The notes under the pieces were generated by a model. That model was not told where the DNA came from. It did not search any database and worked only from the letters and a program-made list of their open reading frames with translations. A stretch of DNA of 64,000 bases from Desulfobulbaceae bacterium (lineage in GTDB: Bacteria > Desulfobacterota > Desulfobulbia > Desulfobulbales > Desulfocapsaceae), in assembly GCA_009773475.1 (NCBI GenBank), contig WSXV01000001.1, positions 1 through 64,000 of the forward strand. The letters run 5' to 3'. This document shows positions 1 to 64,000 of this stretch, piece by piece. Within the stretch, counting starts at the first letter, position 1, and each line of letters starts with the position of its first letter. Position numbers and translations under genes: made by a program.

Positions 1-281
1 GTACCGGACCGTATCCCATATCTAATCGCGAATGTTTGCCGTTTCGAACAGGTATTCGTTCAACCAGGCCGTCTTAACTGTTGCCTTAAAATTGGTTCGG
101 ACCCATCCGGGCACCTTACATGCCTATACCCTCTCAATCAGTCCATTGCGGACTCCCGTCTGACAATTTCCCGGCCGGTATGCTTTCACCTTAATGACAG
201 ACAGATATTCCACCTTTTACTTTTTTTGCTCCCATTGACATTAGTCTTTGGACTACTCTCTGAGTCAGTTACTCCATTTCC
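1..281. repeat. Diverged direct repeat, left copy
   Basis: The first 32 bases recur exactly at 1803, and similarity continues with mismatches for roughly 250 bases (shared blocks such as cttaactgttgccttaaaattggttcg and ctgacaatttc). The left copy carries about 40 extra bases after position 32. I see no convincing open reading frame. The nature of the repeat is unknown; it may be the remnant of a mobile or structured element. The insertion sequence at 430-1736 lies between the two copies. The copy may extend beyond the left edge of the window. Confidence 0.6.
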
Positions 282-429
282 AATTCTCTTCTCCTTGTCT
301 GTATTGGTTAGCAATGGTTCGTTCTTAGATATTTCTTTGACATGTTATAAAGATCGTTTATCAAGAAACCCACACGCTGTTAGTAGGACATGACAACTCT
401 TTTTTCGTACCCTTGACTTAAGGTGAATT

Positions 430-1736
430 TCAGTAATGTCCGGTTAAGAAATTGCAGCCATGCCACCCAAATATTTTAGAAATAACATGTTTTTCTCTTG
501 ACAAATCAATGAGATAAAATCGCGATTTTTTCATAAGAACCTTATCATTCTAAGGAGTTATGAAAATGTCACGATTCGCGAATCCCGTAAAATACTCAGC
601 ACTATCATTTGCGCAACTGGGGCAGCCCCTCACCAAAATCTTGGGGATAACCCCGCAACTTGAATCCAGATGCAACCGGCCTCTGCAAGTGACATTTGAA
701 GATCAACTCAACGCTCTCATCTTCTTTCACCTGGAGGAGCACACCTCAGGCAGGCACCTTATTCAATCGCTGAAAGAGGATGATTTTGCCAGAACACATA
801 TTGCTCCGGAAAAAGGTATTGCCAAGAGTTCTTTTTCGAGGCCATGAATGCCAGAGGCCTCGAACAGTTTCTTTACGTTTTTGAGGAGTTACAAAAACAA
901 GCCGGAGATCTCTTGCCGCAAAGATTTCCTGAGCTTGGCCAACTGGTGGCAATTGACGGTTCCCTCATTGACGCCGTTCTTTCCATGGCCTGGGCCGATT
1001 ACCGAGGTGGAAGCAAGAAGGCAAAAACACACATCGGTTTTGACATCAATCGCGGTATCCCCCGGAAAATATTTCTGACTGATGGAAAAGGTCCGGAGCG
1101 GCCGTTTGTCTGTCAGATCCTGGAGCCTGGTGAAACAGGGATCCTTGACCGAGGATATCAGTCCCATAAAAACTTTGATCTTCTCCAGCAAGAGGGAAAA
1201 CATTTTGTCTGTCGCATCAAGGCTAACACCATACAGACCTGCCTTGAAAGTTATCCTGTATCAGCCGACAGCATCGTATTTTACGACGCCAAAGTCCTGC
1301 TCGGACAAAAAGGCGTTAATCAGACTAATGAATCTCTCCGTCTAGTTGGCTACCAGATCGGAGACAAACAGTTCTGGATTGCCACAGATCGCTTTGACCT
1401 GACTGCTGAGCAAATTGCCCTTGTCTACAAGCTCCGCTGGGATATTGAGAAGTTTTTCGCCTGGTGGAAGCGACATCTCAAAGTCTATCATCTTATCGCA
1501 AGAAGCCAGCATGGCCTGATGATCCAGATCCTGGCCGGACTCATCACTTATCTCCTTCTGGCTATTTATTGCCATGAACAACATGGTGAATCGGTCAGCA
1601 TTCATAGAGTTCGACAACTGCGCAACCAAATCCTCAATGAAAGCAGGATGACTGAATCACAAATACTTGAACAGAAACAACAACTCAATAAATCAACCAA
1701 AACATTGCATGCAAGTCCTTAACCGGACATTACTGA
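430..1736 (+). mobile_element. IS4-family insertion sequence with 19-bp terminal inverted repeats
   Basis: The element is bounded by a perfect 19-bp inverted repeat, TCAGTAATGTCCGGTTAAG at 430-448 and its reverse complement at 1718-1736. It encloses a single transposase locus. The right repeat overlaps the transposase stop codon, as is common in compact insertion sequences. I found no obvious target-site duplication in the immediate flanks, so the insertion may be old or the flanks rearranged. Confidence 0.85.
560..1722 (+). pseudogene. IS4-family DDE transposase, split by a -1 frameshift
   Basis: Two ORFs (560-847 and 844-1722) form one transposase of about 387 residues. The second carries the DDE signature: D in VAIDGS, D in ILDRGY, and the IS4 YREK motif Y-x2-R-x3-E-x6-K in YKLRWDIEKFFAWWK. 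The first ORF ends after KSSFSRP at a run of five T in tctttttcgag. One extra T would restore SSFFEAMNARG and join the frames. The ORFs overlap by four bases (ATGA), so re-initiation or slippage at the T run could still give some product; a simple one-base deletion is the plainest reading. The AT-rich leader has a Shine-Dalgarno-like aaggag before 560. Confidence 0.8.
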
Positions 1737-1802
1737 CTCCCATTGAAGACTCCTTTCTTGTGTATCACAAGTGAAATAAGAAGTGTGAAGCCCGGCACAA
1801 CT

Positions 1803-2040
1803 GTACCGGACCGTATCCCATATCTAATCGCGAACTTAACTGTTGCCTTAAAATTGGTTCGCCCCTTCCGGGCCTCGCATGCCTCTCCTCTCCCAATCAG
1901 TTCATTGCGGACATTCTGTCTGACAATTTCCTGGCCGGAATGTTTGCGCCACAATGGCAGACAGATACCCCATCTTTTGCCATTGTGGCCTCTGTTGGCA
2001 TTGGTCTATGGACGACCCTCTTGGTCCAATTGCACCCCGC
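1803..2040. repeat. Diverged direct repeat, right copy
   Basis: This is the second copy of the element at 1-281, starting gtaccggaccgtatcccata. It keeps the same order of conserved blocks but lacks about 40 bases near its start and differs at many positions. The ORFs the track shows here (1730-1954 minus, 1743-2057 plus) look non-coding and match the repeat rather than a known protein. Confidence 0.6.
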
Positions 2041-2586
2041 AGAAGTATGGTCAGTAACCGTCAATAATTGTTCTCAAAAGAATGTCGTTTGATAGATTCA
2101 GTTATGTGCGTTGTGCGTGTTGTGCATACTTAATCGAAATTTACTATATGTCAAATCAAAATTTTCTATGGTTATGGGGAGAATGAATTGGCTTTATAGT
2201 AGTAAAAAGGCTTTGCTGAAAATCTGTTGTTATAATTAGTTGTGTAACATCATCATGTTAGCCTAAGGAAAATGATTAAATGATTGATTTGGTTGAATGC
2301 TCTCAAGTTTCTTCCCGTCCAATCGATGGCCAGGAGGCTCTATGGAGAAAGCGCTATGGGAGTTTTTTGAGGATTCAGCAAGAGGTGGAGATAGATTCAC
2401 TCCGATAAACTGGGTAAGTGTCGTTCGGTTTTGATCACGCCAAAATTGGCGTTTTTTGTTGGGCACAGCTTTTTAAGAGACAGTAATGGAGGGCGGTGAT
2501 GGGGGTAGGCGTAAAGAGACTAGCCTCCGGAAAGCAGAGGGCTTCCAGGAGGCTAGTGAAAATGTGGAGAGGGTTGGGGGGGAACC
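2041..2586. other. Intergenic region without a recognisable gene
   Basis: About 545 bases, AT-rich between roughly 2060 and 2270. The only ORF (2263-2466, minus) has no recognisable features. A strong hairpin near the right end is listed separately. Nothing else is supported. Confidence 0.5.
2519..2557 (-). terminator. Hairpin downstream of the glcD-glcF-dehydrogenase operon
   Basis: A perfect ten-base stem, ACTAGCCTCC with GGAGGCTAGT, is extended by GGAA/TTCC. It lies 30 bases beyond the stop of the minus-strand dehydrogenase gene. The following minus-strand bases (ctcttta) give only a weak U tract, so it may be a weak terminator or an mRNA-stabilising hairpin. Confidence 0.5.
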
Positions 2587-3441
2587 TTACTGGCGTTTAA
2601 ACAGTTTGTAGATTGAGGAGAAATCCAGGGACTCCATGCCCTCCGCCATGGTGCGGGCAAAGAGCTCTTTGGTCACGGCGCCGGTGAATAAGGGCTGCTG
2701 CTGTTCGTAGGCCAGATCCTGAAGGCAGTGCAGGTCCTTGTAGATCAGGCTGTTGGAAAAATGGGGAGAAAAATCTTCGGTCAGGAGTTTGTTCTTCTTG
2801 GCGTTGAGGACCAGGGACTGGCCTCCGCCGACATTGAGGATATCAATGACCATGGCCTTGTCAATGCCGACGTTTTCGCCAAAGGCAATGGTTTCGGCCA
2901 GGGTTGCCATGATGGTTGCCAGGGCGAGGTTGTTGATCAGTTTCATCTTGGTTGCCAGTCCCGGCGCTTCCAGATGGAAAAGCTGTTTGCCGATTTGGGC
3001 CAATACCGGTTCGGCCCTGGTGAAGCCCTCTTTTTTGCCGCTGATCAGCACGGTCAAGGCTCCTTGGGTCGCGGGCACGACACTGCCAAGCACTGGAGCC
3101 TCCAGGTAGATTGCCCCTGCCTGGGCACAGAGCTCATGGAAGGCGAGCACATCACGGAAATGGTTGGTGGTGTGGTCGATAATAATCTTGCCCTGCAGGT
3201 CGGTACTCAACAGGCCGTTTTCCTGGGTAAAAACGGTGTGTACCGCAGGGCTGTCAAAGAGGCAGAGATTAATAATTTCCGCCTCTTTTGCCACCTCTGC
3301 CGGGGACGCGGCAATGGAGGCCTTCAACCCTGCTGTCTTTCCTGCCGATCTGTTCCAGACCGTGAGGGTATGCTCGCAGTCAATGAGTCTGCCGGCAATG
3401 GCCTTGCCAAGATGACCGAGCCCTATAAATCCAATGTCCAT
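2587..3441 (-). CDS. NAD(P)-dependent 3-hydroxyisobutyrate/6-phosphogluconate dehydrogenase-like oxidoreductase
   Basis: The 284-residue protein starts with a dinucleotide-binding motif, GFIGLGHLG, and continues with a Rossmann domain to about residue 160. An all-helical C-terminal domain follows and contains KMKLINNLALA, whose lysine matches the family catalytic lysine. This is the beta-hydroxyacid dehydrogenase family, which interconverts 3-hydroxy acids and semialdehydes or reduces glyoxylate-type substrates; the substrate cannot be read from sequence. It lies 39 bases after glcF in the same orientation and is probably the last gene of the lactate/glycolate dehydrogenase operon. That suggests handling of a small hydroxy- or oxo-acid such as tartronate semialdehyde, glyoxylate or succinate semialdehyde. 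Confidence 0.8.
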   Translation of the reverse strand: MDIGFIGLGHLGKAIAGRLIDCEHTLTVWNRSAGKTAGLKASIAASPAEVAKEAEIINLCLFDSPAVHTVFTQENGLLSTDLQGKIIIDHTTNHFRDVLAFHELCAQAGAIYLEAPVLGSVVPATQGALTVLISGKKEGFTRAEPVLAQIGKQLFHLEAPGLATKMKLINNLALATIMATLAETIAFGENVGIDKAMVIDILNVGGGQSLVLNAKKNKLLTEDFSPHFSNSLIYKDLHCLQDLAYEQQQPLFTGAVTKELFARTMAEGMESLDFSSIYKLFKRQ

Positions 3442-3480
3442 ACCTGCTCCTTTAGCTGTTCAATTTTTTGGGCTTTCTTA

Positions 3481-4836
3481 TCAGGCAGTGTCTTTCACGC
3501 CCTTTTCCTTTCGGTAGGATTCCGCCAGCAGGGAAATATAATGGACAACATCCTGCTCTGCTCCGCCGCGGTGGACATTATCGAGAAGCTGCATCATACA
3601 GGCCGGGCAGCCGACAGAAACCGTGTCCGCCTTGGTCCGGTTGATATCGTCTATCTTTTTGCGACCAATGATGGAGGAAGTTTCATAGTGCGACAGCACA
3701 TACGAGCCGCCGCTGCCGCAGCAGGCGTCGGGTGCCGACATCTCCTTGAAGGTGATGCCGGGAATGGACTTGAGAATCTCGCGCGGTTCAACAAAGACCT
3801 TCATTGATTTTTTGAGATGACAGGAGTCGTGATAGGTCACCACCCGCTCCACCCGGCCCTTGGGTTGCCGCAGGGTGATCACCCGGGTGAGAAAGGTCGA
3901 GATGTCATAGGTCCGTTTCGCCCAGTATTCGGCCCTGGGAGCGTAGACCGGATCCGCTGCCAGAATATCGGTATAGTCGTGCTGCCAGGCCCCGCCGCAG
4001 GAACCGCAGCCGGTGATCAGATACTCACAGCCGGTTTTGTCGAAGGTGTCGATGTTGTTGCGGGCCAACGTCCGCACCGTCTCGATGTCGCCATGGACCA
4101 GAACCGGGACGCCGCAGCAGTTCTGGGCTTTGGGAATATGAATTTCGATGTTGTTGGCGGTGAGCACCTCGATCAGGTCCATGCCCGCATCGGGATAGAA
4201 GTAGTTGAGGGAGTCACCGGTGAAAAAGGCCACCTTCAGCCAGGCATTGTCGGCATTGACGACCTCGGGCACCCGCTCGCGCAGGGGGGTGATGTTGAGG
4301 CTCGGCATCTGGCGATCGGCATCGAACCCGATACCCCCACCCACAAGGGCAAAGGGAGAGCGGGGGGAGATCGCCTTGCCGCTTTTGTCACTCTTGAAGG
4401 CCAGGGATTGCATGGCCGCGCCGATACGCAGACCGGCATCGAAGAGTTTGGGGTGTTTCATGGTGGAGAAGATCATCTTTTTCAGCCAGGGCAGGCCGTT
4501 CTTTCGCACCAGGGCTGCCCGCAAGGCGACGATGATCCTGCCAAAATCCACCTTGGTGGGGCAACCGGTCATGCAGGACTTGCACACCAGGCAGTTGAAC
4601 AGCATGTCGTAAACCTGCGGATCGTCGAGTTCCAACTCCCCATTCAGCACTGCCTCGGCCACCGCAATTTTCGAGCGGGTGACCGAGGTTTCCAGTTTTT
4701 CGGCGCTGTACACCGGACATACGGACATACAGTTCCCGCACTTCATGCACTTGTCCAGTTCTTCACGGACAATGGCAAGGTCGTCATGGTAGGTTTTTCC
4801 GGTTGGAGCCACCTTGGTTTTTTCTATGGTTGTCAT
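3481..4836 (-). CDS. glcF: GlcF-type iron-sulfur subunit of D-lactate/glycolate dehydrogenase
   Basis: The 451-residue protein has two [4Fe-4S] ferredoxin motifs near the N-terminus (CMKCGNCMSVCP and CLVCKSCMTGCP). Two cysteine-rich CCG domains follow, with CCGVPV, GCGSCGG, YHDSCHLKKS, CCGSGGS and CPACMMQ. This is the layout of GlcF/GlpC-type subunits that take electrons from a partner flavoprotein and pass them towards the membrane pool or another carrier. It starts two bases after the stop of the FAD subunit gene, so the pair is translationally coupled. In Desulfovibrio a similar FAD and iron-sulfur pair lies beside lactate permease, pta and ackA, which favours D-lactate over glycolate here; that substrate assignment is inference. 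Confidence 0.85.
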   Translation of the reverse strand: MTTIEKTKVAPTGKTYHDDLAIVREELDKCMKCGNCMSVCPVYSAEKLETSVTRSKIAVAEAVLNGELELDDPQVYDMLFNCLVCKSCMTGCPTKVDFGRIIVALRAALVRKNGLPWLKKMIFSTMKHPKLFDAGLRIGAAMQSLAFKSDKSGKAISPRSPFALVGGGIGFDADRQMPSLNITPLRERVPEVVNADNAWLKVAFFTGDSLNYFYPDAGMDLIEVLTANNIEIHIPKAQNCCGVPVLVHGDIETVRTLARNNIDTFDKTGCEYLITGCGSCGGAWQHDYTDILAADPVYAPRAEYWAKRTYDISTFLTRVITLRQPKGRVERVVTYHDSCHLKKSMKVFVEPREILKSIPGITFKEMSAPDACCGSGGSYVLSHYETSSIIGRKKIDDINRTKADTVSVGCPACMMQLLDNVHRGGAEQDVVHYISLLAESYRKEKGVKDTA

Positions 4837-4838
4837 GA

Positions 4839-6233
4839 TCAGTTCTCCCGCACGGGGACCATTTTACCCGGATTGAGAATGTACTCGGGATCAAGGGATT
4901 CCTTGATGCTGCGCATCAGGTTGAGTCCACTCTGACCAAGTTCATCACCGAGATACTTCATCTTGGCCACTCCAATGCCATGTTCACCTGACAAGGTGCC
5001 GCCGAAACTTAAGGCCACTTTGAAGATTTCATCCACGGCCAGATGCACCCGATCGATCTCTTCCAGGTTGTGTTTATCACAGAGGATGGTGGGATGGAGA
5101 TTGCCGTCACCGGCATGACCGAAGGTGCCCAGGGTCAGGTTGTATTTTTTGCCGATGGCCTCGCAGGCAATCAGCATGTCGGTGATGCGTGAGCGAGGCA
5201 CCGTGGCGTCTTCAAGGACAACGGTGTTGTTAAGGGAGGCCAGAGCAGGCAGGGCGTTACGACGGGCAAGCCAGAGTTGGTCACGCTCCTGGTCGGTTTC
5301 AGCAGTCTTCAAGTCGCCGTTGTTGTCCTTGACCACCTGCATGACGGCCTCGGCCTCAGCGTGCACCAAATCCTCAGACATGCCGTCAACCTCGATCAGC
5401 AGGAGGGCCTCGGCGTGTACGGGCAGGCCGATATGAGCGAAATCCTCGACGGTGCGGATAGTCATCCGGTCCATGATCTCGAGGGTGGCCGGGATAACAT
5501 GGGCCGCAATAATGCCGGCCACGGCGTTACCCGCATCGGTGAGGGTTTTGAAAATACCCATCATGGTGCGGCGGTATTTGGGGGCCGGGATCAGTTTGGC
5601 GGTGAGCTCGGTAATGATGCCCAGGGTTCCCTCGGAGCCGACAAAGAGATTAGAGAAATCATAGGCGGTGACATTCTTCACGGTCTTGCCGCCGAAGCGC
5701 ACCTTCTCGCCATTGGCCAGCACCACCTCCATGCCCATGATGTAGTTTTTGGTGACTCCGTATTTGAGGCCGCGCAGACCGCCTGAGTTTTCTGCGGCCG
5801 AGCCGCCCATGGTGGCTGTGGCCACGGTGCCGGGATCGGGCGGATAGATCAGTCCATGGGGGGCAACGGCGGCATTGAGGGCGGCGATAATGACGCCTGG
5901 TTGAACCACAGCGGTGAGGTTGGCGGCGTCGACCTCAAGGATCTTGTCCATCTTCTGGAAGGAGAGGACGATGCCCTTTTTCAGGGGGACTGCGCCGCCG
6001 CTCAGGTTGGTGCCGGCTCCACGCGGATAGATGGGGATTTTATTGCGGCGGGCCAGGTTTATAATCTCCTGCACCATTTCGGCGCTGGTCGGAAATACCA
6101 CAATGTCTGGAGACTGTCGGGGCAGATCGGCGGTGGCATCGTAGCTGTAGGCCACCATATCGACCTTGCTGGTCAGTACATTATCTGCCCCTGCTAAAGT
6201 CTCGAGCTGTTCGATGATGATTTTGTCAAGCAT
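4839..6233 (-). CDS. glcD: GlcD-type FAD-binding D-lactate (or glycolate) dehydrogenase subunit
   Basis: The 464-residue flavoprotein belongs to the FAD-binding PCMH superfamily. The FAD domain (about residues 35-215) contains YPRGAGTNLSGGA and PPDPGTVATATMGG. The C-terminal domain ends with the typical FGHAGDGNLHP and LSGEHGIGVAK motifs of GlcD and D-lactate dehydrogenases. It oxidises a 2-hydroxy acid, most likely D-lactate to pyruvate, and works with the iron-sulfur subunit just downstream. The upstream region has a copy of the operator also found before lldP and lutC, so it should be under the same GntR-type regulator. The start at 6233 follows an aggaggac ribosome-binding site. Confidence 0.87.
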   Translation of the reverse strand: MLDKIIIEQLETLAGADNVLTSKVDMVAYSYDATADLPRQSPDIVVFPTSAEMVQEIINLARRNKIPIYPRGAGTNLSGGAVPLKKGIVLSFQKMDKILEVDAANLTAVVQPGVIIAALNAAVAPHGLIYPPDPGTVATATMGGSAAENSGGLRGLKYGVTKNYIMGMEVVLANGEKVRFGGKTVKNVTAYDFSNLFVGSEGTLGIITELTAKLIPAPKYRRTMMGIFKTLTDAGNAVAGIIAAHVIPATLEIMDRMTIRTVEDFAHIGLPVHAEALLLIEVDGMSEDLVHAEAEAVMQVVKDNNGDLKTAETDQERDQLWLARRNALPALASLNNTVVLEDATVPRSRITDMLIACEAIGKKYNLTLGTFGHAGDGNLHPTILCDKHNLEEIDRVHLAVDEIFKVALSFGGTLSGEHGIGVAKMKYLGDELGQSGLNLMRSIKESLDPEYILNPGKMVPVREN

Positions 6234-6321
6234 ACGACTGTCCTCCTCTGGATTATTAATGATGGGTTAGTCTGTGCGCCGCAATCACCTGAAGCCGGTT
6301 GCTTGTTCAGCGGCGGTATTG

Positions 6322-6333
6322 TTGTAATACCAA
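6322..6333 (-). promoter_or_regulatory. Putative GntR/LldR-type operator before glcD
   Basis: On the minus strand this reads TTGGTATTACAA. It differs by one base from TTGGTTTTACAA before lutC and closely matches TTGGTAATACCA between lldP and lutC. It also resembles the TTGGT-n-ACCA palindromes bound by the PdhR/LldR branch of FadR-type regulators. It lies about 90 bases upstream of glcD. The rest of the 6234-6597 interval is purine-rich and holds no recognisable gene. Confidence 0.6.
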
Positions 6334-6597
6334 TTATCACTTAGGAACTATTCTGTCAAATAAAAAAGACAGGGGGTCGCTCTCTTATTTCATTTCGTGG
6401 GGAAAAATGAGGTCTTTGAAATGCTCATACTGCTGGTAAAAAAACATTCAAATGAAACGAGCAATGAGATACAGGGAAATGGGGGCAAGCAATTGTGGGA
6501 AATGAAGGGGGATACGGCGGCAGAGCAGCGGAAGGCCTGTCCTGCGAAGGGAAAAAATGATTGCCGGAAAAAAACCGCAAAGGGGGGGATGAAAGGC

Positions 6598-7317
6598 TTA
6601 GGCAGGAATGCCGGCCACGTAAGCCAGACTCCGTTTTTCGGCAAAAGTGAGGTGCAGCATCATCGCCTCACGGGCGCCCTCGGCATCTTTGGCTCGAATG
6701 GCAGTGAGGATGGCTAAATGATGGTTGTAGAGCAGGCTGTGATCTTCGTGGGTATTGTACACCACCCTCCAGACACCGCGCTGAAATTCCTTCATCGCAT
6801 CAAAGATGGAATGCATCATGTGCATCCAGACAATATTGTGGGTGGCCCGGGCAATGGTAATGTGGAAGTTGGCGTCGAAGTCTTCGGGGGGGAGGTGTCC
6901 TGTCAGATTTTTATTCATGCTTGTAACGATGTCCTCAAGACGGCGCAGATCGTCGGGCAGGGCACGCTGGGCGGCATAATAGGCGGTCCAGGATTCCATG
7001 CATTTGCGGACTTCAATCACCTCCAGGGCTCGTTCCTGCTCGTTCCGGATCAGTTCGCTGAGCGAGTTGCCCTGATTGGGATCGACTAGGGAAAGCACTA
7101 CTGTGCCGCCGCCCTGATAGGACATGACCAAGCCGGCCGAGGACAGAATGTTCAGGGCCTCCCGAACCGAAGGACGCGAAACCCCGAACATCTGGGAGAG
7201 TTCCCTTTCCGGCGGCAATTTGTCGCCGGGGGTGAAATCACCCGCAAGAATCGACTCGCGGATCTGGTCAGCTATCTGGCTGGAAATTTTTTTGGGCTTG
7301 ATCGGCTGGAATTTCAT
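6598..7317 (-). CDS. GntR-family (FadR subfamily) transcriptional regulator of lactate metabolism
   Basis: The 239-residue protein has an N-terminal winged helix of the GntR type (IADQIRESILAGDFTPGDKLPPERELSQMFGVSRPSVREAL, shown in part as PPERELSQMFGVSRPSVREA). An all-helical FCD ligand domain follows, with the metal-binding histidine pattern FHITIARATHN and later HHLAIL. It resembles LldR/PdhR/GlcC regulators, which release DNA on binding lactate, pyruvate or glycolate. It lies between glcD and lldP. Four matching operator-like sites upstream of glcD, lldP and lutC point to it as the local regulator. The effector is inferred from context. A good Shine-Dalgarno (cacaggaag) supports the start. 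Confidence 0.85.
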   Translation of the reverse strand: MKFQPIKPKKISSQIADQIRESILAGDFTPGDKLPPERELSQMFGVSRPSVREALNILSSAGLVMSYQGGGTVVLSLVDPNQGNSLSELIRNEQERALEVIEVRKCMESWTAYYAAQRALPDDLRRLEDIVTSMNKNLTGHLPPEDFDANFHITIARATHNIVWMHMMHSIFDAMKEFQRGVWRVVYNTHEDHSLLYNHHLAILTAIRAKDAEGAREAMMLHLTFAEKRSLAYVAGIPA

Positions 7318-7514
7318 AATCTTCCTGTGAAAAATGAAAAATAATAATTATTGGGTCAGCTAAATAGCATAGAGTCTCTGAAAATGCAACGGGTTGTCCA
7401 GGGGGGGGCTTGGCGAGAAGAGATGGGTGAGCGACTTGTCAGGCTAACAATGTCGTTGATCACGCCCAGCAACTCTTAAAGAGGGCCAGCTCGGAAGTTA
7501 AAGAAAGAAAACTC

Positions 7515-7543
7515 CAGACGACCAGAAATGCTGGTCGCCCGGA
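7515..7543 (-). terminator. Rho-independent terminator downstream of lldP
   Basis: The stem ccagacgaccag/ctggtcgcccgg (two mismatches) is followed on the minus strand by the T-rich agttttctttcttt. It lies about 80 bases beyond the lldP stop, after another hairpin at 7561-7601. Confidence 0.65.
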
Positions 7544-7560
7544 GGTCGTTTCATCCTTTT

Positions 7561-7601
7561 CATTGGGCATCATCGGAGCGATTGCCTGATGATGCCCAAT
7601 G
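7561..7601 (-). terminator. Perfect 14-bp hairpin directly after lldP
   Basis: CATTGGGCATCATC pairs perfectly with GATGATGCCCAATG around a 13-base loop. On the minus strand it is followed by gaaaaggatg, so it has only a weak U tract. It may act together with the terminator at 7515-7543 or protect the 3' end of the transcript. Confidence 0.5.
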
Positions 7602-7624
7602 AAGGGCCGGGTGCAGGGGGAGGA

Positions 7625-9571
7625 TTATGGAATCATCCACTGCAGATAGTAGGCCTGGAGATAGACAATAATACAAATCAGGAAAGTCAGGAACAGTGAG
7701 TGTTTCAGGGTAAAGCGGAACAGGGTGCCTTCCTCGCCGACCATGCCGCAGGCGGCGGTGGCCACTGCCAGGGACTGGGGCGAAATCATCTTGCCCATGA
7801 CGCCGCCGCTGGTGTTGGCAGCGCCGGTGAGAATCGGGTTGATGCCCAGCTGTTCAGCTGTAGCCTTCTGCAAACCGCCAAAGAGAACGTTGCTCGAGGT
7901 GTCGGAGCCGGTAAGAAAAACGCCGAGCCAGCCGAGGAGCGGGGAAAGGAGCGGGAACCAGTGGCCGGTCTTGGTGAAGACCAGACCTAGACAGTTGGTC
8001 ATGCCCGAGGAGTTCATGATATAAGCCAGCCCAAGGACAGAGGCAATGGTCATGGCAGGAAAACGCATGTCGAACAGGGTCTTACCGGCGATTTTCAGAA
8101 CATCACCAAAACCGACACCGCAGATCAGGGCTGAAAGCAGCGCCGCAATAAGGATGGCAGTACCGGCAGCGGACATGAAGTTAAAGTTGTATTTGGCGGC
8201 GATCTTGGTGGGCAGTTGGTCGCCAATCGCCTTGGTCAAGGCCTTGAACTTATCCTTTTCCACCAGTTTGTCTTTTACCAGACCATCGTTGAGTTTTTTC
8301 AGTTCATCGGACTTCTTGAAGATCGGCTCAAAGGCCTTGAATCGTTCTTCCGGCATGATGGCGCCTTTACCGGCGAGCTGCTGCTCAACCGTGGCCATTC
8401 CGGCCTCGAGCGCCTTGAGTTCACCGAGGACGGTGATCGCCTTGGCCATCTTTTCGTCGGCCTTGGGCAGGGCGGCAGTCAGCTTGTCGATCTCGGTGGT
8501 GACCACGGCGATCTTTTGCAGGCCAACCTCAGGGGTGGTGACTTTTTTGATGATCATATTGTCAAGTCCGGTAATCGGAATGACAACCTTGCTCTTGTCA
8601 AGCATGGTTTTAATTGAGGGGATACCCCAGAGCAGAACCATCAGGGTGAGAAACAGATATGGGCTCCAGGCGCGAAAGATCTGGCCGCCGGTGTAGTGGT
8701 GCTCTTCCTTAGTGGCCGCTACTTCGTGGTCAAAGACAAAGTTTGTCTTGGGTTGCCAGACGCGCAGAAGAAGAACCAGGGCAGCCATGGCGCACAGGGA
8801 TGCGGTGATGTCCGGCAGATAGGGGCCGACAAAGCTGGCTGTCAAGTACTGGACCACGGCGAAGGTGATACCGCAGACGAGAATGGCCGGCATGATCTCG
8901 AAGGCCTTTTTGAATCCGGCAATAAGCACGATTACATAGAAGGGGATTATGATTGAAATAAAGGGCAACTGATGGCTAACCATTTTGGAAAGTTTCATCA
9001 TGCCCACATCGTCATAGCCCATGACTGCTGAAAGGGCGACGATGGGAATTCCGATGGCGCCGAAGGCCACCGGCGCGGTGTTGGCAACCAGACAGACACC
9101 GGCGGCATAAAGCGGCCGGAAACCAAGGCCCACCAGGGTGGCGCCGGCGATGGCCACTGGTGTGCCGAATCCTGCCGCACCCTCGATGAAGGCGCCAAAG
9201 CAGAAGGCGATGAGCAGGGCCTGGATCCGGCGATCAGCGGTGAGTCCGGCCAGGGAGGCCCGGATAATCTCGAATTGTCCGCCTTTGACGGTGATGTTGT
9301 AGAGGAACAGGGTTGTGAGAACGATGTAGAAGACAGGAAAGAGACCAAAGGCTGCACCCTGACCAAAGGCCAGTCCAGTAAGTTTAGCGGGCATTCCCCA
9401 GACGGTGACGGCAATGGCAAAGGCGGAAGCGACGGCCAGCAGGGCCGCCTTGTGGGCCTTCATCTTCAGCACGGCAAGACAGACGAAGATGACGACCAAG
9501 GGCACAGCGGCAACAAGTGCCGACATTCCGAGGCTCCCCCCTATGGGGGTGTAGCTTTGTATCCAGGGCAT
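7625..9571 (-). CDS. lldP: L-lactate permease with an unusual hydrophilic insertion
   Basis: This member of the lactate permease family imports lactate with protons across the inner membrane. Family hallmarks include GAFIEGAAGFGTPVAI, GWLGVFLTGSDTSSN and GKMISPQSLA, within about a dozen hydrophobic segments. At about 648 residues it is roughly 100 longer than E. coli LldP. The excess is a charged, Lys/Glu/Leu-rich segment around residues 345-450, likely helical or coiled-coil, placed between membrane segments where E. coli has a short loop. The track starts at a GTG (9580), but that codon overlaps the AAGGAG ribosome-binding site. The ATG at 9571, eight bases after AAGGAG, is the better start. 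An operator-like palindrome lies about 100 bases upstream. Confidence 0.9.
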   Translation of the reverse strand: MPWIQSYTPIGGSLGMSALVAAVPLVVIFVCLAVLKMKAHKAALLAVASAFAIAVTVWGMPAKLTGLAFGQGAAFGLFPVFYIVLTTLFLYNITVKGGQFEIIRASLAGLTADRRIQALLIAFCFGAFIEGAAGFGTPVAIAGATLVGLGFRPLYAAGVCLVANTAPVAFGAIGIPIVALSAVMGYDDVGMMKLSKMVSHQLPFISIIIPFYVIVLIAGFKKAFEIMPAILVCGITFAVVQYLTASFVGPYLPDITASLCAMAALVLLLRVWQPKTNFVFDHEVAATKEEHHYTGGQIFRAWSPYLFLTLMVLLWGIPSIKTMLDKSKVVIPITGLDNMIIKKVTTPEVGLQKIAVVTTEIDKLTAALPKADEKMAKAITVLGELKALEAGMATVEQQLAGKGAIMPEERFKAFEPIFKKSDELKKLNDGLVKDKLVEKDKFKALTKAIGDQLPTKIAAKYNFNFMSAAGTAILIAALLSALICGVGFGDVLKIAGKTLFDMRFPAMTIASVLGLAYIMNSSGMTNCLGLVFTKTGHWFPLLSPLLGWLGVFLTGSDTSSNVLFGGLQKATAEQLGINPILTGAANTSGGVMGKMISPQSLAVATAACGMVGEEGTLFRFTLKHSLFLTFLICIIVYLQAYYLQWMIP

Positions 9572-9672
9572 AATGATCACTCCTTACTTTTGGACGGTTA
9601 ACTTACAACCCCAAGGTTTGGGGCGGTGAGGGGTTTCCAGAAAGGGTGCGCATTCCTTTCTGAGCTTAAATA

Positions 9673-9684
9673 TTGGTAATACCA
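9673..9684 (-). promoter_or_regulatory. Putative GntR/LldR-type operator in the lldP-lutC divergent region
   Basis: TTGGTAATACCA contains the perfect palindrome TGGT-AAT-ACCA. It is the most symmetric of four related sites in the lactate region and lies about 100 bases upstream of lldP, in the 354-base spacer shared with lutC. Confidence 0.6.
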
Positions 9685-9742
9685 GTTATAGTATTCTGTT
9701 AAAGTTGTCAATAATATTTTTATTATGCATAAAAAAAGCATG

Positions 9743-9772
9743 TTGACAAGGACTTATGGTTTGCAATATGAT
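9743..9772 (+). promoter_or_regulatory. Sigma-70-type promoter of the lutC-lutB operon
   Basis: TTGACA and TATGAT are separated by 18 bases, close to consensus. Two operator-like sites lie immediately downstream. Confidence 0.6.
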
Positions 9773-9782
9773 AATTCATCAT

Positions 9783-9814
9783 TTGGTTTTACAACTTGCA
9801 ATATGGTTTTACAA
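9783..9814 (+). promoter_or_regulatory. Tandem operator-like sites downstream of the lutC promoter
   Basis: TTGGTTTTACAA (9783-9794) and ATGGTTTTACAA (9803-9814) start exactly 20 bases apart, so both would face the same side of the helix. They match the sites before glcD and lldP. Their position just after the -10 box fits repression by the GntR-type regulator at 6598-7317. Confidence 0.6.
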
Positions 9815-9925
9815 GGGATGGGATACAACTTATAACAGAACCAGTGCTGATGGGCGGATCTGGAAAAGCCGACGGCATGACTGGTCAAACTTCGCCCGGA
9901 CGAGAGCCGGGGAAAGGGAGAGGCA

Positions 9926-10474
9926 ATGTTCGAACAATTCAAAACCAGGGCTGAAGGGGTCAGTGCCGAAGTGCATCGTTTTACGACGGAGGCGGAGGCG
10001 CTTGCTTTTCTCGTTGATTTTTTGCGCACGGAGGGGGTCGCCGATGCACCTGGACAGTATGCTGTTGTCGCCGACTGTCCCTTCCTGCAGAGCATTGATC
10101 GGCAGCAACTGGAAGAAGTGGCCGGCCTGTGGCTTGAGGTGACCCGTGATCGGGCAGCCGCAGCAAAGGTCGGCATCAGTCAGATGGACTGGGCCCTGGC
10201 CGACACCGGCACCCTTGTCCAGGACGCCAGTGCCATTGACAAACGACTGGTCTCGTCCCTGCCGATTATTCATGTTGCCCTGATCGCCACCTCGGGCTTG
10301 CTTCCCGACATGCCTGCCTGGCTGAGTGAGGCCCACCCGGAAACTGCCGGTTACCTTGCCATGATTACCGGCCCAAGCCGAACCGCCGACATTGAGCGGG
10401 TGCTCACCATTGGTGTCCATGGGCCGGAGCGGCTTATCATTGTTTTTGTCGATCAACTGGGAGGGACCAACTGA
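9926..10474 (+). CDS. lutC: LutC/YkgG-type lactate utilisation protein (LUD domain)
   Basis: The 182-residue protein is a single LUD domain, with the family motif DWALADTGTLV (about residue 88) followed by SLPIIHVAL. LutC-type proteins are a subunit of the LutABC/LldEFG L-lactate dehydrogenase, which oxidises L-lactate to pyruvate with iron-sulfur clusters instead of a flavin domain of the LldD type. The stop overlaps the start of the next gene (TGATG), so the two are coupled. The leader carries a promoter and two operators. A ribosome-binding site gggagagg precedes the ATG. Confidence 0.85.
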   Translation: MFEQFKTRAEGVSAEVHRFTTEAEALAFLVDFLRTEGVADAPGQYAVVADCPFLQSIDRQQLEEVAGLWLEVTRDRAAAAKVGISQMDWALADTGTLVQDASAIDKRLVSSLPIIHVALIATSGLLPDMPAWLSEAHPETAGYLAMITGPSRTADIERVLTIGVHGPERLIIVFVDQLGGTN

Positions 10475-12618
10475 TGCAGCAGGACTTCAAGCAATCCATA
10501 GATCGTGCTTTAAACAATGCCAATCTCACCGGGGCGTTGGGGAAGTTTTCCGAAGCCTATAAGGTCAATCGGGCTAAGGCCTATGAGGGGATCGATTTTG
10601 AGGAGCTGCGGGGCAAGATCGCCAGTGTGAAAGGCTATGCCGCCTCCCATCTCGAAGAGCTGTCCCGGCAGTTCAAGGAAAACGCCGAGGCCAAAGGCGC
10701 CAAAGTTTTCTGCACCAAAGACCCGGCCCAGGTGCGCGAGTATATTCTAAAAGTAGCCAAGGAAGCCGGCGTCAAGTCGATTGTTAAGTCCAAGTCCATG
10801 GCCACCGAGGAGATTCATCTTAACTCCTATCTCGAGAAGGCCGGCATCGAGGTCGGCGAGACCGATCTTGGCGAGTGGATCATTCAATTGGCCGGGCAGA
10901 CGCCCTCGCACATGGTCATGCCCGCCATCCATATGACCAAGGAGGAGGTCTCCGATCTCTTTTCAAAAGAGATCGACGAGCGCCTCTCCTCTGATATTCC
11001 CCGTCTGGTCAAGGTGGCGCGGAACGAACTGCGGCCTAAATTTCTTAAGGCGGATATGGGTATCTCGGGCGGCAATATGGCCTGTGCCGACACCGGCTCC
11101 ATTGTCCTTGTCACCAACGAGGGCAACGCCCGGCTGGTCACCAGTCTGCCCAAGATTCACATCGCCCTGGTCGGCATCGAAAAACTGGTGGCCCATTTCA
11201 GCGACATCGCCCCCATTCTCAAGGCCCTGCCGCGTAGTGCCACGGCCCAGCTGCTGACTAGTTATGTAAGCATCATAACCGGCCCGACCCTCAACAGCGA
11301 TGGCTCGATGAAGGATCTCCATATTATCCTCATGGACAACCGGCGCAGCGAGATGGCGGCCGATCCGATATTCAAGGAGGCGATGCAGTGCATTCGCTGC
11401 GCCTCCTGCCTCAACGTCTGCCCGATCTTCCGTCTGGTCGGCGGCCATGTCTTCGGCAAGGTTTATACCGGTGGTATTGGCACCATCCTCACCGCCTGGT
11501 ATGACGAGCTGAAAAGCTCGGAGGATATTCAGGGGCTGTGCATTCAGTGCGGCGCCTGCAAGGATGTCTGTCCCGCCAAGATTGATATCCCCGCCCTGAT
11601 CATGGAGATCCGGCGGCGGCTGGTGCAAAAAGAGGGCGTGCCGATGCTGCAGAAATCGATCTATGCAGTGGTGAATAACCGCCGCCTGTTCCACGGCATG
11701 CTGCGCGCCGCCTCCATTGCCGGTAAACCCTTTTCCAGGGGCACCAAGTTTATCCGCCATCTGCCCATGTTCCTGGCTGATCTCACCGACGGCCGCAGTC
11801 TGCCGGCGATAGCCTCCAAGCCCTTTCGCGATGTCTTCAAGACCATCACTCAGCCAAAAAATCTCAAGGAAAAGGCAGTGTTCTATGGCGGCTGTCTCAT
11901 TGATTTTGCCTACCCCGAGATGGGTGAGGCCCTGGTGAAGATTCTCAATAAGGCAGGCGTGGAAGTTCTTTTCCCGGAAGGACAAACCTGTTGCGGCGCC
12001 CCGGCTCGCTACAACGGCGCCTATGAAGTGGCGGCCCAGAATGCCGAGGATAATATTCAGGCCCTGCTGGCTGAACGGGCTGATTACGTCGTTTCCGCCT
12101 GTCCAACCTGTACCGTGGCCCTGGATCATGAGTTTATTGCCACCTTCGAGAGTCTGGGTCGGAAAAAATACCTGCCCCAGGCCCGCGAGCTGGCCGCCAA
12201 GACCATCGATTTTTCAACGCTTGTGAAAAAACTGGTGGATGAGGGGCGGTTGAGTTTCAAGGAAGGCCAGCATCTGGGCAAGATCACCTATCATGATTCC
12301 TGCCATCTCAAGCGGACCCTGCATGCCGAACAGTCGCCACGACAGTTGCTGCAAAAGGCCGGTTACGAGCTCAGTGAGATGTTCGAGTGCGACATCTGTT
12401 GCGGCATGGGCGGCTCGTATTCGCTTAAGCTGCCGGAGATCTCGGCCCCGATTCTGCAGCGTAAGCTCAAGAACATCAAGGATACCGGCGCGCCCATGGT
12501 GGCCATGGACTGTCCCGGTTGCGTCATGCAGATTCGCGGGGGTATGGATCAGCTCGAAGGTGCACCAGTCCGGGTGCAGCACACCGTTGAGCTGCTCGCT
12601 GCTCAACTGAAAGGTTGA
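10474..12618 (+). CDS. Fused LutB-LutA-like L-lactate dehydrogenase iron-sulfur protein
   Basis: The 714-residue protein joins three parts. An N-terminal LUD domain (about residues 60-300) has SKSMATEEIHLN and CADTGSIVLVTNEGN. Next come two [4Fe-4S] motifs (CIRCASCLNVCP and CIQCGACKDVCP, about 307-370). The C-terminal half has two CCG domains with CCGAPARYN, CPTCTVALDHE, YHDSCHLKRT, CCGMGGSYS and CPGCVMQIRGG. In Bacillus LutB and LutA are separate; the fused form is the type found in the organic-acid oxidation region of Desulfovibrio. With LutC it should form the L-lactate dehydrogenase delivering electrons to sulfate respiration. The electron acceptor is not evident from sequence. Confidence 0.87.
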   Translation: MQQDFKQSIDRALNNANLTGALGKFSEAYKVNRAKAYEGIDFEELRGKIASVKGYAASHLEELSRQFKENAEAKGAKVFCTKDPAQVREYILKVAKEAGVKSIVKSKSMATEEIHLNSYLEKAGIEVGETDLGEWIIQLAGQTPSHMVMPAIHMTKEEVSDLFSKEIDERLSSDIPRLVKVARNELRPKFLKADMGISGGNMACADTGSIVLVTNEGNARLVTSLPKIHIALVGIEKLVAHFSDIAPILKALPRSATAQLLTSYVSIITGPTLNSDGSMKDLHIILMDNRRSEMAADPIFKEAMQCIRCASCLNVCPIFRLVGGHVFGKVYTGGIGTILTAWYDELKSSEDIQGLCIQCGACKDVCPAKIDIPALIMEIRRRLVQKEGVPMLQKSIYAVVNNRRLFHGMLRAASIAGKPFSRGTKFIRHLPMFLADLTDGRSLPAIASKPFRDVFKTITQPKNLKEKAVFYGGCLIDFAYPEMGEALVKILNKAGVEVLFPEGQTCCGAPARYNGAYEVAAQNAEDNIQALLAERADYVVSACPTCTVALDHEFIATFESLGRKKYLPQARELAAKTIDFSTLVKKLVDEGRLSFKEGQHLGKITYHDSCHLKRTLHAEQSPRQLLQKAGYELSEMFECDICCGMGGSYSLKLPEISAPILQRKLKNIKDTGAPMVAMDCPGCVMQIRGGMDQLEGAPVRVQHTVELLAAQLKG

Positions 12619-12636
12619 TGGCTGGAACCTGTCTTT

Positions 12637-12664
12637 CTTCCTTCCGGTTGTAACCGGAAGGAAG
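12637..12664 (+). terminator. Perfect hairpin after the lutCB genes
   Basis: CTTCCTTCCGGTT and AACCGGAAGGAAG form a perfect 13-base stem with a two-base spacer, 19 bases after the lutB stop. No U tract follows, so termination would be weak or need another factor. Confidence 0.5.
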
Positions 12665-12717
12665 GGAGCATTTCCCCGGTAAGGCAAACGGCAAAATTAA
12701 ATACTGCAACATACCTT

Positions 12718-12822
12718 CCGTTCGTGGTGAGCCCTGAGCCTGTCGAAGGGTCGAACCATGAACAGAAGATATCATTGGCAACTGCCTCCATTCATCCTTC
12801 GACAAGCTCAGGACGAACGGAA
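12718..12822. repeat. REP-like palindrome (CCTTCGACAGGCTCAGG type)
   Basis: One arm reads (minus strand) ccttcgacaggctcaggg followed by cgaacggaa after a seven-base bulge; the other arm on the plus strand reads ccttcgacaagctcagga and cgaacggaa. The arms can pair around a loop of about 35 bases. This sequence type is a dispersed intergenic repeat in many bacterial genomes, recognised here from memory. Spurious ORFs across it give the peptide TLRQAQG. Confidence 0.65.
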
Positions 12823-12891
12823 GCAGTTGTTGGAAAATGGAATGTTTTATATTTGCCGTTCGCCTAAGCTTTTCTACGATAGTTGAAAATG

Positions 12892-12936
12892 GCCCTTTCC
12901 GGCTGGTGCAGCATTCCTGTTCCAGCCGGAAAGGGC
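12892..12936 (+). promoter_or_regulatory. Perfect 15-bp hairpin upstream of pta
   Basis: GCCCTTTCCGGCTGG and CCAGCCGGAAAGGGC flank a 15-base loop, ending 55 bases before the pta start. It could be a terminator or attenuator separating lutCB from pta-ackA, or a transcript-processing site. No U tract follows. Confidence 0.4.
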
Positions 12937-12991
12937 ACAATGTTCCCGGCTCTTAGCTGTCCCCGCCTGAGGCGGAAAATCGAGGTAAGCC

Positions 12992-15109
12992 ATGGCAAAT
13001 AAACTCTATATCACCGCGGCAGAGGAACGAAGCGGCAAATCGGCGATCATTCTCGGGGTGATGCAGGTGATCCTCAAGGAGATCAGTCGCATCGCCTTTT
13101 TTCGTCCCATCATCAACGACCATGTCTTCGGCCGCCTGGATCACGATATCGACCTGATCCTCAAGTACTTCAATCTCGATATGGAGTACAGCGAAACCCA
13201 CGCCTACACCCTCAGTCAGGCCCGCCAGCTGATCACCAGCGGCCAGGAAGAGATCCTCTACGAGAACATCCTGAAGAAATACAAGCAGCTGGAGGCCAAC
13301 TACGATTTCGTCCTCTGTGAGGGCACCGATTTTATGGGCAAGGACCCGGGCTTTGAGTTTGATCTCAATGCCAATATTGCCGCCAATATCGGGGCCCCGG
13401 TCCTGATCGTCGCCTCAGGACGGGAAAAAGGCACCGAGGAAATCTGCACCCACACGGCGATCATCATCGATACCCTGAAGGAAAAACGGGTTGATATCGC
13501 CGGCTGTATTATCAATCGCGCCCCGAATACCTTTCTTCGGGACACTGCCACGAACACCAAGTGCCGCGAGCAGTTTGGCTGCGACTTTCCGCTCTATGTG
13601 ATTCCCGAGAACCGTTCCCTCGGTAATCCGACCATTGACGACGTCAAGCGCTGGCTTGGGGCCGAGATTCTCTACGGCGAATCGAGCATGTTGAACCTGG
13701 TGAGCAATTACCTGGTGGCCGCCATGCAGATCGGCAATTTTCTTGATTACATCAAGGATGGCAGTCTGATCATCACCCCGGGTGACCGTTCAGACATCAT
13801 TATTTCCAGCTTTGCCAGCCGGAGTTCATCCTCCTATCCCAATATCGCCGGGATTCTCATCACCGGCGGCATCGAGATCAGCCCTAGCGTTCAGCGGCTG
13901 ATCCAGGGCTGGACCGGCATCCCGATGCCGGTCCTTTTTGTCGAGTCGCACACCTATGACACGGTGCACAGCGTGATTGAACTCTACGGCCGCATCGAGT
14001 CCACCGACACCAAGCGCATCGCCACCGCCCTTGGCCTGTTTACCAAGCATGTGGACGTCTCGGAGTTGACCCGTCGGGTCGTTTCCCAGCGTTCCACCAA
14101 GATCACCCCACGGATGTTCGAATATTCGCTGGTGGAAATGGCCGCCAGCGACAGACAGCACATTGTTCTGCCCGAGGGACTGGGGGAACGCATCCTCAAC
14201 GCCACCGACATCATTCTTCGCCGGGGCATTGCCGATATCACGTTGTTGGGCAAGGTTGATGAAATTCAGGCCAAGGCCGCCCGGCTCAATATCAATATCG
14301 AAGGCGCTCAGATCATTGACCCGACAACCTCAGAGTATTACGATGATTTTGTCCTCACCTATTTTGATCTCCGCAAGAAACGCGGGATTTTGATCGAAGT
14401 GGCCCGGGATCGAATGTTCGATCCCACCTATTTCGGCACCATGATGGTCCACAAGGGGCTGGCCAACGGCATGGTGTCGGGCTCGATCACCACCACGGCC
14501 CAGACGATTCGGCCCGCCTTTGAGTTTATCAAGACCAAGCCCGGTGTCTCGGTGGTTTCCTCGGTGTTTATCATGTGTTTGCAGTCCAAGATTCTGGTCT
14601 TCGGTGACTGCGCCATCGTGCCCAATCCCGATGCCCGGCAGTTGGCGGAGATCGCCATCAGTTCGGCGGAGACGGCGAGGATTTTTAATATCGAACCTCG
14701 GGTGGCCCTGCTCAGTTATTCCACCGGCGGCTCCGGCTCCGGCCAGGATGTGGATAAGGTGGTGCAGGCAACGGCCATTGCCAAACAGCTGATGGCCGAG
14801 CGTGGACTGGACTTCCCGCTGGAAGGCCCCTTGCAGTATGACGCCGCCTTTGACGCCGAGGTGGGCAAGTTGAAGCTGCCCAACTCGAAAGTGGCCGGTC
14901 AGGCAACGGTCTTCATCTTTCCCGATCTCAATACCGGCAACAATACCTACAAGGCGGTGCAACAGTCGGCCAATGCAGTGGCCATGGGGCCAATCCTGCA
15001 GGGCTTGAACAAACCGGTCAACGATCTCTCGCGCGGTTGCACCGTGCAGGACATCGTGGATACCGTGGCCCTGACCGCCATTCAGGCCCTAATGGCCAAA
15101 AAGCGTTAA
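12992..15109 (+). CDS. pta: Phosphate acetyltransferase, long form
   Basis: The 705-residue protein has the three-part layout of long Pta enzymes. An N-terminal P-loop domain of the BioD type (YITAAEERSGKSAIILG) comes first, then a DRTGG-type middle domain. The C-terminal catalytic phosphotransacetylase domain starts near residue 390 (HIVLPEGLGERIL) and includes GSGSGQDVDK and the end motif DIVDTVALTAIQA. It converts acetyl-CoA and phosphate to acetyl phosphate. With the next gene it makes ATP from the acetyl-CoA formed from lactate via pyruvate. Confidence 0.92.
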   Translation: MANKLYITAAEERSGKSAIILGVMQVILKEISRIAFFRPIINDHVFGRLDHDIDLILKYFNLDMEYSETHAYTLSQARQLITSGQEEILYENILKKYKQLEANYDFVLCEGTDFMGKDPGFEFDLNANIAANIGAPVLIVASGREKGTEEICTHTAIIIDTLKEKRVDIAGCIINRAPNTFLRDTATNTKCREQFGCDFPLYVIPENRSLGNPTIDDVKRWLGAEILYGESSMLNLVSNYLVAAMQIGNFLDYIKDGSLIITPGDRSDIIISSFASRSSSSYPNIAGILITGGIEISPSVQRLIQGWTGIPMPVLFVESHTYDTVHSVIELYGRIESTDTKRIATALGLFTKHVDVSELTRRVVSQRSTKITPRMFEYSLVEMAASDRQHIVLPEGLGERILNATDIILRRGIADITLLGKVDEIQAKAARLNINIEGAQIIDPTTSEYYDDFVLTYFDLRKKRGILIEVARDRMFDPTYFGTMMVHKGLANGMVSGSITTTAQTIRPAFEFIKTKPGVSVVSSVFIMCLQSKILVFGDCAIVPNPDARQLAEIAISSAETARIFNIEPRVALLSYSTGGSGSGQDVDKVVQATAIAKQLMAERGLDFPLEGPLQYDAAFDAEVGKLKLPNSKVAGQATVFIFPDLNTGNNTYKAVQQSANAVAMGPILQGLNKPVNDLSRGCTVQDIVDTVALTAIQALMAKKR

Positions 15110-15132
15110 CCATCATTAAAGTGGGCTGGAAC

Positions 15133-16341
15133 ATGAAATTTCTCATCATTAATTCAGGAAGTTCCTCGATCAAGTATCAGGTGATTGAGATGGAGACGGA
15201 AACCGTACTCGCCGTCGGTCTGGTTGAACGGATCGGGGAGGAGGTTGGTCGTCTCAAAAGCACCTTTTTCCCGGGGACAAAAGCCGAGGCAGAGTCAGTC
15301 ATCGAACAGCCGATCCCGGATCATTCCAGTGGCATGAGACTGGTGATTGCGGGATTGACCGACAAAGACAAGGGCGTCATTGGTGACACCTCCGAGATCC
15401 TTGCCATCGGTCATCGGGTGGTGCACGGCGGCGAGGATTTCCATTCTTCCACCATGATTACCAAAGAGGTGATGGACGCCATTCAACGGAATATCCCCTT
15501 GGCCCCGCTCCACAATTCGGCCAATCTCGATGGCATTCGGGTGGCCATGGAGATTTTTCCCAAGGTTCCCCAGGTGGCCGTTTTTGACACCGCCTTCCAT
15601 CAGACCATGCCGCCCCATGCATTTATGTATGCCCTGCCCTACAGCCTTTACGAAAAGGATCGGGTACGGCGCTATGGCTTCCACGGTACCTCGCACCGCT
15701 TTGTTGCCGGCGAGTGCGCCTTTCTTCTCAATAAGCCGCTGGCCGAATGCAACCTGATCACCATCCACCTTGGCAATGGCTGCTCCATGACCGCCATTGA
15801 AAATGGCCGCAGTGTTGACACCTCGCTCGGTATGACCCCCCTGGAAGGGCTGGTGATGGGCACCCGCTCCGGCGATCTTGATCCGGCCGTGCACCTGTTT
15901 CTTCAGCAGAATAAGGGTTGGGATCTGGAGACCATTGATGCTTTGCTCAACAAAGAGTCGGGGTTGAAGGGCCTTTGCGGCTTGAATGATATGCGCGATA
16001 TCCACAAGGCGATTGAGTCCGGGGATGCGCGGGCCGCTCTGGCCCTCGATGTCCAGACCTACCGCAATCGCAAATACATCGGCGCCTACATGGCGGTTCT
16101 GGGCCGGATCGACGGGATTGTTTTTACCGCCGGCATCGGCGAAAACGACGCCATCGTCCGTGCCAAGTCCCTCAAGGGATTGGAAGCCTTCGGGGTTCGA
16201 CTTGATTCGGCCAAAAACAGCCAGCGCTGCCTGGGAGCCCGCTGCATCAGCAGCCAGGATAGTACCGTCCAGGTGTTTGTGATTCCAACCAATGAAGAGT
16301 TAGCGATTGCCCGGGAAGTGGCGGGTGTGGTTCGGGGGTGA
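15133..16341 (+). CDS. ackA: Acetate kinase
   Basis: The 402-residue protein starts MKFLIINSGSSSIKYQV and contains the family motifs GHRVVHGGE, YGFHGTSHRFV, HLGNGCSM, GTRSGDLDP and FTAGIGEND. It forms ATP and acetate from acetyl phosphate, the last step of lactate oxidation to acetate. The track begins the ORF at 15037 inside pta; the start at 15133, 23 bases after the pta stop, restores the conserved N-terminus. Pta and AckA next to lactate permease and lactate dehydrogenases reproduce the sulfate-reducer lactate cluster, but pyruvate:ferredoxin oxidoreductase is not in this window. Confidence 0.93.
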   Translation: MKFLIINSGSSSIKYQVIEMETETVLAVGLVERIGEEVGRLKSTFFPGTKAEAESVIEQPIPDHSSGMRLVIAGLTDKDKGVIGDTSEILAIGHRVVHGGEDFHSSTMITKEVMDAIQRNIPLAPLHNSANLDGIRVAMEIFPKVPQVAVFDTAFHQTMPPHAFMYALPYSLYEKDRVRRYGFHGTSHRFVAGECAFLLNKPLAECNLITIHLGNGCSMTAIENGRSVDTSLGMTPLEGLVMGTRSGDLDPAVHLFLQQNKGWDLETIDALLNKESGLKGLCGLNDMRDIHKAIESGDARAALALDVQTYRNRKYIGAYMAVLGRIDGIVFTAGIGENDAIVRAKSLKGLEAFGVRLDSAKNSQRCLGARCISSQDSTVQVFVIPTNEELAIAREVAGVVRG

Positions 16342-16809
16342 GTGATTAAAGAGTCCACATGCAATGAGGCATTTGGAAGGAAGTGGTTTATCTTTCCAGC
16401 CCCGCTGCTTTTCTGATCCTACTCACTTCGCAAACGCGTCAGGCCCTTCCGATCTACCCACCAACAGACCCTCCCACCTGTTTACTCCTCGTCTATTTGT
16501 ATCCGTCAACCTCGCACCACCGCTTTTTTTGCATCGCTGAACTTTGCTCACGACTCCAAGTCCTCCGCCGGTAAAAACCGCCAGTGGGCCTCCGTTCATG
16601 CCTTCATATACTCTGTGGTAATGTTTCTAGTTGCTTTCCATGCGCAAGCAACCGCGCAGTCTGGTCCCTGCTTACTGCCCCGAAAGGGAACAATATGTCA
16701 CCAAAGAATCTTCAGCAGAGTTTTTTAAGGCAACTCCGAAAGCACTCAACTTGAACTGTTACAACAAATGGGGGAAGGGCAAAAGTTGGTTTCTCCATAG
16801 GCATTCTCC
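16342..16809. other. Intergenic region without a recognisable gene
   Basis: About 470 bases between ackA and the ArsR operon promoter. The small ORFs here (16383-16574, 16631-16813) show no domain, poor amino-acid composition and no conserved start context. I see nothing I can name. Confidence 0.5.
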
Positions 16810-16838
16810 TTGACAGGGAAAAGATATCGTCATATATC
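16810..16838 (+). promoter_or_regulatory. Sigma-70-type promoter of the arsR-selenoprotein operon
   Basis: TTGACA at 16810-16815 and TATATC at 16833-16838 are separated by 17 bases. The promoter lies about 60 bases before the ArsR-type gene in a markedly AT-rich stretch. Confidence 0.6.
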
Positions 16839-16844
16839 TATATA

Positions 16845-16866
16845 TAAACAACTATTGATATGTTTA
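16845..16866 (+). promoter_or_regulatory. Candidate ArsR-type operator
   Basis: TAAACA-n10-TGTTTA is an inverted repeat a few bases downstream of the -10 box, where autorepression by the adjacent ArsR-type protein would be expected. The assignment rests on symmetry and position only. Confidence 0.4.
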
Positions 16867-16897
16867 TTTTATTGCTCTTAACTTACTGGAACGAAGC

Positions 16898-17278
16898 ATG
16901 ATAATGGCCGGAGAACATGCAATGCACGATGATCAAAGTCCTATTGCAGAGCTAGCTTGTAAAAAATGCGAGTTATTCAATGGAGAATTTCAATCAGTTG
17001 CCTTTTTGGCAAAGAGTCTGTCTGACGAAAACCGATTACGAATTCTCCTTTGTATCAGCCAGGGAAAGAGGGCTGTGGGCAGTATTGTCGAAGAACTTGG
17101 TCTCTCGCAACCCCTTGTTTCCCATCATCTCAAAGAGCTTAAGAGGTCATTGCTGGTAAAAATCGAACGCAGCGGTCCTTTCATCTATTACGAGCTATCA
17201 GATCCTGCCATTCTATTGGCAATAAGGGATTTAAATACGGTGGCAAAAAATCTATTGGCAACTCGAACAACCTTTTAA
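16898..17278 (+). CDS. ArsR-family transcriptional regulator with N-terminal CxxC
   Basis: The 126-residue protein has an ArsR winged helix: LAKSLSDENRLRILLCI, then the recognition region VEELGLSQPLVSHHLKELKRSLLV and a wing. An N-terminal CKKC (residues 21-24) and a cysteine in helix alpha2-like LLCIS could bind a metal or act as a thiol switch. ArsR proteins of the BigR/SqrR type sense persulfide and control rhodanese-type genes; similarity of role is inference from the neighbours. It is the first gene of a tight operon with a 29-base gap and a strong gcaggaggtg ribosome-binding site before the next gene. It probably represses its own promoter. Confidence 0.82.
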   Translation: MIMAGEHAMHDDQSPIAELACKKCELFNGEFQSVAFLAKSLSDENRLRILLCISQGKRAVGSIVEELGLSQPLVSHHLKELKRSLLVKIERSGPFIYYELSDPAILLAIRDLNTVAKNLLATRTTF

Positions 17279-17307
17279 CAGATTCTGCAGGAGGTGATTG
17301 GCTTCTC

Positions 17308-17757
17308 ATGAACGAAATAGAAACGATATTCAATAACCTGGACCCTGAAGATGCGGCAACTCAGACCGCCACCGCGTTGAAACAGCTCCTGCCTTTGCTC
17401 GGAGAGGAAGGCCGGAACCGGTTCATTATGAATCTTTTGGGCGAAACCGGGCAAGACAAGATTTCCAGTATGGTTCATCTCTGACTCGCTGAGTGCATGG
17501 GCGAAGGTGTCGACCCTACACAGATGTGTCAAACCTTAGTGGATAAAGTAGCCCAGTCAAAACAGCTGATGGCAATAACGGACCCGGATCTTCTCGTTTT
17601 ATTTGAAGATTGGTTTGAGGAATTAGAAGAAGAGATTGTTGCCCTGGCAAGAGAGCATGGTCGATTCAATGCAGAGGAACTTGCAAAAAAAATCGGGCTC
17701 TCCTTAAGAGGTGCGACATTTCTTCTTTCAAAGCTCGAACGTGAAGGGAAACTTTAG
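17308..17757 (+). CDS. Putative small selenoprotein of unknown function (Sec59)
   Basis: From the ATG at 17308, behind GCAGGAGGTG, the frame runs 149 codons to 17757 with one interruption: UGA at codon 59 (17482-17484). The track shows only the piece after it (17497-17757). Read as selenocysteine the context is SSMVHL-U-LAEC, giving a Sec and a Cys four residues apart. The N-terminal half is acidic and helical. The C-terminal part, ARE..RFNAEELAKKIGLSLRGATFLLSKLEREGKL in abbreviated form, looks like a winged helix-turn-helix. A hairpin with an AGGUG loop starts 14 bases after the UGA. I do not recognise a family. A nonsense mutation is the alternative, but both halves are intact and three more UGA-containing genes follow. 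Confidence 0.65.
17499..17516 (+). promoter_or_regulatory. SECIS-like hairpin after UGA codon 59
   Basis: GGGCGA and UCG-A-CCC pair with one bulged A around the loop AGGUG. The loop begins 20 bases after the UGA. Bacterial SECIS elements lie just downstream of the UGA and have a small apical loop with a G near its start; the E. coli fdhF loop is AGGUCU. Confidence 0.55.
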
Positions 17758-17795
17758 AATTCACCCGGAATTCACTCGCAAAAAAAGGTATTGTT

Positions 17796-19547
17796 ATGCA
17801 AAATAAAAAAACAACATTTATAGCCTTTTTGGCAGTCCTGCTCACGATTGCAGGCCTTTGGTTTACCAATCGAGCAGTTACTCCCAAGCAGGCTAACTGG
17901 GATGATGTTCTTGCTGAAGGGAAAAATGGGGGCTATCAGGTTATGACGACCGATGAGCTTTCTACCCGCTATCAAAAAGATCCCGGCAGCGTTTTCCTGG
18001 TAGATACCCGCCAGGAATGGGAGTACAGGACAGGACACCTTAAAGATGCTGTAAATTTTCCCATTGAGCCGACCGCTTGGGCAAGATGGCGAAAGGCATC
18101 GGCACTTGAGAAACTCCTTGGGCCTGACAAGAATCGATTTCTTGTCTTCTACTGAGCGGGACTCACCTGAGTCCGCAGTGACTCAGCGGCCCGGGTGGCC
18201 GTAACACTTGGTTACAAAAACGTCCATCGCGACCCATACGGCTTTCCTGAATGGCAAGAAAGAGGTCTGCCGGTCGCGAGTGCTCCCGCTGGACTAGCCC
18301 AAACTACTGAGGAGACCAAGGCACCGGGACCACTCCATGGTTGGGCAATGCTCTGGACTCTCCTTGGAATTTTTGCAGGAGGGATGGCCCTAAATCTAAC
18401 TCCCTGTGTGTATCCATTGATACCGATCACTGTCTCCTATTTTGGTGGTCACGCCACAAAAGGTGGTGAGGGGCGTGGAAAATTGGTGGTACACGGCCTC
18501 TGCTATATGCTTGGCCTGGCTCTTACCAACTCATTGCTCGGGGTGGTTGCATCACTGACAGGCGGCCTCATGGGGGCGATGCTTCAAAATCCATTCGTTC
18601 TTATCGTCGTAGCCGGTGTTCTTGTCTTTTTTGCAACGAGTCTTTTTGGACTATGGGAGATGCGCCTTCCGATCGGCCTCACTCAAGCTGCGGCAAAATC
18701 CTATACGGGCTATTTCGGAACTCTCTTTATGGGAGCAACCCTTGGAGTGGTGGCTGCTCCCTGTATCGGCCCTTTCGTCCTAGGATTGCTTACCTGGGTT
18801 GCGAGCATGGGAAGTCCTTGGATCGGGTTCATCGTCTTTTTTACCTTGAGTCTGGGGCTCGGCCTACCACTCTTTTTTCTTGCAATGTTTTCAGGGCAAC
18901 TGGAAAAGCTTCCCCGCTCAGGTGGTTGGATGATCTGGGTAAGAAAGCTTATGGGATGGGTTCTGGTTGGAATGGCCGCTCATTTCATACGACCTCTTCT
19001 ACCCGGACAAGGGGGAATCATTCTGCTGGCCCTTGTTTCCATATCTGCAGGTCTGCACCTTGGCTGGATTGATAAAAGTCAGGCCAACTTCCGCGCTTTT
19101 CCTTTGCTCAAGAGTGGAGCCGGTATTGCAGCTCTGGTGTTAGCCACTTTTCTTGTTGCAACGATGGCCATGCGAGGCCCAGGTGTTAGCTGGAAACCGT
19201 ATGCTGAGGAAACTCTGAAAGAAGCACAAAACCTTAAAAGGCCTGTCATTATAGATTTTTACGCCACATGGTGCACGCCATGCCGAGAACTTGAAGAGGT
19301 TACGTTTCATCAGCCAGATGTGGTCCGGTTGGCAGAAAAGAACTTTACCATGGTCAAGGTCGATGTGACCAAAGGCGGCAATCCTTATTACGAAGAACTA
19401 CTGAGGAAATACAGTGTGAAAGGGGTGCCAACCATTGTTTTTCTCGATGCTGAGGGCAAGGAACGTACAGACCTCCGTCTCGTAGATTTTTTGCCGGCTG
19501 ATAAGTTTCTTATTCGCATGCGAGACATCGATACACCGAAAAAATAA
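17796..19547 (+). CDS. Rhodanese-DsbD-thioredoxin fusion selenoprotein with two Sec codons
   Basis: The track splits this gene into 17796-18155 and 18195-19547, but both are in one frame with only two UGA codons between (codons 120 and 125). The 583-residue product has an N-terminal membrane anchor (residues 5-25). A rhodanese domain (about 45-150) follows, with VFLVDTRQEWEYRTGH and the active loop Y-U-AGLT-U-VRSDSAARVAVTLGY. In related rhodaneses this loop has two cysteines (YCGGxTCxxS); here both are UGA. Next is a DsbD/CcdA membrane domain (about 180-440) with NLTPCVYPLIP and AAPCIGPF, then a thioredoxin domain with ATWCTPCRELE. The rhodanese replaces the usual DsbD alpha domain. By DsbD topology both terminal domains are periplasmic, so electrons would pass from cytoplasmic thioredoxin to the Sec-containing rhodanese. 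Redox sulfur or selenium transfer is inferred. Confidence 0.8.
18156..18202 (+). promoter_or_regulatory. Overlapping SECIS-like hairpins for the two rhodanese UGA codons
   Basis: After the first UGA (18153-18155), GAGUC-CGCAGU-GACUC forms a hairpin whose loop begins 18 bases downstream. GACUCA-CC-UGAGUC can form an alternative hairpin that hides the second UGA (18168-18170). After the second UGA, GCGGCC-CGGGU-GGCCGU is a six-base stem whose loop begins 21 bases downstream. The segments GACTCA, TGAGTC and GACTCA make the upstream pairings mutually exclusive. Confidence 0.55.
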
Positions 19548-19626
19548 TGATGTCCCGTGAGGGATATTGGTGTCAACTGGAGCAACCCATTTTACGATTT
19601 CAACAAATTCAACACAGGAGAAGATC

Positions 19627-19941
19627 ATGCTCAAAGTCCGCTTTTTTCTCAACGAACCAAACGGCAAACCGTGAAAACATTTCAAACAGATTCTGCCCAG
19701 GTTGGGCGAAAAATATCCGGTAGAATTCGACATCACCTCAAAACCCAAATCTGAATACGAAACCGACGAGTATTTCGCCCTTGATCTGCCCGTTGCTCCA
19801 GCGGTGATGGTTGGCGATGACATTGTCGTGGAAGGTTCTGATGTGTCCGAGCACGATTTAGAGGTGGTTATTTGTCGCCATCTTGGCCTGCCCGAGCCCG
19901 AGAAGAAAGGAATGCTCGGCCGTTTCTTCAAGAAATCTTAA
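19627..19941 (+). CDS. Putative thioredoxin-fold selenoprotein (Sec16), first of two paralogues
   Basis: From the ATG at 19627, behind caggagaag, the frame runs to 19941 with a single UGA at codon 16 (19672-19674). The track lists only the part after it, from a TTG. The 104-residue product begins MLKVRFFLNEPNGKP-U-KHF: a first beta strand, then Sec at the redox-site position of a thioredoxin fold. The later LPVAPAVMVGDDIVVEG resembles the cis-proline loop and last strands of glutaredoxin-like proteins. No signal peptide is present, so it should be cytoplasmic. It could reduce or load the neighbouring fusion protein, or carry sulfur or selenium; both are inference. It aligns along its length with the next gene, including the Sec position. 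Confidence 0.75.
19693..19709 (+). promoter_or_regulatory. SECIS-like hairpin of the first Sec16 gene
   Basis: CUGCCC-AGGUU-GGGCGA: the GCCC/GGGC core stem and a five-base AGGUU loop begin 18 bases after the UGA. The spacing and loop are the same as in the paralogous gene. Confidence 0.65.
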
Positions 19942-19967
19942 ATCATTCAGCTTACTGGAGTGCAATA

Positions 19968-20237
19968 ATGATTAAACTTCGTGTTTTTCTCAATGATCCG
20001 AGAGGGGAAACCTGAGACAGCCTCTACAGTATGATTCCCAGGCTGGGAGTAAAATACAATCTGCAAATTACGACCATCTCCAAAACACGAGAGACTTACC
20101 GGGCGGCGGAATACCAACAAACCGGTCTGCCCATTGCCCCGGCAGTGATGCTGGCCGATGAGCTTCTCGTCCAGGGAGGACCCATTAGTGAGAAGGCGCT
20201 CGAGTTGGCAATCCAACGTCATTCAACAAACGAGTGA
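19968..20237 (+). CDS. Putative thioredoxin-fold selenoprotein (Sec16), second paralogue
   Basis: The ATG at 19968, behind ctggagtgc, opens a frame to 20237 with one UGA at codon 16 (20013-20015). The 89-residue product starts MIKLRVFLNDPRGET-U-DSL and later has PRLGVKY, GLPIAPAVML and ISEKALELAI. These match PRLGEKY, DLPVAPAVMV and VSEHDLEVVI of the gene just upstream, at the same spacing, so the two are tandem duplicates that both kept the UGA. The paralogue lacks the C-terminal 15-residue tail of the first. The track lists only the region after the UGA (20031-20237). Two diverged copies both keeping an in-frame UGA is strong evidence for selenocysteine rather than decay. Confidence 0.75.
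20034..20050 (+). promoter_or_regulatory. SECIS-like hairpin of the second Sec16 gene
   Basis: AUUCCC-AGGCU-GGGAGU has six pairs (one U-G) and a five-base AGGCU loop, starting 18 bases after the UGA. Stem bases differ from the paralogue (GCCC/GGGC against UCCC/GGGA) with a compensating change, while loop and spacing are kept. Confidence 0.65.
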
Positions 20238-20352
20238 CGTTGGAACATTCAGCTGATTGGATGATAATTTTCTATTCAATTTCCAGGTATTAACCCTATA
20301 CGTTCGAGTTGAAAATCTCAGTTCGAATACTAGATCAAAAGGGAAAATAAAA

Positions 20353-21078
20353 ATGGCTGGACAGGAAAATAACAAGAAAGGTACTGCGCTGGTAAAGATG
20401 GCCTTTCTGCTCATCTTCATTGGGATGGCGATTTATTTGGTTCGATTTTCCCCTGCGAGGCTGTATCTCACGACGGCTCAGCTTGAGCTTTATCTGGATT
20501 CTGTAGGTCTCTGGGCACCCTTGATATTTGTGATCATCTATGTGGTCGGTGTCTGTCTTTTTGTTCCCGGTACGCTGCTGACGGCATTGGGGGCCGCTAT
20601 TTTCGGCCCCTACTGGGGGTTCCTCTACGTCTGGACAGGAGCGATGATCGGCGCAGGTCTTGCGTTTCTCATTGGTCGATATCTTGGACGGGACTTTGCC
20701 GCTTCTCTCATCGGCGATAGGCTGAAACGTTTTGACGATGCAATTGAGCGTAACGGCTTTGCAACAGTCCTTTATTTAAGGCTTATGTATTTCCCATTCA
20801 CTCCAATGAATTTTGGCATGGGATTGACCAAGGTTCGCTTTTGGGATTACATTTCAGGCACGGCGCTGGGTATTTTGGTAGGCACCTTTATTTTCACTTT
20901 TTTTGTGGGAACGCTGCGTGATGTTTGGGCCACAGGGAGGGTGGAAGAGTTGTTAAGCTGGAAGGTTTTTCTCTCTGTGATCCTTTTCGTTTCTTCATTT
21001 TTCATCCCTAAGTTTCTGAAAATGATCAAGGGAACTGGAAAGCTATCCACGACAGCCGACCAGCGGGAAAAAAACTGA
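20353..21078 (+). CDS. TVP38/TMEM64-family (SNARE-associated/DedA superfamily) membrane protein
   Basis: The 241-residue inner-membrane protein has about six hydrophobic segments. The SNARE-associated core includes FVPGTLLTALGAAIFGPYWGFLYVW, then GAGLAFLIGRYLGRDF, and RLMYFPFTPMNFGMGLT. Members are thought to act in membrane or lipid homeostasis, and a related DedA protein has been linked to selenite resistance in Cupriavidus. The track starts at 20257, but aaaaggga lies before the ATG at 20353, which gives the more usual N-terminus. It follows the selenoprotein genes in the same direction with a 115-base gap and is probably the last gene of the operon. Transport of a selenium or sulfur species is possible but unproven. 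Confidence 0.8.
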   Translation: MAGQENNKKGTALVKMAFLLIFIGMAIYLVRFSPARLYLTTAQLELYLDSVGLWAPLIFVIIYVVGVCLFVPGTLLTALGAAIFGPYWGFLYVWTGAMIGAGLAFLIGRYLGRDFAASLIGDRLKRFDDAIERNGFATVLYLRLMYFPFTPMNFGMGLTKVRFWDYISGTALGILVGTFIFTFFVGTLRDVWATGRVEELLSWKVFLSVILFVSSFFIPKFLKMIKGTGKLSTTADQREKN

Positions 21079-21209
21079 ATCTACTCCTGCTCCGCGCGGC
21101 GGCTCCACTTAGAAAACTCAGAATAGTGTTTAAACGATGGGGGGCAGCTCTTATTTTAAATGAGCCGCCTGCAGGCAAACAAGGTAAACAAGAGTCCAAA
21201 TTTAGATTT

Positions 21210-22544
21210 TTATTCTATTCCGTACTCTTTTAATTTTTCCCACAAATTTTTGCGGCTGATCCCCAAAACCCTGGCGGTCTCGGTTCGGTGACCATCGCAG
21301 GCAGCCAGAGCCTTTTTAAGAAAATTCTGTTCGGCCAAGGCCATATTTTCGGCCAAACTCAAACCAATGTCCGGACTTGCGGCCAGCTGGCCAATCTCAG
21401 CGGGCAGGTCGGCGGGGGTTATCTCCGGGCCTTTGCTGAGGACCGAAGCCCGCTCCATCAGATTGCGCAACTCCCGAACATTTCCTGGAAAATCATAGGA
21501 CTGCAGACAACGTAGTGCCGCCGCGCCTAAGTGAAGCGCTTTATGGTGGGTGAGACTAAACTCCTTAAGGAAGTTCTGGCACATCTCGGGGATGTCCTCT
21601 TTATGCTGGCGCAGGGGCGGCATGGTGACAGGGATCACCTGTAATCTAAACAGAAGATCCCGACGGAAGCGGCCCTCGGCCACCTCCTGTTGAAGATTTT
21701 TAGAGGTACAGGCGAGGATGCGGACATCCACGCTGATGGTTTTGCTCCCTCCAACCCGTTCAAACTTGCTCTCCTGAAGGACTCGCAGCAGCTTTGCTTG
21801 AAGTGGCCCGGGCAAATCGCCAAGCTCATCAAGGAGCAGGGTGCCATTATCGGCCATCTCAAACTTCCCCTTTCGCATATGCTCGGCACCGGTGAAGGCC
21901 CCGCGTTCATGGCCAAACAACTCGGACTCCATCAATCCCTCGGGGATGGCCGCACAGTTGATGGAGACAAAGGGTGAATTGCGACGAGGGCTGGCCTGAT
22001 GAATGGCACGGGCTGCCAACTCTTTGCCGGTGCCGGATTCACCGGTGATGAGGATTGTGGTATTGGTGGGTGCGGCCTGTTCGATAATGGTGAAAACCTG
22101 ACGCATGGCCGGGTCACTGCCGATCAATCGGTTTGATCCAGCCTGACAACTGGCCTCCAGCGAGGCACAGCGGGCCTTGACCGCCTGGATGTCGAGAAGA
22201 CGGTTGACCCGAATGATGAGGTCGTCCATGTCAAAGGGTTTGAGGATATAATCCGCTGCCCCTTGCCTTAGACAGGCGCGGGCATCGTCGATGGAGCCGT
22301 AGGCGGTCATGATAAAGACTTCGGTGTCCGGACTCTGCCCCCGAATTCTATCCAGCAGTGCGATGCCGGAAAGGCCCGGCATCCGAATGTCGGAGATCAC
22401 CAGATTATACTTCTGTTTATCGGCCTTGGCCGCCGCTTGCAACCCGTCTTCGGCCTCGTCCACCAGCCAGCCGTACTGTTTCAAGCGGTCGGAAACCGAG
22501 ATGCGGATGATCTCGTCATCCTCAGCTAATAGAATCCGTGGCAT
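21210..22544 (-). CDS. Sigma-54-dependent response regulator (NtrC family)
   Basis: The 444-residue protein has a receiver domain (ILLAEDDEIIR; phosphoacceptor aspartate in VISDIRMPG), an AAA+ sigma-54 activator domain (GESGTGKE, GAFTGA, ELGDLPGPLQAKLLRVLQ) and a Fis-type helix-turn-helix (TETARVLGISRKNLWEKLKEYG). The GAFTGA loop indicates contact with sigma-54 polymerase. The track starts at 22736, but the extra 64 residues are a shadow of the kinase gene; the ATG at 22544 fits the receiver domain. It overlaps the kinase gene by 23 bases, so they are a coupled two-component pair. A good -24/-12 promoter lies before nrfH, the likely target. Confidence 0.88.
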   Translation of the reverse strand: MPRILLAEDDEIIRISVSDRLKQYGWLVDEAEDGLQAAAKADKQKYNLVISDIRMPGLSGIALLDRIRGQSPDTEVFIMTAYGSIDDARACLRQGAADYILKPFDMDDLIIRVNRLLDIQAVKARCASLEASCQAGSNRLIGSDPAMRQVFTIIEQAAPTNTTILITGESGTGKELAARAIHQASPRRNSPFVSINCAAIPEGLMESELFGHERGAFTGAEHMRKGKFEMADNGTLLLDELGDLPGPLQAKLLRVLQESKFERVGGSKTISVDVRILACTSKNLQQEVAEGRFRRDLLFRLQVIPVTMPPLRQHKEDIPEMCQNFLKEFSLTHHKALHLGAAALRCLQSYDFPGNVRELRNLMERASVLSKGPEITPADLPAEIGQLAASPDIGLSLAENMALAEQNFLKKALAACDGHRTETARVLGISRKNLWEKLKEYGIE

Positions 22545-24123
22545 GTCCCTCCTCCCTGGTATCTCCGGTTGGTAAAATAACGGCAAACTGGGTTCCTGTT
22601 CCCAACTGACTGGTAACGGTAACGATTCCCCCCATCCTTTGCACCAGGGAATAGGTGACGGCCAACCCCAGGCCGGTTCCTTCGCCCACCTCCTTGGTGG
22701 TGAAGAAGGGGTCAAAGATACGGGGCAGGTCTTCACTGGAGATGCCGGTACCCGTATCCTCGAAGATAAGGCGAAGCTGTCCCCCTTGACAGCTGCCGCT
22801 CACAGTGAAAATCCCACCCTTTTCTTTCATGGCCTGGATGCCGTTGAGTCCGATATTGACAATGATCTGTTTGAGGGCCTCGGCATCGACCAGAATGTCG
22901 TGGTGTAAATCAAGCTGAAGTCGTAGCTCTATATTTTGGAGCTTGCAGGACAGGAGTTCAAAACATTCGCGGATCAGGGCTTCGGCATCAACATTGCGTT
23001 GTTGCAGGGGTTCTGTGCGGCCAAAGTTCAGTAGCTGACGCATGGTCTGTTCGATCTGTTTGAGCCCTTTGTTAATGAGCGGCAGATAGCGCTGATGAAG
23101 TTCGCGGTTATCGGGGTTGTCGCCCATGGCCTTGACGCAGTTGAGCATACCGGCCAGGGGGTTGTTGACCTCATGGGCGATACCCGCCGAGAGAATGCCC
23201 AGCGATGCCATCTTTTCGTTATAACAGGCCTGACTCCGGTTTTTCTCCAATTCCGCCCGGGATTGACTAAGCCGCCGGCAGAGATGGTTAAAATGGACGC
23301 TGAGATCGGCAAGCTCGTCATGACCGGCAGGCAGAAGGCGGGGGTCGGGCATCTTCTCGGGAAAGGATTTCATGGCCGCCGAGAGCTTGCTGATCCGGCC
23401 CGTCACCAGAGTGTCTAGCAGGAGAAAAAGGCCGATGGTGACCAGGAAGACCGAAATAAAGCCAACCAGGAGAAGGTTTTTTTTACTGGCGGCAAGCATG
23501 GAATCAACCCAGGCAATGGGAATCGTAATCGAGAGGGCCCCGATCACATCACCGAATTGATACCCTTGCTGGGCATGACATTCGAGGCAGGCGAGTTCCA
23601 CATTCAGGGGGGCCACAAAGCGGACGACCCTGCCGTTGTCACTGTCAAAAACAGCTGATGCCTCCTTTGCCCCCTGCTTGAAACTGAGCATGGCCTTTTG
23701 CTCATAGGGATCAGCGGCGTTAGCCGTATTAACGGGATGCAGACTGGTCACGCGAAAGCGGCTGTATCCTTCCTGTTCAGAGTAGCGGGACAGCTCGCGG
23801 GTGATCATGGCCGGGTTGCGTAGAACATAGTGATTGCCGATATCGTCGGTAATCTCAGGCAGGTGCAGGAAGGGATTGGCATCAACGCCTTCTTTTTTGA
23901 GAACAAAGATACCGTTATGATCGGCCACCCATTGACGGGTCAGGAGGATCTGCCGAAACAGCATCTTGGCCTGTTCCTTGGTTTGGGCGATAATGAGATC
24001 ATCCTGGATCTGTGAGGTTTTGTAGAGCAGCAAGGTGTAGGATAACGAGACAATGATCCCGATGCAGAGGATGAATTTTGCCCGTAAGGTGAAGAGGAGG
24101 GGGAATATTTGTTTCAAATTCAT
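22522..24123 (-). CDS. Membrane sensor histidine kinase with haem-c-binding DUF3365 domain
   Basis: The 533-residue kinase has an N-terminal transmembrane segment (about 15-33) and a periplasmic sensor domain of the DUF3365/Tll0287 type. That domain holds a CLECH haem-c motif near residue 178. A second membrane segment (about 220-240), HAMP, HisKA (GIAHEVNNPLAG) and HATPase (NIGLNGIQAM, DTGTGISSEDLPRIFDPFFTTK, GTGLGLAV) follow. A periplasmic c-haem suggests sensing of nitrite, NO or redox state, which fits its position divergent from nrfHA. The start lacks a clear ribosome-binding site and overlaps the stop of a small upstream ORF (ATGA), hinting at coupling. Confidence 0.87.
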   Translation of the reverse strand: MNLKQIFPLLFTLRAKFILCIGIIVSLSYTLLLYKTSQIQDDLIIAQTKEQAKMLFRQILLTRQWVADHNGIFVLKKEGVDANPFLHLPEITDDIGNHYVLRNPAMITRELSRYSEQEGYSRFRVTSLHPVNTANAADPYEQKAMLSFKQGAKEASAVFDSDNGRVVRFVAPLNVELACLECHAQQGYQFGDVIGALSITIPIAWVDSMLAASKKNLLLVGFISVFLVTIGLFLLLDTLVTGRISKLSAAMKSFPEKMPDPRLLPAGHDELADLSVHFNHLCRRLSQSRAELEKNRSQACYNEKMASLGILSAGIAHEVNNPLAGMLNCVKAMGDNPDNRELHQRYLPLINKGLKQIEQTMRQLLNFGRTEPLQQRNVDAEALIRECFELLSCKLQNIELRLQLDLHHDILVDAEALKQIIVNIGLNGIQAMKEKGGIFTVSGSCQGGQLRLIFEDTGTGISSEDLPRIFDPFFTTKEVGEGTGLGLAVTYSLVQRMGGIVTVTSQLGTGTQFAVILPTGDTREEGHATDSIS

Positions 24124-24368
24124 GGGCCGGCACAGGTTGCTATTGCTTCAGTCTTCAGGTTTTGTCTCGTCATGGAGGGTTGTCCCCATTGGGAAGACAA
24201 AAATCTCTTGGTTACCAGATTCATACCAATAACCAGCAAAAGAATCACCCCTTCCAGGGCAAAGGTTTGAAAAAGACCAGGGTCATCAGCTCTTGGCCAA
24301 ACAAGTCCTGATGGGGAAACAAAGAAAAATAATGGAGGAAATCTGACGTTACTATTGGGTAACACCAC
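24120..24368 (-). CDS. Possible small membrane protein upstream of the sensor kinase
   Basis: This 82-codon ORF starts at a GTG and has one hydrophobic segment, FALEGVILLLVIGMNLV. Its TGA overlaps the kinase ATG, which lacks its own ribosome-binding site, so translational coupling is conceivable. I recognise no family. It may be a real small membrane protein, a leader ORF or a chance ORF. Confidence 0.25.
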   Translation of the reverse strand: MVLPNSNVRFPPLFFFVSPSGLVWPRADDPGLFQTFALEGVILLLVIGMNLVTKRFLSSQWGQPSMTRQNLKTEAIATCAGP

Positions 24369-24702
24369 GGCCCTTGAATATCTTTTTGCGAACTATTACG
24401 GCTCAAAAAAATACCCAGCACTCATATATCACCTTGCATTAATCGCTCCCAGCATCGAATAGAAAATATTCTTTCCTGTGAGTCTTGATTATAGAGACAG
24501 ATGGAGGGGGGCACATACCTGGTTCAAGCCTTACGAAGAAGACAAACGTTACGCTTTGGTTACAAACTTATTTTATAATGTTACTGAGTGGTACCACGCT
24601 TAGACCAACAAAGACAAGATGGCTTGGTACTTTCTCCCACGATGTTTCTTCTTCGTAGTTCTTTAGGGGAGGAAAACAGGAATGAAAAAGAAGCATTCTG
24701 TC

Positions 24703-24718
24703 TGGCTTGCTATTTGCA
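24703..24718 (+). promoter_or_regulatory. Sigma-54 (-24/-12) promoter upstream of nrfHA
   Basis: TGGCTTGCTATTTGCA matches TGGCACGn4TTGCa with the invariant GG and GC dinucleotides at the correct spacing. It lies about 270 bases before nrfH, next to a sigma-54 activator pair. An inverted-repeat pair, ttacgaagaagac (24531) and ttcttcttcgtag (24646), lies upstream and could be the activator site. The rest of 24369-24988 has no supported gene. Confidence 0.6.
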
Positions 24719-24988
24719 CTACAAAGACTGTTAACAAAAGAGTTTTTTCAAGGGTGATCGAATTTGTTGAAGAGGAGGTGAGTCAATGGGGAAATGCGTC
24801 AGGAAAGAAACAGGGGACGCCGATTATCCATGTTGATATTAGGGTCCGAAAAAAATAACCATTATATTCTTATTCATGTCTTCACGGCCCCTTATGCCGA
24901 TTTCGCCAGGAAAAATTTTTAGTTATTTATTTCCAACGGCTTTTGTAACCGTATCAGTTGGTTATCCACTCTGTCAGGATTCTACAAC

Positions 24989-25519
24989 ATGAAAACAGGT
25001 ACACTCTTAAAATACAGTTCTATTCTCGTTTTTCTCAGTGCCATCGGCATGTTTGTTTATATGTTGAATATATCCAAGGCATTATCGTATCTCTCTGCCG
25101 ACCCCAAGGCCTGTATCAACTGTCATGTCATGAACACCTCGTATGCGACCTGGCAACACAGCTCACACGCCCGTGATGTCACCTGTGTTCAATGCCATCT
25201 TCCGGTTGGCAGCACGGTTGACAAGTATCTGGCCAAGATGCGAGATGGCTGGAACCATTCCCGTGCCTTCACCATGAACACCTATGCCCAAAGGATTCAG
25301 ATCAGCGACCATGCTGCGGAGAGGGTGCAGAAGAATTGTGTCACCTGTCATGCCGTGCTTACCGGAACGATTCGAGCTAACAGCGACCGCTATCATGATT
25401 TTTCCGGCAAGGCCCAGGTGGACAGGAAATGCTGGGAATGTCATCGGGATGTCCCCCATGGCATGGCGAGGAATTTAACCGCAACACCAAATAATTTGGG
25501 CGTAAGAGAGTTGAAATAA
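24989..25519 (+). CDS. nrfH: Cytochrome c nitrite reductase small subunit NrfH
   Basis: The 176-residue NapC/NirT-family protein has an N-terminal membrane anchor (about residues 8-28) and four CxxCH haem motifs: CINCH, CVQCH, CVTCH and CWECH. It takes electrons from the quinol pool and passes them to NrfA at the periplasmic face of the membrane. The nrfA gene follows 24 bases downstream. The start at 24989 gives a normal signal-anchor; cagga lies about nine bases upstream. Confidence 0.93.
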   Translation: MKTGTLLKYSSILVFLSAIGMFVYMLNISKALSYLSADPKACINCHVMNTSYATWQHSSHARDVTCVQCHLPVGSTVDKYLAKMRDGWNHSRAFTMNTYAQRIQISDHAAERVQKNCVTCHAVLTGTIRANSDRYHDFSGKAQVDRKCWECHRDVPHGMARNLTATPNNLGVRELK

Positions 25520-25543
25520 CAAGGGGAGGGAAAGTAAAATAAG

Positions 25544-27073
25544 ATGAAGAAAACATATTACACATTGTTGCTTGCAGGTTCATCGGTGGCAATCGGTGCC
25601 ATGCTGTTTCTGGGCAATTCCATTAACAGTCGGGCCGAAGAGAGAAAAGAGATCAACACCAGTCCAGTGGTTAAGGAAACCGGAGTGGAGAGCAAAAATG
25701 AGGCCTGGGAGAAATATTACCCGCGCGAGTACGACTCATGGAAGAAAACTAAGAATAGCGATAAGATAGACGACCAAATCAAAAAAAATCCGCAGATTGC
25801 GGTGATGTGGGCCGGCTATGCCTTTTCCAAGGATTATAACGCTCCCCGTGGGCATTTTTATGCCATTCAGGATTTGACCAACACCCTGCGAACCGGCGCC
25901 CCTGTAGATGCCATGACCGGCCCGCTCCCCTCGGCCTGCTGGAGTTGCAAGTCGCCGGATGTCCCGAGGATGATGGAAAAGGTGGGCGAGCTGGAGTTTT
26001 TTACCGGCAAATGGGCCAAATTGGGTCAGGAGATCGTCAACCCCATCGGTTGCGGTGATTGTCACGACAGCAAGACCGCCGATCTCACCCTGACCCGCCC
26101 CTACCTGAAAAAGGGATTGGAGGCAAGCGGCGTCAAGCTGGCGGACACCACCCATCAGGATATGCGCTCTCTGGTTTGTGCCCAGTGCCACTCCGAGTAT
26201 TATTTCAAAAAGACTGATTGGGAAGATCCGAAAGTGACCGATCCGGCCAAGGCCAAGAAGACGGCCATGGTGGTCACCTTTCCCTGGAGCAATGGCCTGA
26301 GTGTGGAAGAGATGGAAAAATATTATGATGATATCAAGTTCAGCGACTGGACTCATCAGATCAGCAAGACCCCGATGCTCAAGGCCCAGCATCCTGATTA
26401 TGAGGTGTTCACGAAGGGTATTCATGCCCGTCGGGGATTGGCCTGTGCTGATTGTCATATGCCCTACAAACAGGAAGGGGCGGTCAAATACTCCAACCAC
26501 CAGATCCAAAGCCCGCTTAATGATGTTGCCAACACCTGCCTGACCTGTCATCAGGAGACTGAGGCCGAGTTTAAAGAGGTCGTCAAGATCAAGCTGGAAA
26601 AGAAGGAGCAGTTGGCCAAATTCGCCATGGATAATATCGCGAAAGCCCATCTCGAAGCCGGCGAGGCCTGGAAACTAGGGGCCACTGAGGACGAGATGAA
26701 AGACCTGCAACAGGATATTCGTCATGCTCAATGGAAGTGGGATATGGCGGTTGCCGGTCATGGAAACTTCTTCCATGCTCCGGACGAGACCCTGCGCCTG
26801 TTAGCAGTGGCCAATGAGCAGGGGCAGGCCGCTCGTATCAAGCTGGTCAAGGTTCTGGCCAAACATGGTGCGGTGGATTATATGGCCCCTGATTTCTCCA
26901 CCAAAGAAGCAGCCCAGGCCCTGGCTGGTGTGGATATGGCCAAACTCATAGCCGAGAAAGAGACCTTCAAGGCCACATTGGTTCAGGAATGGGCCAAGCA
27001 GGCCGTGGCCAATGGCACCTTGGATATGAAGTCACGGGAAGGGATGAGTAATAATACCTCGTACGGAAAATAA
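25544..27073 (+). CDS. nrfA: Ammonia-forming cytochrome c nitrite reductase NrfA
   Basis: The 509-residue pentahaem cytochrome has a signal peptide (about residues 1-28). The catalytic haem has the characteristic CxxCK motif (CWSCK, lysine as ligand), and four CxxCH motifs follow (CGDCH, CAQCH, CADCH, CLTCH). It reduces nitrite to ammonium with six electrons in the periplasm. In sulfate reducers NrfHA serves nitrite detoxification and sometimes respiration. It forms an operon with nrfH, ended by a strong terminator, and is probably controlled by the divergent haem-sensor two-component system. Confidence 0.95.
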   Translation: MKKTYYTLLLAGSSVAIGAMLFLGNSINSRAEERKEINTSPVVKETGVESKNEAWEKYYPREYDSWKKTKNSDKIDDQIKKNPQIAVMWAGYAFSKDYNAPRGHFYAIQDLTNTLRTGAPVDAMTGPLPSACWSCKSPDVPRMMEKVGELEFFTGKWAKLGQEIVNPIGCGDCHDSKTADLTLTRPYLKKGLEASGVKLADTTHQDMRSLVCAQCHSEYYFKKTDWEDPKVTDPAKAKKTAMVVTFPWSNGLSVEEMEKYYDDIKFSDWTHQISKTPMLKAQHPDYEVFTKGIHARRGLACADCHMPYKQEGAVKYSNHQIQSPLNDVANTCLTCHQETEAEFKEVVKIKLEKKEQLAKFAMDNIAKAHLEAGEAWKLGATEDEMKDLQQDIRHAQWKWDMAVAGHGNFFHAPDETLRLLAVANEQGQAARIKLVKVLAKHGAVDYMAPDFSTKEAAQALAGVDMAKLIAEKETFKATLVQEWAKQAVANGTLDMKSREGMSNNTSYGK

Positions 27074-27109
27074 AAAGCTCCCGTAAAAGTTCTTTTCGGG
27101 GTGATAATG

Positions 27110-27153
27110 AAAGGCCAGTCCCTTGCCGCAGCGCGGGGGGCTGGCCTTTTTTA
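27110..27153 (+). terminator. Rho-independent terminator after nrfA
   Basis: AAGGCCAG and CTGGCCTT form a perfect stem followed by TTTTATT, 37 bases after the nrfA stop. Confidence 0.85.
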
Positions 27154-27415
27154 TTGCGTTACTCTCTTGGTTTGGCTCAAGTTTTACTTGGAGTGTTATC
27201 GGCATTTAAAACTGGCCCAGCAGTCCGACAAGCGCGCTCTCCGTTCTTATAGCAACCCACAACGGCCCCTTGGGGCTGATCATCAATAATGACGACCGGC
27301 CACGGCGGCTGGATGAACGCATTCTTGCCATCCCCACAGCCTGCCTCTAAAGATGCTGAGCATCTTATTCCAGCTTGAATGAGCTCCGTATTTTAATAAT
27401 TTTGCTTATATGGTG

Positions 27416-27444
27416 TTGACGAAAATCTGACTATACAATATATA
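27416..27444 (+). promoter_or_regulatory. Sigma-70-type promoter of nrdDG
   Basis: TTGACG and TATATA are separated by 17 bases and lie immediately before the cobalamin riboswitch. The 27154-27415 interval shows nothing recognisable. Confidence 0.6.
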
Positions 27445-27450
27445 GGGATT

Positions 27451-27625
27451 TGGCGATTCGTCACTCTTCATTACAAGAGTGACGAAAAGGGAACCCGGTG
27501 AAAATCCGGGGCTGTCGCGCAGCGGTAATCAGGAACGAACGTTATCAGAGCCACTGGCCAGGTTTGGTTGGGAAGGGATAACCAGTAGGTTGCAATATGC
27601 CTGAAAGTCCGAATACCTGTCGCCA
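27451..27625 (+). promoter_or_regulatory. Cobalamin (B12) riboswitch in the nrdD leader
   Basis: The conserved aptamer landmarks occur in order: AAAGGGAAcCCGGTGaAAATCCGGGgC (read in part), the core gCTGTCGCGCagCGGTAAT, the B12 box GCCACTGG, GGGAAGGG, and the closing AGTCCGAATACCTGTCGCC. TGGCGA at 27451 pairs with TCGCCA at 27620 to close P1. A hairpin gcag-a-tccgac/gtcgga-ctgc at 27631-27654 may be part of the expression platform. High cobalamin is expected to shut off the B12-independent reductase downstream. Confidence 0.9.
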
Positions 27626-27693
27626 TTACAGCAGATCCGACAACAGTCGGACTGCATTCCATTCACTCATCACCTCGCGTAAAGGAGAGAGTC

Positions 27694-29814
27694 ATGTCCC
27701 AGGCTATTCCGCAGCAGTTCGTCCAGTTATTCACCTCTATCAGAAAAAGAGATCAGCGCCTTGTTGATTTTCAATCCGAAAAGATAACCAAAGCACTCTG
27801 TAAGGCTGGTCTGGTAACAGGCGAGATAGACCTGCCTGAAGCACGTCGGCTCACCATGCAAATCCTGGCCATAGCCCAGAATATGTTTGCCGAGACAATC
27901 CCTGGTGTTGAAGATATTCAGGATCTGGTTGAAGAGGTCTTGTTGTCATCCGTCTACAAGAAGACGGCCAAGGCCTATATCCTGTATCGCGATCAACATG
28001 CCCGTCTCCGTGATATGGTGACGAAAACCGATCTTGATTTGATCGATGGCTATCTGCAGAAACTTGACTGGCAAGTCCAGGAAAACTCCAACATGTCCTA
28101 TTCACTCCAGGGATTGAATAACTACATTTCCAGCGAGGTGAGCAAAACCTACTGGCTAAACAAAATTTATCCATCAGAGGTACGGAAAGCTCATCAACAG
28201 GGGGATCTGCATATCCATGATCTTGGTTTGCTGTCGGTCTATTGTGTGGGTTGGGATCTTCGGGATCTGCTGAAAAAAGGCTTTACCGGGGCGGCGGGAA
28301 AGGCTGAAAGCGCTCCAGCCCGACATTTTCGCAGTGCCCTTGGCCAGATAGTTAATTTTTTCTATACATTGCAGGGTGAGGCTGCAGGAGCCCAGGCCTT
28401 CTCCAGTTTCGACACCTTTCTGGCCCCGTTTATCCGTTATGATAAGCTCAGCTACCGTGAAATTAAACAGGCCTTGCAGGAATTCGTGTTCAATCTCAAT
28501 GTCCCGACGCGAGTTGGCTTTCAAACTCCATTTACCAATCTGACGATGGATCTGAGACCGCCGTCAACGTTGAAAAACTCGCCGGTAATCATCGGCGGTA
28601 AGGAACAGGATACCAGCTATAACGACTATCAGGACGAAATGAACCTGCTGAATCAAGCCTTTCTAGAGGTCATGGCGGAAGGTGATGCTAAGGGGCGGGT
28701 TTTCACCTTTCCGATCCCAACTTATAACATCACGGCTGATTTCGACTGGGAAGATCCCAGCCTTGACAAGTTGTGGAGTATCACTGCTCGATACGGCCTG
28801 CCGTATTTTGCCAATTTTATCAATTCCGATATGAGCCCGGACGATACCAGGTCGATGTGCTGCCGACTCAGGCTCGACACCCGGGAGCTGGAAAAGCGCG
28901 GAGGTGGCCTCTTCGGGGCCAATCCACTGACTGGCTCGATCGGGGTGGTGACGATCAATATGGCGGCCATTGGTTATCAGGCATCAGACGAGGCCGATTT
29001 TTTCAGGCGCCTTGATGAATTGATGCTGATAGCCCGGACGTCTCTTGAAACCAAGAGAAAAGTGCTGGAGACTTTCACCAACAAGGGGCTCTATCCCTAC
29101 ACCCGGTTCTATCTGCGCAATGTTCATGAGCGCTTTGGCCGATTCTGGGAAAACCACTTTTCCACTATTGGCCTGATTGGCGTGAATGAAGCCTGTCTTA
29201 ATTTATTTTCTGTCGGTATCGGTGAGGAAAAGGGGCGGCAGTTTGCTTTGAGAATTCTTGATCATATGCGGCGGAGTCTTTTGCAGTTCCAGGAGGAGAC
29301 AGGCAATCAGTATAATCTTGAGGCAACTCCGGCTGAGGGAACAGGACACCGGCTGGCCCAGATTGATGCGCACCGATTTCCGGAAATGGCAGCTTCTTTA
29401 ACCTGCGGTGGAGCTGATATGTTGCCAATCTATGCTAATTCAACGCAACTGCCGGTCAATTACACGGATGACATTTTCACCTTGCTCGATCATCAGGATG
29501 AATTGCAAACCAGATATACCGGGGGGACAGTGGTACACTGCTTCATTGGTGAATCCGATATCGACCCTGCCGCAGTTAAATCGTTTGTTAAAACGGTCTG
29601 TTCTCAGTACAGGCTACCTTATTTTACCCTCACGCCGACATTTTCCATCTGTCCACAACATGGGTATCTGGCAGGTGAGCAGAAGCAGTGCCCGCACTGC
29701 CGGATAGCAACCGAGGTGTATTCCCGGGTGGTTGGCTACTTGAGACCGGTTCAACAGTGGCATGAAGGCAAGCAGGCAGAATTTGCTGCTCGTTCTAATT
29801 TTCGTCTGGCCTGA
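27694..29814 (+). CDS. nrdD: Anaerobic (class III) ribonucleoside-triphosphate reductase NrdD
   Basis: The 706-residue enzyme has an N-terminal ATP-cone (RKRDQRLVDFQSEKITKAL) and the large glycyl-radical barrel. A C-terminal zinc site is formed by two cysteine pairs (CPQHGY and CPHCR). The glycyl-radical region is RVVGYLRPVQQW. It reduces ribonucleotides to deoxyribonucleotides without oxygen or B12, using a glycyl radical made by NrdG. An upstream cobalamin riboswitch suggests it is the back-up for a B12-dependent class II enzyme encoded elsewhere; that partner is inferred. The ribosome-binding site aaaggagaga precedes the ATG. Confidence 0.95.
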   Translation: MSQAIPQQFVQLFTSIRKRDQRLVDFQSEKITKALCKAGLVTGEIDLPEARRLTMQILAIAQNMFAETIPGVEDIQDLVEEVLLSSVYKKTAKAYILYRDQHARLRDMVTKTDLDLIDGYLQKLDWQVQENSNMSYSLQGLNNYISSEVSKTYWLNKIYPSEVRKAHQQGDLHIHDLGLLSVYCVGWDLRDLLKKGFTGAAGKAESAPARHFRSALGQIVNFFYTLQGEAAGAQAFSSFDTFLAPFIRYDKLSYREIKQALQEFVFNLNVPTRVGFQTPFTNLTMDLRPPSTLKNSPVIIGGKEQDTSYNDYQDEMNLLNQAFLEVMAEGDAKGRVFTFPIPTYNITADFDWEDPSLDKLWSITARYGLPYFANFINSDMSPDDTRSMCCRLRLDTRELEKRGGGLFGANPLTGSIGVVTINMAAIGYQASDEADFFRRLDELMLIARTSLETKRKVLETFTNKGLYPYTRFYLRNVHERFGRFWENHFSTIGLIGVNEACLNLFSVGIGEEKGRQFALRILDHMRRSLLQFQEETGNQYNLEATPAEGTGHRLAQIDAHRFPEMAASLTCGGADMLPIYANSTQLPVNYTDDIFTLLDHQDELQTRYTGGTVVHCFIGESDIDPAAVKSFVKTVCSQYRLPYFTLTPTFSICPQHGYLAGEQKQCPHCRIATEVYSRVVGYLRPVQQWHEGKQAEFAARSNFRLA

Positions 29815-29818
29815 GACT

Positions 29819-30409
29819 ATGCAGATAGGCGGCTTTCATCCGGCAAGTTTTAATAATTATCCAGGCAAGGTTGCTGCTGTGGTATTCACCCAAGGTTGTA
29901 ACTTCTGCTGTCCATTCTGCCACAATGCTGGACTGATCGGCTTTGATCCGTCATCAAACTTTTCTGAACAGGATATCCTTGCCAGACTTGCACAGCGGCG
30001 AGGAAAGCTAACCGGTGTGGTTATCAGCGGTGGTGAACCGACCCTGCAGAGGGATCTGCTGTCATTCTGCAGATGCTTGGGAGAGATGGGTTTTGCAGTG
30101 AAGATTGACACGAACGGCAGTATGCCGGAGATGCTCGTCGAGCTGATTGCAGCAAAAGTTGTGGATTATATTGCCATGGATCTGAAAGCTCCGTTATCGA
30201 AGTATGATCGACTGGCAGGTGTCGCTACTGATACCAAGGCAATTCGTCGATCAGCATCCCTCATCTCTGAAAGCGGCCTCCCCCATCATTTCCGGACAAC
30301 AGCTGTTGAATCACTCCTGTCTTGTCAAGACTTAGCGGATATTCGGAAACTCATTCCTGCCGGCTCTTCATATATTGTGCAACAGTTCAGGCCTGTTGTG
30401 TCGTTGTGA
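29819..30409 (+). CDS. nrdG: Anaerobic ribonucleotide reductase-activating radical SAM protein NrdG
   Basis: The 196-residue radical SAM protein has the cluster motif CxxxCxxC in GCNFCCPFCHNAG and the SAM-binding GGEPTLQ. It generates the glycyl radical on NrdD. The track begins at 29762 inside nrdD; the ATG at 29819, four bases after the nrdD stop, gives the typical start IGGFHPASFNNYPGKVA. Close spacing indicates translational coupling. Confidence 0.93.
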   Translation: MQIGGFHPASFNNYPGKVAAVVFTQGCNFCCPFCHNAGLIGFDPSSNFSEQDILARLAQRRGKLTGVVISGGEPTLQRDLLSFCRCLGEMGFAVKIDTNGSMPEMLVELIAAKVVDYIAMDLKAPLSKYDRLAGVATDTKAIRRSASLISESGLPHHFRTTAVESLLSCQDLADIRKLIPAGSSYIVQQFRPVVSL

Positions 30410-30862
30410 ATTCCTCCACTTTTTTGCCGAAGCAAGAAGATTGCAACCTTCACTTCCGGTAAATTGAAGTGTATTAAATTCCCTGCTTGTGGGTAGGTCG
30501 TTTATGGTTAGATGCGAGCTTAGTTCTGCAACTTACCCTATTTTGGAAATATCTTGCCTTGCGATAGAGCCAAGCTTTTCAGGAAAAATCTCACCTTTTT
30601 AGCATCAACCCGAGTAGAGGTTGGCAAAGCAAATCTCTTATGACGAACGACCTGATGAGTGGGAAATGATTATGCACATTAAACAGACATCATCTTTGAA
30701 AGTGAAGGAGGTAGGATATTCGTACAGAGTACAGAGTGTTTCTCTGTTTGTGGGCAATTTGATGCAAGGGGGTATCAAATTGACTGAGAGTTCGTAGCCC
30801 ACTCGAGTAAACTTCTTTCAGAAGGGAATAAGTTATTTTTACTGACCCGCTAATGATCAAAC
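30410..30862. other. Intergenic region without a recognisable gene
   Basis: About 450 bases between nrdG and a terminator hairpin. A short ORF from 30668 (MIMHIKQTSS, about 43 codons) has no family I recognise, and I do not call it. No other structure stands out. Confidence 0.45.
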
Positions 30863-30903
30863 AATCAAGGGGTTAAGTCGTAACGACTCAACCCCTTGAT
30901 TTT
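30863..30903. terminator. Bidirectional hairpin terminator beside tRNA-Arg
   Basis: AATCAAGGGGTTAAGTCG pairs with CGACTCAACCCCTTGATT (one bulge) around TAA. T-rich bases follow on the plus strand and a shorter run on the minus strand. It lies directly downstream of the minus-strand tRNA gene. Confidence 0.75.
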
Positions 30904-30908
30904 ACTGG

Positions 30909-30982
<74 letters not shown>

Positions 30983-31091
30983 TTATTTTTTGAATTTATC
31001 ATTTTAATCGAATGAAAGGGGAAAAAGCAACCCCATTCTCTCTGTGTTGCCAGCTTAGTCGCGAGTTACGGCAACAATGATGGCCCATTCC

Positions 31092-34000
31092 TTATTTTTG
31101 TCTGATCAGATCCAGGAGATCATCGGCGCTCATTTTGGCGCTGATGTCGCTTCCGGTGAGCAGGCTGCCGGCAAGATCCCGTTTTTCCTGATGCAGCTTT
31201 ACGATTTTTTCTTCAATGGTATCCTTACAGATAAGCCGGTAGATGGTGACCGGACGGGTTTGACCGATGCGGTGGGCGCGGTCGGAAGCCTGATCTTCAA
31301 TGGCTGGATTCCACCAGGGATCCATGTGAATGACATAATCGGCGGCCGTCAGGTTGAGTCCAAGACCGCCAGCCTTGAGACTGATAAGAAAGAGATCACT
31401 TTTTCCCGACTGAAATTCATCGACCTGTTGCTTCCGTTTGGCGCTGCTGGTGGAGCCATCCAGATATTTATAGGCAATTCCCTTGCCATCCAGATACTCG
31501 CGCAGAATCTGGAGATGGCCGATGAACTGGCTGAAGACCAGAGCCTTGTGGCGTCCGCCCAGAAGTTCTTCAATGACGGCGGAAAATACCTCCAGTTTGG
31601 CACCGGGAAGATTGGTGTCCGGGGCGATCAGGCGTGGATGGCAGCAGGCTTGCCGCAGTTTCATGATCTCGGTGAGAATCTGCAGGTGCCTGCCCTTTTT
31701 CCCGTCATTATTTTCAAGGGCTTGCAGGGCGTTTTGTCTGAGTGCCTCGTAAAAATGGGTTTCATCCTTGCTCATGGCCACATGCAGGGTGACCTCGGTG
31801 CGGGGCGGCAGCTCTTCCAGGACATCGGATTTGATGCGGCGCAGGATAAAGGGACGAATCAGTTTCTTCAGTTTGAGGCGGGCCTCACGGTCGTGATAGC
31901 GCTCGATGGGAATGGCAAAGCGATCATTGAATCGATTCAAGGTGCCGAGCAGACCGGGGTTGATAAAGTGAAAGAGGTTCCATAGCTCTCCCAGATGATT
32001 TTCAATGGGCGTACCAGTGGTGATCAGCCGGAATCTGGCCTGGAGGGCCATGGCGGCCTTGGAGCGTTTGGTTGCTGCATTCTTGATGGCCTGGGCCTCG
32101 TCCAGAATAATGGTCTGCCATTTGACCTGCGATAACAGCTCATTTTCCTGTTGAAGCAGGGTGTAGGTGGTGATCAGGAGGTCAAATTTTCCCAGTCCCT
32201 GAATGGTTTTTTTGCGATCCTTACCGGGCAGGGAGCAGATATTTAGGGTGGGGGCAAAACGATTGACCTCGGTTTCCCAGTTGGTTGAGACAGAGGTCGG
32301 GGCGATGACCAGTGACGGTCCTTCCTCGGCCAGCTCGAGGATAATGGCCAGGGACTGGATGGTCTTGCCCAGCCCCATGTCATCGGCCAGACAGCCGCCA
32401 ACACCCCAGTGAACAAGGCGGGACAGCCAGTTAAAGCCTTCCAGCTGATAATCGCGTAACTCTGCCTGCAGGGTGGTGGGAAGCTGAGGGGTGAAGGATT
32501 GGATGCTTTTCAGTTTTGCCAGCTGGGCTTCCCAGCCGGCATCCGTGATGGTTTGTGCCTGATCGATGAGCTTTTGCAGGGGGAGCGCGGCCAGGGGATG
32601 GAGGAGGATCTCGTCTCCGCCTTCGGTATCAGAGTCTTCGGAAAAGATGTTCAGTTCTTTCAGGCGTTTTTTGAACTCCTGGGTGAGCGCCAGAAACTGC
32701 CCCTCTCCGATCTGGACAAAACGTCCGGAGGCGCCTTTCACCTTGGTGAGCAGTTCACGCAGGTCAATGACTGTATCCTGGTCCAGCACGACCTCTCCGG
32801 ACAGGGCAAACCAGTTCTGATGATTGGTGCGAATCTTCAGATTCAGGTTATTCATGGAGGCCTGGTGACTGACGGTCAGCTTTTCTCCCTCCGGCCATTC
32901 TATGATCACCTGGTCGTGGATGGCCTGTAACTCGAGCAGGGCCTGCAAACAGTCATCAGGATCCTGCAGGTACCATTCCCGATCTCCTTCCTGTTCAATG
33001 TCGATGGCAAGGTCAAGGATGGGACAGGATTCTTCGATCTCGCGTGCATTCTGCTCTTCCAGGGCCATATTACGCCGGGTTTGCAGGCGCTTGCCGCGCA
33101 CCTCGGCCATGATATTTTCCACACCCTGCCCCGGTTTCAGATAATGGCTGCCTTCCGCGAAGGGTTTGACAAACATCTCCAGTCGAAAGCCGCCGCCATA
33201 GGGAAGCAGATGGATGTAAATGGAGGGGTCAGCCTCGACAAATTCAATATGGGTGTGTTTATTGGTTGAGCTGTCAATGGCGATGGCTGAGTGGACGGTC
33301 ATGTAAGAGGAGATGTTGCCGATGGCGGTCAGCACCTGCTCACTTGCCTCTAATGGCACACTCAAGCCGGCAGGGCCGGTAATCTGGGCAATGCGACGAT
33401 GATTATCGTTGATTTCAATGATCTTGAAGCGGGTGGGGGTTTCGGCAAAGACGGTGATGGCATTTTTGGTCACGGCCTGGGCAAAACGAATATGCAGCTG
33501 TCCTCCCCGCTCTTCCACCAGCAGCTCAGGTTCGCCGGCGACAAACTCCACCATTGAGGTTGGTGACCGGGCAAGAAAGATCAGCGGGTGGTTAATCATC
33601 GCCACCAGAGCCTTGTCGATGTCAAAGTGATGGCTGATCCCATGGGTCTCTGGATGTTCAACCTTTTGAATGGCAGCGCAGATCTTGCGATCCTGGATAG
33701 TCAGGTAGGGCAGCATGTCGCCGGTGTAGAGCCGGGCCAGGGATATGGGACGTCCTTTGCTCCACAGCCCATCAGCGGTGCGTTTCTGTTCTTTGGGGCT
33801 GATGGTGATCAGGTCTTTTTTATGGTCGATGAACCAGGCCATCCGGATGGACTGATCCCAGGCCGGAGACTGCTCGACGGTGGTGGCCTGGATCAGGGCC
33901 TGCAGGCTTCGCTTCCACGGTTCTTCCGGCTCAAGAATGGAGACCAGCGAGGCCTGGCCGGTTGTTTCCTCGATGGCCCGCATGGCTTCAAGGTAGTCAG

Positions 34001-35264
34001 CCGGGTCTGCAGAGGTTTTTGCCAGGATGTCGGCGAGATTCAGGGTGAAAAAATGATAGTCATGGGTCTTGGCCTGTTGATAGAGGGCCTCAATCATTTT
34101 TTGGGTTTCCGGCTTAAGGGTACTGCTCAGCCAGTATCCGCACAGGCCTGCAAAGAGGATGGTCAGGCTGGAGGGTTTTGTTTGTTCAGCAAGGGAAAAA
34201 TCCTCATCAATGAGGCTGCTATTATTGCGGGCGCTGATCAGTCCGGCGAGAAAATGGTAGGCCTGCTCTTCGACCCTTCCTGGAAAGAGTGACAGGGCGA
34301 GAGCGATACGGCGAGCCACGTCCTGATGACTGTCGGAGGGGTTGGCTTCGAGTTCAGCGAGCAGATGAAAAAGGCCTGGTGGGCCGATAAACGTCACCCG
34401 GTCATTGCCGCTCAGCTGTTGGAGGAGCTCCAGATCGTCGGTGAATGCCTGGCGGGCCGGCTCATACTGTCCACGGAGAAAATAGAGGGCGCCGGCGGCA
34501 CCGGTTCCCTGGAAGCTTTCGGCCTGCACGCTGATCAGGCCTTGCGCATCGTCTAATTTTCCCTCGAGCAGAAGCTGATTGAACAGCAGCCGCTGGAAGG
34601 GCAGCCGCTCATCTATGCTGAGGTGCTGGAAGTTTTCCTCATCCTGCAAAAATGCAATAATCTCGGGGAGGGGCAGCAACTCTGACTGGGCATGACGGAG
34701 GGCATGATCTGTCAGGAAAAACTGGAACGAAGGCGGCAGGGAGCGAAACCAGAGGGGATCAAAGGGGGTATTGATGATCCGGATAATGGGCGGCACGGAA
34801 GAGAAGAATTCTTTGCACTGGCTGCCGAGGAAATCCAGGGCGTCATCGATTAGATCAAACTGCTGGGTGTAAATCCCAATACGCAGCTCGCGCAGGGCTC
34901 GCCAGCAACGGGTTGTCCATTTTCCGTAATAGTAGGAGACCGGCGCCTCTTTGCGGATGACCTTGGCAAAAGGGATAAAATTGCCTTCGGCCACCGCAAT
35001 ACGGCTGATGACTTCCGTCACTGCAGGGCTGCATTGCCGTTGCGGGGTAACGAGGCCCAGCTTCTCGAATTTTGAAAAATAATGGGCCAGGTTGGCCGCA
35101 GTGGGGCTGGCACCCCTGGGGCTGCGCATATCCAGGGCGGCAAGGCAATTCAGCAGCAGGGTGCTGTTGGCGGGCTCGTAAACAATGGACAGAAACTGCA
35201 GAAAAGTCTGTTCAAAGGGGTTGAGCTTTTCGTATTGCTGAAGAAGAGATTGTGAATCTGTCAT
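31092..35264 (-). CDS. SNF2/RapA-family helicase-like ATPase, large form
   Basis: This 1390-residue protein has a C-terminal SNF2 ATPase core (about 930-1390): LADDMGLGKTIQSLAI (Walker A), DEAQAIKN (Walker B), TGTPIENHLGELW, then the second lobe with SLKAGGLGLNLTAADYVI and DRAHRIGQTRPVTIYRL. The 900-residue N-terminal part is mostly helical; it includes regions like the SNF2-associated bacterial domain but no motif I can name with certainty. The family remodels protein-DNA complexes with ATP, as RapA/HepA do for RNA polymerase. It stands alone between a tRNA gene and a foldase gene, with no methylase or nuclease partner that would suggest a defence system. The upstream ribosome-binding site is weak. 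Confidence 0.85.
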   Translation of the reverse strand: MTDSQSLLQQYEKLNPFEQTFLQFLSIVYEPANSTLLLNCLAALDMRSPRGASPTAANLAHYFSKFEKLGLVTPQRQCSPAVTEVISRIAVAEGNFIPFAKVIRKEAPVSYYYGKWTTRCWRALRELRIGIYTQQFDLIDDALDFLGSQCKEFFSSVPPIIRIINTPFDPLWFRSLPPSFQFFLTDHALRHAQSELLPLPEIIAFLQDEENFQHLSIDERLPFQRLLFNQLLLEGKLDDAQGLISVQAESFQGTGAAGALYFLRGQYEPARQAFTDDLELLQQLSGNDRVTFIGPPGLFHLLAELEANPSDSHQDVARRIALALSLFPGRVEEQAYHFLAGLISARNNSSLIDEDFSLAEQTKPSSLTILFAGLCGYWLSSTLKPETQKMIEALYQQAKTHDYHFFTLNLADILAKTSADPADYLEAMRAIEETTGQASLVSILEPEEPWKRSLQALIQATTVEQSPAWDQSIRMAWFIDHKKDLITISPKEQKRTADGLWSKGRPISLARLYTGDMLPYLTIQDRKICAAIQKVEHPETHGISHHFDIDKALVAMINHPLIFLARSPTSMVEFVAGEPELLVEERGGQLHIRFAQAVTKNAITVFAETPTRFKIIEINDNHRRIAQITGPAGLSVPLEASEQVLTAIGNISSYMTVHSAIAIDSSTNKHTHIEFVEADPSIYIHLLPYGGGFRLEMFVKPFAEGSHYLKPGQGVENIMAEVRGKRLQTRRNMALEEQNAREIEESCPILDLAIDIEQEGDREWYLQDPDDCLQALLELQAIHDQVIIEWPEGEKLTVSHQASMNNLNLKIRTNHQNWFALSGEVVLDQDTVIDLRELLTKVKGASGRFVQIGEGQFLALTQEFKKRLKELNIFSEDSDTEGGDEILLHPLAALPLQKLIDQAQTITDAGWEAQLAKLKSIQSFTPQLPTTLQAELRDYQLEGFNWLSRLVHWGVGGCLADDMGLGKTIQSLAIILELAEEGPSLVIAPTSVSTNWETEVNRFAPTLNICSLPGKDRKKTIQGLGKFDLLITTYTLLQQENELLSQVKWQTIILDEAQAIKNAATKRSKAAMALQARFRLITTGTPIENHLGELWNLFHFINPGLLGTLNRFNDRFAIPIERYHDREARLKLKKLIRPFILRRIKSDVLEELPPRTEVTLHVAMSKDETHFYEALRQNALQALENNDGKKGRHLQILTEIMKLRQACCHPRLIAPDTNLPGAKLEVFSAVIEELLGGRHKALVFSQFIGHLQILREYLDGKGIAYKYLDGSTSSAKRKQQVDEFQSGKSDLFLISLKAGGLGLNLTAADYVIHMDPWWNPAIEDQASDRAHRIGQTRPVTIYRLICKDTIEEKIVKLHQEKRDLAGSLLTGSDISAKMSADDLLDLIRQK

Positions 35265-35476
35265 AAGGGCCCGATTCCTGGTCGGAAAGATCGTGGGTTT
35301 TTATTCGCGGTGAGCGTGAGCCGTCGTGCAAAAATAATTTGTGTCATGTTCATGGTCAATGAACGGCATAAGGGACGGTCGCACTGGCGCCGTCCCTGGC
35401 CTGCGGAACGAAATGGATAAAAATATTGGGTTTTGTCAGGGCCCCTAATGGAATAGAGGGCAGTGGGTATAAAGAG

Positions 35477-35510
35477 CAACACTCTCAGGTGATGTTCCCT
35501 GAGAGTGTTG
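35477..35510 (-). terminator. Hairpin terminator of the foldase gene
   Basis: CAACACTCTCAGG pairs perfectly with CCTGAGAGTGTTG. On the minus strand it is followed by ctctttat. It lies about 20 bases after the stop of the minus-strand PpiD/SurA-type gene. Confidence 0.65.
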
Positions 35511-35530
35511 CCTTGCCGTTCAAAGATTTT

Positions 35531-37438
35531 TTAGTTCAAGAGATTCTTGCTGGTAATAATGGTGGAATTTTTTTCCTGGTGTTGCAACCAGGCCCCCAGC
35601 AACCGATCCTGTTTCTGCTGGAGCAGGCCGGTTTTATATTCTTTTTTGGTAGCCTCACCCAATGTGGCGGGATCCGGCACCTTGCGCTCAAGAAACTGGA
35701 GGACGTAATGGTCATCGCTGACCGTCAGAGGCGCTTTCGGGAAAGGCGCCTTGGGGCCCAGACGCAGGGCCTGCTCGACAAGGGAAGCAGGGAGAGCCGG
35801 ATCTGGGACGGGGTTGTTCTTGCGCAGTGGGCCGGATTTCAGAATGGTTAAGTGAGCCTCTTGGGCAGCTGCGGCAATATCCGCGCCCGATGACATCTTG
35901 GTCAGGAAGGCCTGCGCGGTCTCCTGTGCCATTTTCCGGGCCTTGACCAGTTTGTAATCCTGGGTCGCCCGCTCTTTCACTGCATCAAGTGTCGGTAGAG
36001 TCGGTTCCTGAATCGTTTCCGTGAAAACGATGAAATAGCCGGACGGCGTTTCAATCAGTGAGCTAAGCTCACCCTGTTTCAGGGAAAAGACGGTGTCGAG
36101 AAACTTCGGGTCACTTTCCAGGTCGGCAGGAGGTGTGGTGCGGCTGAAAAAATCAGTGGCCACAATGGACTTGTCGGTATGCTTATCGGCGTAGGCCTGG
36201 AGGCTGCCGGCGGAAATAATGTCTTCATAGGCCGTATTGGCGAGCTGAAAGGTGGCAGGCTTGGTCTGTTCGGCCTGGAGGGTACTGACAATCTCGGCAC
36301 GGACTTCCTCAATGGAGCGGGTTGTCGCAGGCAGGATCTTCTCGAGTTTGATGATATGGTAACCGAAGGCGGTTGTAACGATGTCGCTAATGGCACCCGG
36401 CTGCATGGAGAAAACTGCGTCATCAAACTCCTTGACCATGCGCCCCTGGGTAAAGGCTCCCAGGTCACCGCCTCGGGTCTTGGAGGTGTCCTCTGACAGA
36501 GTCTTGGCCAGGGTGGCGAAATCTTTGCCGGTGCGGGCCTTGGCCAGGGTGTCTTCTGCCTTTTTCAGTTGTGCTGCCTGCTGTTCAGGGGAGCTGGTTT
36601 TGTCTGCCTTGAACAGAATATGGCGGGCCTGACGTTTTTCCGGTACCTGATAAGTGCCCTTCTCTTTTTCGTAGCGGGCAAGAATCTGTTCGTCACTGAC
36701 GGGGATGCCTGCCATTGCCGATTTGTAGTGGAAAGGCAGATATTTCAGCTTGATCTTCTGCTCCCCCTTGTAGCGGTTTTTTTCGGTTTCAAACCAATCT
36801 GCCAGCTCTTTGCCATCCACCACGATGGTGTTGAGAAAAAGAGCAGGGGAAACCTTGACAACGTTGACGGTCACCGTCTCCTGTTCCCGCTGATACAACT
36901 CGATAATTTCGGTATCACTGACGATGGATGCGAAGCTGTTGATTGCGGCAAGGCCTTTCTGGGTGAGGATATCGTCACTGATGGAAGCCTCAAAGCTGTG
37001 CGGAGTCATGCGGTTGGCGGTCAGGAGGGCCTTGTAGATTTCAAGGTTGAATGCCCCCTCTTTCTGAAAGTGGGGCATCTTCTGGATGGTTGTCTGGATC
37101 TCGACAGGGGCGACCATGAGCCCCATTGCCTGGGTACCCTGACGGAGGAGTGCCGACTGGGTCAGCTGGTTGATAACCTGCTGTTTGACCCCAAGCCCCT
37201 TGAGAACCTCGTCGGAGATGGCATCGCCAAACTGTCGACGATAGTCGTTAATGGTCTGCTCATACCGTTGTTGAAAATCCTGAAAGGAAATCTCCTGATC
37301 GTTGACGACGATGGCGGCGTCTCGTCCGCTTTGCATCATATTCGTGCCGACACCCCAGAAGATAAAGACCAGGGCGATAACCAGAACCACGCCTTGGATA
37401 ATGGTGGATTGTGCTTTGTTACGGAGAATTTGCAGCAT
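35531..37438 (-). CDS. PpiD/SurA-type periplasmic peptidyl-prolyl isomerase
   Basis: The 635-residue protein has one N-terminal membrane anchor (about 12-33, STIIQGVVLVIALVFIFWG), a SurA-N-like chaperone region, a parvulin domain (about 265-365, starting RQARHILFKAD and containing GGDLGAFTQGRMVKEFDDAVF) and a further helical and parvulin-like region. This is the PpiD layout: an inner-membrane-anchored chaperone helping outer-membrane or secreted proteins fold as they leave the Sec translocon. It is monocistronic. Length and order match PpiD (about 620 residues). Confidence 0.87.
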   Translation of the reverse strand: MLQILRNKAQSTIIQGVVLVIALVFIFWGVGTNMMQSGRDAAIVVNDQEISFQDFQQRYEQTINDYRRQFGDAISDEVLKGLGVKQQVINQLTQSALLRQGTQAMGLMVAPVEIQTTIQKMPHFQKEGAFNLEIYKALLTANRMTPHSFEASISDDILTQKGLAAINSFASIVSDTEIIELYQREQETVTVNVVKVSPALFLNTIVVDGKELADWFETEKNRYKGEQKIKLKYLPFHYKSAMAGIPVSDEQILARYEKEKGTYQVPEKRQARHILFKADKTSSPEQQAAQLKKAEDTLAKARTGKDFATLAKTLSEDTSKTRGGDLGAFTQGRMVKEFDDAVFSMQPGAISDIVTTAFGYHIIKLEKILPATTRSIEEVRAEIVSTLQAEQTKPATFQLANTAYEDIISAGSLQAYADKHTDKSIVATDFFSRTTPPADLESDPKFLDTVFSLKQGELSSLIETPSGYFIVFTETIQEPTLPTLDAVKERATQDYKLVKARKMAQETAQAFLTKMSSGADIAAAAQEAHLTILKSGPLRKNNPVPDPALPASLVEQALRLGPKAPFPKAPLTVSDDHYVLQFLERKVPDPATLGEATKKEYKTGLLQQKQDRLLGAWLQHQEKNSTIITSKNLLN

Positions 37439-38038
37439 CGCATACTCAGGGCAAAGGGTTGATCCGGCTTCAGGGGCTGGAGCCAGGCTGGTTCAGCCCC
37501 TGAAAGTAAATACGTTTTGGAGAGGCAGAACGACAGAACGAGCCACGTTGAAATGGATAAAAGGTTCGGTTCTTTAATAACGGTTTTAAAAATTCTGACA
37601 GCAGGAAACAGCGCAGATTTACTCTTTATTTCCTTTCTCTGCAAGAAAAAAGGCGGATCGGCCCGCTGTGAAACAGGGCAGTATACTGATTATCTTGATG
37701 ATTCTGATGAGATCCAGGGTGTAATGGAGCATGGGCGATGACGGATGCGTTTCAGGATAAATCAGGAGATGATCCCGGAGAAGAAAAAGTGGGGATGAAG
37801 ATTGTCGGGGCTTTCCTGTCCGCATGTTTCGTGCTAAGGTTGGAGCGTTGTTGAAGAAGAAAGAAGATACTTCCGGTGCGTCAGAACAGTCGCGCCGTTT
37901 TACGCTAACCCCGATGACCGGGATTAGTGCCTTTTACAGATTATTTTCTTGTAAAAAACAACAAGAAAATAATCTGTAAGTCACTAATGTTACCGTCCCG
38001 CTATGTGCATCGGGCTCAGGAAAAAAAGGATAAGAAAA
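37439..38038. other. Divergent intergenic region between the foldase gene and purL
   Basis: About 600 bases with no convincing gene; the 74-codon ORF at 37517-37741 has no recognisable features. It should hold the promoters of both flanking genes. The only strong structure is the long palindrome at 37923-37988. Confidence 0.5.
37923..37988 (+). repeat. Long perfect AT-rich palindrome in the purL leader
   Basis: TTACAGATTATTTTCTTGT (37934-37952) pairs perfectly over 19 bases with ACAAGAAAATAATCTGTAA (37961-37979) around AAAAAACA. ATTAGTG and CACTAAT extend it on the outside. It ends 50 bases before the purL start. It may be an attenuator, an extra terminator for upstream transcripts, or a miniature mobile repeat. 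Confidence 0.6.
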
Positions 38039-41000
38039 ATGGGATTAATGGTCACGCAGTTGTATCGTCGGGTTGAGAAGGGGCTGGAGTATTGTTTTAA
38101 CGTGGAGTCCACTCGTTCGTTGAGTGAGGCGGAGATGGTGAATCTGTGCCTGGTGCTGGCCGACGGTTTTTTGCCGGAGACGGTGTCATTGACGCCGCTG
38201 CTGACCGGAGAGCGGGTGGTGGAGGTGGGGCCGCGTCTGAATTTCGCCACTGCCTGGTCGTCGAACATGGTCTCCATCTGTCGGGCAATCGGCCTGGACT
38301 GTGTGACCCGGGTGGAGCGTTCGCGCCGGTATTTGGTGGCGGAGGGCGAGGAGCTGCGTGCCTTTATCTCCGCCCACCACGACCGGATGACCGAGTGTCC
38401 CTATCCCGAGCCCCTGCACAGCTTTGAGACCGGAATAGTGCCGGAGGCGGTCTATGAAGTGGATCTCAAGGCTGGCGGCCCTGATGCCCTGCAGGGGATT
38501 CCCGGGATCTCCATGGACGAGTGGGATCGCCATTTCTATTACGATTATTTTGTTGGGAAGCACCATCGCAATCCCACCATCGTTGAGATCATGGATCTTA
38601 ATAACGCCAACTCCGAGCATTCCCGGCACGGGTATTTTAAGGGAAAACAGGTGATTGACGGAGTCGAAGAGAAGGAGACCCTCTTTGATCTGGTTATTGA
38701 TACCTTGACCGCCCATCCTAAGGGTTCAGTGATTGCCTTCAAGGACAACTCCAGCGTGATTGAGGGGTCTAACTTCAGTACCTTGCAACCTCAGCAGCCG
38801 GGAGAGCCGTGCGCTTTTGTCAAGCGGGATGTTCGCTATCATCTCCTGCTCACCGCTGAGACCCATAATTTTCCCACCGGCGTGGCCCCCTTTCCCGGGG
38901 CTGAGACCGGCACCGGCGGTCGGATTCGCGACGTTCAGGGCACCGGTCGGGGCGGCTTTGTCATCGCTGGAACCGCTGGCTACTGCGTGGGCAATCTCCA
39001 TATCCCCGGCTATGCCATGAGTTGGGAAAACCATTATCCCTGTCCGGATAATCTGGCCTCCGCCCTGCAGATCGAGATCGATGCCAGCAACGGCGCCTCG
39101 GACTACGGGAATAAATTCGGCGAGCCCTTGATCCAGGGCTTCACCCGCTCTTTTGACCTGCGCCTGAATGACGGCAGCGGGGACGGCGAGCGTTGGGGGT
39201 ATCTGAAACCGATCATGTTCACCGCCGGGGTCGGCCAGATCGATGCCGGCCTGACCAGCAAGAACAAGGAAGAGAAGGGGATGCTGATTGTCCAGGTGGG
39301 CGGACCGGCTTACCGGGTCGGCTTTGGCGGCGGCGCGGCATCCAGTATGATGCAGGGTGAGAACGCCTCCGAGCTCGACTTCAACGCCGTACAGCGTGGC
39401 GATGCCGAGATGGAACAGAAGATGAACCGGGTTATCCGCGCCTGCAACGAGATGGGAGAGAAGACCCTCATTGATGTGATCCATGATCAGGGGGCGGGCG
39501 GTCCGGCTAATGTGCTCAAAGAGCTGGTGGAAAAATCCGGCGGTCGGGTCGAGATCCGTAACATCCGGGTCGGCGATCCCACCATGTCGGTACTGGAGAT
39601 CTACGTGGCCGAGTACCAGGAGCGTACCGGCTTTCTCATCCGCCCCGAAAATATCGTCCGCTTCCAGGCCATCTGTGACCGGGAGAAGGTGAACTGCGAG
39701 GTCTTGGGCGAGGTCACCGGTGATTTGCGTTTTGTCCTCCATGACGCCGCCGATGACTCGACCCCGGTGGATATAGAGCTGGATGTTCTCCTTGGCAATA
39801 TCCCCCAGAAAACCTTCACCGATACCCGCCGTGATCCCGGCCTGCAACCCTTGCGGCTGCCTTCCGGTTTGACTGTTGCCGCCGCCCTCCATGACGTGCT
39901 GCGCCTGCTCTCGGTTGGCTCCAAACGTTTTCTCACCAATAAGGTGGACCGCGCCGTTACCGGGCTCATCGTCCGCCAGCAGTGCTGCGGCCCCTTGCAG
40001 CTCACGGTCAGTGACGTGGCGGTGGTTGCCCAGAGCCACTTCGGACTCACCGGGGTGGCCACGGCCATCGGCGAGCAGCCGGTTAAGATGCTGGTGAATC
40101 CTGCTGCTGGCGCTCGCATGGCGGTGGGCGAGGCCCTGACCAATCTGGTCTGGGCCGGAATTAAAGATCTGGAAGAGGTCAAGTGCTCGGCCAACTGGAT
40201 GTGGGCGCCCAAGCTGCCCGGTGAGGGCGCGGCCATCTATGATGCGGCCCGGGCCATGCGCGACGCCATGGTTGCCATCGGCATTGCCGTGGATGGCGGC
40301 AAGGATTCCCTGTCTATGGCCACCATGGTGGACGGCGAGACGGTGAAATCGCCTCGACAGCTGGTGATCTCACTGTATGGCGCCGTGCCGGACATTGGCA
40401 AGGTAATCACCCCGGATATTAAAGAGCCGGGCAGTGCGCTTGTGCTCCTGGACCTCTCCTGCGGCCATCACCGGCTGGGCGGGACGGCCCTGGCCCAGGT
40501 CCATGGCCAGATTGGCAGCGAAAGCCCCGATATGGATGATCCCGCCCTGGTAAAACGGGCCTTTGGGGCGGTGCAGGAGCTGATTCGTCGCGGTCTGATT
40601 CTGGCTGGCCATGACCGCAGCGACGGCGGCCTGATCACCACCCTGCTGGAGATGGCCTTCAGCGGCAACTGCGGCCTCGATGTCGAGCTTGTCGGCAGTG
40701 CGGTCATGCCCACCCTCTTTGCCGAAGAGCTCGGCCTGGTGATTGAGTGTCGGCAGGCGGATCTGGATGCAATTGCCGCACTCTTGACCGCAAGCGATGT
40801 GCCCCATGCACTGATCGGCAGGAGCACCAGTGACAAGCAGATCCGGGTACGGGTCAACGGTGAACCGGTGCTCGATGCAGCCATGCCGACCCTGCGCCAG
40901 ACCTGGGAGGAGACCAGCTACCAGCTCGAACGTCTGCAGATGAACCCAGACTGTGCCGATGCCGAAAAGCTCAATATTGCCCACCGGCCCGGCCCCACCT

Positions 41001-41857
41001 ATCAGCTCCCCTTCATCCCGGAGCTGACGGCGGCCGCCATCCTCGAAAGCAAGGACAAGCCCAAAATCGCCATCCTCCGGGATGAGGGCTCCAATTCCGA
41101 CCGAGAGATGACCGCCGCCTTTTATGCGGCCGGTTTTGAGCCCTGGGATATCTGTATGAACGATCTGTTGACCGGGCGGATCACCCTGGATGGCTTCCGG
41201 GGCTTGGCGGCGGTGGGCGGCTTTTCCTATGCCGATGTGCCCGAGTCGGCCAAGGGCTGGGCCGCCACCATTCTGTTTAACGAGCAGCTTAAGGCCATGT
41301 TCAACGCCTTCTATAATCGGCCCGACACCTTCACCCTTGGCATCTGCAATGGCTGCCAGCTCTTCGGGTTGCTGGGCTGGGTACCCTGGCAGGGGATCAC
41401 TCCGCAAAGCCAGCCCCGTTTTGCCCACAACACCTCGGGCCGTTTTGAATCGCGCTGGGTGACAGTCAAGGTGCTGCCATCCACGGCCATCATGTTTAAG
41501 GGCATGGAGGATTTGGTCTTCGGGATCCATCTTGATCATGGCGAAGGCCGGCTCCATTTCCCTGATCCCGCCATTCGCCGGCAGGTGGAGGAGGGTTCCA
41601 TGACCCCCATGGTCTATGTGGATGACAACGGTCAGGCCACCGAGGCCTATCCCTTTAACCCCAACGGCTCGCCCGACGGCCTGGCCGCCCTCTGCTCCCC
41701 CGATGGCCGCCATCTGGCCTTGATGCCCCATCCCGAGCGGGCCTTCCTGCCCTGGCAGCTCCACTATCTGCCCGAGTCCCTGAAGGATATCCAGGCCTCG
41801 CCCTGGTTGAAGATGTTCCAGAATGCCTATACCTGGTGTATGGAAAAGGAAGCGTGA
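38039..41857 (+). CDS. purL: Phosphoribosylformylglycinamidine synthase, large single-chain form
   Basis: The 1272-residue enzyme converts FGAR, glutamine and ATP to FGAM in purine synthesis. Recognisable parts are the synthetase core (LTAETHNFPTGVAPFPGAETGTGGRIRD in part, DLNNANSEHSRHGYFKG, GGPAYRVGFGGGAASSM), a second half with VDGGKDSLSMA and AGHDRSDGGL, and a C-terminal class I glutaminase domain with the nucleophile in LGICNGCQLF (about residue 1100) and PHPER. So it is the fused PurL type rather than PurSQL. The track begins at 38003; the ATG at 38039, after aaaggataag, is better supported. Confidence 0.93.
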   Translation: MGLMVTQLYRRVEKGLEYCFNVESTRSLSEAEMVNLCLVLADGFLPETVSLTPLLTGERVVEVGPRLNFATAWSSNMVSICRAIGLDCVTRVERSRRYLVAEGEELRAFISAHHDRMTECPYPEPLHSFETGIVPEAVYEVDLKAGGPDALQGIPGISMDEWDRHFYYDYFVGKHHRNPTIVEIMDLNNANSEHSRHGYFKGKQVIDGVEEKETLFDLVIDTLTAHPKGSVIAFKDNSSVIEGSNFSTLQPQQPGEPCAFVKRDVRYHLLLTAETHNFPTGVAPFPGAETGTGGRIRDVQGTGRGGFVIAGTAGYCVGNLHIPGYAMSWENHYPCPDNLASALQIEIDASNGASDYGNKFGEPLIQGFTRSFDLRLNDGSGDGERWGYLKPIMFTAGVGQIDAGLTSKNKEEKGMLIVQVGGPAYRVGFGGGAASSMMQGENASELDFNAVQRGDAEMEQKMNRVIRACNEMGEKTLIDVIHDQGAGGPANVLKELVEKSGGRVEIRNIRVGDPTMSVLEIYVAEYQERTGFLIRPENIVRFQAICDREKVNCEVLGEVTGDLRFVLHDAADDSTPVDIELDVLLGNIPQKTFTDTRRDPGLQPLRLPSGLTVAAALHDVLRLLSVGSKRFLTNKVDRAVTGLIVRQQCCGPLQLTVSDVAVVAQSHFGLTGVATAIGEQPVKMLVNPAAGARMAVGEALTNLVWAGIKDLEEVKCSANWMWAPKLPGEGAAIYDAARAMRDAMVAIGIAVDGGKDSLSMATMVDGETVKSPRQLVISLYGAVPDIGKVITPDIKEPGSALVLLDLSCGHHRLGGTALAQVHGQIGSESPDMDDPALVKRAFGAVQELIRRGLILAGHDRSDGGLITTLLEMAFSGNCGLDVELVGSAVMPTLFAEELGLVIECRQADLDAIAALLTASDVPHALIGRSTSDKQIRVRVNGEPVLDAAMPTLRQTWEETSYQLERLQMNPDCADAEKLNIAHRPGPTYQLPFIPELTAAAILESKDKPKIAILRDEGSNSDREMTAAFYAAGFEPWDICMNDLLTGRITLDGFRGLAAVGGFSYADVPESAKGWAATILFNEQLKAMFNAFYNRPDTFTLGICNGCQLFGLLGWVPWQGITPQSQPRFAHNTSGRFESRWVTVKVLPSTAIMFKGMEDLVFGIHLDHGEGRLHFPDPAIRRQVEEGSMTPMVYVDDNGQATEAYPFNPNGSPDGLAALCSPDGRHLALMPHPERAFLPWQLHYLPESLKDIQASPWLKMFQNAYTWCMEKEA

Positions 41858-41902
41858 GCTTCAAGGAAGAGGCATTCAACTTTACCCAATGGAGTTTTGA
41901 CG

Positions 41903-42784
41903 ATGACCAGAATTGAGATGTTTACCGGAAAGGGCGGGGTGGGCAAGACCACGATGTCGGTGGCCACCGCCCTGAAATACGCGCAATCTGGTAAAACACT
42001 GCTGATTTCCACCGATCCTTCCGGTTCTATTTCCGAAATTTTCGGCCAGCCGCTGGATCAGGGTTTGACAGAGGTTGCCCAGAACCTTGATGCCGTGGAG
42101 TTGACCCGGGCCCAGGTTCTGGCCCTCTGGCGGTCAAAATTTGGTGATGAGATGTATGCGGTCATCTCCTCTTTCCTGCCGGTGGGACCGGAGATCATCG
42201 ACTATATCGAAGGGGCGCCGGGCATTGAGGAGGAGTTTATGCTCGACTATCTCCTGACCAAGGCGCAGAGTAACGTGTACCAGACCATTGTCTGGGATAC
42301 CGCACCGACTGCAACAACGCTGAACATGCTTTGTATTCAACAGCTTTTTTACACTCACCTGACCCAGGCCCAGAAGATTTATCTGAAGGTGAAAGGGGTT
42401 TTCAGCCAGGTTGATCCCCTCTCTTTGATCAATAGCTGGCGGGAATTGACCGCCCAGATCATCACCATGTTGAAAACAGACACCACCGCCTGGGTGGTCG
42501 CCAATCCCGAGCGACTGCCGGTGGAGCAGGCCCTGAATATTGCGGCTTCGCTCAGCGCCTTCGGCATTGGGGTGAATGGTTTTATTTTGAACAAAACCCT
42601 GCCGCCGGAATTATGCAGTTGTCATCCCTTCTGGCAGGCCAAATATGATTCCCAGCAGCGCTGGCGGCAAAGGATGCTGCAAGGGGCAGCAGGGCGGAAG
42701 GTGAAAGAGATTGCGGAGCTCTCCGGCGAGATGCAGGCGCTGGGGGTTTTGGCTGAGGTTGCAGAGCTTCTGCAAAAATCCTGA
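41903..42784 (+). CDS. ArsA/Get3-like P-loop ATPase
   Basis: The 293-residue protein has the deviant Walker [10 protein letters not shown], a switch region [16 protein letters not shown] and [13 protein letters not shown]. It resembles a single ArsA half or Get3-type ATPase rather than a ParA or NifH. A CSCHPFW near the C-terminus could bind a metal. No arsB or arsenic regulator is nearby. The next genes are thiD and thiE, and the CODH gene lies 2.5 kb downstream; a CooC-like nickel-insertion role is possible but its sequence looks closer to ArsA. The ATG at 41903 follows tggag. Confidence 0.72.
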
Positions 42785-42846
42785 TGAGCCTATCGGTTGA
42801 GGGAACAACGAGGGCTGAAGAGCAGCTTTCAAATGAGGGGGTAGCC

Positions 42847-43638
42847 ATGACCGTCGTACTCACCATCGCCGGTTCAGACAGCAGCGGCGGGGCCGGAATC
42901 CAGGCCGACCTGAAGACCTTTGAGGCCTTCGGGGTCTTCGGATGCAGCGCCATCACCGTTCTTACGGCCCAGAACACCATGGGGGTGCAGGCCATCCATC
43001 CGCTGCCGGTGCCCTTTATCGTTGCCCAGATCGAGAGTGTGCTCAGTGATTTTGATGTCGCCGCGATCAAGCTTGGCATGCTCTACAATCGAGAGATCAT
43101 TGAAGCCGTAGCCGCCATCATCAAGCTGCTCACCATTCCCGTTGTCCTTGATCCGGTCTGTGTCTCCAAGACGGGCTCGCCCTTGCTCCAGGAAGACGCG
43201 ATTGAAGCGCTGCGCGCCCTTTGCCGTGTTGTGACCCTGTCCACCCCCAACCAGCATGAGGCATACCGGCTGTTTGGCTATGAGGGCGGGGAGAGTGATT
43301 TACCCGGTATCCTCCTTGATCATCCTGCACCGGTGCTGATCAAGCATCATGCGACGGACACGATGTGTGCCGATATGCTCTACAGCGGAGCTACAAAACG
43401 GGTATATGTCGCCGATCTCATCGACTCCAACAGTGAACACGGAACAGGCTGCTCCTATTCCTCGGCCATTACCGCCAGCCTTGCCTTGGGATTTGAACTT
43501 GACGAAGCTATCGGACGCTCCAAACAGTTTATTACCGAGGCAATCCGTTTTGCCCCCGCCATCGGCCATGGCCGTGGGCCCATCAATCATAAACAAGGAG
43601 GCCTTTATCTTGCTGCAAGGACTCTATGCCATTACTGA
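42847..43638 (+). CDS. thiD: Hydroxymethylpyrimidine/phosphomethylpyrimidine kinase
   Basis: The 263-residue PfkB/ribokinase-type protein begins [25 protein letters not shown] and contains [31 protein letters not shown] and the anion-hole motif [15 protein letters not shown]. It phosphorylates HMP and HMP-P in thiamine synthesis. The track's start at 42784 is less likely; the ATG at 42847 follows gagggggt. It overlaps thiE by 29 bases. Confidence 0.92.
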
Positions 43639-44221
43639 TGAGATTCTAACTCCCGATCACAGCATTCTCAGTCAGGCCGAAACTGCTCTGCAGGCCGGGG
43701 TAAAGCTCCTTCAGTACCGCCACAAAAGCGGCAAAGACAGCGAGGTCGAGGAGGTTTGCATCAAATTGCAGCGATTGTGCCGCCAATATCAGGCGCTGTT
43801 TATTATCAACGATCGTCCCCATCTCGCCCAGGCCATTGGCGCCGATGGTCTGCATGTCGGTATCGAAGACATGGAGTTCTCCCGGGCCCGGAAGATTTTT
43901 GCCAAAGGGGTGATCGGGGTGTCGTGTTATGGAGATGTGGCAAGGGCACGCCTGGCCCAGGATGCGGGGGCCGATTACGTTGCCTTCGGTTCTTTTTTTC
44001 CCTCGCCCACCAAGCCATCCTCAAAGGTTGTTCCGATGCAGGTTCTGAGCGAGGCCAAAGCGGCCCTGACCATTCCGGTCTGCGCCATCGGCGGGATTAA
44101 TGCCGCCAATATTCATGAAATCTCCGCCCATGGTCCCGACATGATCAGCGTAGTATCGGCGGTGTTTGCCGGTGACATTCCCTCTAATGTTGCCAGACTC
44201 AATGCGGTCATGCAGGGATAA
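43610..44221 (+). CDS. thiE: Thiamine-phosphate synthase, TTG start
   Basis: The 203-residue TIM-barrel protein contains LLQYRHKSGKDSE, INDRPHLAQAIGADGLHVG, GVIGVSCYG, YVAFGSFFPSPTK and CAIGGINAANI, which match ThiE. It joins HMP-PP and the thiazole phosphate to thiamine phosphate. The track opens the frame at 43349 inside thiD. The N-terminus LQGLYAITD and an AAGGAG nine bases upstream point to the TTG at 43610. The gene therefore starts inside thiD and is translationally coupled. Confidence 0.88.
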   Translation: MLQGLYAITDEILTPDHSILSQAETALQAGVKLLQYRHKSGKDSEVEEVCIKLQRLCRQYQALFIINDRPHLAQAIGADGLHVGIEDMEFSRARKIFAKGVIGVSCYGDVARARLAQDAGADYVAFGSFFPSPTKPSSKVVPMQVLSEAKAALTIPVCAIGGINAANIHEISAHGPDMISVVSAVFAGDIPSNVARLNAVMQG

Positions 44222-44329
44222 CGCTGCGGCTAGCCGAGGAAGTGTTTTAATTCCTGAGCTCTTGCCCCCTTTCCTCCTGCAGTACCCGGGGGAGGAGAGG
44301 TTCCATAACGACGAAATCGAATTCGTGCT

Positions 44330-44986
44330 ATGAAAACAAAACTTTCCTCCATCAATCTGCTGACCGAACTGGAACAGCCACGGAACCAGGATCTGCGGGC
44401 CGAGCTGAGCGAGAAGACCTTCTCTGCGCACAGCCTGATCTTTGCCCCGGGCCATGAACAGGATCTGGTCTTCATTGTCAAAAAAGGCCGCCTGCGCCTC
44501 TATCTGGCGGTGGAGGACAAGGAATTTTCCCTGGCCATCCTCGAGCCCGGCGACATCTACGCCACCCATACCCAGGCCCATGTGCAATCCATCGATGAGG
44601 TTGTCCTGCTGCTTATCCCCACTCGCAGACTGCACGAGTATATGGCCAGCCATCCGGCCCTTTCCGCAACCATCATCAGTATTCTGGGCATGCTTCTCAA
44701 GCAGTCCTTTTCCATTATCAACAGTCTGGTTTTTAAAGATATCACCCGTCGCCTCATCGATTTTTTACTCAACGAAGCAGCCCAGAGTAAGATTCGCGAC
44801 GACCGGGGCATTATCATTGAGCTCAATTTGACCACCACCGACCTGGCCGCCGTGCTGGGCAGCTCCCGACAGACCCTGTCCACCATCCTTGGAGCCATGC
44901 TCAAAGAGGGGGTTCTTGTGAAAAGGCAGCGTGGAGCGTATCTGCTCCCCGATCTGAACCGGCTGATAAACTATGTCCGTCCCTGA
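44330..44986 (+). CDS. CooA-like CO-sensing Crp/Fnr-family regulator
   Basis: The 218-residue protein has an N-terminal cyclic-nucleotide-type beta-barrel, a long dimerisation helix and a C-terminal winged helix (TTTDLAAVLGSSRQTLSTILGAMLKEGVLV). In GDIYATHTQA the histidine aligns with the proximal haem ligand His77 of Rhodospirillum CooA (GDMFCMHSGC), while the position of Cys75 is alanine. The gene lies 351 bases upstream of cooS, and the gap contains a CooA-type palindrome. It probably activates cooS when CO binds its haem. Haem binding is inferred; a different effector cannot be excluded. Confidence 0.77.
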   Translation: MKTKLSSINLLTELEQPRNQDLRAELSEKTFSAHSLIFAPGHEQDLVFIVKKGRLRLYLAVEDKEFSLAILEPGDIYATHTQAHVQSIDEVVLLLIPTRRLHEYMASHPALSATIISILGMLLKQSFSIINSLVFKDITRRLIDFLLNEAAQSKIRDDRGIIIELNLTTTDLAAVLGSSRQTLSTILGAMLKEGVLVKRQRGAYLLPDLNRLINYVRP

Positions 44987-45130
44987 GTCCCCGGCATTCT
45001 CCATTAATTCTTCCTTACTTTTGCCCTCAACTTGAAAAGCTTCTCCGCTTTGTGATACTCTTCTTCTGTTCCACAAGCTTCTTTGAGAGTATGTTTTTTT
45101 CTGATGTTCAAGAAAATAAAACACCGGTTT

Positions 45131-45146
45131 TGTCAGACAGCTGACA
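45131..45146 (+). promoter_or_regulatory. CooA-type operator upstream of cooS
   Basis: TGTCAGACAGCTGACA is a perfect TGTCA-n6-TGACA palindrome, matching the Crp/CooA-type recognition half-sites. It lies 192 bases before the cooS ATG and 145 bases after the cooA-like stop. Confidence 0.65.
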
Positions 45147-45337
45147 GCAGGCCCATGGGAATTCTGCTATCCTCGGCTGTTGTCGGGCATAATCCCCGGC
45201 GAAGATTTCAGAAATTCTTGAAAATCAGCTTGGAACGGTGTTTCGGCCACGCAACTCCGCCTCTTTTTCTTGTTGTCTTAGGGAAAAATCTTGCGAGGTT
45301 GTCAACTTTGAAAAAGGAATTAAACAGGAGCGTTAAC

Positions 45338-47215
45338 ATGACACAGACAAAGAAAACCATCGAAGAGATGAGTATTTGGGAAGACGCCAGACAGATGCTG
45401 CGTAAGGCCGAGCGGGACGGGGTTGAGACCGCCTGGGACAGGCTGGAACAGCAGACCCCGCATTGTCAGTTTGGTGAAACCGGTGTCTGCTGTCGTATCT
45501 GCACCATGGGGCCCTGCCGCATCGGGAAAAAAGCCCAGTTTGGTGTCTGTGGCGCCGACGCCGATGTCATTGTCGCCCGTAATTTTGGACGCTTTCTCGC
45601 AGGCGGCGCGGCAGGCCACTCCGATCATGGCCGGGACTGCATTGAGGCCTTTCATGCCGTAGCCCACGGAGAAACCCAGGATTACCAGATAAAGGACAGT
45701 GTCAAGATGCTGCGCATTGCCGCAGAGCTTGGGATTAAGACCGAAGGTCGTGAGCTGCTCGATGTAGCCAAAGACCTGGCTGCCGAGTTTTTTGAGAGTT
45801 TTGGCAGCAGGCGCGAGCAGGTCGGTTTTATTAACCGGGTTCCGCTCAAACAACAGGAACTCTGGAAAAAGCTGGGGATCATGCCGCGCGGAGTTGACCG
45901 GGAAATCACCGAGATGATGCATAGAACCCACATGGGCTGCGACAATGATGCCGCTAACACCCTGCTCCAGGGTGCCCGCATGTCCCTGGGGGATGGCTGG
46001 GCCGGGTCGATGATTGCCACCGAAGTTTCCGATATCCTCTTTGGCACCCCTTCGCCGCGCATGTCTAAGGTCAATCTGGCGGTGTTGAAGAAGGATCAGG
46101 TCAATATCCTTGTCCATGGGCATAATCCCATTGTGTCCGAGAAGATTCTGGAGGCGGTCAATGATCCTGAGCTCATCGCGTATGCCAAGGAAAAAGGCGC
46201 CAACGGGATCAATCTGGCCGGTCTCTGCTGTACCGGCAACGAGCTGATGATGCGGCAGGGCATTCCCATGGCCGGCAATCACCTGATGACCGAGCTTGCC
46301 ATTGTCACCGGCGCGGTGGAACTGATTGTGGTGGATTACCAGTGTATTATGCCCAGTCTGGTGCAGGTGAGCAAATGCTATCACAGCAAGATGATCACCA
46401 CCGCCGACAAGGCCCGCTTCACCGGCGCCGAGCATGTGAAATTTGAGATGCACAATGGCCGGGAGCAGGCTCGCAAAGTCGTCCGCATGGCCATTGATCG
46501 CTTTCCTCTGCGCAACCAGGACCGGGTGGAGATTCCAGAAAATCCAGTGGATCTTGTCACCGGATTTTCCAACGAGGCGATTCTTGCGGCCCTCGGCGGC
46601 ACCCTTACCCCATTGATCGATGCAATCAAGGCGGGAAAGATCAGGGGCGCGGTGGGGATTGTCGGATGCAATAACCCCAAATACCAGCATGACTACTGCA
46701 ATGTCAACCTGGCCCGGGAGTTGATCAAAAAAGATATCCTGGTGCTCGCCACCGGCTGCGTCACCACCGCCGCCGGCAAGGCCGGTCTCCTGGTTCCCGA
46801 AGCCATCGAGCAGGCCGGGCCGGGCTTGAAGGAAATCTGTGGCGCCTTAGGGATTCCGCCGGTTCTGCATATGGGAAGCTGTGTCGATAACGCCCGGATT
46901 CTCCAGCTTGCCGCGATGCTTGCCAATGAAATCGGGGTGTCCATCTCCGATCTGCCGCTGGCCGCCTCCTCACCCGAATGGTATTCGGAGAAGGCCGCCA
47001 CCATCGGCACCTACGCGGTGGCCTCGGGGATCTACACCCATCTTGGCCATCCGCCCAATATCACCGGCTCGCCCATCGTGACCCAGCTTGCACTCAGCGG
47101 CCTGGACGATCTGGTGGGGGCCTGTTTTGTCATCGAGCCCGATCCCTTCAAGGCGGCCGAGCTTATTGATAAGCGGATTACCGATAAACGCATAGCCCTT
47201 GGGCTTGCCGGATAA
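45338..47215 (+). CDS. cooS: Anaerobic carbon monoxide dehydrogenase catalytic subunit
   Basis: The 625-residue protein is a Ni-Fe CODH. The N-terminal cluster region reads CQFGETGVCCRICTMGPCRIG; later landmarks are HMGCDNDAANTLLQG, LCCTGNELMMRQGIPMAG, GCNNPKYQHDYCNV, LVLATGCVTTAAGKAGL and MGSCVDNARI, which include ligands of the Ni-4Fe-5S C-cluster. It oxidises CO to CO2. No cooF, cooC or acetyl-CoA synthase gene adjoins it, so it is a stand-alone CODH, perhaps for CO detoxification or low-level energy gain. The track starts at 45083, but the ATG at 45338 after aacaggag gives the normal N-terminus. A terminator follows. Confidence 0.94.
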   Translation: MTQTKKTIEEMSIWEDARQMLRKAERDGVETAWDRLEQQTPHCQFGETGVCCRICTMGPCRIGKKAQFGVCGADADVIVARNFGRFLAGGAAGHSDHGRDCIEAFHAVAHGETQDYQIKDSVKMLRIAAELGIKTEGRELLDVAKDLAAEFFESFGSRREQVGFINRVPLKQQELWKKLGIMPRGVDREITEMMHRTHMGCDNDAANTLLQGARMSLGDGWAGSMIATEVSDILFGTPSPRMSKVNLAVLKKDQVNILVHGHNPIVSEKILEAVNDPELIAYAKEKGANGINLAGLCCTGNELMMRQGIPMAGNHLMTELAIVTGAVELIVVDYQCIMPSLVQVSKCYHSKMITTADKARFTGAEHVKFEMHNGREQARKVVRMAIDRFPLRNQDRVEIPENPVDLVTGFSNEAILAALGGTLTPLIDAIKAGKIRGAVGIVGCNNPKYQHDYCNVNLARELIKKDILVLATGCVTTAAGKAGLLVPEAIEQAGPGLKEICGALGIPPVLHMGSCVDNARILQLAAMLANEIGVSISDLPLAASSPEWYSEKAATIGTYAVASGIYTHLGHPPNITGSPIVTQLALSGLDDLVGACFVIEPDPFKAAELIDKRITDKRIALGLAG

Positions 47216-47250
47216 CGGCATCTTAGAATTTTTTCTGCATTGAATGATCG

Positions 47251-47280
47251 AAAGAGCGCCCTCAGGGGCGCTCTTTCCGT
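47251..47280 (+). terminator. Terminator after cooS
   Basis: AAAGAGCGCCC and GGGCGCTCTTT form a perfect 11-base stem with a TCAG loop, followed by ccgttt, 35 bases after the cooS stop. Confidence 0.8.
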
Positions 47281-47499
47281 TTATGGCAATCGCTCTCTTC
47301 TTTCAAGGTTTTCTAAAGATTGACACTCGTCGTCAGGCACTTTATAACAGATCATCCGGCTTCAGATATTTTAATGTGTTGGTGCCTGTTGTGGCGATCT
47401 GCCGCATATTGAATTCCCTTGAGCTTCTTGCAAAATGAAGAATGACGTCTTGGTTATTTCGCAGGAACCTCCTGCGTCTTGTAAAAAAGTAGCGTTTCA

Positions 47500-48831
47500 A
47501 TGACTGATGTGACCATGAGAAAAGAGCCGATAGACCGATGGCTGGTTGATCCCATGCAGCGTTTCCTGAGCCACAGCTCGATGAGCGGCATGGTCCTTTT
47601 TTCGGCGGCACTCATCGCTCTGATCCTCTCTAATTCCCCATGGTCAGCGGCCTTTCATCATTTCTGGGAGATCAAGTTCAGCATCGGATTCAGTCACTGG
47701 CAGCTTTCTAAAAGTCTGCATCACTGGATAAACGACGGGTTGATGGCGCTCTTCTTTTTTGTGGTCGGGCTTGAGTTAAAACGGGAGATGATCAGCGGCG
47801 AGCTGAGCCAACCCCGCAACGCCATTCTGCCCATTGTCGCGGCCATCGGCGGCATGCTGGTTCCGGCCGGACTCTACTTCATCCTCAATCCCTCCGGCGA
47901 ATCTGCGGGCGGATGGGGCATTCCCATGGCAACCGATATCGCCTTTGCCCTCGGCATCCTGTTCCTGCTTGGCGACCGGGTGCCGGTTTCGCTGAAGATC
48001 TTTTTGACGGCCCTCGCCATTGCCGATGACCTTGGGGCGGTGCTGGTGATCGCCTTTTTCTATACCTCAGAGATTGACGTGCCAAGCCTGCTCTCAGGCC
48101 TCGGATTTCTCTGTGTCCTGATCATCGGTAACAAGATCGGAATCCGCAGTGCCCTCTTTTACGGCATTGTCGGTATTGGGGGTGTGTGGCTTGCCTTTCT
48201 TCTGTCGGGCGTACATGCTACCATCGCGGCGGTGCTGGCAGCTTTTACCATTCCCGCCCGGGTCAAGTACGATGAAAACACCTACAATACCAAGCTGGAT
48301 GCCTTATGCGTCGGCTTTAAAAATGCCTGCCCGAATAATTTTCCCACCGTCACCACTGAACAGCTGCATATTCTCAATGAAATCCGCACCATCTCCAAGC
48401 TGGCGCTAACACCCCTGCAACGGCTGGAACACGCGCTCCATCCTCTGGTTGCCTTTGTCGTCATGCCGATCTTCGCCCTCGCCAATACCGGGATGACCTT
48501 TTCCAGCGACAGCCTTACCCAGCTCACCAGTCCCATTACCCAGGGCGTTTTCCTGGGCCTGCTGCTGGGCAAGATGCTGGGAGTGGTGGGCTTTGTCGCT
48601 CTTTTTGTCAAGTTGAAGTGGGCCGTTCTCCCCGAGGATTTTACCGGCCCCTTACTCATCGGCGCCGGTTTCTTAGCCGGGGTAGGATTTACCATGTCCC
48701 TCTTTATTGCAGAGCTGGCCTTTACCAGTCAGGTTTTAGTGGAGGAGGCCAAGCTGGGAATCCTGCTTGCCTCGCTGGTTTCCGGGGTGCTGGGGTATTT
48801 TATTATCAAAAGACAAGTTGTTAAATCGTAG
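47500..48831 (+). CDS. nhaA: Na+/H+ antiporter NhaA
   Basis: The 443-residue membrane protein has about twelve hydrophobic segments and NhaA hallmarks: MALFFFVVGLELKREM, GIPMATDIAFALGILFLLG and ALAIADDLGAVLVIAFFYT, the last with the paired aspartates of the ion site, plus GVGFTMSLFIAELAF near the end. It exchanges Na+ for H+ at the inner membrane for pH and sodium homeostasis. It has a longer central hydrophilic loop (around residues 265-315) than E. coli NhaA, as do several other NhaA proteins. The upstream ribosome-binding site is weak; the internal ATG at 47515 is an alternative start. Confidence 0.92.
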   Translation: MTDVTMRKEPIDRWLVDPMQRFLSHSSMSGMVLFSAALIALILSNSPWSAAFHHFWEIKFSIGFSHWQLSKSLHHWINDGLMALFFFVVGLELKREMISGELSQPRNAILPIVAAIGGMLVPAGLYFILNPSGESAGGWGIPMATDIAFALGILFLLGDRVPVSLKIFLTALAIADDLGAVLVIAFFYTSEIDVPSLLSGLGFLCVLIIGNKIGIRSALFYGIVGIGGVWLAFLLSGVHATIAAVLAAFTIPARVKYDENTYNTKLDALCVGFKNACPNNFPTVTTEQLHILNEIRTISKLALTPLQRLEHALHPLVAFVVMPIFALANTGMTFSSDSLTQLTSPITQGVFLGLLLGKMLGVVGFVALFVKLKWAVLPEDFTGPLLIGAGFLAGVGFTMSLFIAELAFTSQVLVEEAKLGILLASLVSGVLGYFIIKRQVVKS

Positions 48832-48992
48832 GACAGGTTGAAATTGCGGCCTTCGATTGATGGACTTCCGACTCCAAAAACAGTACGTTCATTCAAGGAC
48901 GCTGTAGTCGGATGAGCCGTAAAATCTTGACTTCCAACCGTGCTTTTATTATATCCAGCCCTGCCTGCATATAACCCCAAAAGGAGACCAAC

Positions 48993-49730
48993 ATGAAGAA
49001 TATCCCATTGAATGAACGTGTTATTTTTGCCCTTGATTTCTCAGATCCCAAGGTGGCCATGGAGTGGGTCGCAAGGTTGGACGGCGACATCAAATTTTTC
49101 AAGGTCGGCCTGCAGCTTTTTTTGGCCGGCTGGTGGAATGTCGTGGACGCCATTATCCAGCGCGGCAACAAGGTCATGGTGGATCTCAAGTTTTTCGATA
49201 TCCCCGAGACTGTCCAGCTTGCGGTGCAACAGCTCCAGCACCACGGCGTCACCTTTGCCACCATCCACGGCAATACCCCGATCATTGAGGCGGCGGTGAA
49301 GGAAAAAAGCGATCTTAAGATTCTGGCGGTCACCGTCCTCACCAGCTTTGACGAGTCAGACATGATTGAACTGGGGATGACCGGCTCCATCCGTGATCTG
49401 GTTTTGCTTCGCTCGCGCAAGGCCCTGCAACTGGGGTGCGACGGCGTGGTGTCCTCCCCCCTTGAAGCCGCGCCGCTACGCAACGAACTCGGGCCCAATT
49501 TCCTGATCGTCACCCCCGGCATCCGGCCAGGGCTGAATCGCGACGTGGAAAAAGACGACCAGCGCCGCGTCGCCACCGCCCAGCAGGCCATTCTCAACGG
49601 TGCCGATCATGTGGTGATCGGCCGCCCCATCTCCACCTCACCCGATCCGCTGTACACCGTCAAAACCATTCTCGATGACATCGGCGCAGGCCTGGCCTTA
49701 TCGGCGCCACCACCGCGCTTAGGGCTATAA
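48993..49730 (+). CDS. pyrF: Orotidine 5'-phosphate decarboxylase
   Basis: The 245-residue TIM-barrel protein contains the catalytic DLKFFDIPETV motif and the phosphate-binding TPGIRP and VVIGRPI motifs. It decarboxylates OMP to UMP, the last step of pyrimidine synthesis. The start follows aaaaggagacc. It appears monocistronic. Confidence 0.93.
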   Translation: MKNIPLNERVIFALDFSDPKVAMEWVARLDGDIKFFKVGLQLFLAGWWNVVDAIIQRGNKVMVDLKFFDIPETVQLAVQQLQHHGVTFATIHGNTPIIEAAVKEKSDLKILAVTVLTSFDESDMIELGMTGSIRDLVLLRSRKALQLGCDGVVSSPLEAAPLRNELGPNFLIVTPGIRPGLNRDVEKDDQRRVATAQQAILNGADHVVIGRPISTSPDPLYTVKTILDDIGAGLALSAPPPRLGL

Positions 49731-49809
49731 TCTTTTTTAGAAGTAATTCGAATTCTCAATCAAGTGTTACATATCGGGCTCGATCGATAAAGAAAGCTCC
49801 CCTCCCTGA

Positions 49810-49832
49810 CCCTCCCCCGCCAAGGGGGAGGG
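49810..49832. terminator. Hairpin between convergent pyrF and rpoN
   Basis: CCCTCCCCC and GGGGGAGGG pair perfectly around GCCAA. It lies between two convergent genes. The extended sequence cctccctgaccctcccccgccaagggggaggg is also a common dispersed intergenic repeat type, so a REP-like origin is possible. Confidence 0.5.
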
Positions 49833-49947
49833 AAATTCTGGAAACTTCACGCTTGATTTGGAAATGGAAAAATGAGCGAAGTGCAAAGGAATTGCTGCGG
49901 GCAGTCTTGACGTAGCGGCTCGTTGGTGCGACCTTTCTTCTTTCTTT

Positions 49948-51411
49948 TCAATTCTTCCGCCGATGTTTCACCGGCAAAATCTTCATCTGTTCGCGGTATT
50001 TGGCCACGGTGCGGCGGGCAATCTGGATGTTGGCCGTGGCCAGTTTTTGGGAAAGGGCCTCATCGCTGAGGGGTTTGTGCGGATCTTCGTCTCGGATCAG
50101 TCGGCGCAGCTCTTCCCGGATGGATTCGGCAGCCATGGGATCTTCGCCTTCGCGGGGGATGGAGGTGGAGAAGAAGTATTTGAGCTCATAGATCCCCTGC
50201 GGCGTGTGCACGTACTTGTTGGAGGTGACCCGGCTGACGGTGGATTCGTGCATGCTGATGTCTTCGGCGACGTCCCGCAGGATAAGGGGCTTGAGGCGGG
50301 TGGGACCAAATTCAAAAAAGTCATGCTGAAAACGGAGAATGCTCTCCATCACCTTGAGGATGGTGCGTTGCCGCTGGTGCAGGGATTTGAGGAACCACTC
50401 GGCATCTTTGATCTTTTCTTTGATGTAGGAGGACGATTCCTTTTCCAGCTTGACATCGCCCTTGAGGAGTTCCTGGTAGTAAGAGGAAAGTTTGAGATTC
50501 GGCAGGTCGTCGTCATTGAGCCGCACCACATACTCGCCGTCAATCTTCTTCACGTAGATGTCGGGGACGATATAGTTGGTACTTTCCTGGGCAAAGGGCA
50601 GGCCGGGATAGGGGGTGAGCTCGGAGGTGATGAACTCAACGGCCTTCTCGATTTCGTGCCTTTTGTGGCCGGTGGCCTTGGCAAGGGCCGCATGGTTACT
50701 GGTTTCCAGGAGGTTTAGATGATGCAGGACGATCTCGGCGGCCAGGGATTTGCCTAAGCCTTTGCGTTCCAGTTGGAGAAAGAGGGATTCGCTGATGCTT
50801 CTGGCAGCAATCCCCGGCGGGTCAAGATCCTGAATGAGTTCGAGGATGTATTCAGCCGAATCCTGGTCGCAGCCGGTCTCTTCCAGAATTTCCGGCAGAT
50901 CAATCTCAAGAAAGCCGTAGCGGTTAAGATTGCCGATGATGAACAGGGCGATGTCCCACTCTTCCGAGTCCAGGTCGCTATGGGCCAGCTGCCAGTGGAG
51001 ATAGGCGGAGAGTCCCGGTTTCTGGGAGATGAAGTCAAACTGGCTGGGGGCGTCGGCGGCGGGAGTTTCGTGGGAAAAGGAGAAGTTGTCGCTGACCACA
51101 TCGTCAAAGGTGTTGGCGTAGTCCTCCCAGTTGGTGTCGGGGAGGATGTCCGTTGTTCTGATCGGCTCGGTGAAGTCTCTCTCCGGGGCGAGTCCCGGGG
51201 CCTCTTCGACGGCAGAAAGGCTCATGGGGTTGCTGATTTCTTCCTGGAGGGTGAAGTCTTCTTCCAGGGCCGGATTCTGTTCCAGTTCGGCCTGCAGGGC
51301 ATTACTCAGCTCCAGACGATTGAGTTGCAGCAGCCGGATGGCTTGCCGCAACTGCTGGGTCATCATCAGTTTTTGGGTCAGCTTGAGCTGTTGTCTGAGT
51401 TCAAGGCCCAT
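49948..51411 (-). CDS. rpoN: RNA polymerase sigma-54 factor
   Basis: The 487-residue protein has region I (MGLELRQQLKLTQKLMMTQQLRQAIRLLQLNRLEL), an acidic region II, the core-binding domain, the HTH domain (VAEDISMHESTVSRVTSNKYV) and the RpoN box ARRTVAKYRE near the C-terminus. It directs transcription from -24/-12 promoters with activators such as the one at 21210-22544. It lies five bases after lptB in the common lptA-lptB-rpoN order. Confidence 0.95.
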   Translation of the reverse strand: MGLELRQQLKLTQKLMMTQQLRQAIRLLQLNRLELSNALQAELEQNPALEEDFTLQEEISNPMSLSAVEEAPGLAPERDFTEPIRTTDILPDTNWEDYANTFDDVVSDNFSFSHETPAADAPSQFDFISQKPGLSAYLHWQLAHSDLDSEEWDIALFIIGNLNRYGFLEIDLPEILEETGCDQDSAEYILELIQDLDPPGIAARSISESLFLQLERKGLGKSLAAEIVLHHLNLLETSNHAALAKATGHKRHEIEKAVEFITSELTPYPGLPFAQESTNYIVPDIYVKKIDGEYVVRLNDDDLPNLKLSSYYQELLKGDVKLEKESSSYIKEKIKDAEWFLKSLHQRQRTILKVMESILRFQHDFFEFGPTRLKPLILRDVAEDISMHESTVSRVTSNKYVHTPQGIYELKYFFSTSIPREGEDPMAAESIREELRRLIRDEDPHKPLSDEALSQKLATANIQIARRTVAKYREQMKILPVKHRRKN

Positions 51412-51416
51412 GGCGG

Positions 51417-52139
51417 TTACATGCTGAAATTTTCGCCCAGGTACATCTTCCTGGCGACTTCACTGGCGATGATGTCGTCGGCGACACCACTGGTGAGGAT
51501 CTGGCCGGCGTTCATGATGTAGGCAAAATCGCAGACCTGCAAGGTTTCCCGGACGTTGTGATCCGAGATGAGGATACCGAGTCCTTTGTCCTTCAGCCCG
51601 ATGATAATCTTCTGGAGATCGGCCACGGAAAGGGGGTCAATCCCGGCAAAGGGCTCATCCAGGAGGATAAAGTCGGGGTGGGTGGCCAGGGCGCGCATGA
51701 TCTCCACCCGGCGCCGCTCGCCTCCGGACAGGGCGTGCCCCTTGTTGTCCCGCAGATATTCGATCTTTAGATCCGCCATCAGCTCGTCGATCCGGTTGTT
51801 GATCTCATTTTTCGACAGCCCCAGCGGTTCGAGGATGATCCGCACATTTTCTTCCACTGTCAGCTTTTTGAAGACTGAGGGCTCCTGGGCCAGATAGGTG
51901 ATGCCCTTCAAGGCCCGTTTATGGATGGGCAGGGTGGTAATATCTTCGCCATTGAGCAGAACCTGACCCCCATCCGGCCGGATAAATCCGGCAATGGTGT
52001 AAAAGGAGGTGGTTTTGCCGGCGCCGTTGGGCCCCAGCAGTCCCACTACGAAACCGGTGTTTACCTGGACGCTGACGCCGTCGACTACGGTGCGGCTGCG
52101 ATAGCGTTTGACGATGTTTCTGGTTTCAAGCTGGGCCAT
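51417..52139 (-). CDS. lptB: LPS export ABC transporter ATP-binding protein LptB
   Basis: The 240-residue ABC ATPase has Walker A GPNGAGKTT, the Q-loop AQEPSVF, signature LSGGERRR, Walker B FILLDEPFAGIDP and H-loop ISDHNVRE. High similarity in GLLGPNGAGKTTSFYTIAGFI and the position between lptA and rpoN identify LptB. It powers extraction of lipopolysaccharide from the inner membrane with LptFG. Confidence 0.94.
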   Translation of the reverse strand: MAQLETRNIVKRYRSRTVVDGVSVQVNTGFVVGLLGPNGAGKTTSFYTIAGFIRPDGGQVLLNGEDITTLPIHKRALKGITYLAQEPSVFKKLTVEENVRIILEPLGLSKNEINNRIDELMADLKIEYLRDNKGHALSGGERRRVEIMRALATHPDFILLDEPFAGIDPLSVADLQKIIIGLKDKGLGILISDHNVRETLQVCDFAYIMNAGQILTSGVADDIIASEVARKMYLGENFSM

Positions 52140-52207
52140 GGATGGATGCCGGGGGAAGAAGTGGGGTACAACCGTTCTGCAAAGGAGTGAGCATCTTCAT
52201 GGGTTCA

Positions 52208-52744
52208 TTACTTTTTGGGAATAATGGTGGCGTTGACCCGTCCGCCTTTTTTGCCGGTGGTCGCCTCGGAAGGAGTGACCTCTGAGCGACCTTCATCCAT
52301 AAAATAGGTGATGGTCTCGCCGATCACCTGATTTTTCCCCTGCCATGCCCTGGCCCCTCCGGAGAGGATAACCTTTCGTTCCGGGGCCAGATAGTCCATC
52401 TTGCTGCCGGTTCCCAGCCAATCGCCCCTCGTGACCTCTACCTTGCCCACGCAGATGATTTTGGTGACCTCCTGTCCTTGCGCATTGCCGGCAGCGGCGT
52501 AGAAGACCGTCATCTCGTCGGCGCGGATCCGAACATCGGCCTGAGTGGCGATGACGTTGCCGGAAAACAGGACGCTGTCTTTTTGTTCCAGGGAAACCAT
52601 TCGGTCGGCCTCAATGTTGATGGGGGCCTTGTTGGATGATTTAGCGGTGGGATCGGCGGAGAATGCGGGAGCGGTGATGAAAAACAGAAGCAGGAACAGG
52701 GCAGAGGCGCAAAAGGTGGAGTTGAAAAGGGGGGAAACGCGCAT
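52208..52744 (-). CDS. lptA: LPS transport periplasmic protein LptA
   Basis: The 178-residue OstA-type protein has a signal peptide (MRVSPLFNSTFCASALFLLLFF, cut near AFSA). The beta-jellyroll region reads PINIEADRMVSLEQKDSVLFSGNV and later VGKVEVTRGDWLGTGSKMDYLA. It bridges LPS across the periplasm. The track begins at 52912; the ATG at 52744, after aacaggag, fits the signal peptide. No lptC or kdsC is found upstream in this window. Confidence 0.88.
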   Translation of the reverse strand: MRVSPLFNSTFCASALFLLLFFITAPAFSADPTAKSSNKAPINIEADRMVSLEQKDSVLFSGNVIATQADVRIRADEMTVFYAAAGNAQGQEVTKIICVGKVEVTRGDWLGTGSKMDYLAPERKVILSGGARAWQGKNQVIGETITYFMDEGRSEVTPSEATTGKKGGRVNATIIPKK

Positions 52745-53136
52745 GAAAAAGCTCCTGTTCGGATTGAAGGGCATCGTTAATGGCCTCGGCAAGGGTACAT
52801 GACTGTTTGAACTCGCTCCATGAATGGATAAAGAGGAGCCGCAGACTCCCTCCGTGCGTACATCAGAATAGGCTGTGGCCAATGCAATTATTGAGCCTAT
52901 GATACTCGCCACTGAATTAATTGTAAAGGAGACGGTTGGTAAATGTTGATCGGCCGGAAGTAAAATTGTAGAAAGAGTGCTTTACTTGCCCGGAGCTTGT
53001 CATTACTGTATAAATCTTAACTCTTCGCCTTTGTCTTTGTTTTATCAGTTAAATTAAAGTTCGGAAGAGTTTTTTTGTGTTATGGCCGTTGCATGATCCG
53101 ACCGTCCTGGTCTACCGGGAAAGAGGTACAAGATAA
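52745..53136. other. Divergent intergenic region between lptA and the fusion glycosyltransferase gene
   Basis: About 390 bases, becoming AT-rich after 52910. No recognisable gene, hairpin or repeat stands out. It must contain the promoters of both flanking genes. Confidence 0.45.
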
Positions 53137-56100
53137 ATGATTGATAAAAACGACCAGTCCGGTCGGTCCTCTCACCCCGGTTCCTCTGATGGCGGGGCCT
53201 TTGTCTTTTTGGATGCGTGCGGAAAACGCTGGCCCCGGCTCCGCTTTTTCATGGTGGTCATCGGGCTCCTGCTGTTTGTTGCGATGATCCTCTTTGCCCA
53301 GACCTTACTTCTCCCCTCCTCTTTGACCCTGCCGCCGGCAGTGCAGCAGCTCAAGTCCCGCCTGAAGACTCTTCAGGCCAAAGAACAGCAGACCAGGCAA
53401 CTGGCGGCAAGGCCGGTGTGGTTGAATTTTGTCAAGGGCAAGGCCGGAAGCACCCCGACCGTTCCTTTTCTTGCCAGGCCATTGGAACAGCAACCGGTGC
53501 CCCCGTCGCCTTTACGGAAACAGCATGTGGCCAGGTTGGCCCCCGTTGAGGAGATCCACCTGGGATTTTATGAGGGCTGGGATCCTGCCAGTCTTGATTC
53601 GCTTAAGGCCAATGGCGCCGATTTGACCCATCTCTGTCCGGACTGGCTGACGGTTGAGGATGGCCGTGGCACCCTTAAGGGGGAACCCGAACCGGCGGTT
53701 CTTGCCATGGTCAAAGAGCAGGGGCTGGTGCTCCTGCCTCATCTGCGGAACATGGACGCTGAAGGGTTCTGGCGGCCGGAGTCAGTGGAGGGACTGGTCA
53801 ATGGCCCTGTCGCCCGGCAGGATCAGTTTATCGCCAAGCTCCTGTTGAAGCTGAAGGCCATGGATGCGGGTGGGGTTATCGTTGAATGGGAAGAGGTTGA
53901 TCCCACCTATCGGGATGCGATGACCGCGCTACTGAACAGGATGGCCACGGCGCTCCATGCCGAGAGCCTGGAGTTGTGGCTGAGCGTGCCCATGGGGACG
54001 GGCTTAAATGTCTTTGATCTCGATGCTCTGGCCCGACAGGTTGACCGCTTTGTCGCCATGCTGCACGATGAGAATGCCGAGTTTGATCAGCCCGGGCCGG
54101 TGGCCTCATGGGAGTGGTTTAACGGCTGGCTCTCCACCCTCATCGCCTATGGCGAGCCCGCGCAATGGGTACTGGCCCTTGGTTCTTATGGCTATGACTG
54201 GGCAGACGGAGAGAAAGAGGCGGAAATGGTGCGTTTTCAGGATGTGATGAGCCGGGCAGGCCGTTCAGGACTTGCTGCCTTTGATATCAATACCCCTGTG
54301 TACAACCCCCATTTTGTCTATGAGGACTCGGGCGTGGCCCATACCCTCTGGTTTCTGGATGCGGCAACCTTTGTCAATCAGCTCAAACTTGGCAGGAAGC
54401 ACCATGTCGGCGGCATTGCCATCTCCCGGCTTGGCACTGAGGATCCGGGAATCTGGGATGTTTTGCAGCGTCCTTCCAGCGCGCCCCTTGCCGTTGGCGA
54501 TCTGGCCGCTCTCGAGACCATCAAACCCGGTGCGGCGATCGCTAATATCGGCCAGGGAAGTTTGATCACCATCGAAGATGAGCGGGCCGACGGGTTGCGC
54601 CGGATCACCAGTGAGACCGGTGACGATCCCGATGCCCTGGTGCTGGAGCGATATGAGAGGTTTCCCAGTTATCTCACCATCAACCATCAGGGAAGGGGGT
54701 CGCAGGATGCCGCGGTGATTACCTTTGATGATGGCCCTGACCCTGCCTGGACGCCCCAAATCCTCGATGTCCTCAAGGCCAAGGGGGTGAGCGCCACCTT
54801 TTTCATGGTTGGCGCCAACATGGAAAAGAATCCCGAGCTTGTCAGGCGTATTGTTGCGGAGGGCCATACGGTGGGTGTGCATACCTATACCCATCCCAAT
54901 ATCGCCCTGGTTTCGGAGGAGCGGGCCTATCTCGAGTTCAACGCCACCCAGCATCTGCTGGAGGCCATAACCGGCCATTCCACCATCCTCTTTCGGCCGC
55001 CCTACAATGCCGATACCAATCCCCATGATCCCGAAGAGATCATCCCTGTCCAACTCGCCCAGAAGCTTGGCTATATCACGGTGACGGAAGACATTGACCC
55101 CGAGGACTGGTCAAGGCCGGGAGTGGAGGCCATGCTTGCCAACGTGAAAGCGGGCCGCCTTCAGGGTGGCAGCGTGGTTCTGCTCCATGATGCGGGCGGC
55201 GACCGGGAGCAGACTGTTGAGGCCTTGCCCAGAATCATTGATTACCTGCGGTTCAGGGGGGATGCGGTTGTGCCCCTCCCAACCCTGCTGGGGATTTCTC
55301 TGGAGCAGATGATGCCCATGGTTCCTAAGGATCAGCGGGCGATGAGCAGGATGGTGAGCAAAAGCGGATTCACGACCCTGCATGTGATGACCGAATTTTT
55401 CTGGGCCTTTATGATCGTCGCCACTGGCCTTGTGGTGGTGCGAACCCTTGTTGTGGCCTGGCTGGCGATACGAAGCCGCAGGGCTGGGGATGACGGAATT
55501 TTGTCGGCACAGACCGTTCCGGAATCTTGTCCGCCGGTCAGTGTGTTGATTGCCGCCTATAATGAAGAAAAGGTCATCAAGCAAACCCTGCAATCCATTT
55601 TAAACACCAGCTACTCAGGCATAATCGAGGTGGTGGTGGTGGATGACGGCTCAGGGGACAATACCGCCGGAATCGTGGCTGCCATGGCCGAAGGTGACAA
55701 CCGTATTCACCTTCTCCGGCAGATCAACAAGGGCAAGGCTACGGCCTTGCAGGTCGGCCTTGCGGCAGTGCGGCACGAAATTATTATCAGCCTCGATGCT
55801 GATACCCAGTTTACCCCGGTGACCATTGCCGAGCTGGTCCGCCCCTTTTCCGACCCTGTAGTTGGCGCAGTCTCAGGACGGGCCAGGGTGGGCAATCCCA
55901 AGACCCTGGTGGCCAGGTTCCAGTCCCTGGAATATACCTGCGGCTTTAATCTGGATCGCCGCGCCTATCATCGGCTCAACTGTATTACGGTTGCGCCGGG
56001 GGCGGTGAGTGCCTTCAAAAAAAACGCGGTGTTGGCGGCGGGCGGGATCAGCACCGATACCCTGGCCGAGGATACCGATTTAACCTTAAGCCTGCACCGG

Positions 56101-56607
56101 TGTGGATTTACTGTCTGCTATGCCCCCCGGGCGGTGGCCTGGACCGAGGCCCCGGAAACCATCCGGTCCTTTGCCAAACAGCGATTTCGCTGGGCCTTTG
56201 GTACCCTGCAGTGTCTATGGAAGCATCGGGACATGCTTTTTGATGGAAAGTTCAGAGCCCTGGGCTGGTTCAGTCTGCCCAGCGCCTGGTTTTTCAATAT
56301 CCTGCTGGTGGCCCTCGGGCCGATTATTGACGGCTTATTGCTGATGTCGCTGTTTATGAATCCAGCCAGCGGCATCCTCTATTTTTATTTTTTGGTCTTC
56401 CTCTGCGCTGATCTGCTGCTGGCAACGGTGGCCTGCCTCATTGAGGGCGAGCCCCTGTCCCAGGCCTGGCTTGTTTTGCCCATGCGCTTTATTTACCGAC
56501 CGGTGTTGAGTTTTGCCGTTATCAAGGCCATCGTCAAGGCCAGTAAAGGGGTGCTGGTCGGTTGGGGTAAGCTCGACCGCACCGCCTCGGTTCCTTATCA
56601 TGCCTGA
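53137..56607 (+). CDS. GH18-like / polysaccharide deacetylase / GT2 trifunctional membrane protein
   Basis: This 1156-residue protein combines three enzymes. After an N-terminal membrane segment (about 28-52) comes a GH18-like barrel (about 135-450: IHLGFYEGWDPASLDSL, VIVEWEEVDP, WVLALGSYGYDW). A NodB-type deacetylase (about 520-720) has VITFDDGPDPAWT with the metal and base aspartates, HTYTHPNI and LFRPPYNAD. After another membrane segment (about 750-775) a processive GT2 domain (about 797-1040) has LIAAYNEEKV, VDDGSGDNT, SLDADTQF, EDTDLTL and QRFRW, followed by C-terminal membrane helices. It parallels PgaB and PgaC of poly-N-acetylglucosamine synthesis in one chain. A role in synthesising and modifying an amino-sugar exopolysaccharide is inferred. 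Confidence 0.83.
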   Translation: MIDKNDQSGRSSHPGSSDGGAFVFLDACGKRWPRLRFFMVVIGLLLFVAMILFAQTLLLPSSLTLPPAVQQLKSRLKTLQAKEQQTRQLAARPVWLNFVKGKAGSTPTVPFLARPLEQQPVPPSPLRKQHVARLAPVEEIHLGFYEGWDPASLDSLKANGADLTHLCPDWLTVEDGRGTLKGEPEPAVLAMVKEQGLVLLPHLRNMDAEGFWRPESVEGLVNGPVARQDQFIAKLLLKLKAMDAGGVIVEWEEVDPTYRDAMTALLNRMATALHAESLELWLSVPMGTGLNVFDLDALARQVDRFVAMLHDENAEFDQPGPVASWEWFNGWLSTLIAYGEPAQWVLALGSYGYDWADGEKEAEMVRFQDVMSRAGRSGLAAFDINTPVYNPHFVYEDSGVAHTLWFLDAATFVNQLKLGRKHHVGGIAISRLGTEDPGIWDVLQRPSSAPLAVGDLAALETIKPGAAIANIGQGSLITIEDERADGLRRITSETGDDPDALVLERYERFPSYLTINHQGRGSQDAAVITFDDGPDPAWTPQILDVLKAKGVSATFFMVGANMEKNPELVRRIVAEGHTVGVHTYTHPNIALVSEERAYLEFNATQHLLEAITGHSTILFRPPYNADTNPHDPEEIIPVQLAQKLGYITVTEDIDPEDWSRPGVEAMLANVKAGRLQGGSVVLLHDAGGDREQTVEALPRIIDYLRFRGDAVVPLPTLLGISLEQMMPMVPKDQRAMSRMVSKSGFTTLHVMTEFFWAFMIVATGLVVVRTLVVAWLAIRSRRAGDDGILSAQTVPESCPPVSVLIAAYNEEKVIKQTLQSILNTSYSGIIEVVVVDDGSGDNTAGIVAAMAEGDNRIHLLRQINKGKATALQVGLAAVRHEIIISLDADTQFTPVTIAELVRPFSDPVVGAVSGRARVGNPKTLVARFQSLEYTCGFNLDRRAYHRLNCITVAPGAVSAFKKNAVLAAGGISTDTLAEDTDLTLSLHRCGFTVCYAPRAVAWTEAPETIRSFAKQRFRWAFGTLQCLWKHRDMLFDGKFRALGWFSLPSAWFFNILLVALGPIIDGLLLMSLFMNPASGILYFYFLVFLCADLLLATVACLIEGEPLSQAWLVLPMRFIYRPVLSFAVIKAIVKASKGVLVGWGKLDRTASVPYHA

Positions 56608-56631
56608 ACGGCGCCTGGAGGAAAAGCAGCA

Positions 56632-57795
56632 ATGAGGAAAAACGCATGGGTGAGATGGATGGCCGGATGGTCCAATGGGTTCACCAAAAGGGTTCCTGGT
56701 TTTGTAGCGCTGTTCTTCTGCGCTCTTGTCTGCTGTGCCGGTTGTCGGCAGAAAGAGGCGGTCGTGGTCAAGGAGGAAGGCCCCAGAGAGCTGGTGATGC
56801 CGGCTGTCGGCGCCTATGCCGGGGCCTATGTGGATTTTGGTGAGGGCGAGGATGATGTCACCTATGATGCCATCGCAGGCTTTGAGCAGATGACCGGCAA
56901 GCATCTCGCCATGGTCGCCTTTGGCAATTTCTGGGGCGAGCAGGCCTTTCCGGTGAAGACCATGGATATTGTTTCGGGATACGGGGCCATTCCGCTGATC
57001 TTCTGGTCCCCGTGGGATCGCCCCTACATGGAGGATCGGGGCCCGGATCGGTTCAATCTGCCCGATATCCTTGCCGGCAAATGGGACAGCTATATTGATC
57101 AGTGGGCCGATGCGGCGCGCAGTTACGGGAAGCCCATCCTGGTGACCTGGGGGCTTGAAATGAACGGAGACTGGTTCCCCTGGTCGGGTGTCTTTTATGG
57201 CGGCGGCAAGGTGACAGGCGAGAAGGACGGCCAGCCCCTCTTTGCCGGGCCAGAACTGGTGAAGAAAACCTACCGCTATGTGGTTGACCGGGTACGGGCG
57301 CGCAAGGCCTTTAATATTCTCTGGGGCTTTCACGTCAATAATGCCACCATTCCTAACGAGGCCTGGAACAGGATGGCACACTATTATCCCGGGGCGGACT
57401 ATGTGGATTGGCTGGGCTTAAGTGTCTATGGCAAGATTATGCGTGAGGGCGATTGGGCCTCTTTTGCCAATGTCATGGAAGGCAGCTACGATGAGATCTG
57501 TCAGTTGGACCCGAGCAAGCCGGTGATTCTGGCTGAATGGGGCGTCGGCGAATTTCCGCCGAATAATAAGGCCGAATTTATTACCCTGGCCTTTTCCGGT
57601 CTGCAGACCAAATATCAGCGGATCAAGGCGGCAGTGTTCTGGCATGAACGCTGGGAAAATCAGGATGGGAGTTTCAGCAATCTGCGGGTCAACTCCTCGC
57701 CCGAGGCCCTTGATGCCTATCGAGCCGGTGTGGCCGCTCCCTACTGGATCGACCGGCCCCAATTCCGCTCAGTCCCCACCCCGGCTGTCCGCTGA
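56632..57795 (+). CDS. Secreted GH26-like glycoside hydrolase
   Basis: The 387-residue protein has an N-terminal hydrophobic export segment (about 22-40) ending CCAGC, a possible but imperfect lipobox. The catalytic barrel resembles GH26: VTWGLEMNGDWFPWSG holds the likely acid/base glutamate, and PVILAEWGVGEFP the likely nucleophile. It probably cleaves a beta-linked polysaccharide outside the inner membrane. It starts 24 bases after the glycosyltransferase fusion, so both likely work on the same exopolysaccharide, for example in trimming or release. The substrate is unknown. Confidence 0.75.
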   Translation: MRKNAWVRWMAGWSNGFTKRVPGFVALFFCALVCCAGCRQKEAVVVKEEGPRELVMPAVGAYAGAYVDFGEGEDDVTYDAIAGFEQMTGKHLAMVAFGNFWGEQAFPVKTMDIVSGYGAIPLIFWSPWDRPYMEDRGPDRFNLPDILAGKWDSYIDQWADAARSYGKPILVTWGLEMNGDWFPWSGVFYGGGKVTGEKDGQPLFAGPELVKKTYRYVVDRVRARKAFNILWGFHVNNATIPNEAWNRMAHYYPGADYVDWLGLSVYGKIMREGDWASFANVMEGSYDEICQLDPSKPVILAEWGVGEFPPNNKAEFITLAFSGLQTKYQRIKAAVFWHERWENQDGSFSNLRVNSSPEALDAYRAGVAAPYWIDRPQFRSVPTPAVR

Positions 57796-58175
57796 GGGGG
57801 ATCCACCCGGCGGCGCATGGATTCCTGGTGCCAGGGAAAAACATGCCCGCCTGAGTCCTAATCGTCCCGTGTTTCTCCAATGGAATGTCGAACAGAATCT
57901 TCTTTCGCTGACCTGGAGTTTTGAGTATAGTCAAAGGCCTGAAAAGGTGGGAGAGGACATTACTCATCGGAGTCCTGTGTGCATTGTAACTCGTTGTTTT
58001 GTTTAAAATATTGGGACAGCTGCTTGCCGCTTTTTTGCTGAGCAGGAGTGTGTGCCCACATCTCCATCAAAAGAATGATTCTTATCCATTGCCGGCTGTT
58101 CGCCGCCTCTCAGGGTGGAAAAAGAATTTGACTATGCTGAGCAAAGGAAGCGGACTGGTGGGAAAGGGAATGCCG
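57796..58175. other. Intergenic region without a recognisable gene
   Basis: About 380 bases between the GH26-like gene and the YdbL-type gene. The in-frame extension of the YdbL ORF back to 57999 looks non-coding. I see no terminator or repeat that I would support. Confidence 0.4.
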
Positions 58176-58517
58176 ATGAAATTCGCTTGCTCGTTGGTTT
58201 TCTCATTTCTTATCGTATTATTTATCTGGAATGTTCAACCGGTCTTGGCCATGGATCTGCAGACGGCAAAGGAGCGAGGGTTGGTGGGTGAAACCGCTTC
58301 CGGTTATCTGGAAGCGGTGCAGACCCTTTCACCGGAGCTGGTCCGGCTTGTTGCCGAGATCAACGGCAGGCGGCAGGCCGAGTATCGGGGAATTGCCGCT
58401 CGTACCAATACCCCGCTTGCGGCGGTGGAAAAGCTTGCCGGCGCCAGGGCCATGGAAAAATCAAGTCCCGGTTCCTCTATCAAGCCAGCCGGTACCTGGC
58501 AGAAGAAAAAGGATTGA
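58176..58517 (+). CDS. YdbL/DUF1318-family periplasmic protein
   Basis: The 113-residue protein has a signal peptide (MKFACSLVFSFLIVLFIW, cut after VLA). The DUF1318 core reads DLQTAKERGLVGETASGYLEAV and LVAEINGRRQAEYRGIAARTNTPLAAVEKLAGARAMEKS in abbreviated overlap. E. coli YdbL, a homologue, is linked with YdbH/YnbE in envelope lipid homeostasis. No ydbH or ynbE lies beside it here. The track begins at 57999; ATG codons at 58170 and 58176 after gggaaaggga suit the signal peptide. Confidence 0.78.
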   Translation: MKFACSLVFSFLIVLFIWNVQPVLAMDLQTAKERGLVGETASGYLEAVQTLSPELVRLVAEINGRRQAEYRGIAARTNTPLAAVEKLAGARAMEKSSPGSSIKPAGTWQKKKD

Positions 58518-58547
58518 TCAAATGGAATCAAACAGCAAGGAACCCCT

Positions 58548-59438
58548 ATGAAGACCAGTATTGAACGGGCCAAGGTGCTCATCGAGTCGCTCCCCTATAT
58601 GCAGACCTTTCGCCATAAGACCGTGGTGATCAAGTACGGCGGCCACGCCATGGTGGATGAGAATCTGAAGAAACAGTTCGCCCTCGATGTGATCCTGATG
58701 AAGCATATCGGGATTAATCCGGTGATTGTCCATGGCGGCGGGCCGCAGATCAATCTCCTGCTCGATCGTCTCCAGATCAAGCCCAGTTATGTCCAGGGCA
58801 TGAGGGTGACGGACGGTGAGACCATGGATGTGGTGGAGATGGTGCTGGTGGGTAAGGTCAACAAGGAGATTGTCGGCAATATTAACCATTGTGGCGGCCG
58901 GGCGGTGGGCCTGTCCGGACGGGACGGGGATCTGGTGTGCGCCGAAAAGCTCAAGGTCAGCAAAAAAAAGGATGCCGCTGCCATGGAAAACGCGCCTCCC
59001 GAGCTCATCGACCTGGGCCGCGTCGGTCGAGTGACCAAGGTCAATGTCGAGGTGCTCAGAACCCTGGAGCGTGACGATTTTATCCCGGTGATTGCCCCGG
59101 TGGGAGTGGGTGCCGATGGAGCCGCCTTCAATATCAATGCTGATTTAGTGGCCGGGGCCATCGCTGCGGAACTCAAGGCGGAGAAGTTGATCCTGCTCAC
59201 CGATGTGGTGGGTGTCAAAGATCGGCAGGGGGCGTTGATTCACTCCCTGCTGCGGGCCGAGATCGAGGGGCTTATTGACAAGGAGGTCATCATCGGCGGC
59301 ATGATTCCTAAGGTGCGCTGCTGCAGGGAGGCCATCGAGCAGGGTGTCACCAAGGCGCATATTATTGATGGCCGCGTTGAGCATGCCATTTTACTGGAGA
59401 TGTTTACCCGCGAGGGTGTTGGAACGGAGATTGTGTGA
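58548..59438 (+). CDS. argB: Acetylglutamate kinase
   Basis: The 296-residue amino-acid kinase contains [42 protein letters not shown] and GGMIPKV. It phosphorylates N-acetylglutamate, the second step of arginine synthesis. The N-terminal extension ([16 protein letters not shown]) is of the kind found in arginine-inhibited enzymes, so feedback inhibition is likely. Its stop overlaps the argD start. Confidence 0.95.
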
Positions 59439-60649
59439 TGGGAACGACGAACAAGGAGTTGGCTGTACGAAGTGATCAGGTTTTTATCGGGACGTATACC
59501 CGCTATCCAGCGGCCATGGTCAAAGGAGCCGGCTGTCGGCTCACCGATGCGGAGGGAAAAGAGTATCTGGATTTTCTTGCTGGAATTGCGGTCTGTGGTC
59601 TAGGTCACTGTCATCCGGCGGTGACGGCGGCGATCTGTGAGCAGGCCAGCAAGCTGGTGCACGTGTCCAATCTTTATTATACCGAGCCTCAGACCGAGCT
59701 TGCGGAGCTTTTGACTGCGCATTGCTTCGCCGACAAGGTCTTCCTTGCCAACAGCGGTGCCGAGGCCAATGAGGCGGCGATCAAACTTGCCCGCATCTGT
59801 TCCGGAGAAGATCGCTACGAGGTCATCTCCCTGGCCGGTTCTTTTCATGGCCGGACCCTGGCCACCATTGCCGCTACCGGTCAGGCCAAATTCCAAAAGG
59901 GGTTTGAGCCCATGCCAGAGGGCTTCGCCCATGCCCCTTTCGGGGATCTGGTTGCCCTCAAATCGATGATCACCGATCAGACCTGCGCCATTCTCTGCGA
60001 GCCTCTGCAGGGAGAGGGAGGGGTGCGTCCCCTGGACCTTGCGTATCTGCAGGGTTTGCGACGTCTCTGTGATAAGTATAACCTGCTTCTGATCTTTGAT
60101 GAGATTCAGACCGGTATGGGGCGCACTGGTACCCTCTTTGCCCATGAGCAGATGGGGGTGACCCCGGATATCATGACTTTGGCCAAGGCCCTGGGCAATG
60201 GTCTGCCCATTGGGGCTCTGCTCACCACCAAAAGGATTGCCGCCGCCTTTGCGCCCGGCACCCATGCCTCCACCTTTGGCGGGAATCCCGTGGCTGCCGC
60301 TGCCGCCGTTGCCACCATGAAGGTGATGCTGGCCGACGGATTTCTTGCCGAGGTGCGGGAAAAAGGGAATTATCTGCACGCCCAGTTGCAGACTCTGGTG
60401 GCCCGTTTTCCTACGCTTGCGCTTAATGCTCGAGGATTGGGACTGATTCAGGGGCTGTTGCTGACCGAAGCCGGGGTGCAGCAGGGGGGCGCCATCGTTA
60501 ACCGGATGTTTGCAAAGGGGTGCCTGATTAATTTTGCCGGGGGCGTGGCGCTGCGTTTTGTGCCGCCGCTTATTGTCAGCTGCGAGGAGATTGACCAGAT
60601 GATAGGTCTGCTGGCTGAGGTTCTAGCTGAGGTCGCAGGGGAGATTTAA
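59438..60649 (+). CDS. argD: Acetylornithine aminotransferase
   Basis: The 403-residue class III aminotransferase contains YLDFLAGIAVCGLGH, NSGAEANEAAIKLAR, LIFDEIQTGMGRTG and the PLP lysine region MTLAKALGNGLPIGA. It makes N-acetylornithine from the semialdehyde. The ATG at 59438 overlaps the argB stop (TGATG). The structured repeat pair follows about 100 bases downstream. Confidence 0.94.
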   Translation: MGTTNKELAVRSDQVFIGTYTRYPAAMVKGAGCRLTDAEGKEYLDFLAGIAVCGLGHCHPAVTAAICEQASKLVHVSNLYYTEPQTELAELLTAHCFADKVFLANSGAEANEAAIKLARICSGEDRYEVISLAGSFHGRTLATIAATGQAKFQKGFEPMPEGFAHAPFGDLVALKSMITDQTCAILCEPLQGEGGVRPLDLAYLQGLRRLCDKYNLLLIFDEIQTGMGRTGTLFAHEQMGVTPDIMTLAKALGNGLPIGALLTTKRIAAAFAPGTHASTFGGNPVAAAAAVATMKVMLADGFLAEVREKGNYLHAQLQTLVARFPTLALNARGLGLIQGLLLTEAGVQQGGAIVNRMFAKGCLINFAGGVALRFVPPLIVSCEEIDQMIGLLAEVLAEVAGEI

Positions 60650-60749
60650 TAAAAAAGGACACAGACCCTGATGAGTAGGGAGCCATGACCCCATGGTTTG
60701 GCCAGATGGCACGGGGAATTGCCAGGCACTATACCGAGATTGGCCGGAG

Positions 60750-60856
60750 ACGCCGCACCGAGAAACAGCGGAACAGATTGCTGTTTCTCGGATGCGGCAT
60801 AAGAGGCCGTAAATGAATCAGGCAAGAAAATGACCTTGCCTGATTCATAACGGACT
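60750..60856 (+). repeat. 107-bp structured direct repeat, copy 1
   Basis: This copy holds two hairpins: GCCGCACCGAGAAACAG with CTGTTTCTCGG-A-TGCGGC, and GAATCAGGCAAG with CTTGCCTGATTC, the latter extended by CCGT/ACGG. A near-identical copy follows after 34 bases. The 60729-60989 ORF is a by-product of the repeat. Confidence 0.75.
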
Positions 60857-60890
60857 TCCTAAATGCTCTTGAGCAGATGTATTTTGCTGG

Positions 60891-60997
60891 ACGCCACACC
60901 GAGAAACAGCGGAACAGATTGCTGTTTCTCGGTGGCGGCATAAGAGGCCGTAAATGAAACAGGCAAGAAAATGACCTTGCCTGTTTCATAACGGACT
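60891..60997 (+). repeat. 107-bp structured direct repeat, copy 2
   Basis: This is the same two-hairpin unit as at 60750. The second hairpin reads GAAACAGGCAAG...CTTGCCTGTTTC: relative to copy 1 both sides of one pair changed (T-A to A-T), so pairing is preserved. The first hairpin shows further paired changes (GCAC/ATGC against ACAC/GTGG). The remaining sequence up to argF (60998-61218) has nothing recognisable. Confidence 0.75.
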
Positions 60998-61218
60998 CTA
61001 AATTCTTTGCAAATAGTCTTTTTTTTTTGTAGATATTGTCTTTTCCCCGATCAGTTTTTCTTCAAAGATGAACCATCCTGTTGAAAGTAGTGCTGGAGAG
61101 GGACGCGGAGAAGAAAAATGCTGCAGAGTTTCTGAGCACTGAGAAAGAGCGTTGGGCTTGGGGTTAGAGTGAATTTGGCAGGGAGTTTTTTTCCTGCCTG
61201 AGACAGAGACGGATCTCC

Positions 61219-62133
61219 ATGTTAAGGCATTTGCGAGCAATAGAAGATTGTACCAGGGAAGAACTGGATGGTTTCATCGAGCGCGCCCTGGAACTGAAAA
61301 AAGAACATAAGGCCGGCGTTCGCCATAGTCAGCTTGCCGGCAAGACCATCGGCCTGATTTTTGAAAAACCTTCCACCCGGACCAGGGTGTCCTTTGAGTC
61401 AGCCATGTATGGCCTGGGCGGCCAGGTGATTTTTCTTTCCGGCCGTGACACCCAGTTGGCCCGTTCCGAGCCTCTGAAGGATATGGCCCGGGTCATGGCC
61501 CGCTATGTGGACGGTATGGTGGTGCGAACCTTTGGTCAGGAAGTGGTGGAGGAGTTGGCCCGCTATTCATCGGTGCCGGTGATCAACGCCCTGACCGATC
61601 TCCATCATCCCTGCCAGATCATGAGTGACCTGATGACCGTGATTGAGAAGAAAGGGCCCTTGGAGAACCTGAAGATTGCCTGGGTGGGTGATGGCAATAA
61701 TGTCGCCAACTCGTGGATTCAGGCCGCAGAAATCTTGGGTTTTGAGCTGATTCTGGCCTGTCCGGAAGGCTACGATCCCAATCCTGAAATCCTCAAAAAA
61801 GGGCGCAGTAATGGGGCTAAACCCATTGTTCTGGTGCGCAGTCCTGAGCAGGCCGTGGCCGAGGCCGATGTCATCAATGTCGATGTGTGGACCTCCATGG
61901 GTCAGGAAGGGGAAGAAGGCAGGCGTCTGGCGGTCTTTCGCGGCTTTCAGATGAATGATGCCCTGCTTGCCCACGCCCCGGATGCGGCCATAGTCATGCA
62001 CTGCCTGCCAGCCCATCGCGGGGAAGAGATAACAGAAGAAGTCCTGGAGTCAGAGCGGTGTGTTGCCTTTGATCAGGCGGAAAACAAGATGCATATGCAT
62101 AAGGCGATTCTTGAAAAATTGATCGGAGGTTGA
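61219..62133 (+). CDS. argF: Ornithine carbamoyltransferase
   Basis: The 304-residue protein contains the carbamoyl-phosphate motif [20 protein letters not shown], the ornithine loop region VWTSMGQE and [10 protein letters not shown]. It forms citrulline from ornithine and carbamoyl phosphate. It is separated from argD by 570 bases that carry the tandem repeats, so it probably has its own promoter or is subject to processing. argG follows two bases later. Confidence 0.95.
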
Positions 62134-62135
62134 AG

Positions 62136-63335
62136 ATGGCGGATGTGAAAAAAATTGTGCTGGCATATTCCGGCGGGCTTGACACCTCGGTTATCTTAAA
62201 ATGGCTGGCGCAGGAATATCAGTGCCCCATAGTGGCCTATGCCGCTGATGTCGGTCAGGAAGAGGATTGGGACGCAGTGCGGGCCAAGGGCTTAGCTACC
62301 GGTGCGGATAAGGTCATAATCTCTGATCTGCGAAAAGAGTTCGTTGAAGAGTATATCTTTCCCGCCTTCAGATCCAACGCCATCTATGAGGGCTCGTATC
62401 TTCTCGGGACCTCCCTGGCTCGGCCGATCATTGCCAAAGAGCAGGTGCGGATAGCCCATGCCGAGGGTGCAGACGCGGTCAGTCATGGGGCCACCGGTAA
62501 GGGTAATGATCAGGTGCGATTCGAACTGGCCTATCTGGGCATTGATCCGAGCTTGACCATCATTGCCCCCTGGCGGATCTGGGATTTGAACTCACGCAAA
62601 AAACTGGTGGAGTATGCCAAGGAGCATAACATCCCGGTGCCGGTGACCAAGGAAAAACCTTACAGCTCCGACGAGAACCTGCTGCACATCAGCTTTGAGG
62701 GAGGCATCCTGGAAGACCCATGGAACGAGCCGGATCCGTCTATGTTCAAGCTGTCGGTGTCGCCGGAAATGGCGCCGGATGTCCCTACGTATCTGGAGAT
62801 TGAGTTTGTGCACGGTGATCCCGTGGCCCTCGACGGGGTGCGGATGGAGGCGCTGCCATTGTTCATGAAGCTGAACGCCCTGGGCGGAGCCAATGGCATC
62901 GGTCGTCTGGATCTGGTGGAAAACCGCTTTGTCGGGATGAAGTCCCATGGCGTGTATGAAACCCCGGGTGGTACCATCCTGCGTACGGCGCATCGTGATT
63001 TGGAGACCATCACCATGGATCGTGAGGTCATGCGAATCCGTGATTCTCTGGTGGCCCGGTATGCTGAGTTGATCTATAACGGCTTCTGGTTCTCGCCCGA
63101 GCGCGAACTCTTGCAGACTACCATGGATACCAGCCAGAAGACGGTGAACGGCACTGTCCGGCTGAAGCTCTATAAGGGCAACTGTACCCCGGTGGGCCGG
63201 AAGTCCGACCAGTCACTGTATCAGGAGAGTTTCGCCACCTTTGAGGAAGATAAGGTCTATAATCAGGCCGATGCCGGCGGTTTTATCCGTCTCAACGGCT
63301 TGCGCCTGCGCATGGCTGCGATGCAGAGAAAATAA
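62136..63335 (+). CDS. argG: Argininosuccinate synthase
   Basis: The 399-residue protein begins [23 protein letters not shown] with the PP-loop (SGGLDTS) and contains [14 protein letters not shown] and [16 protein letters not shown]. It joins citrulline and aspartate with ATP. The ATG at 62136, after cggaggttga, is preferred over the TTG at 62130 used in the track. Confidence 0.95.
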
Positions 63336-63354
63336 CAGTTTTGAGTGATTTTTT

Positions 63355-64000
63355 ATGAGCACAGACCAAAAAGGTGGATCAGAGAAACTGTGGGGCGGAC
63401 GATTTAAAGGGGCAACAGCCGCCTCGGTGGAGGCCTTTACCGCCTCCATTCAATATGATTCCCGTCTCTATAAGTACGACATTGCCGGCAGCCGGGCGCA
63501 TGCGACCATGCTGGCCAGTCATGGATTGTTGTCGCGGGAGGAACTGGAGGCCATTCTTGGCGGGCTTGCCGCCATTGAGGCCGAGATTGAGACCGGCACC
63601 TTCACCTTCCGACAGGAGCTGGAAGATATTCATATGAATATCGAAAAGTCCCTGGTGGAGCGCATCGGCCCCGCCGGGGCAAGACTGCACAGTGCCCGCA
63701 GCCGCAATGATCAGGTTGCCCTTGATCTGCGTCTCTATCTGCGCGATGAGTGTGATCGACTCATGGATTTGCTTGACGCAGTGCGTCGAGCCTTTGTTAT
63801 CCTGGCCCGCAAATACTTAGGTGCGGTGATGCCCGGCTACACCCACATGCAGCGGGCCCAGCCGGTACTCATTTCCCATCATCTGCTCGCCTATTATGAG
63901 ATGTTCGGCCGCGACCTGGAACGTCTGGCTGATTGCCGAAAACGTATCAATGTCATGCCATTAGGCGCTGCCGCCCTAGCCGGAACCGGCCTGCCCATTG
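63355..64000 (+). CDS. argH: Argininosuccinate lyase, 5' part (cut by window end)
   Basis: From the ATG at 63355 an open frame runs to the window edge (215 codons), so the ORF track omits it. The start [53 protein letters not shown] and [13 protein letters not shown] match ArgH. It splits argininosuccinate into arginine and fumarate. It lies 19 bases after argG. The C-terminal half with the catalytic serine loop is outside the window. Confidence 0.93.

What the first reader, a model, noticed from the sequence alone, without database searches (positions are those of the whole stretch)
16810..21078. An apparent selenoprotein operon: five in-frame UGA codons in four consecutive genes
Between an ArsR-type regulator and a TVP38-type membrane protein, all four ORFs are interrupted only by UGA (codon 59; codons 120 and 125; codon 16; codon 16), never by UAA or UAG and without a frameshift. 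Each UGA is followed by a hairpin with a short G-containing loop at SECIS-like distance. Conventional ORF calling breaks all four genes, so the operon would be misannotated as fragments. Selenocysteine is established in sulfate-reducing Desulfobacterota; this gene combination is, to my knowledge, not described.
Basis: partly seen in the sequence, partly recalled or inferred. Interest (0 to 1): 0.95.

Follow-up and report, generated by a model that had tools for sequence, protein, structure and literature searches.

The report
A known selenoprotein operon, Tso type
Four neighbouring genes that look broken by stop codons are genuine selenium-containing redox proteins, but they form the already named 'Tso' (three-selenoprotein operon) of sulfate-reducing bacteria, so the find is real and not new; what Tso does in the cell is still untested.

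Summary
Five in-frame UGA codons, and no UAA or UAG, lie in four consecutive genes between an ArsR-type regulator and a TVP38/VTT membrane protein. The selenocysteine (Sec) reading is strongly supported. The genome has selA, selB, tRNA-Sec and a SelD that itself contains a UGA. Among relatives, UGA sits at the same position in 123 TsoA, 107 TsoC and 69 TsoB (both sites); I found no Cys form of the three families. Conserved G-loop hairpins follow the UGAs.

The claim that the combination is undescribed is wrong. NCBIfam holds exact models, all far above cut-off: TsoR, TsoA (LULAXC), TsoB (rhodanese/DsbD fusion) and TsoC (NEPxGxxU, two copies here). A 2026 review names the Tso operon and credits Haft & Tolstoy 2025.

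My additions: a conserved palindromic operator upstream of tsoR; TsoC has a thioredoxin fold; TsoR-TsoA is a near-constant pair whose partners vary (TsoB/TsoC/VTT or a DsrE-type selenoprotein). Most likely mechanism: a repressor-controlled, membrane-spanning selenol/thiol relay handling reactive sulfur or related chalcogens; the substrate is unknown.

The parts
16810..16815 (+). TTGACA, likely -35 box of the tso promoter
   Evidence: sequence; TTGACA followed within 35 nt by an AT-rich operator-like half site in 57 of 114 tsoR upstream regions. Inferred, not measured; the generic promoter scan did not list it
16842..16867 (+). putative TsoR operator: ATATAAACAACTATTGATATGTTTAT, imperfect palindrome (family form ATATAAAT-n-ATTTATAT)
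   Evidence: 14/16 match; at least 14/16 in 65 of 114 tsoR upstream regions against 1.1% of shuffles; the pattern has this one place in the whole genome
16898..17278 (+). tsoR, ArsR/SmtB-type regulator
   Evidence: Pfam HTH_5 1.3e-12; NCBIfam NF045707 TsoR 6.7e-47, 157.6 bits against cut-off 115
17308..17757 (+). tsoA, LULAXC-motif selenoprotein, 149 aa with Sec59; helical with a winged-helix-like C-terminus
   Evidence: NF045695 7.3e-67, 224 bits against cut-off 170; HTH_24 1.8e-4, just below Pfam cut-off
17482..17484 (+). UGA codon 59 (Sec)
   Evidence: UGA in 123 homologues
17499..17516 (+). SECIS-like hairpin of tsoA (GGGCGA AGGUG UCGACCC)
   Evidence: 167 of 172 stem cells paired over 43 loci
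17796..19547 (+). tsoB, rhodanese-DsbD-thioredoxin fusion, 583 aa with Sec120 and Sec125
   Evidence: Pfam Rhodanese 53-155, DsbD_TM 186-401, Thioredoxin_7 466-552; NF045694 8e-303, 1005 bits against cut-off 805; invariant C204, C323, C493, C496
18153..18155 (+). UGA codon 120 (Sec), at the rhodanese catalytic-Cys position of the motif FYUxGxxU
   Evidence: UGA in 69 homologues; Cys or Cys/Sec in other rhodaneses aligned there
18168..18170 (+). UGA codon 125 (Sec)
18186..18202 (+). SECIS-like hairpin of tsoB (GCGGCC CGGGU GGCCGU)
   Evidence: 227 of 231 stem cells paired over 21 loci, counting this stem and the smaller one before it
19627..19941 (+). tsoC copy 1, NEPxGxxU selenoprotein, thioredoxin fold, Sec16
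   Evidence: NF045708 1.2e-43; model pLDDT 91 matching thioredoxins
19672..19674 (+). UGA codon 16 (Sec) of tsoC1
19695..19707 (+). SECIS-like hairpin of tsoC1 (GCCCA GGU UGGGC)
   Evidence: 166 of 170 stem cells paired over 34 sites
19968..20237 (+). tsoC copy 2, Sec16; UGA at codon 90 is the true end
   Evidence: NF045708 9.8e-34
20013..20015 (+). UGA codon 16 (Sec) of tsoC2
20036..20048 (+). SECIS-like hairpin of tsoC2 (UCCCA GGC UGGGA)
20353..21078 (+). TVP38/DedA-type (VTT) membrane protein, no UGA
   Evidence: PF09335 7e-25; a homologue in 34 of 69 loci with TsoB

Best explanation
This is a Tso operon (tsoR-tsoA-tsoB-tsoC-tsoC-VTT) of a sulfate-reducer relative in Desulfobacterota, with all five UGAs read as selenocysteine. 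Shown here: the gene order, the UGA positions and their conservation, the complete Sec machinery in the genome, the conserved hairpins, the domains and redox cysteines of TsoB, the predicted thioredoxin fold of TsoC, and the conserved palindrome upstream of tsoR. Inferred: TsoR binds the palindrome over the promoter and represses the operon until an effector appears. TsoB passes electrons from a cytoplasmic thioredoxin through its DsbD-type membrane core (C204/C323) to its periplasmic thioredoxin domain (C493/C496) and on to its periplasmic rhodanese domain, whose two selenols (U120/U125) take the place of the catalytic Cys. The small TsoC proteins act as thioredoxin-fold selenol partners. TsoA is a selenol/thiol partner (U59, C63, C74) with a DNA-binding-like tail, possibly working with TsoR. 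The most likely task is reducing or transferring reactive sulfur (persulfide, thiosulfate, polysulfide) or a related chalcogen or metalloid species at the cell envelope.
For: Identity: NCBIfam TsoR/TsoA/TsoB/TsoC hits above curated cut-offs and end to end. Sec machinery: tRNA-Sec 69 bits with anticodon tca; SelB 392 bits; SelA 622 bits; SelD 375 bits, itself with one UGA. Conservation: TsoA 123 UGA, TsoC 107, TsoB 69 double UGA; TsoA in 46 of 395 Desulfobacterota genomes, none of 14 controls. Hairpins with a short G-bearing loop about 20-26 nt after UGA, stems paired in 97-98% of cells. TsoR directly upstream of TsoA in 114 of 115 loci that have the space. Operator: 65 of 114 upstream regions against 1.1% of shuffles, one genomic site here. 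DsbD-type cysteines C204/C323 and C493/C496 invariant. TsoC model pLDDT 91, best matches thioredoxins. Sulfur theme: where TsoB is absent, a DsrE-type selenoprotein often follows TsoA (19 of 61 against 0 of 69, p 1e-7); TauE/SafE sulfite-exporter (3) and SLAC1/TsoY (4) genes also occur there.
Against: No expression, 75Se or peptide data. The substrate is inferred from families only. TsoR has no conserved cysteine, so it is not a classic As(III) or persulfide thiol sensor. The TsoA model is poor (pTM 0.40), so its role is a guess. VTT/DedA proteins also have lipid-flippase roles unrelated to sulfur (PMC10127716). Covariation in the TsoA hairpin is strong as an association (p 3e-20) but rests on about four changes on the tree. 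Foldseek matches for TsoC are modest (best E 2e-3). The defining paper could not be read.
Confidence: 0.88

Rival explanations
1. The same operon mainly serves metalloid or mercury defence: TsoR senses a metal(loid), VTT moves it or protects the membrane, and the selenoproteins bind or reduce it.
For: ArsR/SmtB family regulator; NCBIfam calls TsoR a metalloregulator; arsenite-methyltransferase-like selenoproteins and the metal-binding selenoprotein MbdU lie near some TsoA genes that lack TsoB; COG0398 DedA proteins can be fused to mercuric-reductase-type domains (PMC10127716).
Against: No conserved Cys in TsoR; no arsenic or mercury resistance gene seen beside the operon in the window stretch read; partner genes are more often DsrE or rhodanese type.
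Confidence: 0.25
2. Some or all UGAs are read as cysteine by a second tRNA-Sec-like gene (selC*-type tRNA-Cys with UCA anticodon), so the proteins are partly Cys proteins.
For: A second tRNA-Sec-like gene with UCA anticodon and U73-CCA exists in this genome (L002) and intact in several members of the genus; selC* tRNA-Cys with UCA anticodon is described in Desulfobacterales (PMC7609411).
Against: The copy in this genome has a damaged acceptor stem; no second SelB above cut-off and no SelB* or CysRS* recognised in the ORFs beside it; a normal tRNA-Sec is present; SECIS-like hairpins are conserved.
Confidence: 0.04
3. The genes are decaying pseudogenes or the UGAs are sequencing errors.
For: Stops interrupt all four frames under table 11.
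Against: Only UGA, only at motif positions, conserved in over 100 independent loci with the reading frame kept downstream.
Confidence: 0.01

Closest known systems
Tso (three-selenoprotein operon): TsoR NF045707, TsoA NF045695, TsoB NF045694, TsoC NF045708 (Haft & Tolstoy 2025, as cited in PMC13188914)
   Same: Same four families, same Sec positions (LULAXC, UxxxxU, NEPxGxxU), and the same gene order and Desulfobacterota hosts as the relatives examined here
   Different: Two tsoC copies (five Sec in all) and a VTT gene; both also occur in other tso loci seen here (28 of 69 TsoB loci with two or more tsoC, 34 of 69 with VTT), so this is variation inside the type
DsbD, inner-membrane thiol:disulfide reductase (NF001419/PRK00293)
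   Same: DsbD_TM core, conserved membrane cysteines, C-terminal thioredoxin domain with CxxC
   Different: The N-terminal alpha domain is replaced by a rhodanese domain with two Sec; the protein scores 242 bits, below the DsbD cut-off of 330
Single-domain rhodaneses, including rhodanese-related (seleno)proteins (NF041203)
   Same: Rhodanese domain with the active-site Cys position occupied by Sec
   Different: Fused to a DsbD core and carrying a UxxxxU pair; 29 bits against a cut-off of 115
Thioredoxin / glutaredoxin fold proteins
   Same: TsoC has the fold and an active-site loop ahead of the first helix
   Different: GxxU instead of CxxC; no significant sequence match to solved thioredoxins

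Membership tests
Tso operon | TsoA, TsoB and TsoC each above the curated NCBIfam cut-off | tested here: met
   224/170, 1005/805, 147/45 and 115/45 bits
Tso operon | Sec (UGA) at the motif positions LUxAxC, UxxxxU and GxxU | tested here: met
   alignments
Tso operon | ArsR-type TsoR directly upstream, genes on one strand | tested here: met
   157.6 bits against cut-off 115; 29-nt gap; 114 of 115 relatives
Selenoprotein genes (bacterial Sec decoding) | selA, selB, selC and selD in the genome | tested here: met
Selenoprotein genes (bacterial Sec decoding) | bSECIS hairpin with G in a short apical loop about 16-37 nt after UGA (rule recalled from memory) | tested here: met
   present at all five sites and conserved; the loose model alone does not discriminate
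Selenoprotein genes (bacterial Sec decoding) | Homologues with Cys or Sec at the UGA positions | tested here: met
   Sec in full-length homologues with one exception (Arg in the TsoA of L105); Cys only in more distant rhodaneses
Selenoprotein genes (bacterial Sec decoding) | Selenium shown in the protein | not testable with these tools
   needs 75Se labelling or mass spectrometry
DsbD | Curated DsbD model above cut-off | tested here: not met
   242 against 330 bits; has a DsbD-like core, is not filed as DsbD
ArsR thiol-based metalloregulators (ArsR, CmtR, BigR) | Conserved sensing cysteines | tested here: not met
   no invariant Cys in 24 TsoR; the CxxC of the window is not kept even in near relatives

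The most novel reading that the evidence does not exclude
TsoR and TsoA form a Sec-dependent regulatory pair: the selenol of TsoA (with C63 and C74) senses a reactive sulfur or selenium species and sets TsoR binding at its dedicated palindrome. The pair then drives interchangeable selenoprotein modules (TsoB/TsoC/VTT in some genomes, DsrE-type or TsoX/TsoY in others), and expression depends on the cell being able to insert Sec.
Probability: 0.12. Interest if true: 0.6.

Novelty: already known. Interest (0 to 1): 0.22.

Why it matters
The find is a clean positive control for reading selenoprotein operons from raw sequence. It also makes the Tso system easier to test: an operator to probe, a near-constant TsoR-TsoA pair, partner modules that share sulfur-transfer domains (rhodanese, DsrE), and Sec never replaced by Cys in the sampled families, which suggests the chemistry needs selenium. 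The function of Tso remains open.

Tried and rejected
Haft & Tolstoy 2025 and Haft & Gwadz 2023 are not held in the library, so I rely on a review for the naming.

Hairpin energy as proof of SECIS: a loose model finds hairpins at most positions, so I used conservation instead. The tree-based covariation test had too few independent changes to decide.

PDB sequence profiles for TsoA and TsoC gave nothing convincing. The TsoA structure model is too uncertain to search.

A reading of UGA as a general sense codon was rejected: the second tsoC ends in UGA, and the neighbouring genes are ordinary table-11 ORFs. Pseudogene or sequencing error was rejected by conservation. A conserved Cys sensor in TsoR was looked for and not found. 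The generic promoter scan was uninformative.

Full report
Observation. Four same-strand frames between an ArsR-type gene (16898-17278) and a VTT-domain gene (20353-21078) are each open except for UGA: codon 59; codons 120 and 125; codon 16; codon 16. Their ends are TAG, TAA, TAA and TGA. Plain table-11 ORF listing gives only fragments.

Identity. Read through UGA, the proteins match curated NCBIfam models end to end and above cut-off: TsoR NF045707 (6.7e-47), TsoA NF045695 'LULAXC motif selenoprotein' (7.3e-67), TsoB NF045694 'rhodanese/DsbD fusion-like selenoprotein' (8e-303) and TsoC NF045708 'NEPxGxxU motif selenoprotein' for both small genes (1.2e-43, 9.8e-34). A 2026 review lists TsoA, TsoB and TsoC with these motifs and names the Tso (three selenoprotein operon), citing Haft & Tolstoy, mSystems 2025 (PMC13188914). 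I could not read the primary paper. The statement that this combination is not described is therefore wrong.

Sec machinery. The genome (3.03 Mb, 91% complete) has tRNA-Sec (69 bits, anticodon tca), SelA, SelB and SelD, the last itself carrying one UGA.

Conservation. In 395 Desulfobacterota genomes, TsoA occurs in 46 and in none of 14 control genomes. Together with 80 named loci from genome contigs (nearest: Desulfobulbaceae bacterium BRH_c16a, Desulfoprunum benzoelyticum, Desulforhopalus), I examined 130 loci; some may be the same record reached by two routes. TsoA has UGA in 123; of the rest, one has Arg (L105) and eight are weaker or partial homologues with Met, a gap or no coverage at that position. 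TsoC has UGA in 107 and TsoB has the UGA pair in 69. No Cys version of TsoA, TsoB or TsoC was seen; Cys at the rhodanese positions appears only in more distant rhodaneses.

SECIS. Each UGA in the window is followed by a hairpin that fits the bacterial SECIS rule as I recall it. A loose model finds such hairpins at 69-89% of other positions too, so the presence of a hairpin proves little. Across homologues, however, RNAalifold finds one conserved short hairpin per gene, with G in the loop, about 20-26 nt after UGA, and its pairs hold in 97-98% of cells, far above slid controls. In TsoA one stem pair changes between A-U and G-C, with the Asp codon GAT/GAC following (106 of 111 informative sequences, p 3e-20; other Asp codons show no such bias). 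On the tree this is only about four changes, so it is suggestive and not decisive.

Architecture. TsoB has an N-terminal hydrophobic segment (6-24), a rhodanese domain (53-155) with FYUxGxxU, a DsbD membrane core (186-401) and a thioredoxin domain (466-552). C204, C323, C493 and C496 are invariant in 19 homologues. By analogy with DsbD (established knowledge), the rhodanese and thioredoxin domains would be periplasmic. TsoC is predicted with confidence (pLDDT 91) as a thioredoxin fold with Sec in a GxxU motif. TsoA is helical with a winged-helix-like C-terminus; its model is uncertain around the Sec, but V56, U59, C63, G67 and P70 are invariant or nearly so in both alignments and C74 nearly so.

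Regulation. TsoR lies directly upstream of TsoA in 114 of 115 loci that allow the test, with a median gap of 28 nt. Upstream of tsoR a palindrome of the form ATATAAAT-n-ATTTATAT matches at 14 of 16 or better in 65 of 114 loci against 1.1% of shuffles, and 57 of 114 have TTGACA just before such a site. The site in the window (16842-16867) is the only match to its pattern in the genome, which points to a dedicated local regulator. TsoR has no conserved cysteine.

Partners. Of 69 loci with TsoB, 59 have at least one tsoC (28 have two or more) and 34 have a VTT gene, so the duplicated tsoC and the VTT gene of this window are ordinary variation. Loci without TsoB often carry a DsrE-family selenoprotein just after TsoA (19 of 61 against 0 of 69), TsoX or TsoY, or a TauE/SafE exporter. 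DsrE-like selenoproteins are a known family; I found no statement of their link to TsoA in the text I could read. Rhodanese and DsrE are both sulfur-transfer folds (established knowledge), which is the main ground for proposing a reactive-sulfur or chalcogen role.

Mechanism and limits. I propose a repressor-controlled relay that brings cytoplasmic electrons through TsoB to a selenol rhodanese site, with TsoC and TsoA as selenol partners. The electron path through TsoB follows from domain homology; the substrate, the effector of TsoR and the role of TsoA and VTT are inference. The confidence of 0.88 refers to the identity and the Sec reading with this general kind of redox function; for reactive sulfur as the specific substrate I would give about 0.4.

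Verdict. Real, correctly read as selenoproteins, and already known as the Tso operon.

Noticed in passing
L002:1501-1598 (G000:C4:41122-41219); L209-L214 in the same genus: A second tRNA-Sec-like gene with UCA anticodon, long variable arm and encoded CCA after U73, lying between an HdrA-like and an MvhD-like gene. Intact cloverleaf in five genus members; in the window's genome and in one further copy the acceptor stem is mismatched. Resembles the selC* tRNA-Cys of delta-proteobacteria (PMC7609411), but no selB* or cysS* was recognised beside it.
   Followed up: partly
L051, L058, L066, L071, L072, L141, L153, L160, L168 and others, just downstream of TsoA: A DsrE-family selenoprotein (UGxC motif, no NCBIfam match) follows TsoR-TsoA where TsoB is missing and was never found together with TsoB.
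   Followed up: partly
L094, L096 (second TsoA-like hits of G278 and G236): Short proteins homologous only to the C-terminal half of TsoA, without Sec, sit beside an ArsR-type regulator and a VTT gene; possibly a Sec-free relative or a stripped form of the system.
   Followed up: no
L105, TsoA: One TsoA in an otherwise complete tso locus has Arg in place of the UGA codon; loss of Sec or an assembly error.
   Followed up: no
window 27437-27638: Cobalamin riboswitch (93.5 bits) just ahead of an anaerobic ribonucleotide reductase gene (27589-29814).
   Followed up: no
window 784-1722: DDE-type transposase (PF01609) near the left end of the window.
   Followed up: no
G000:C1:92095-93036 (L047): SelD of this genome is itself UGA-containing.
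   Followed up: no
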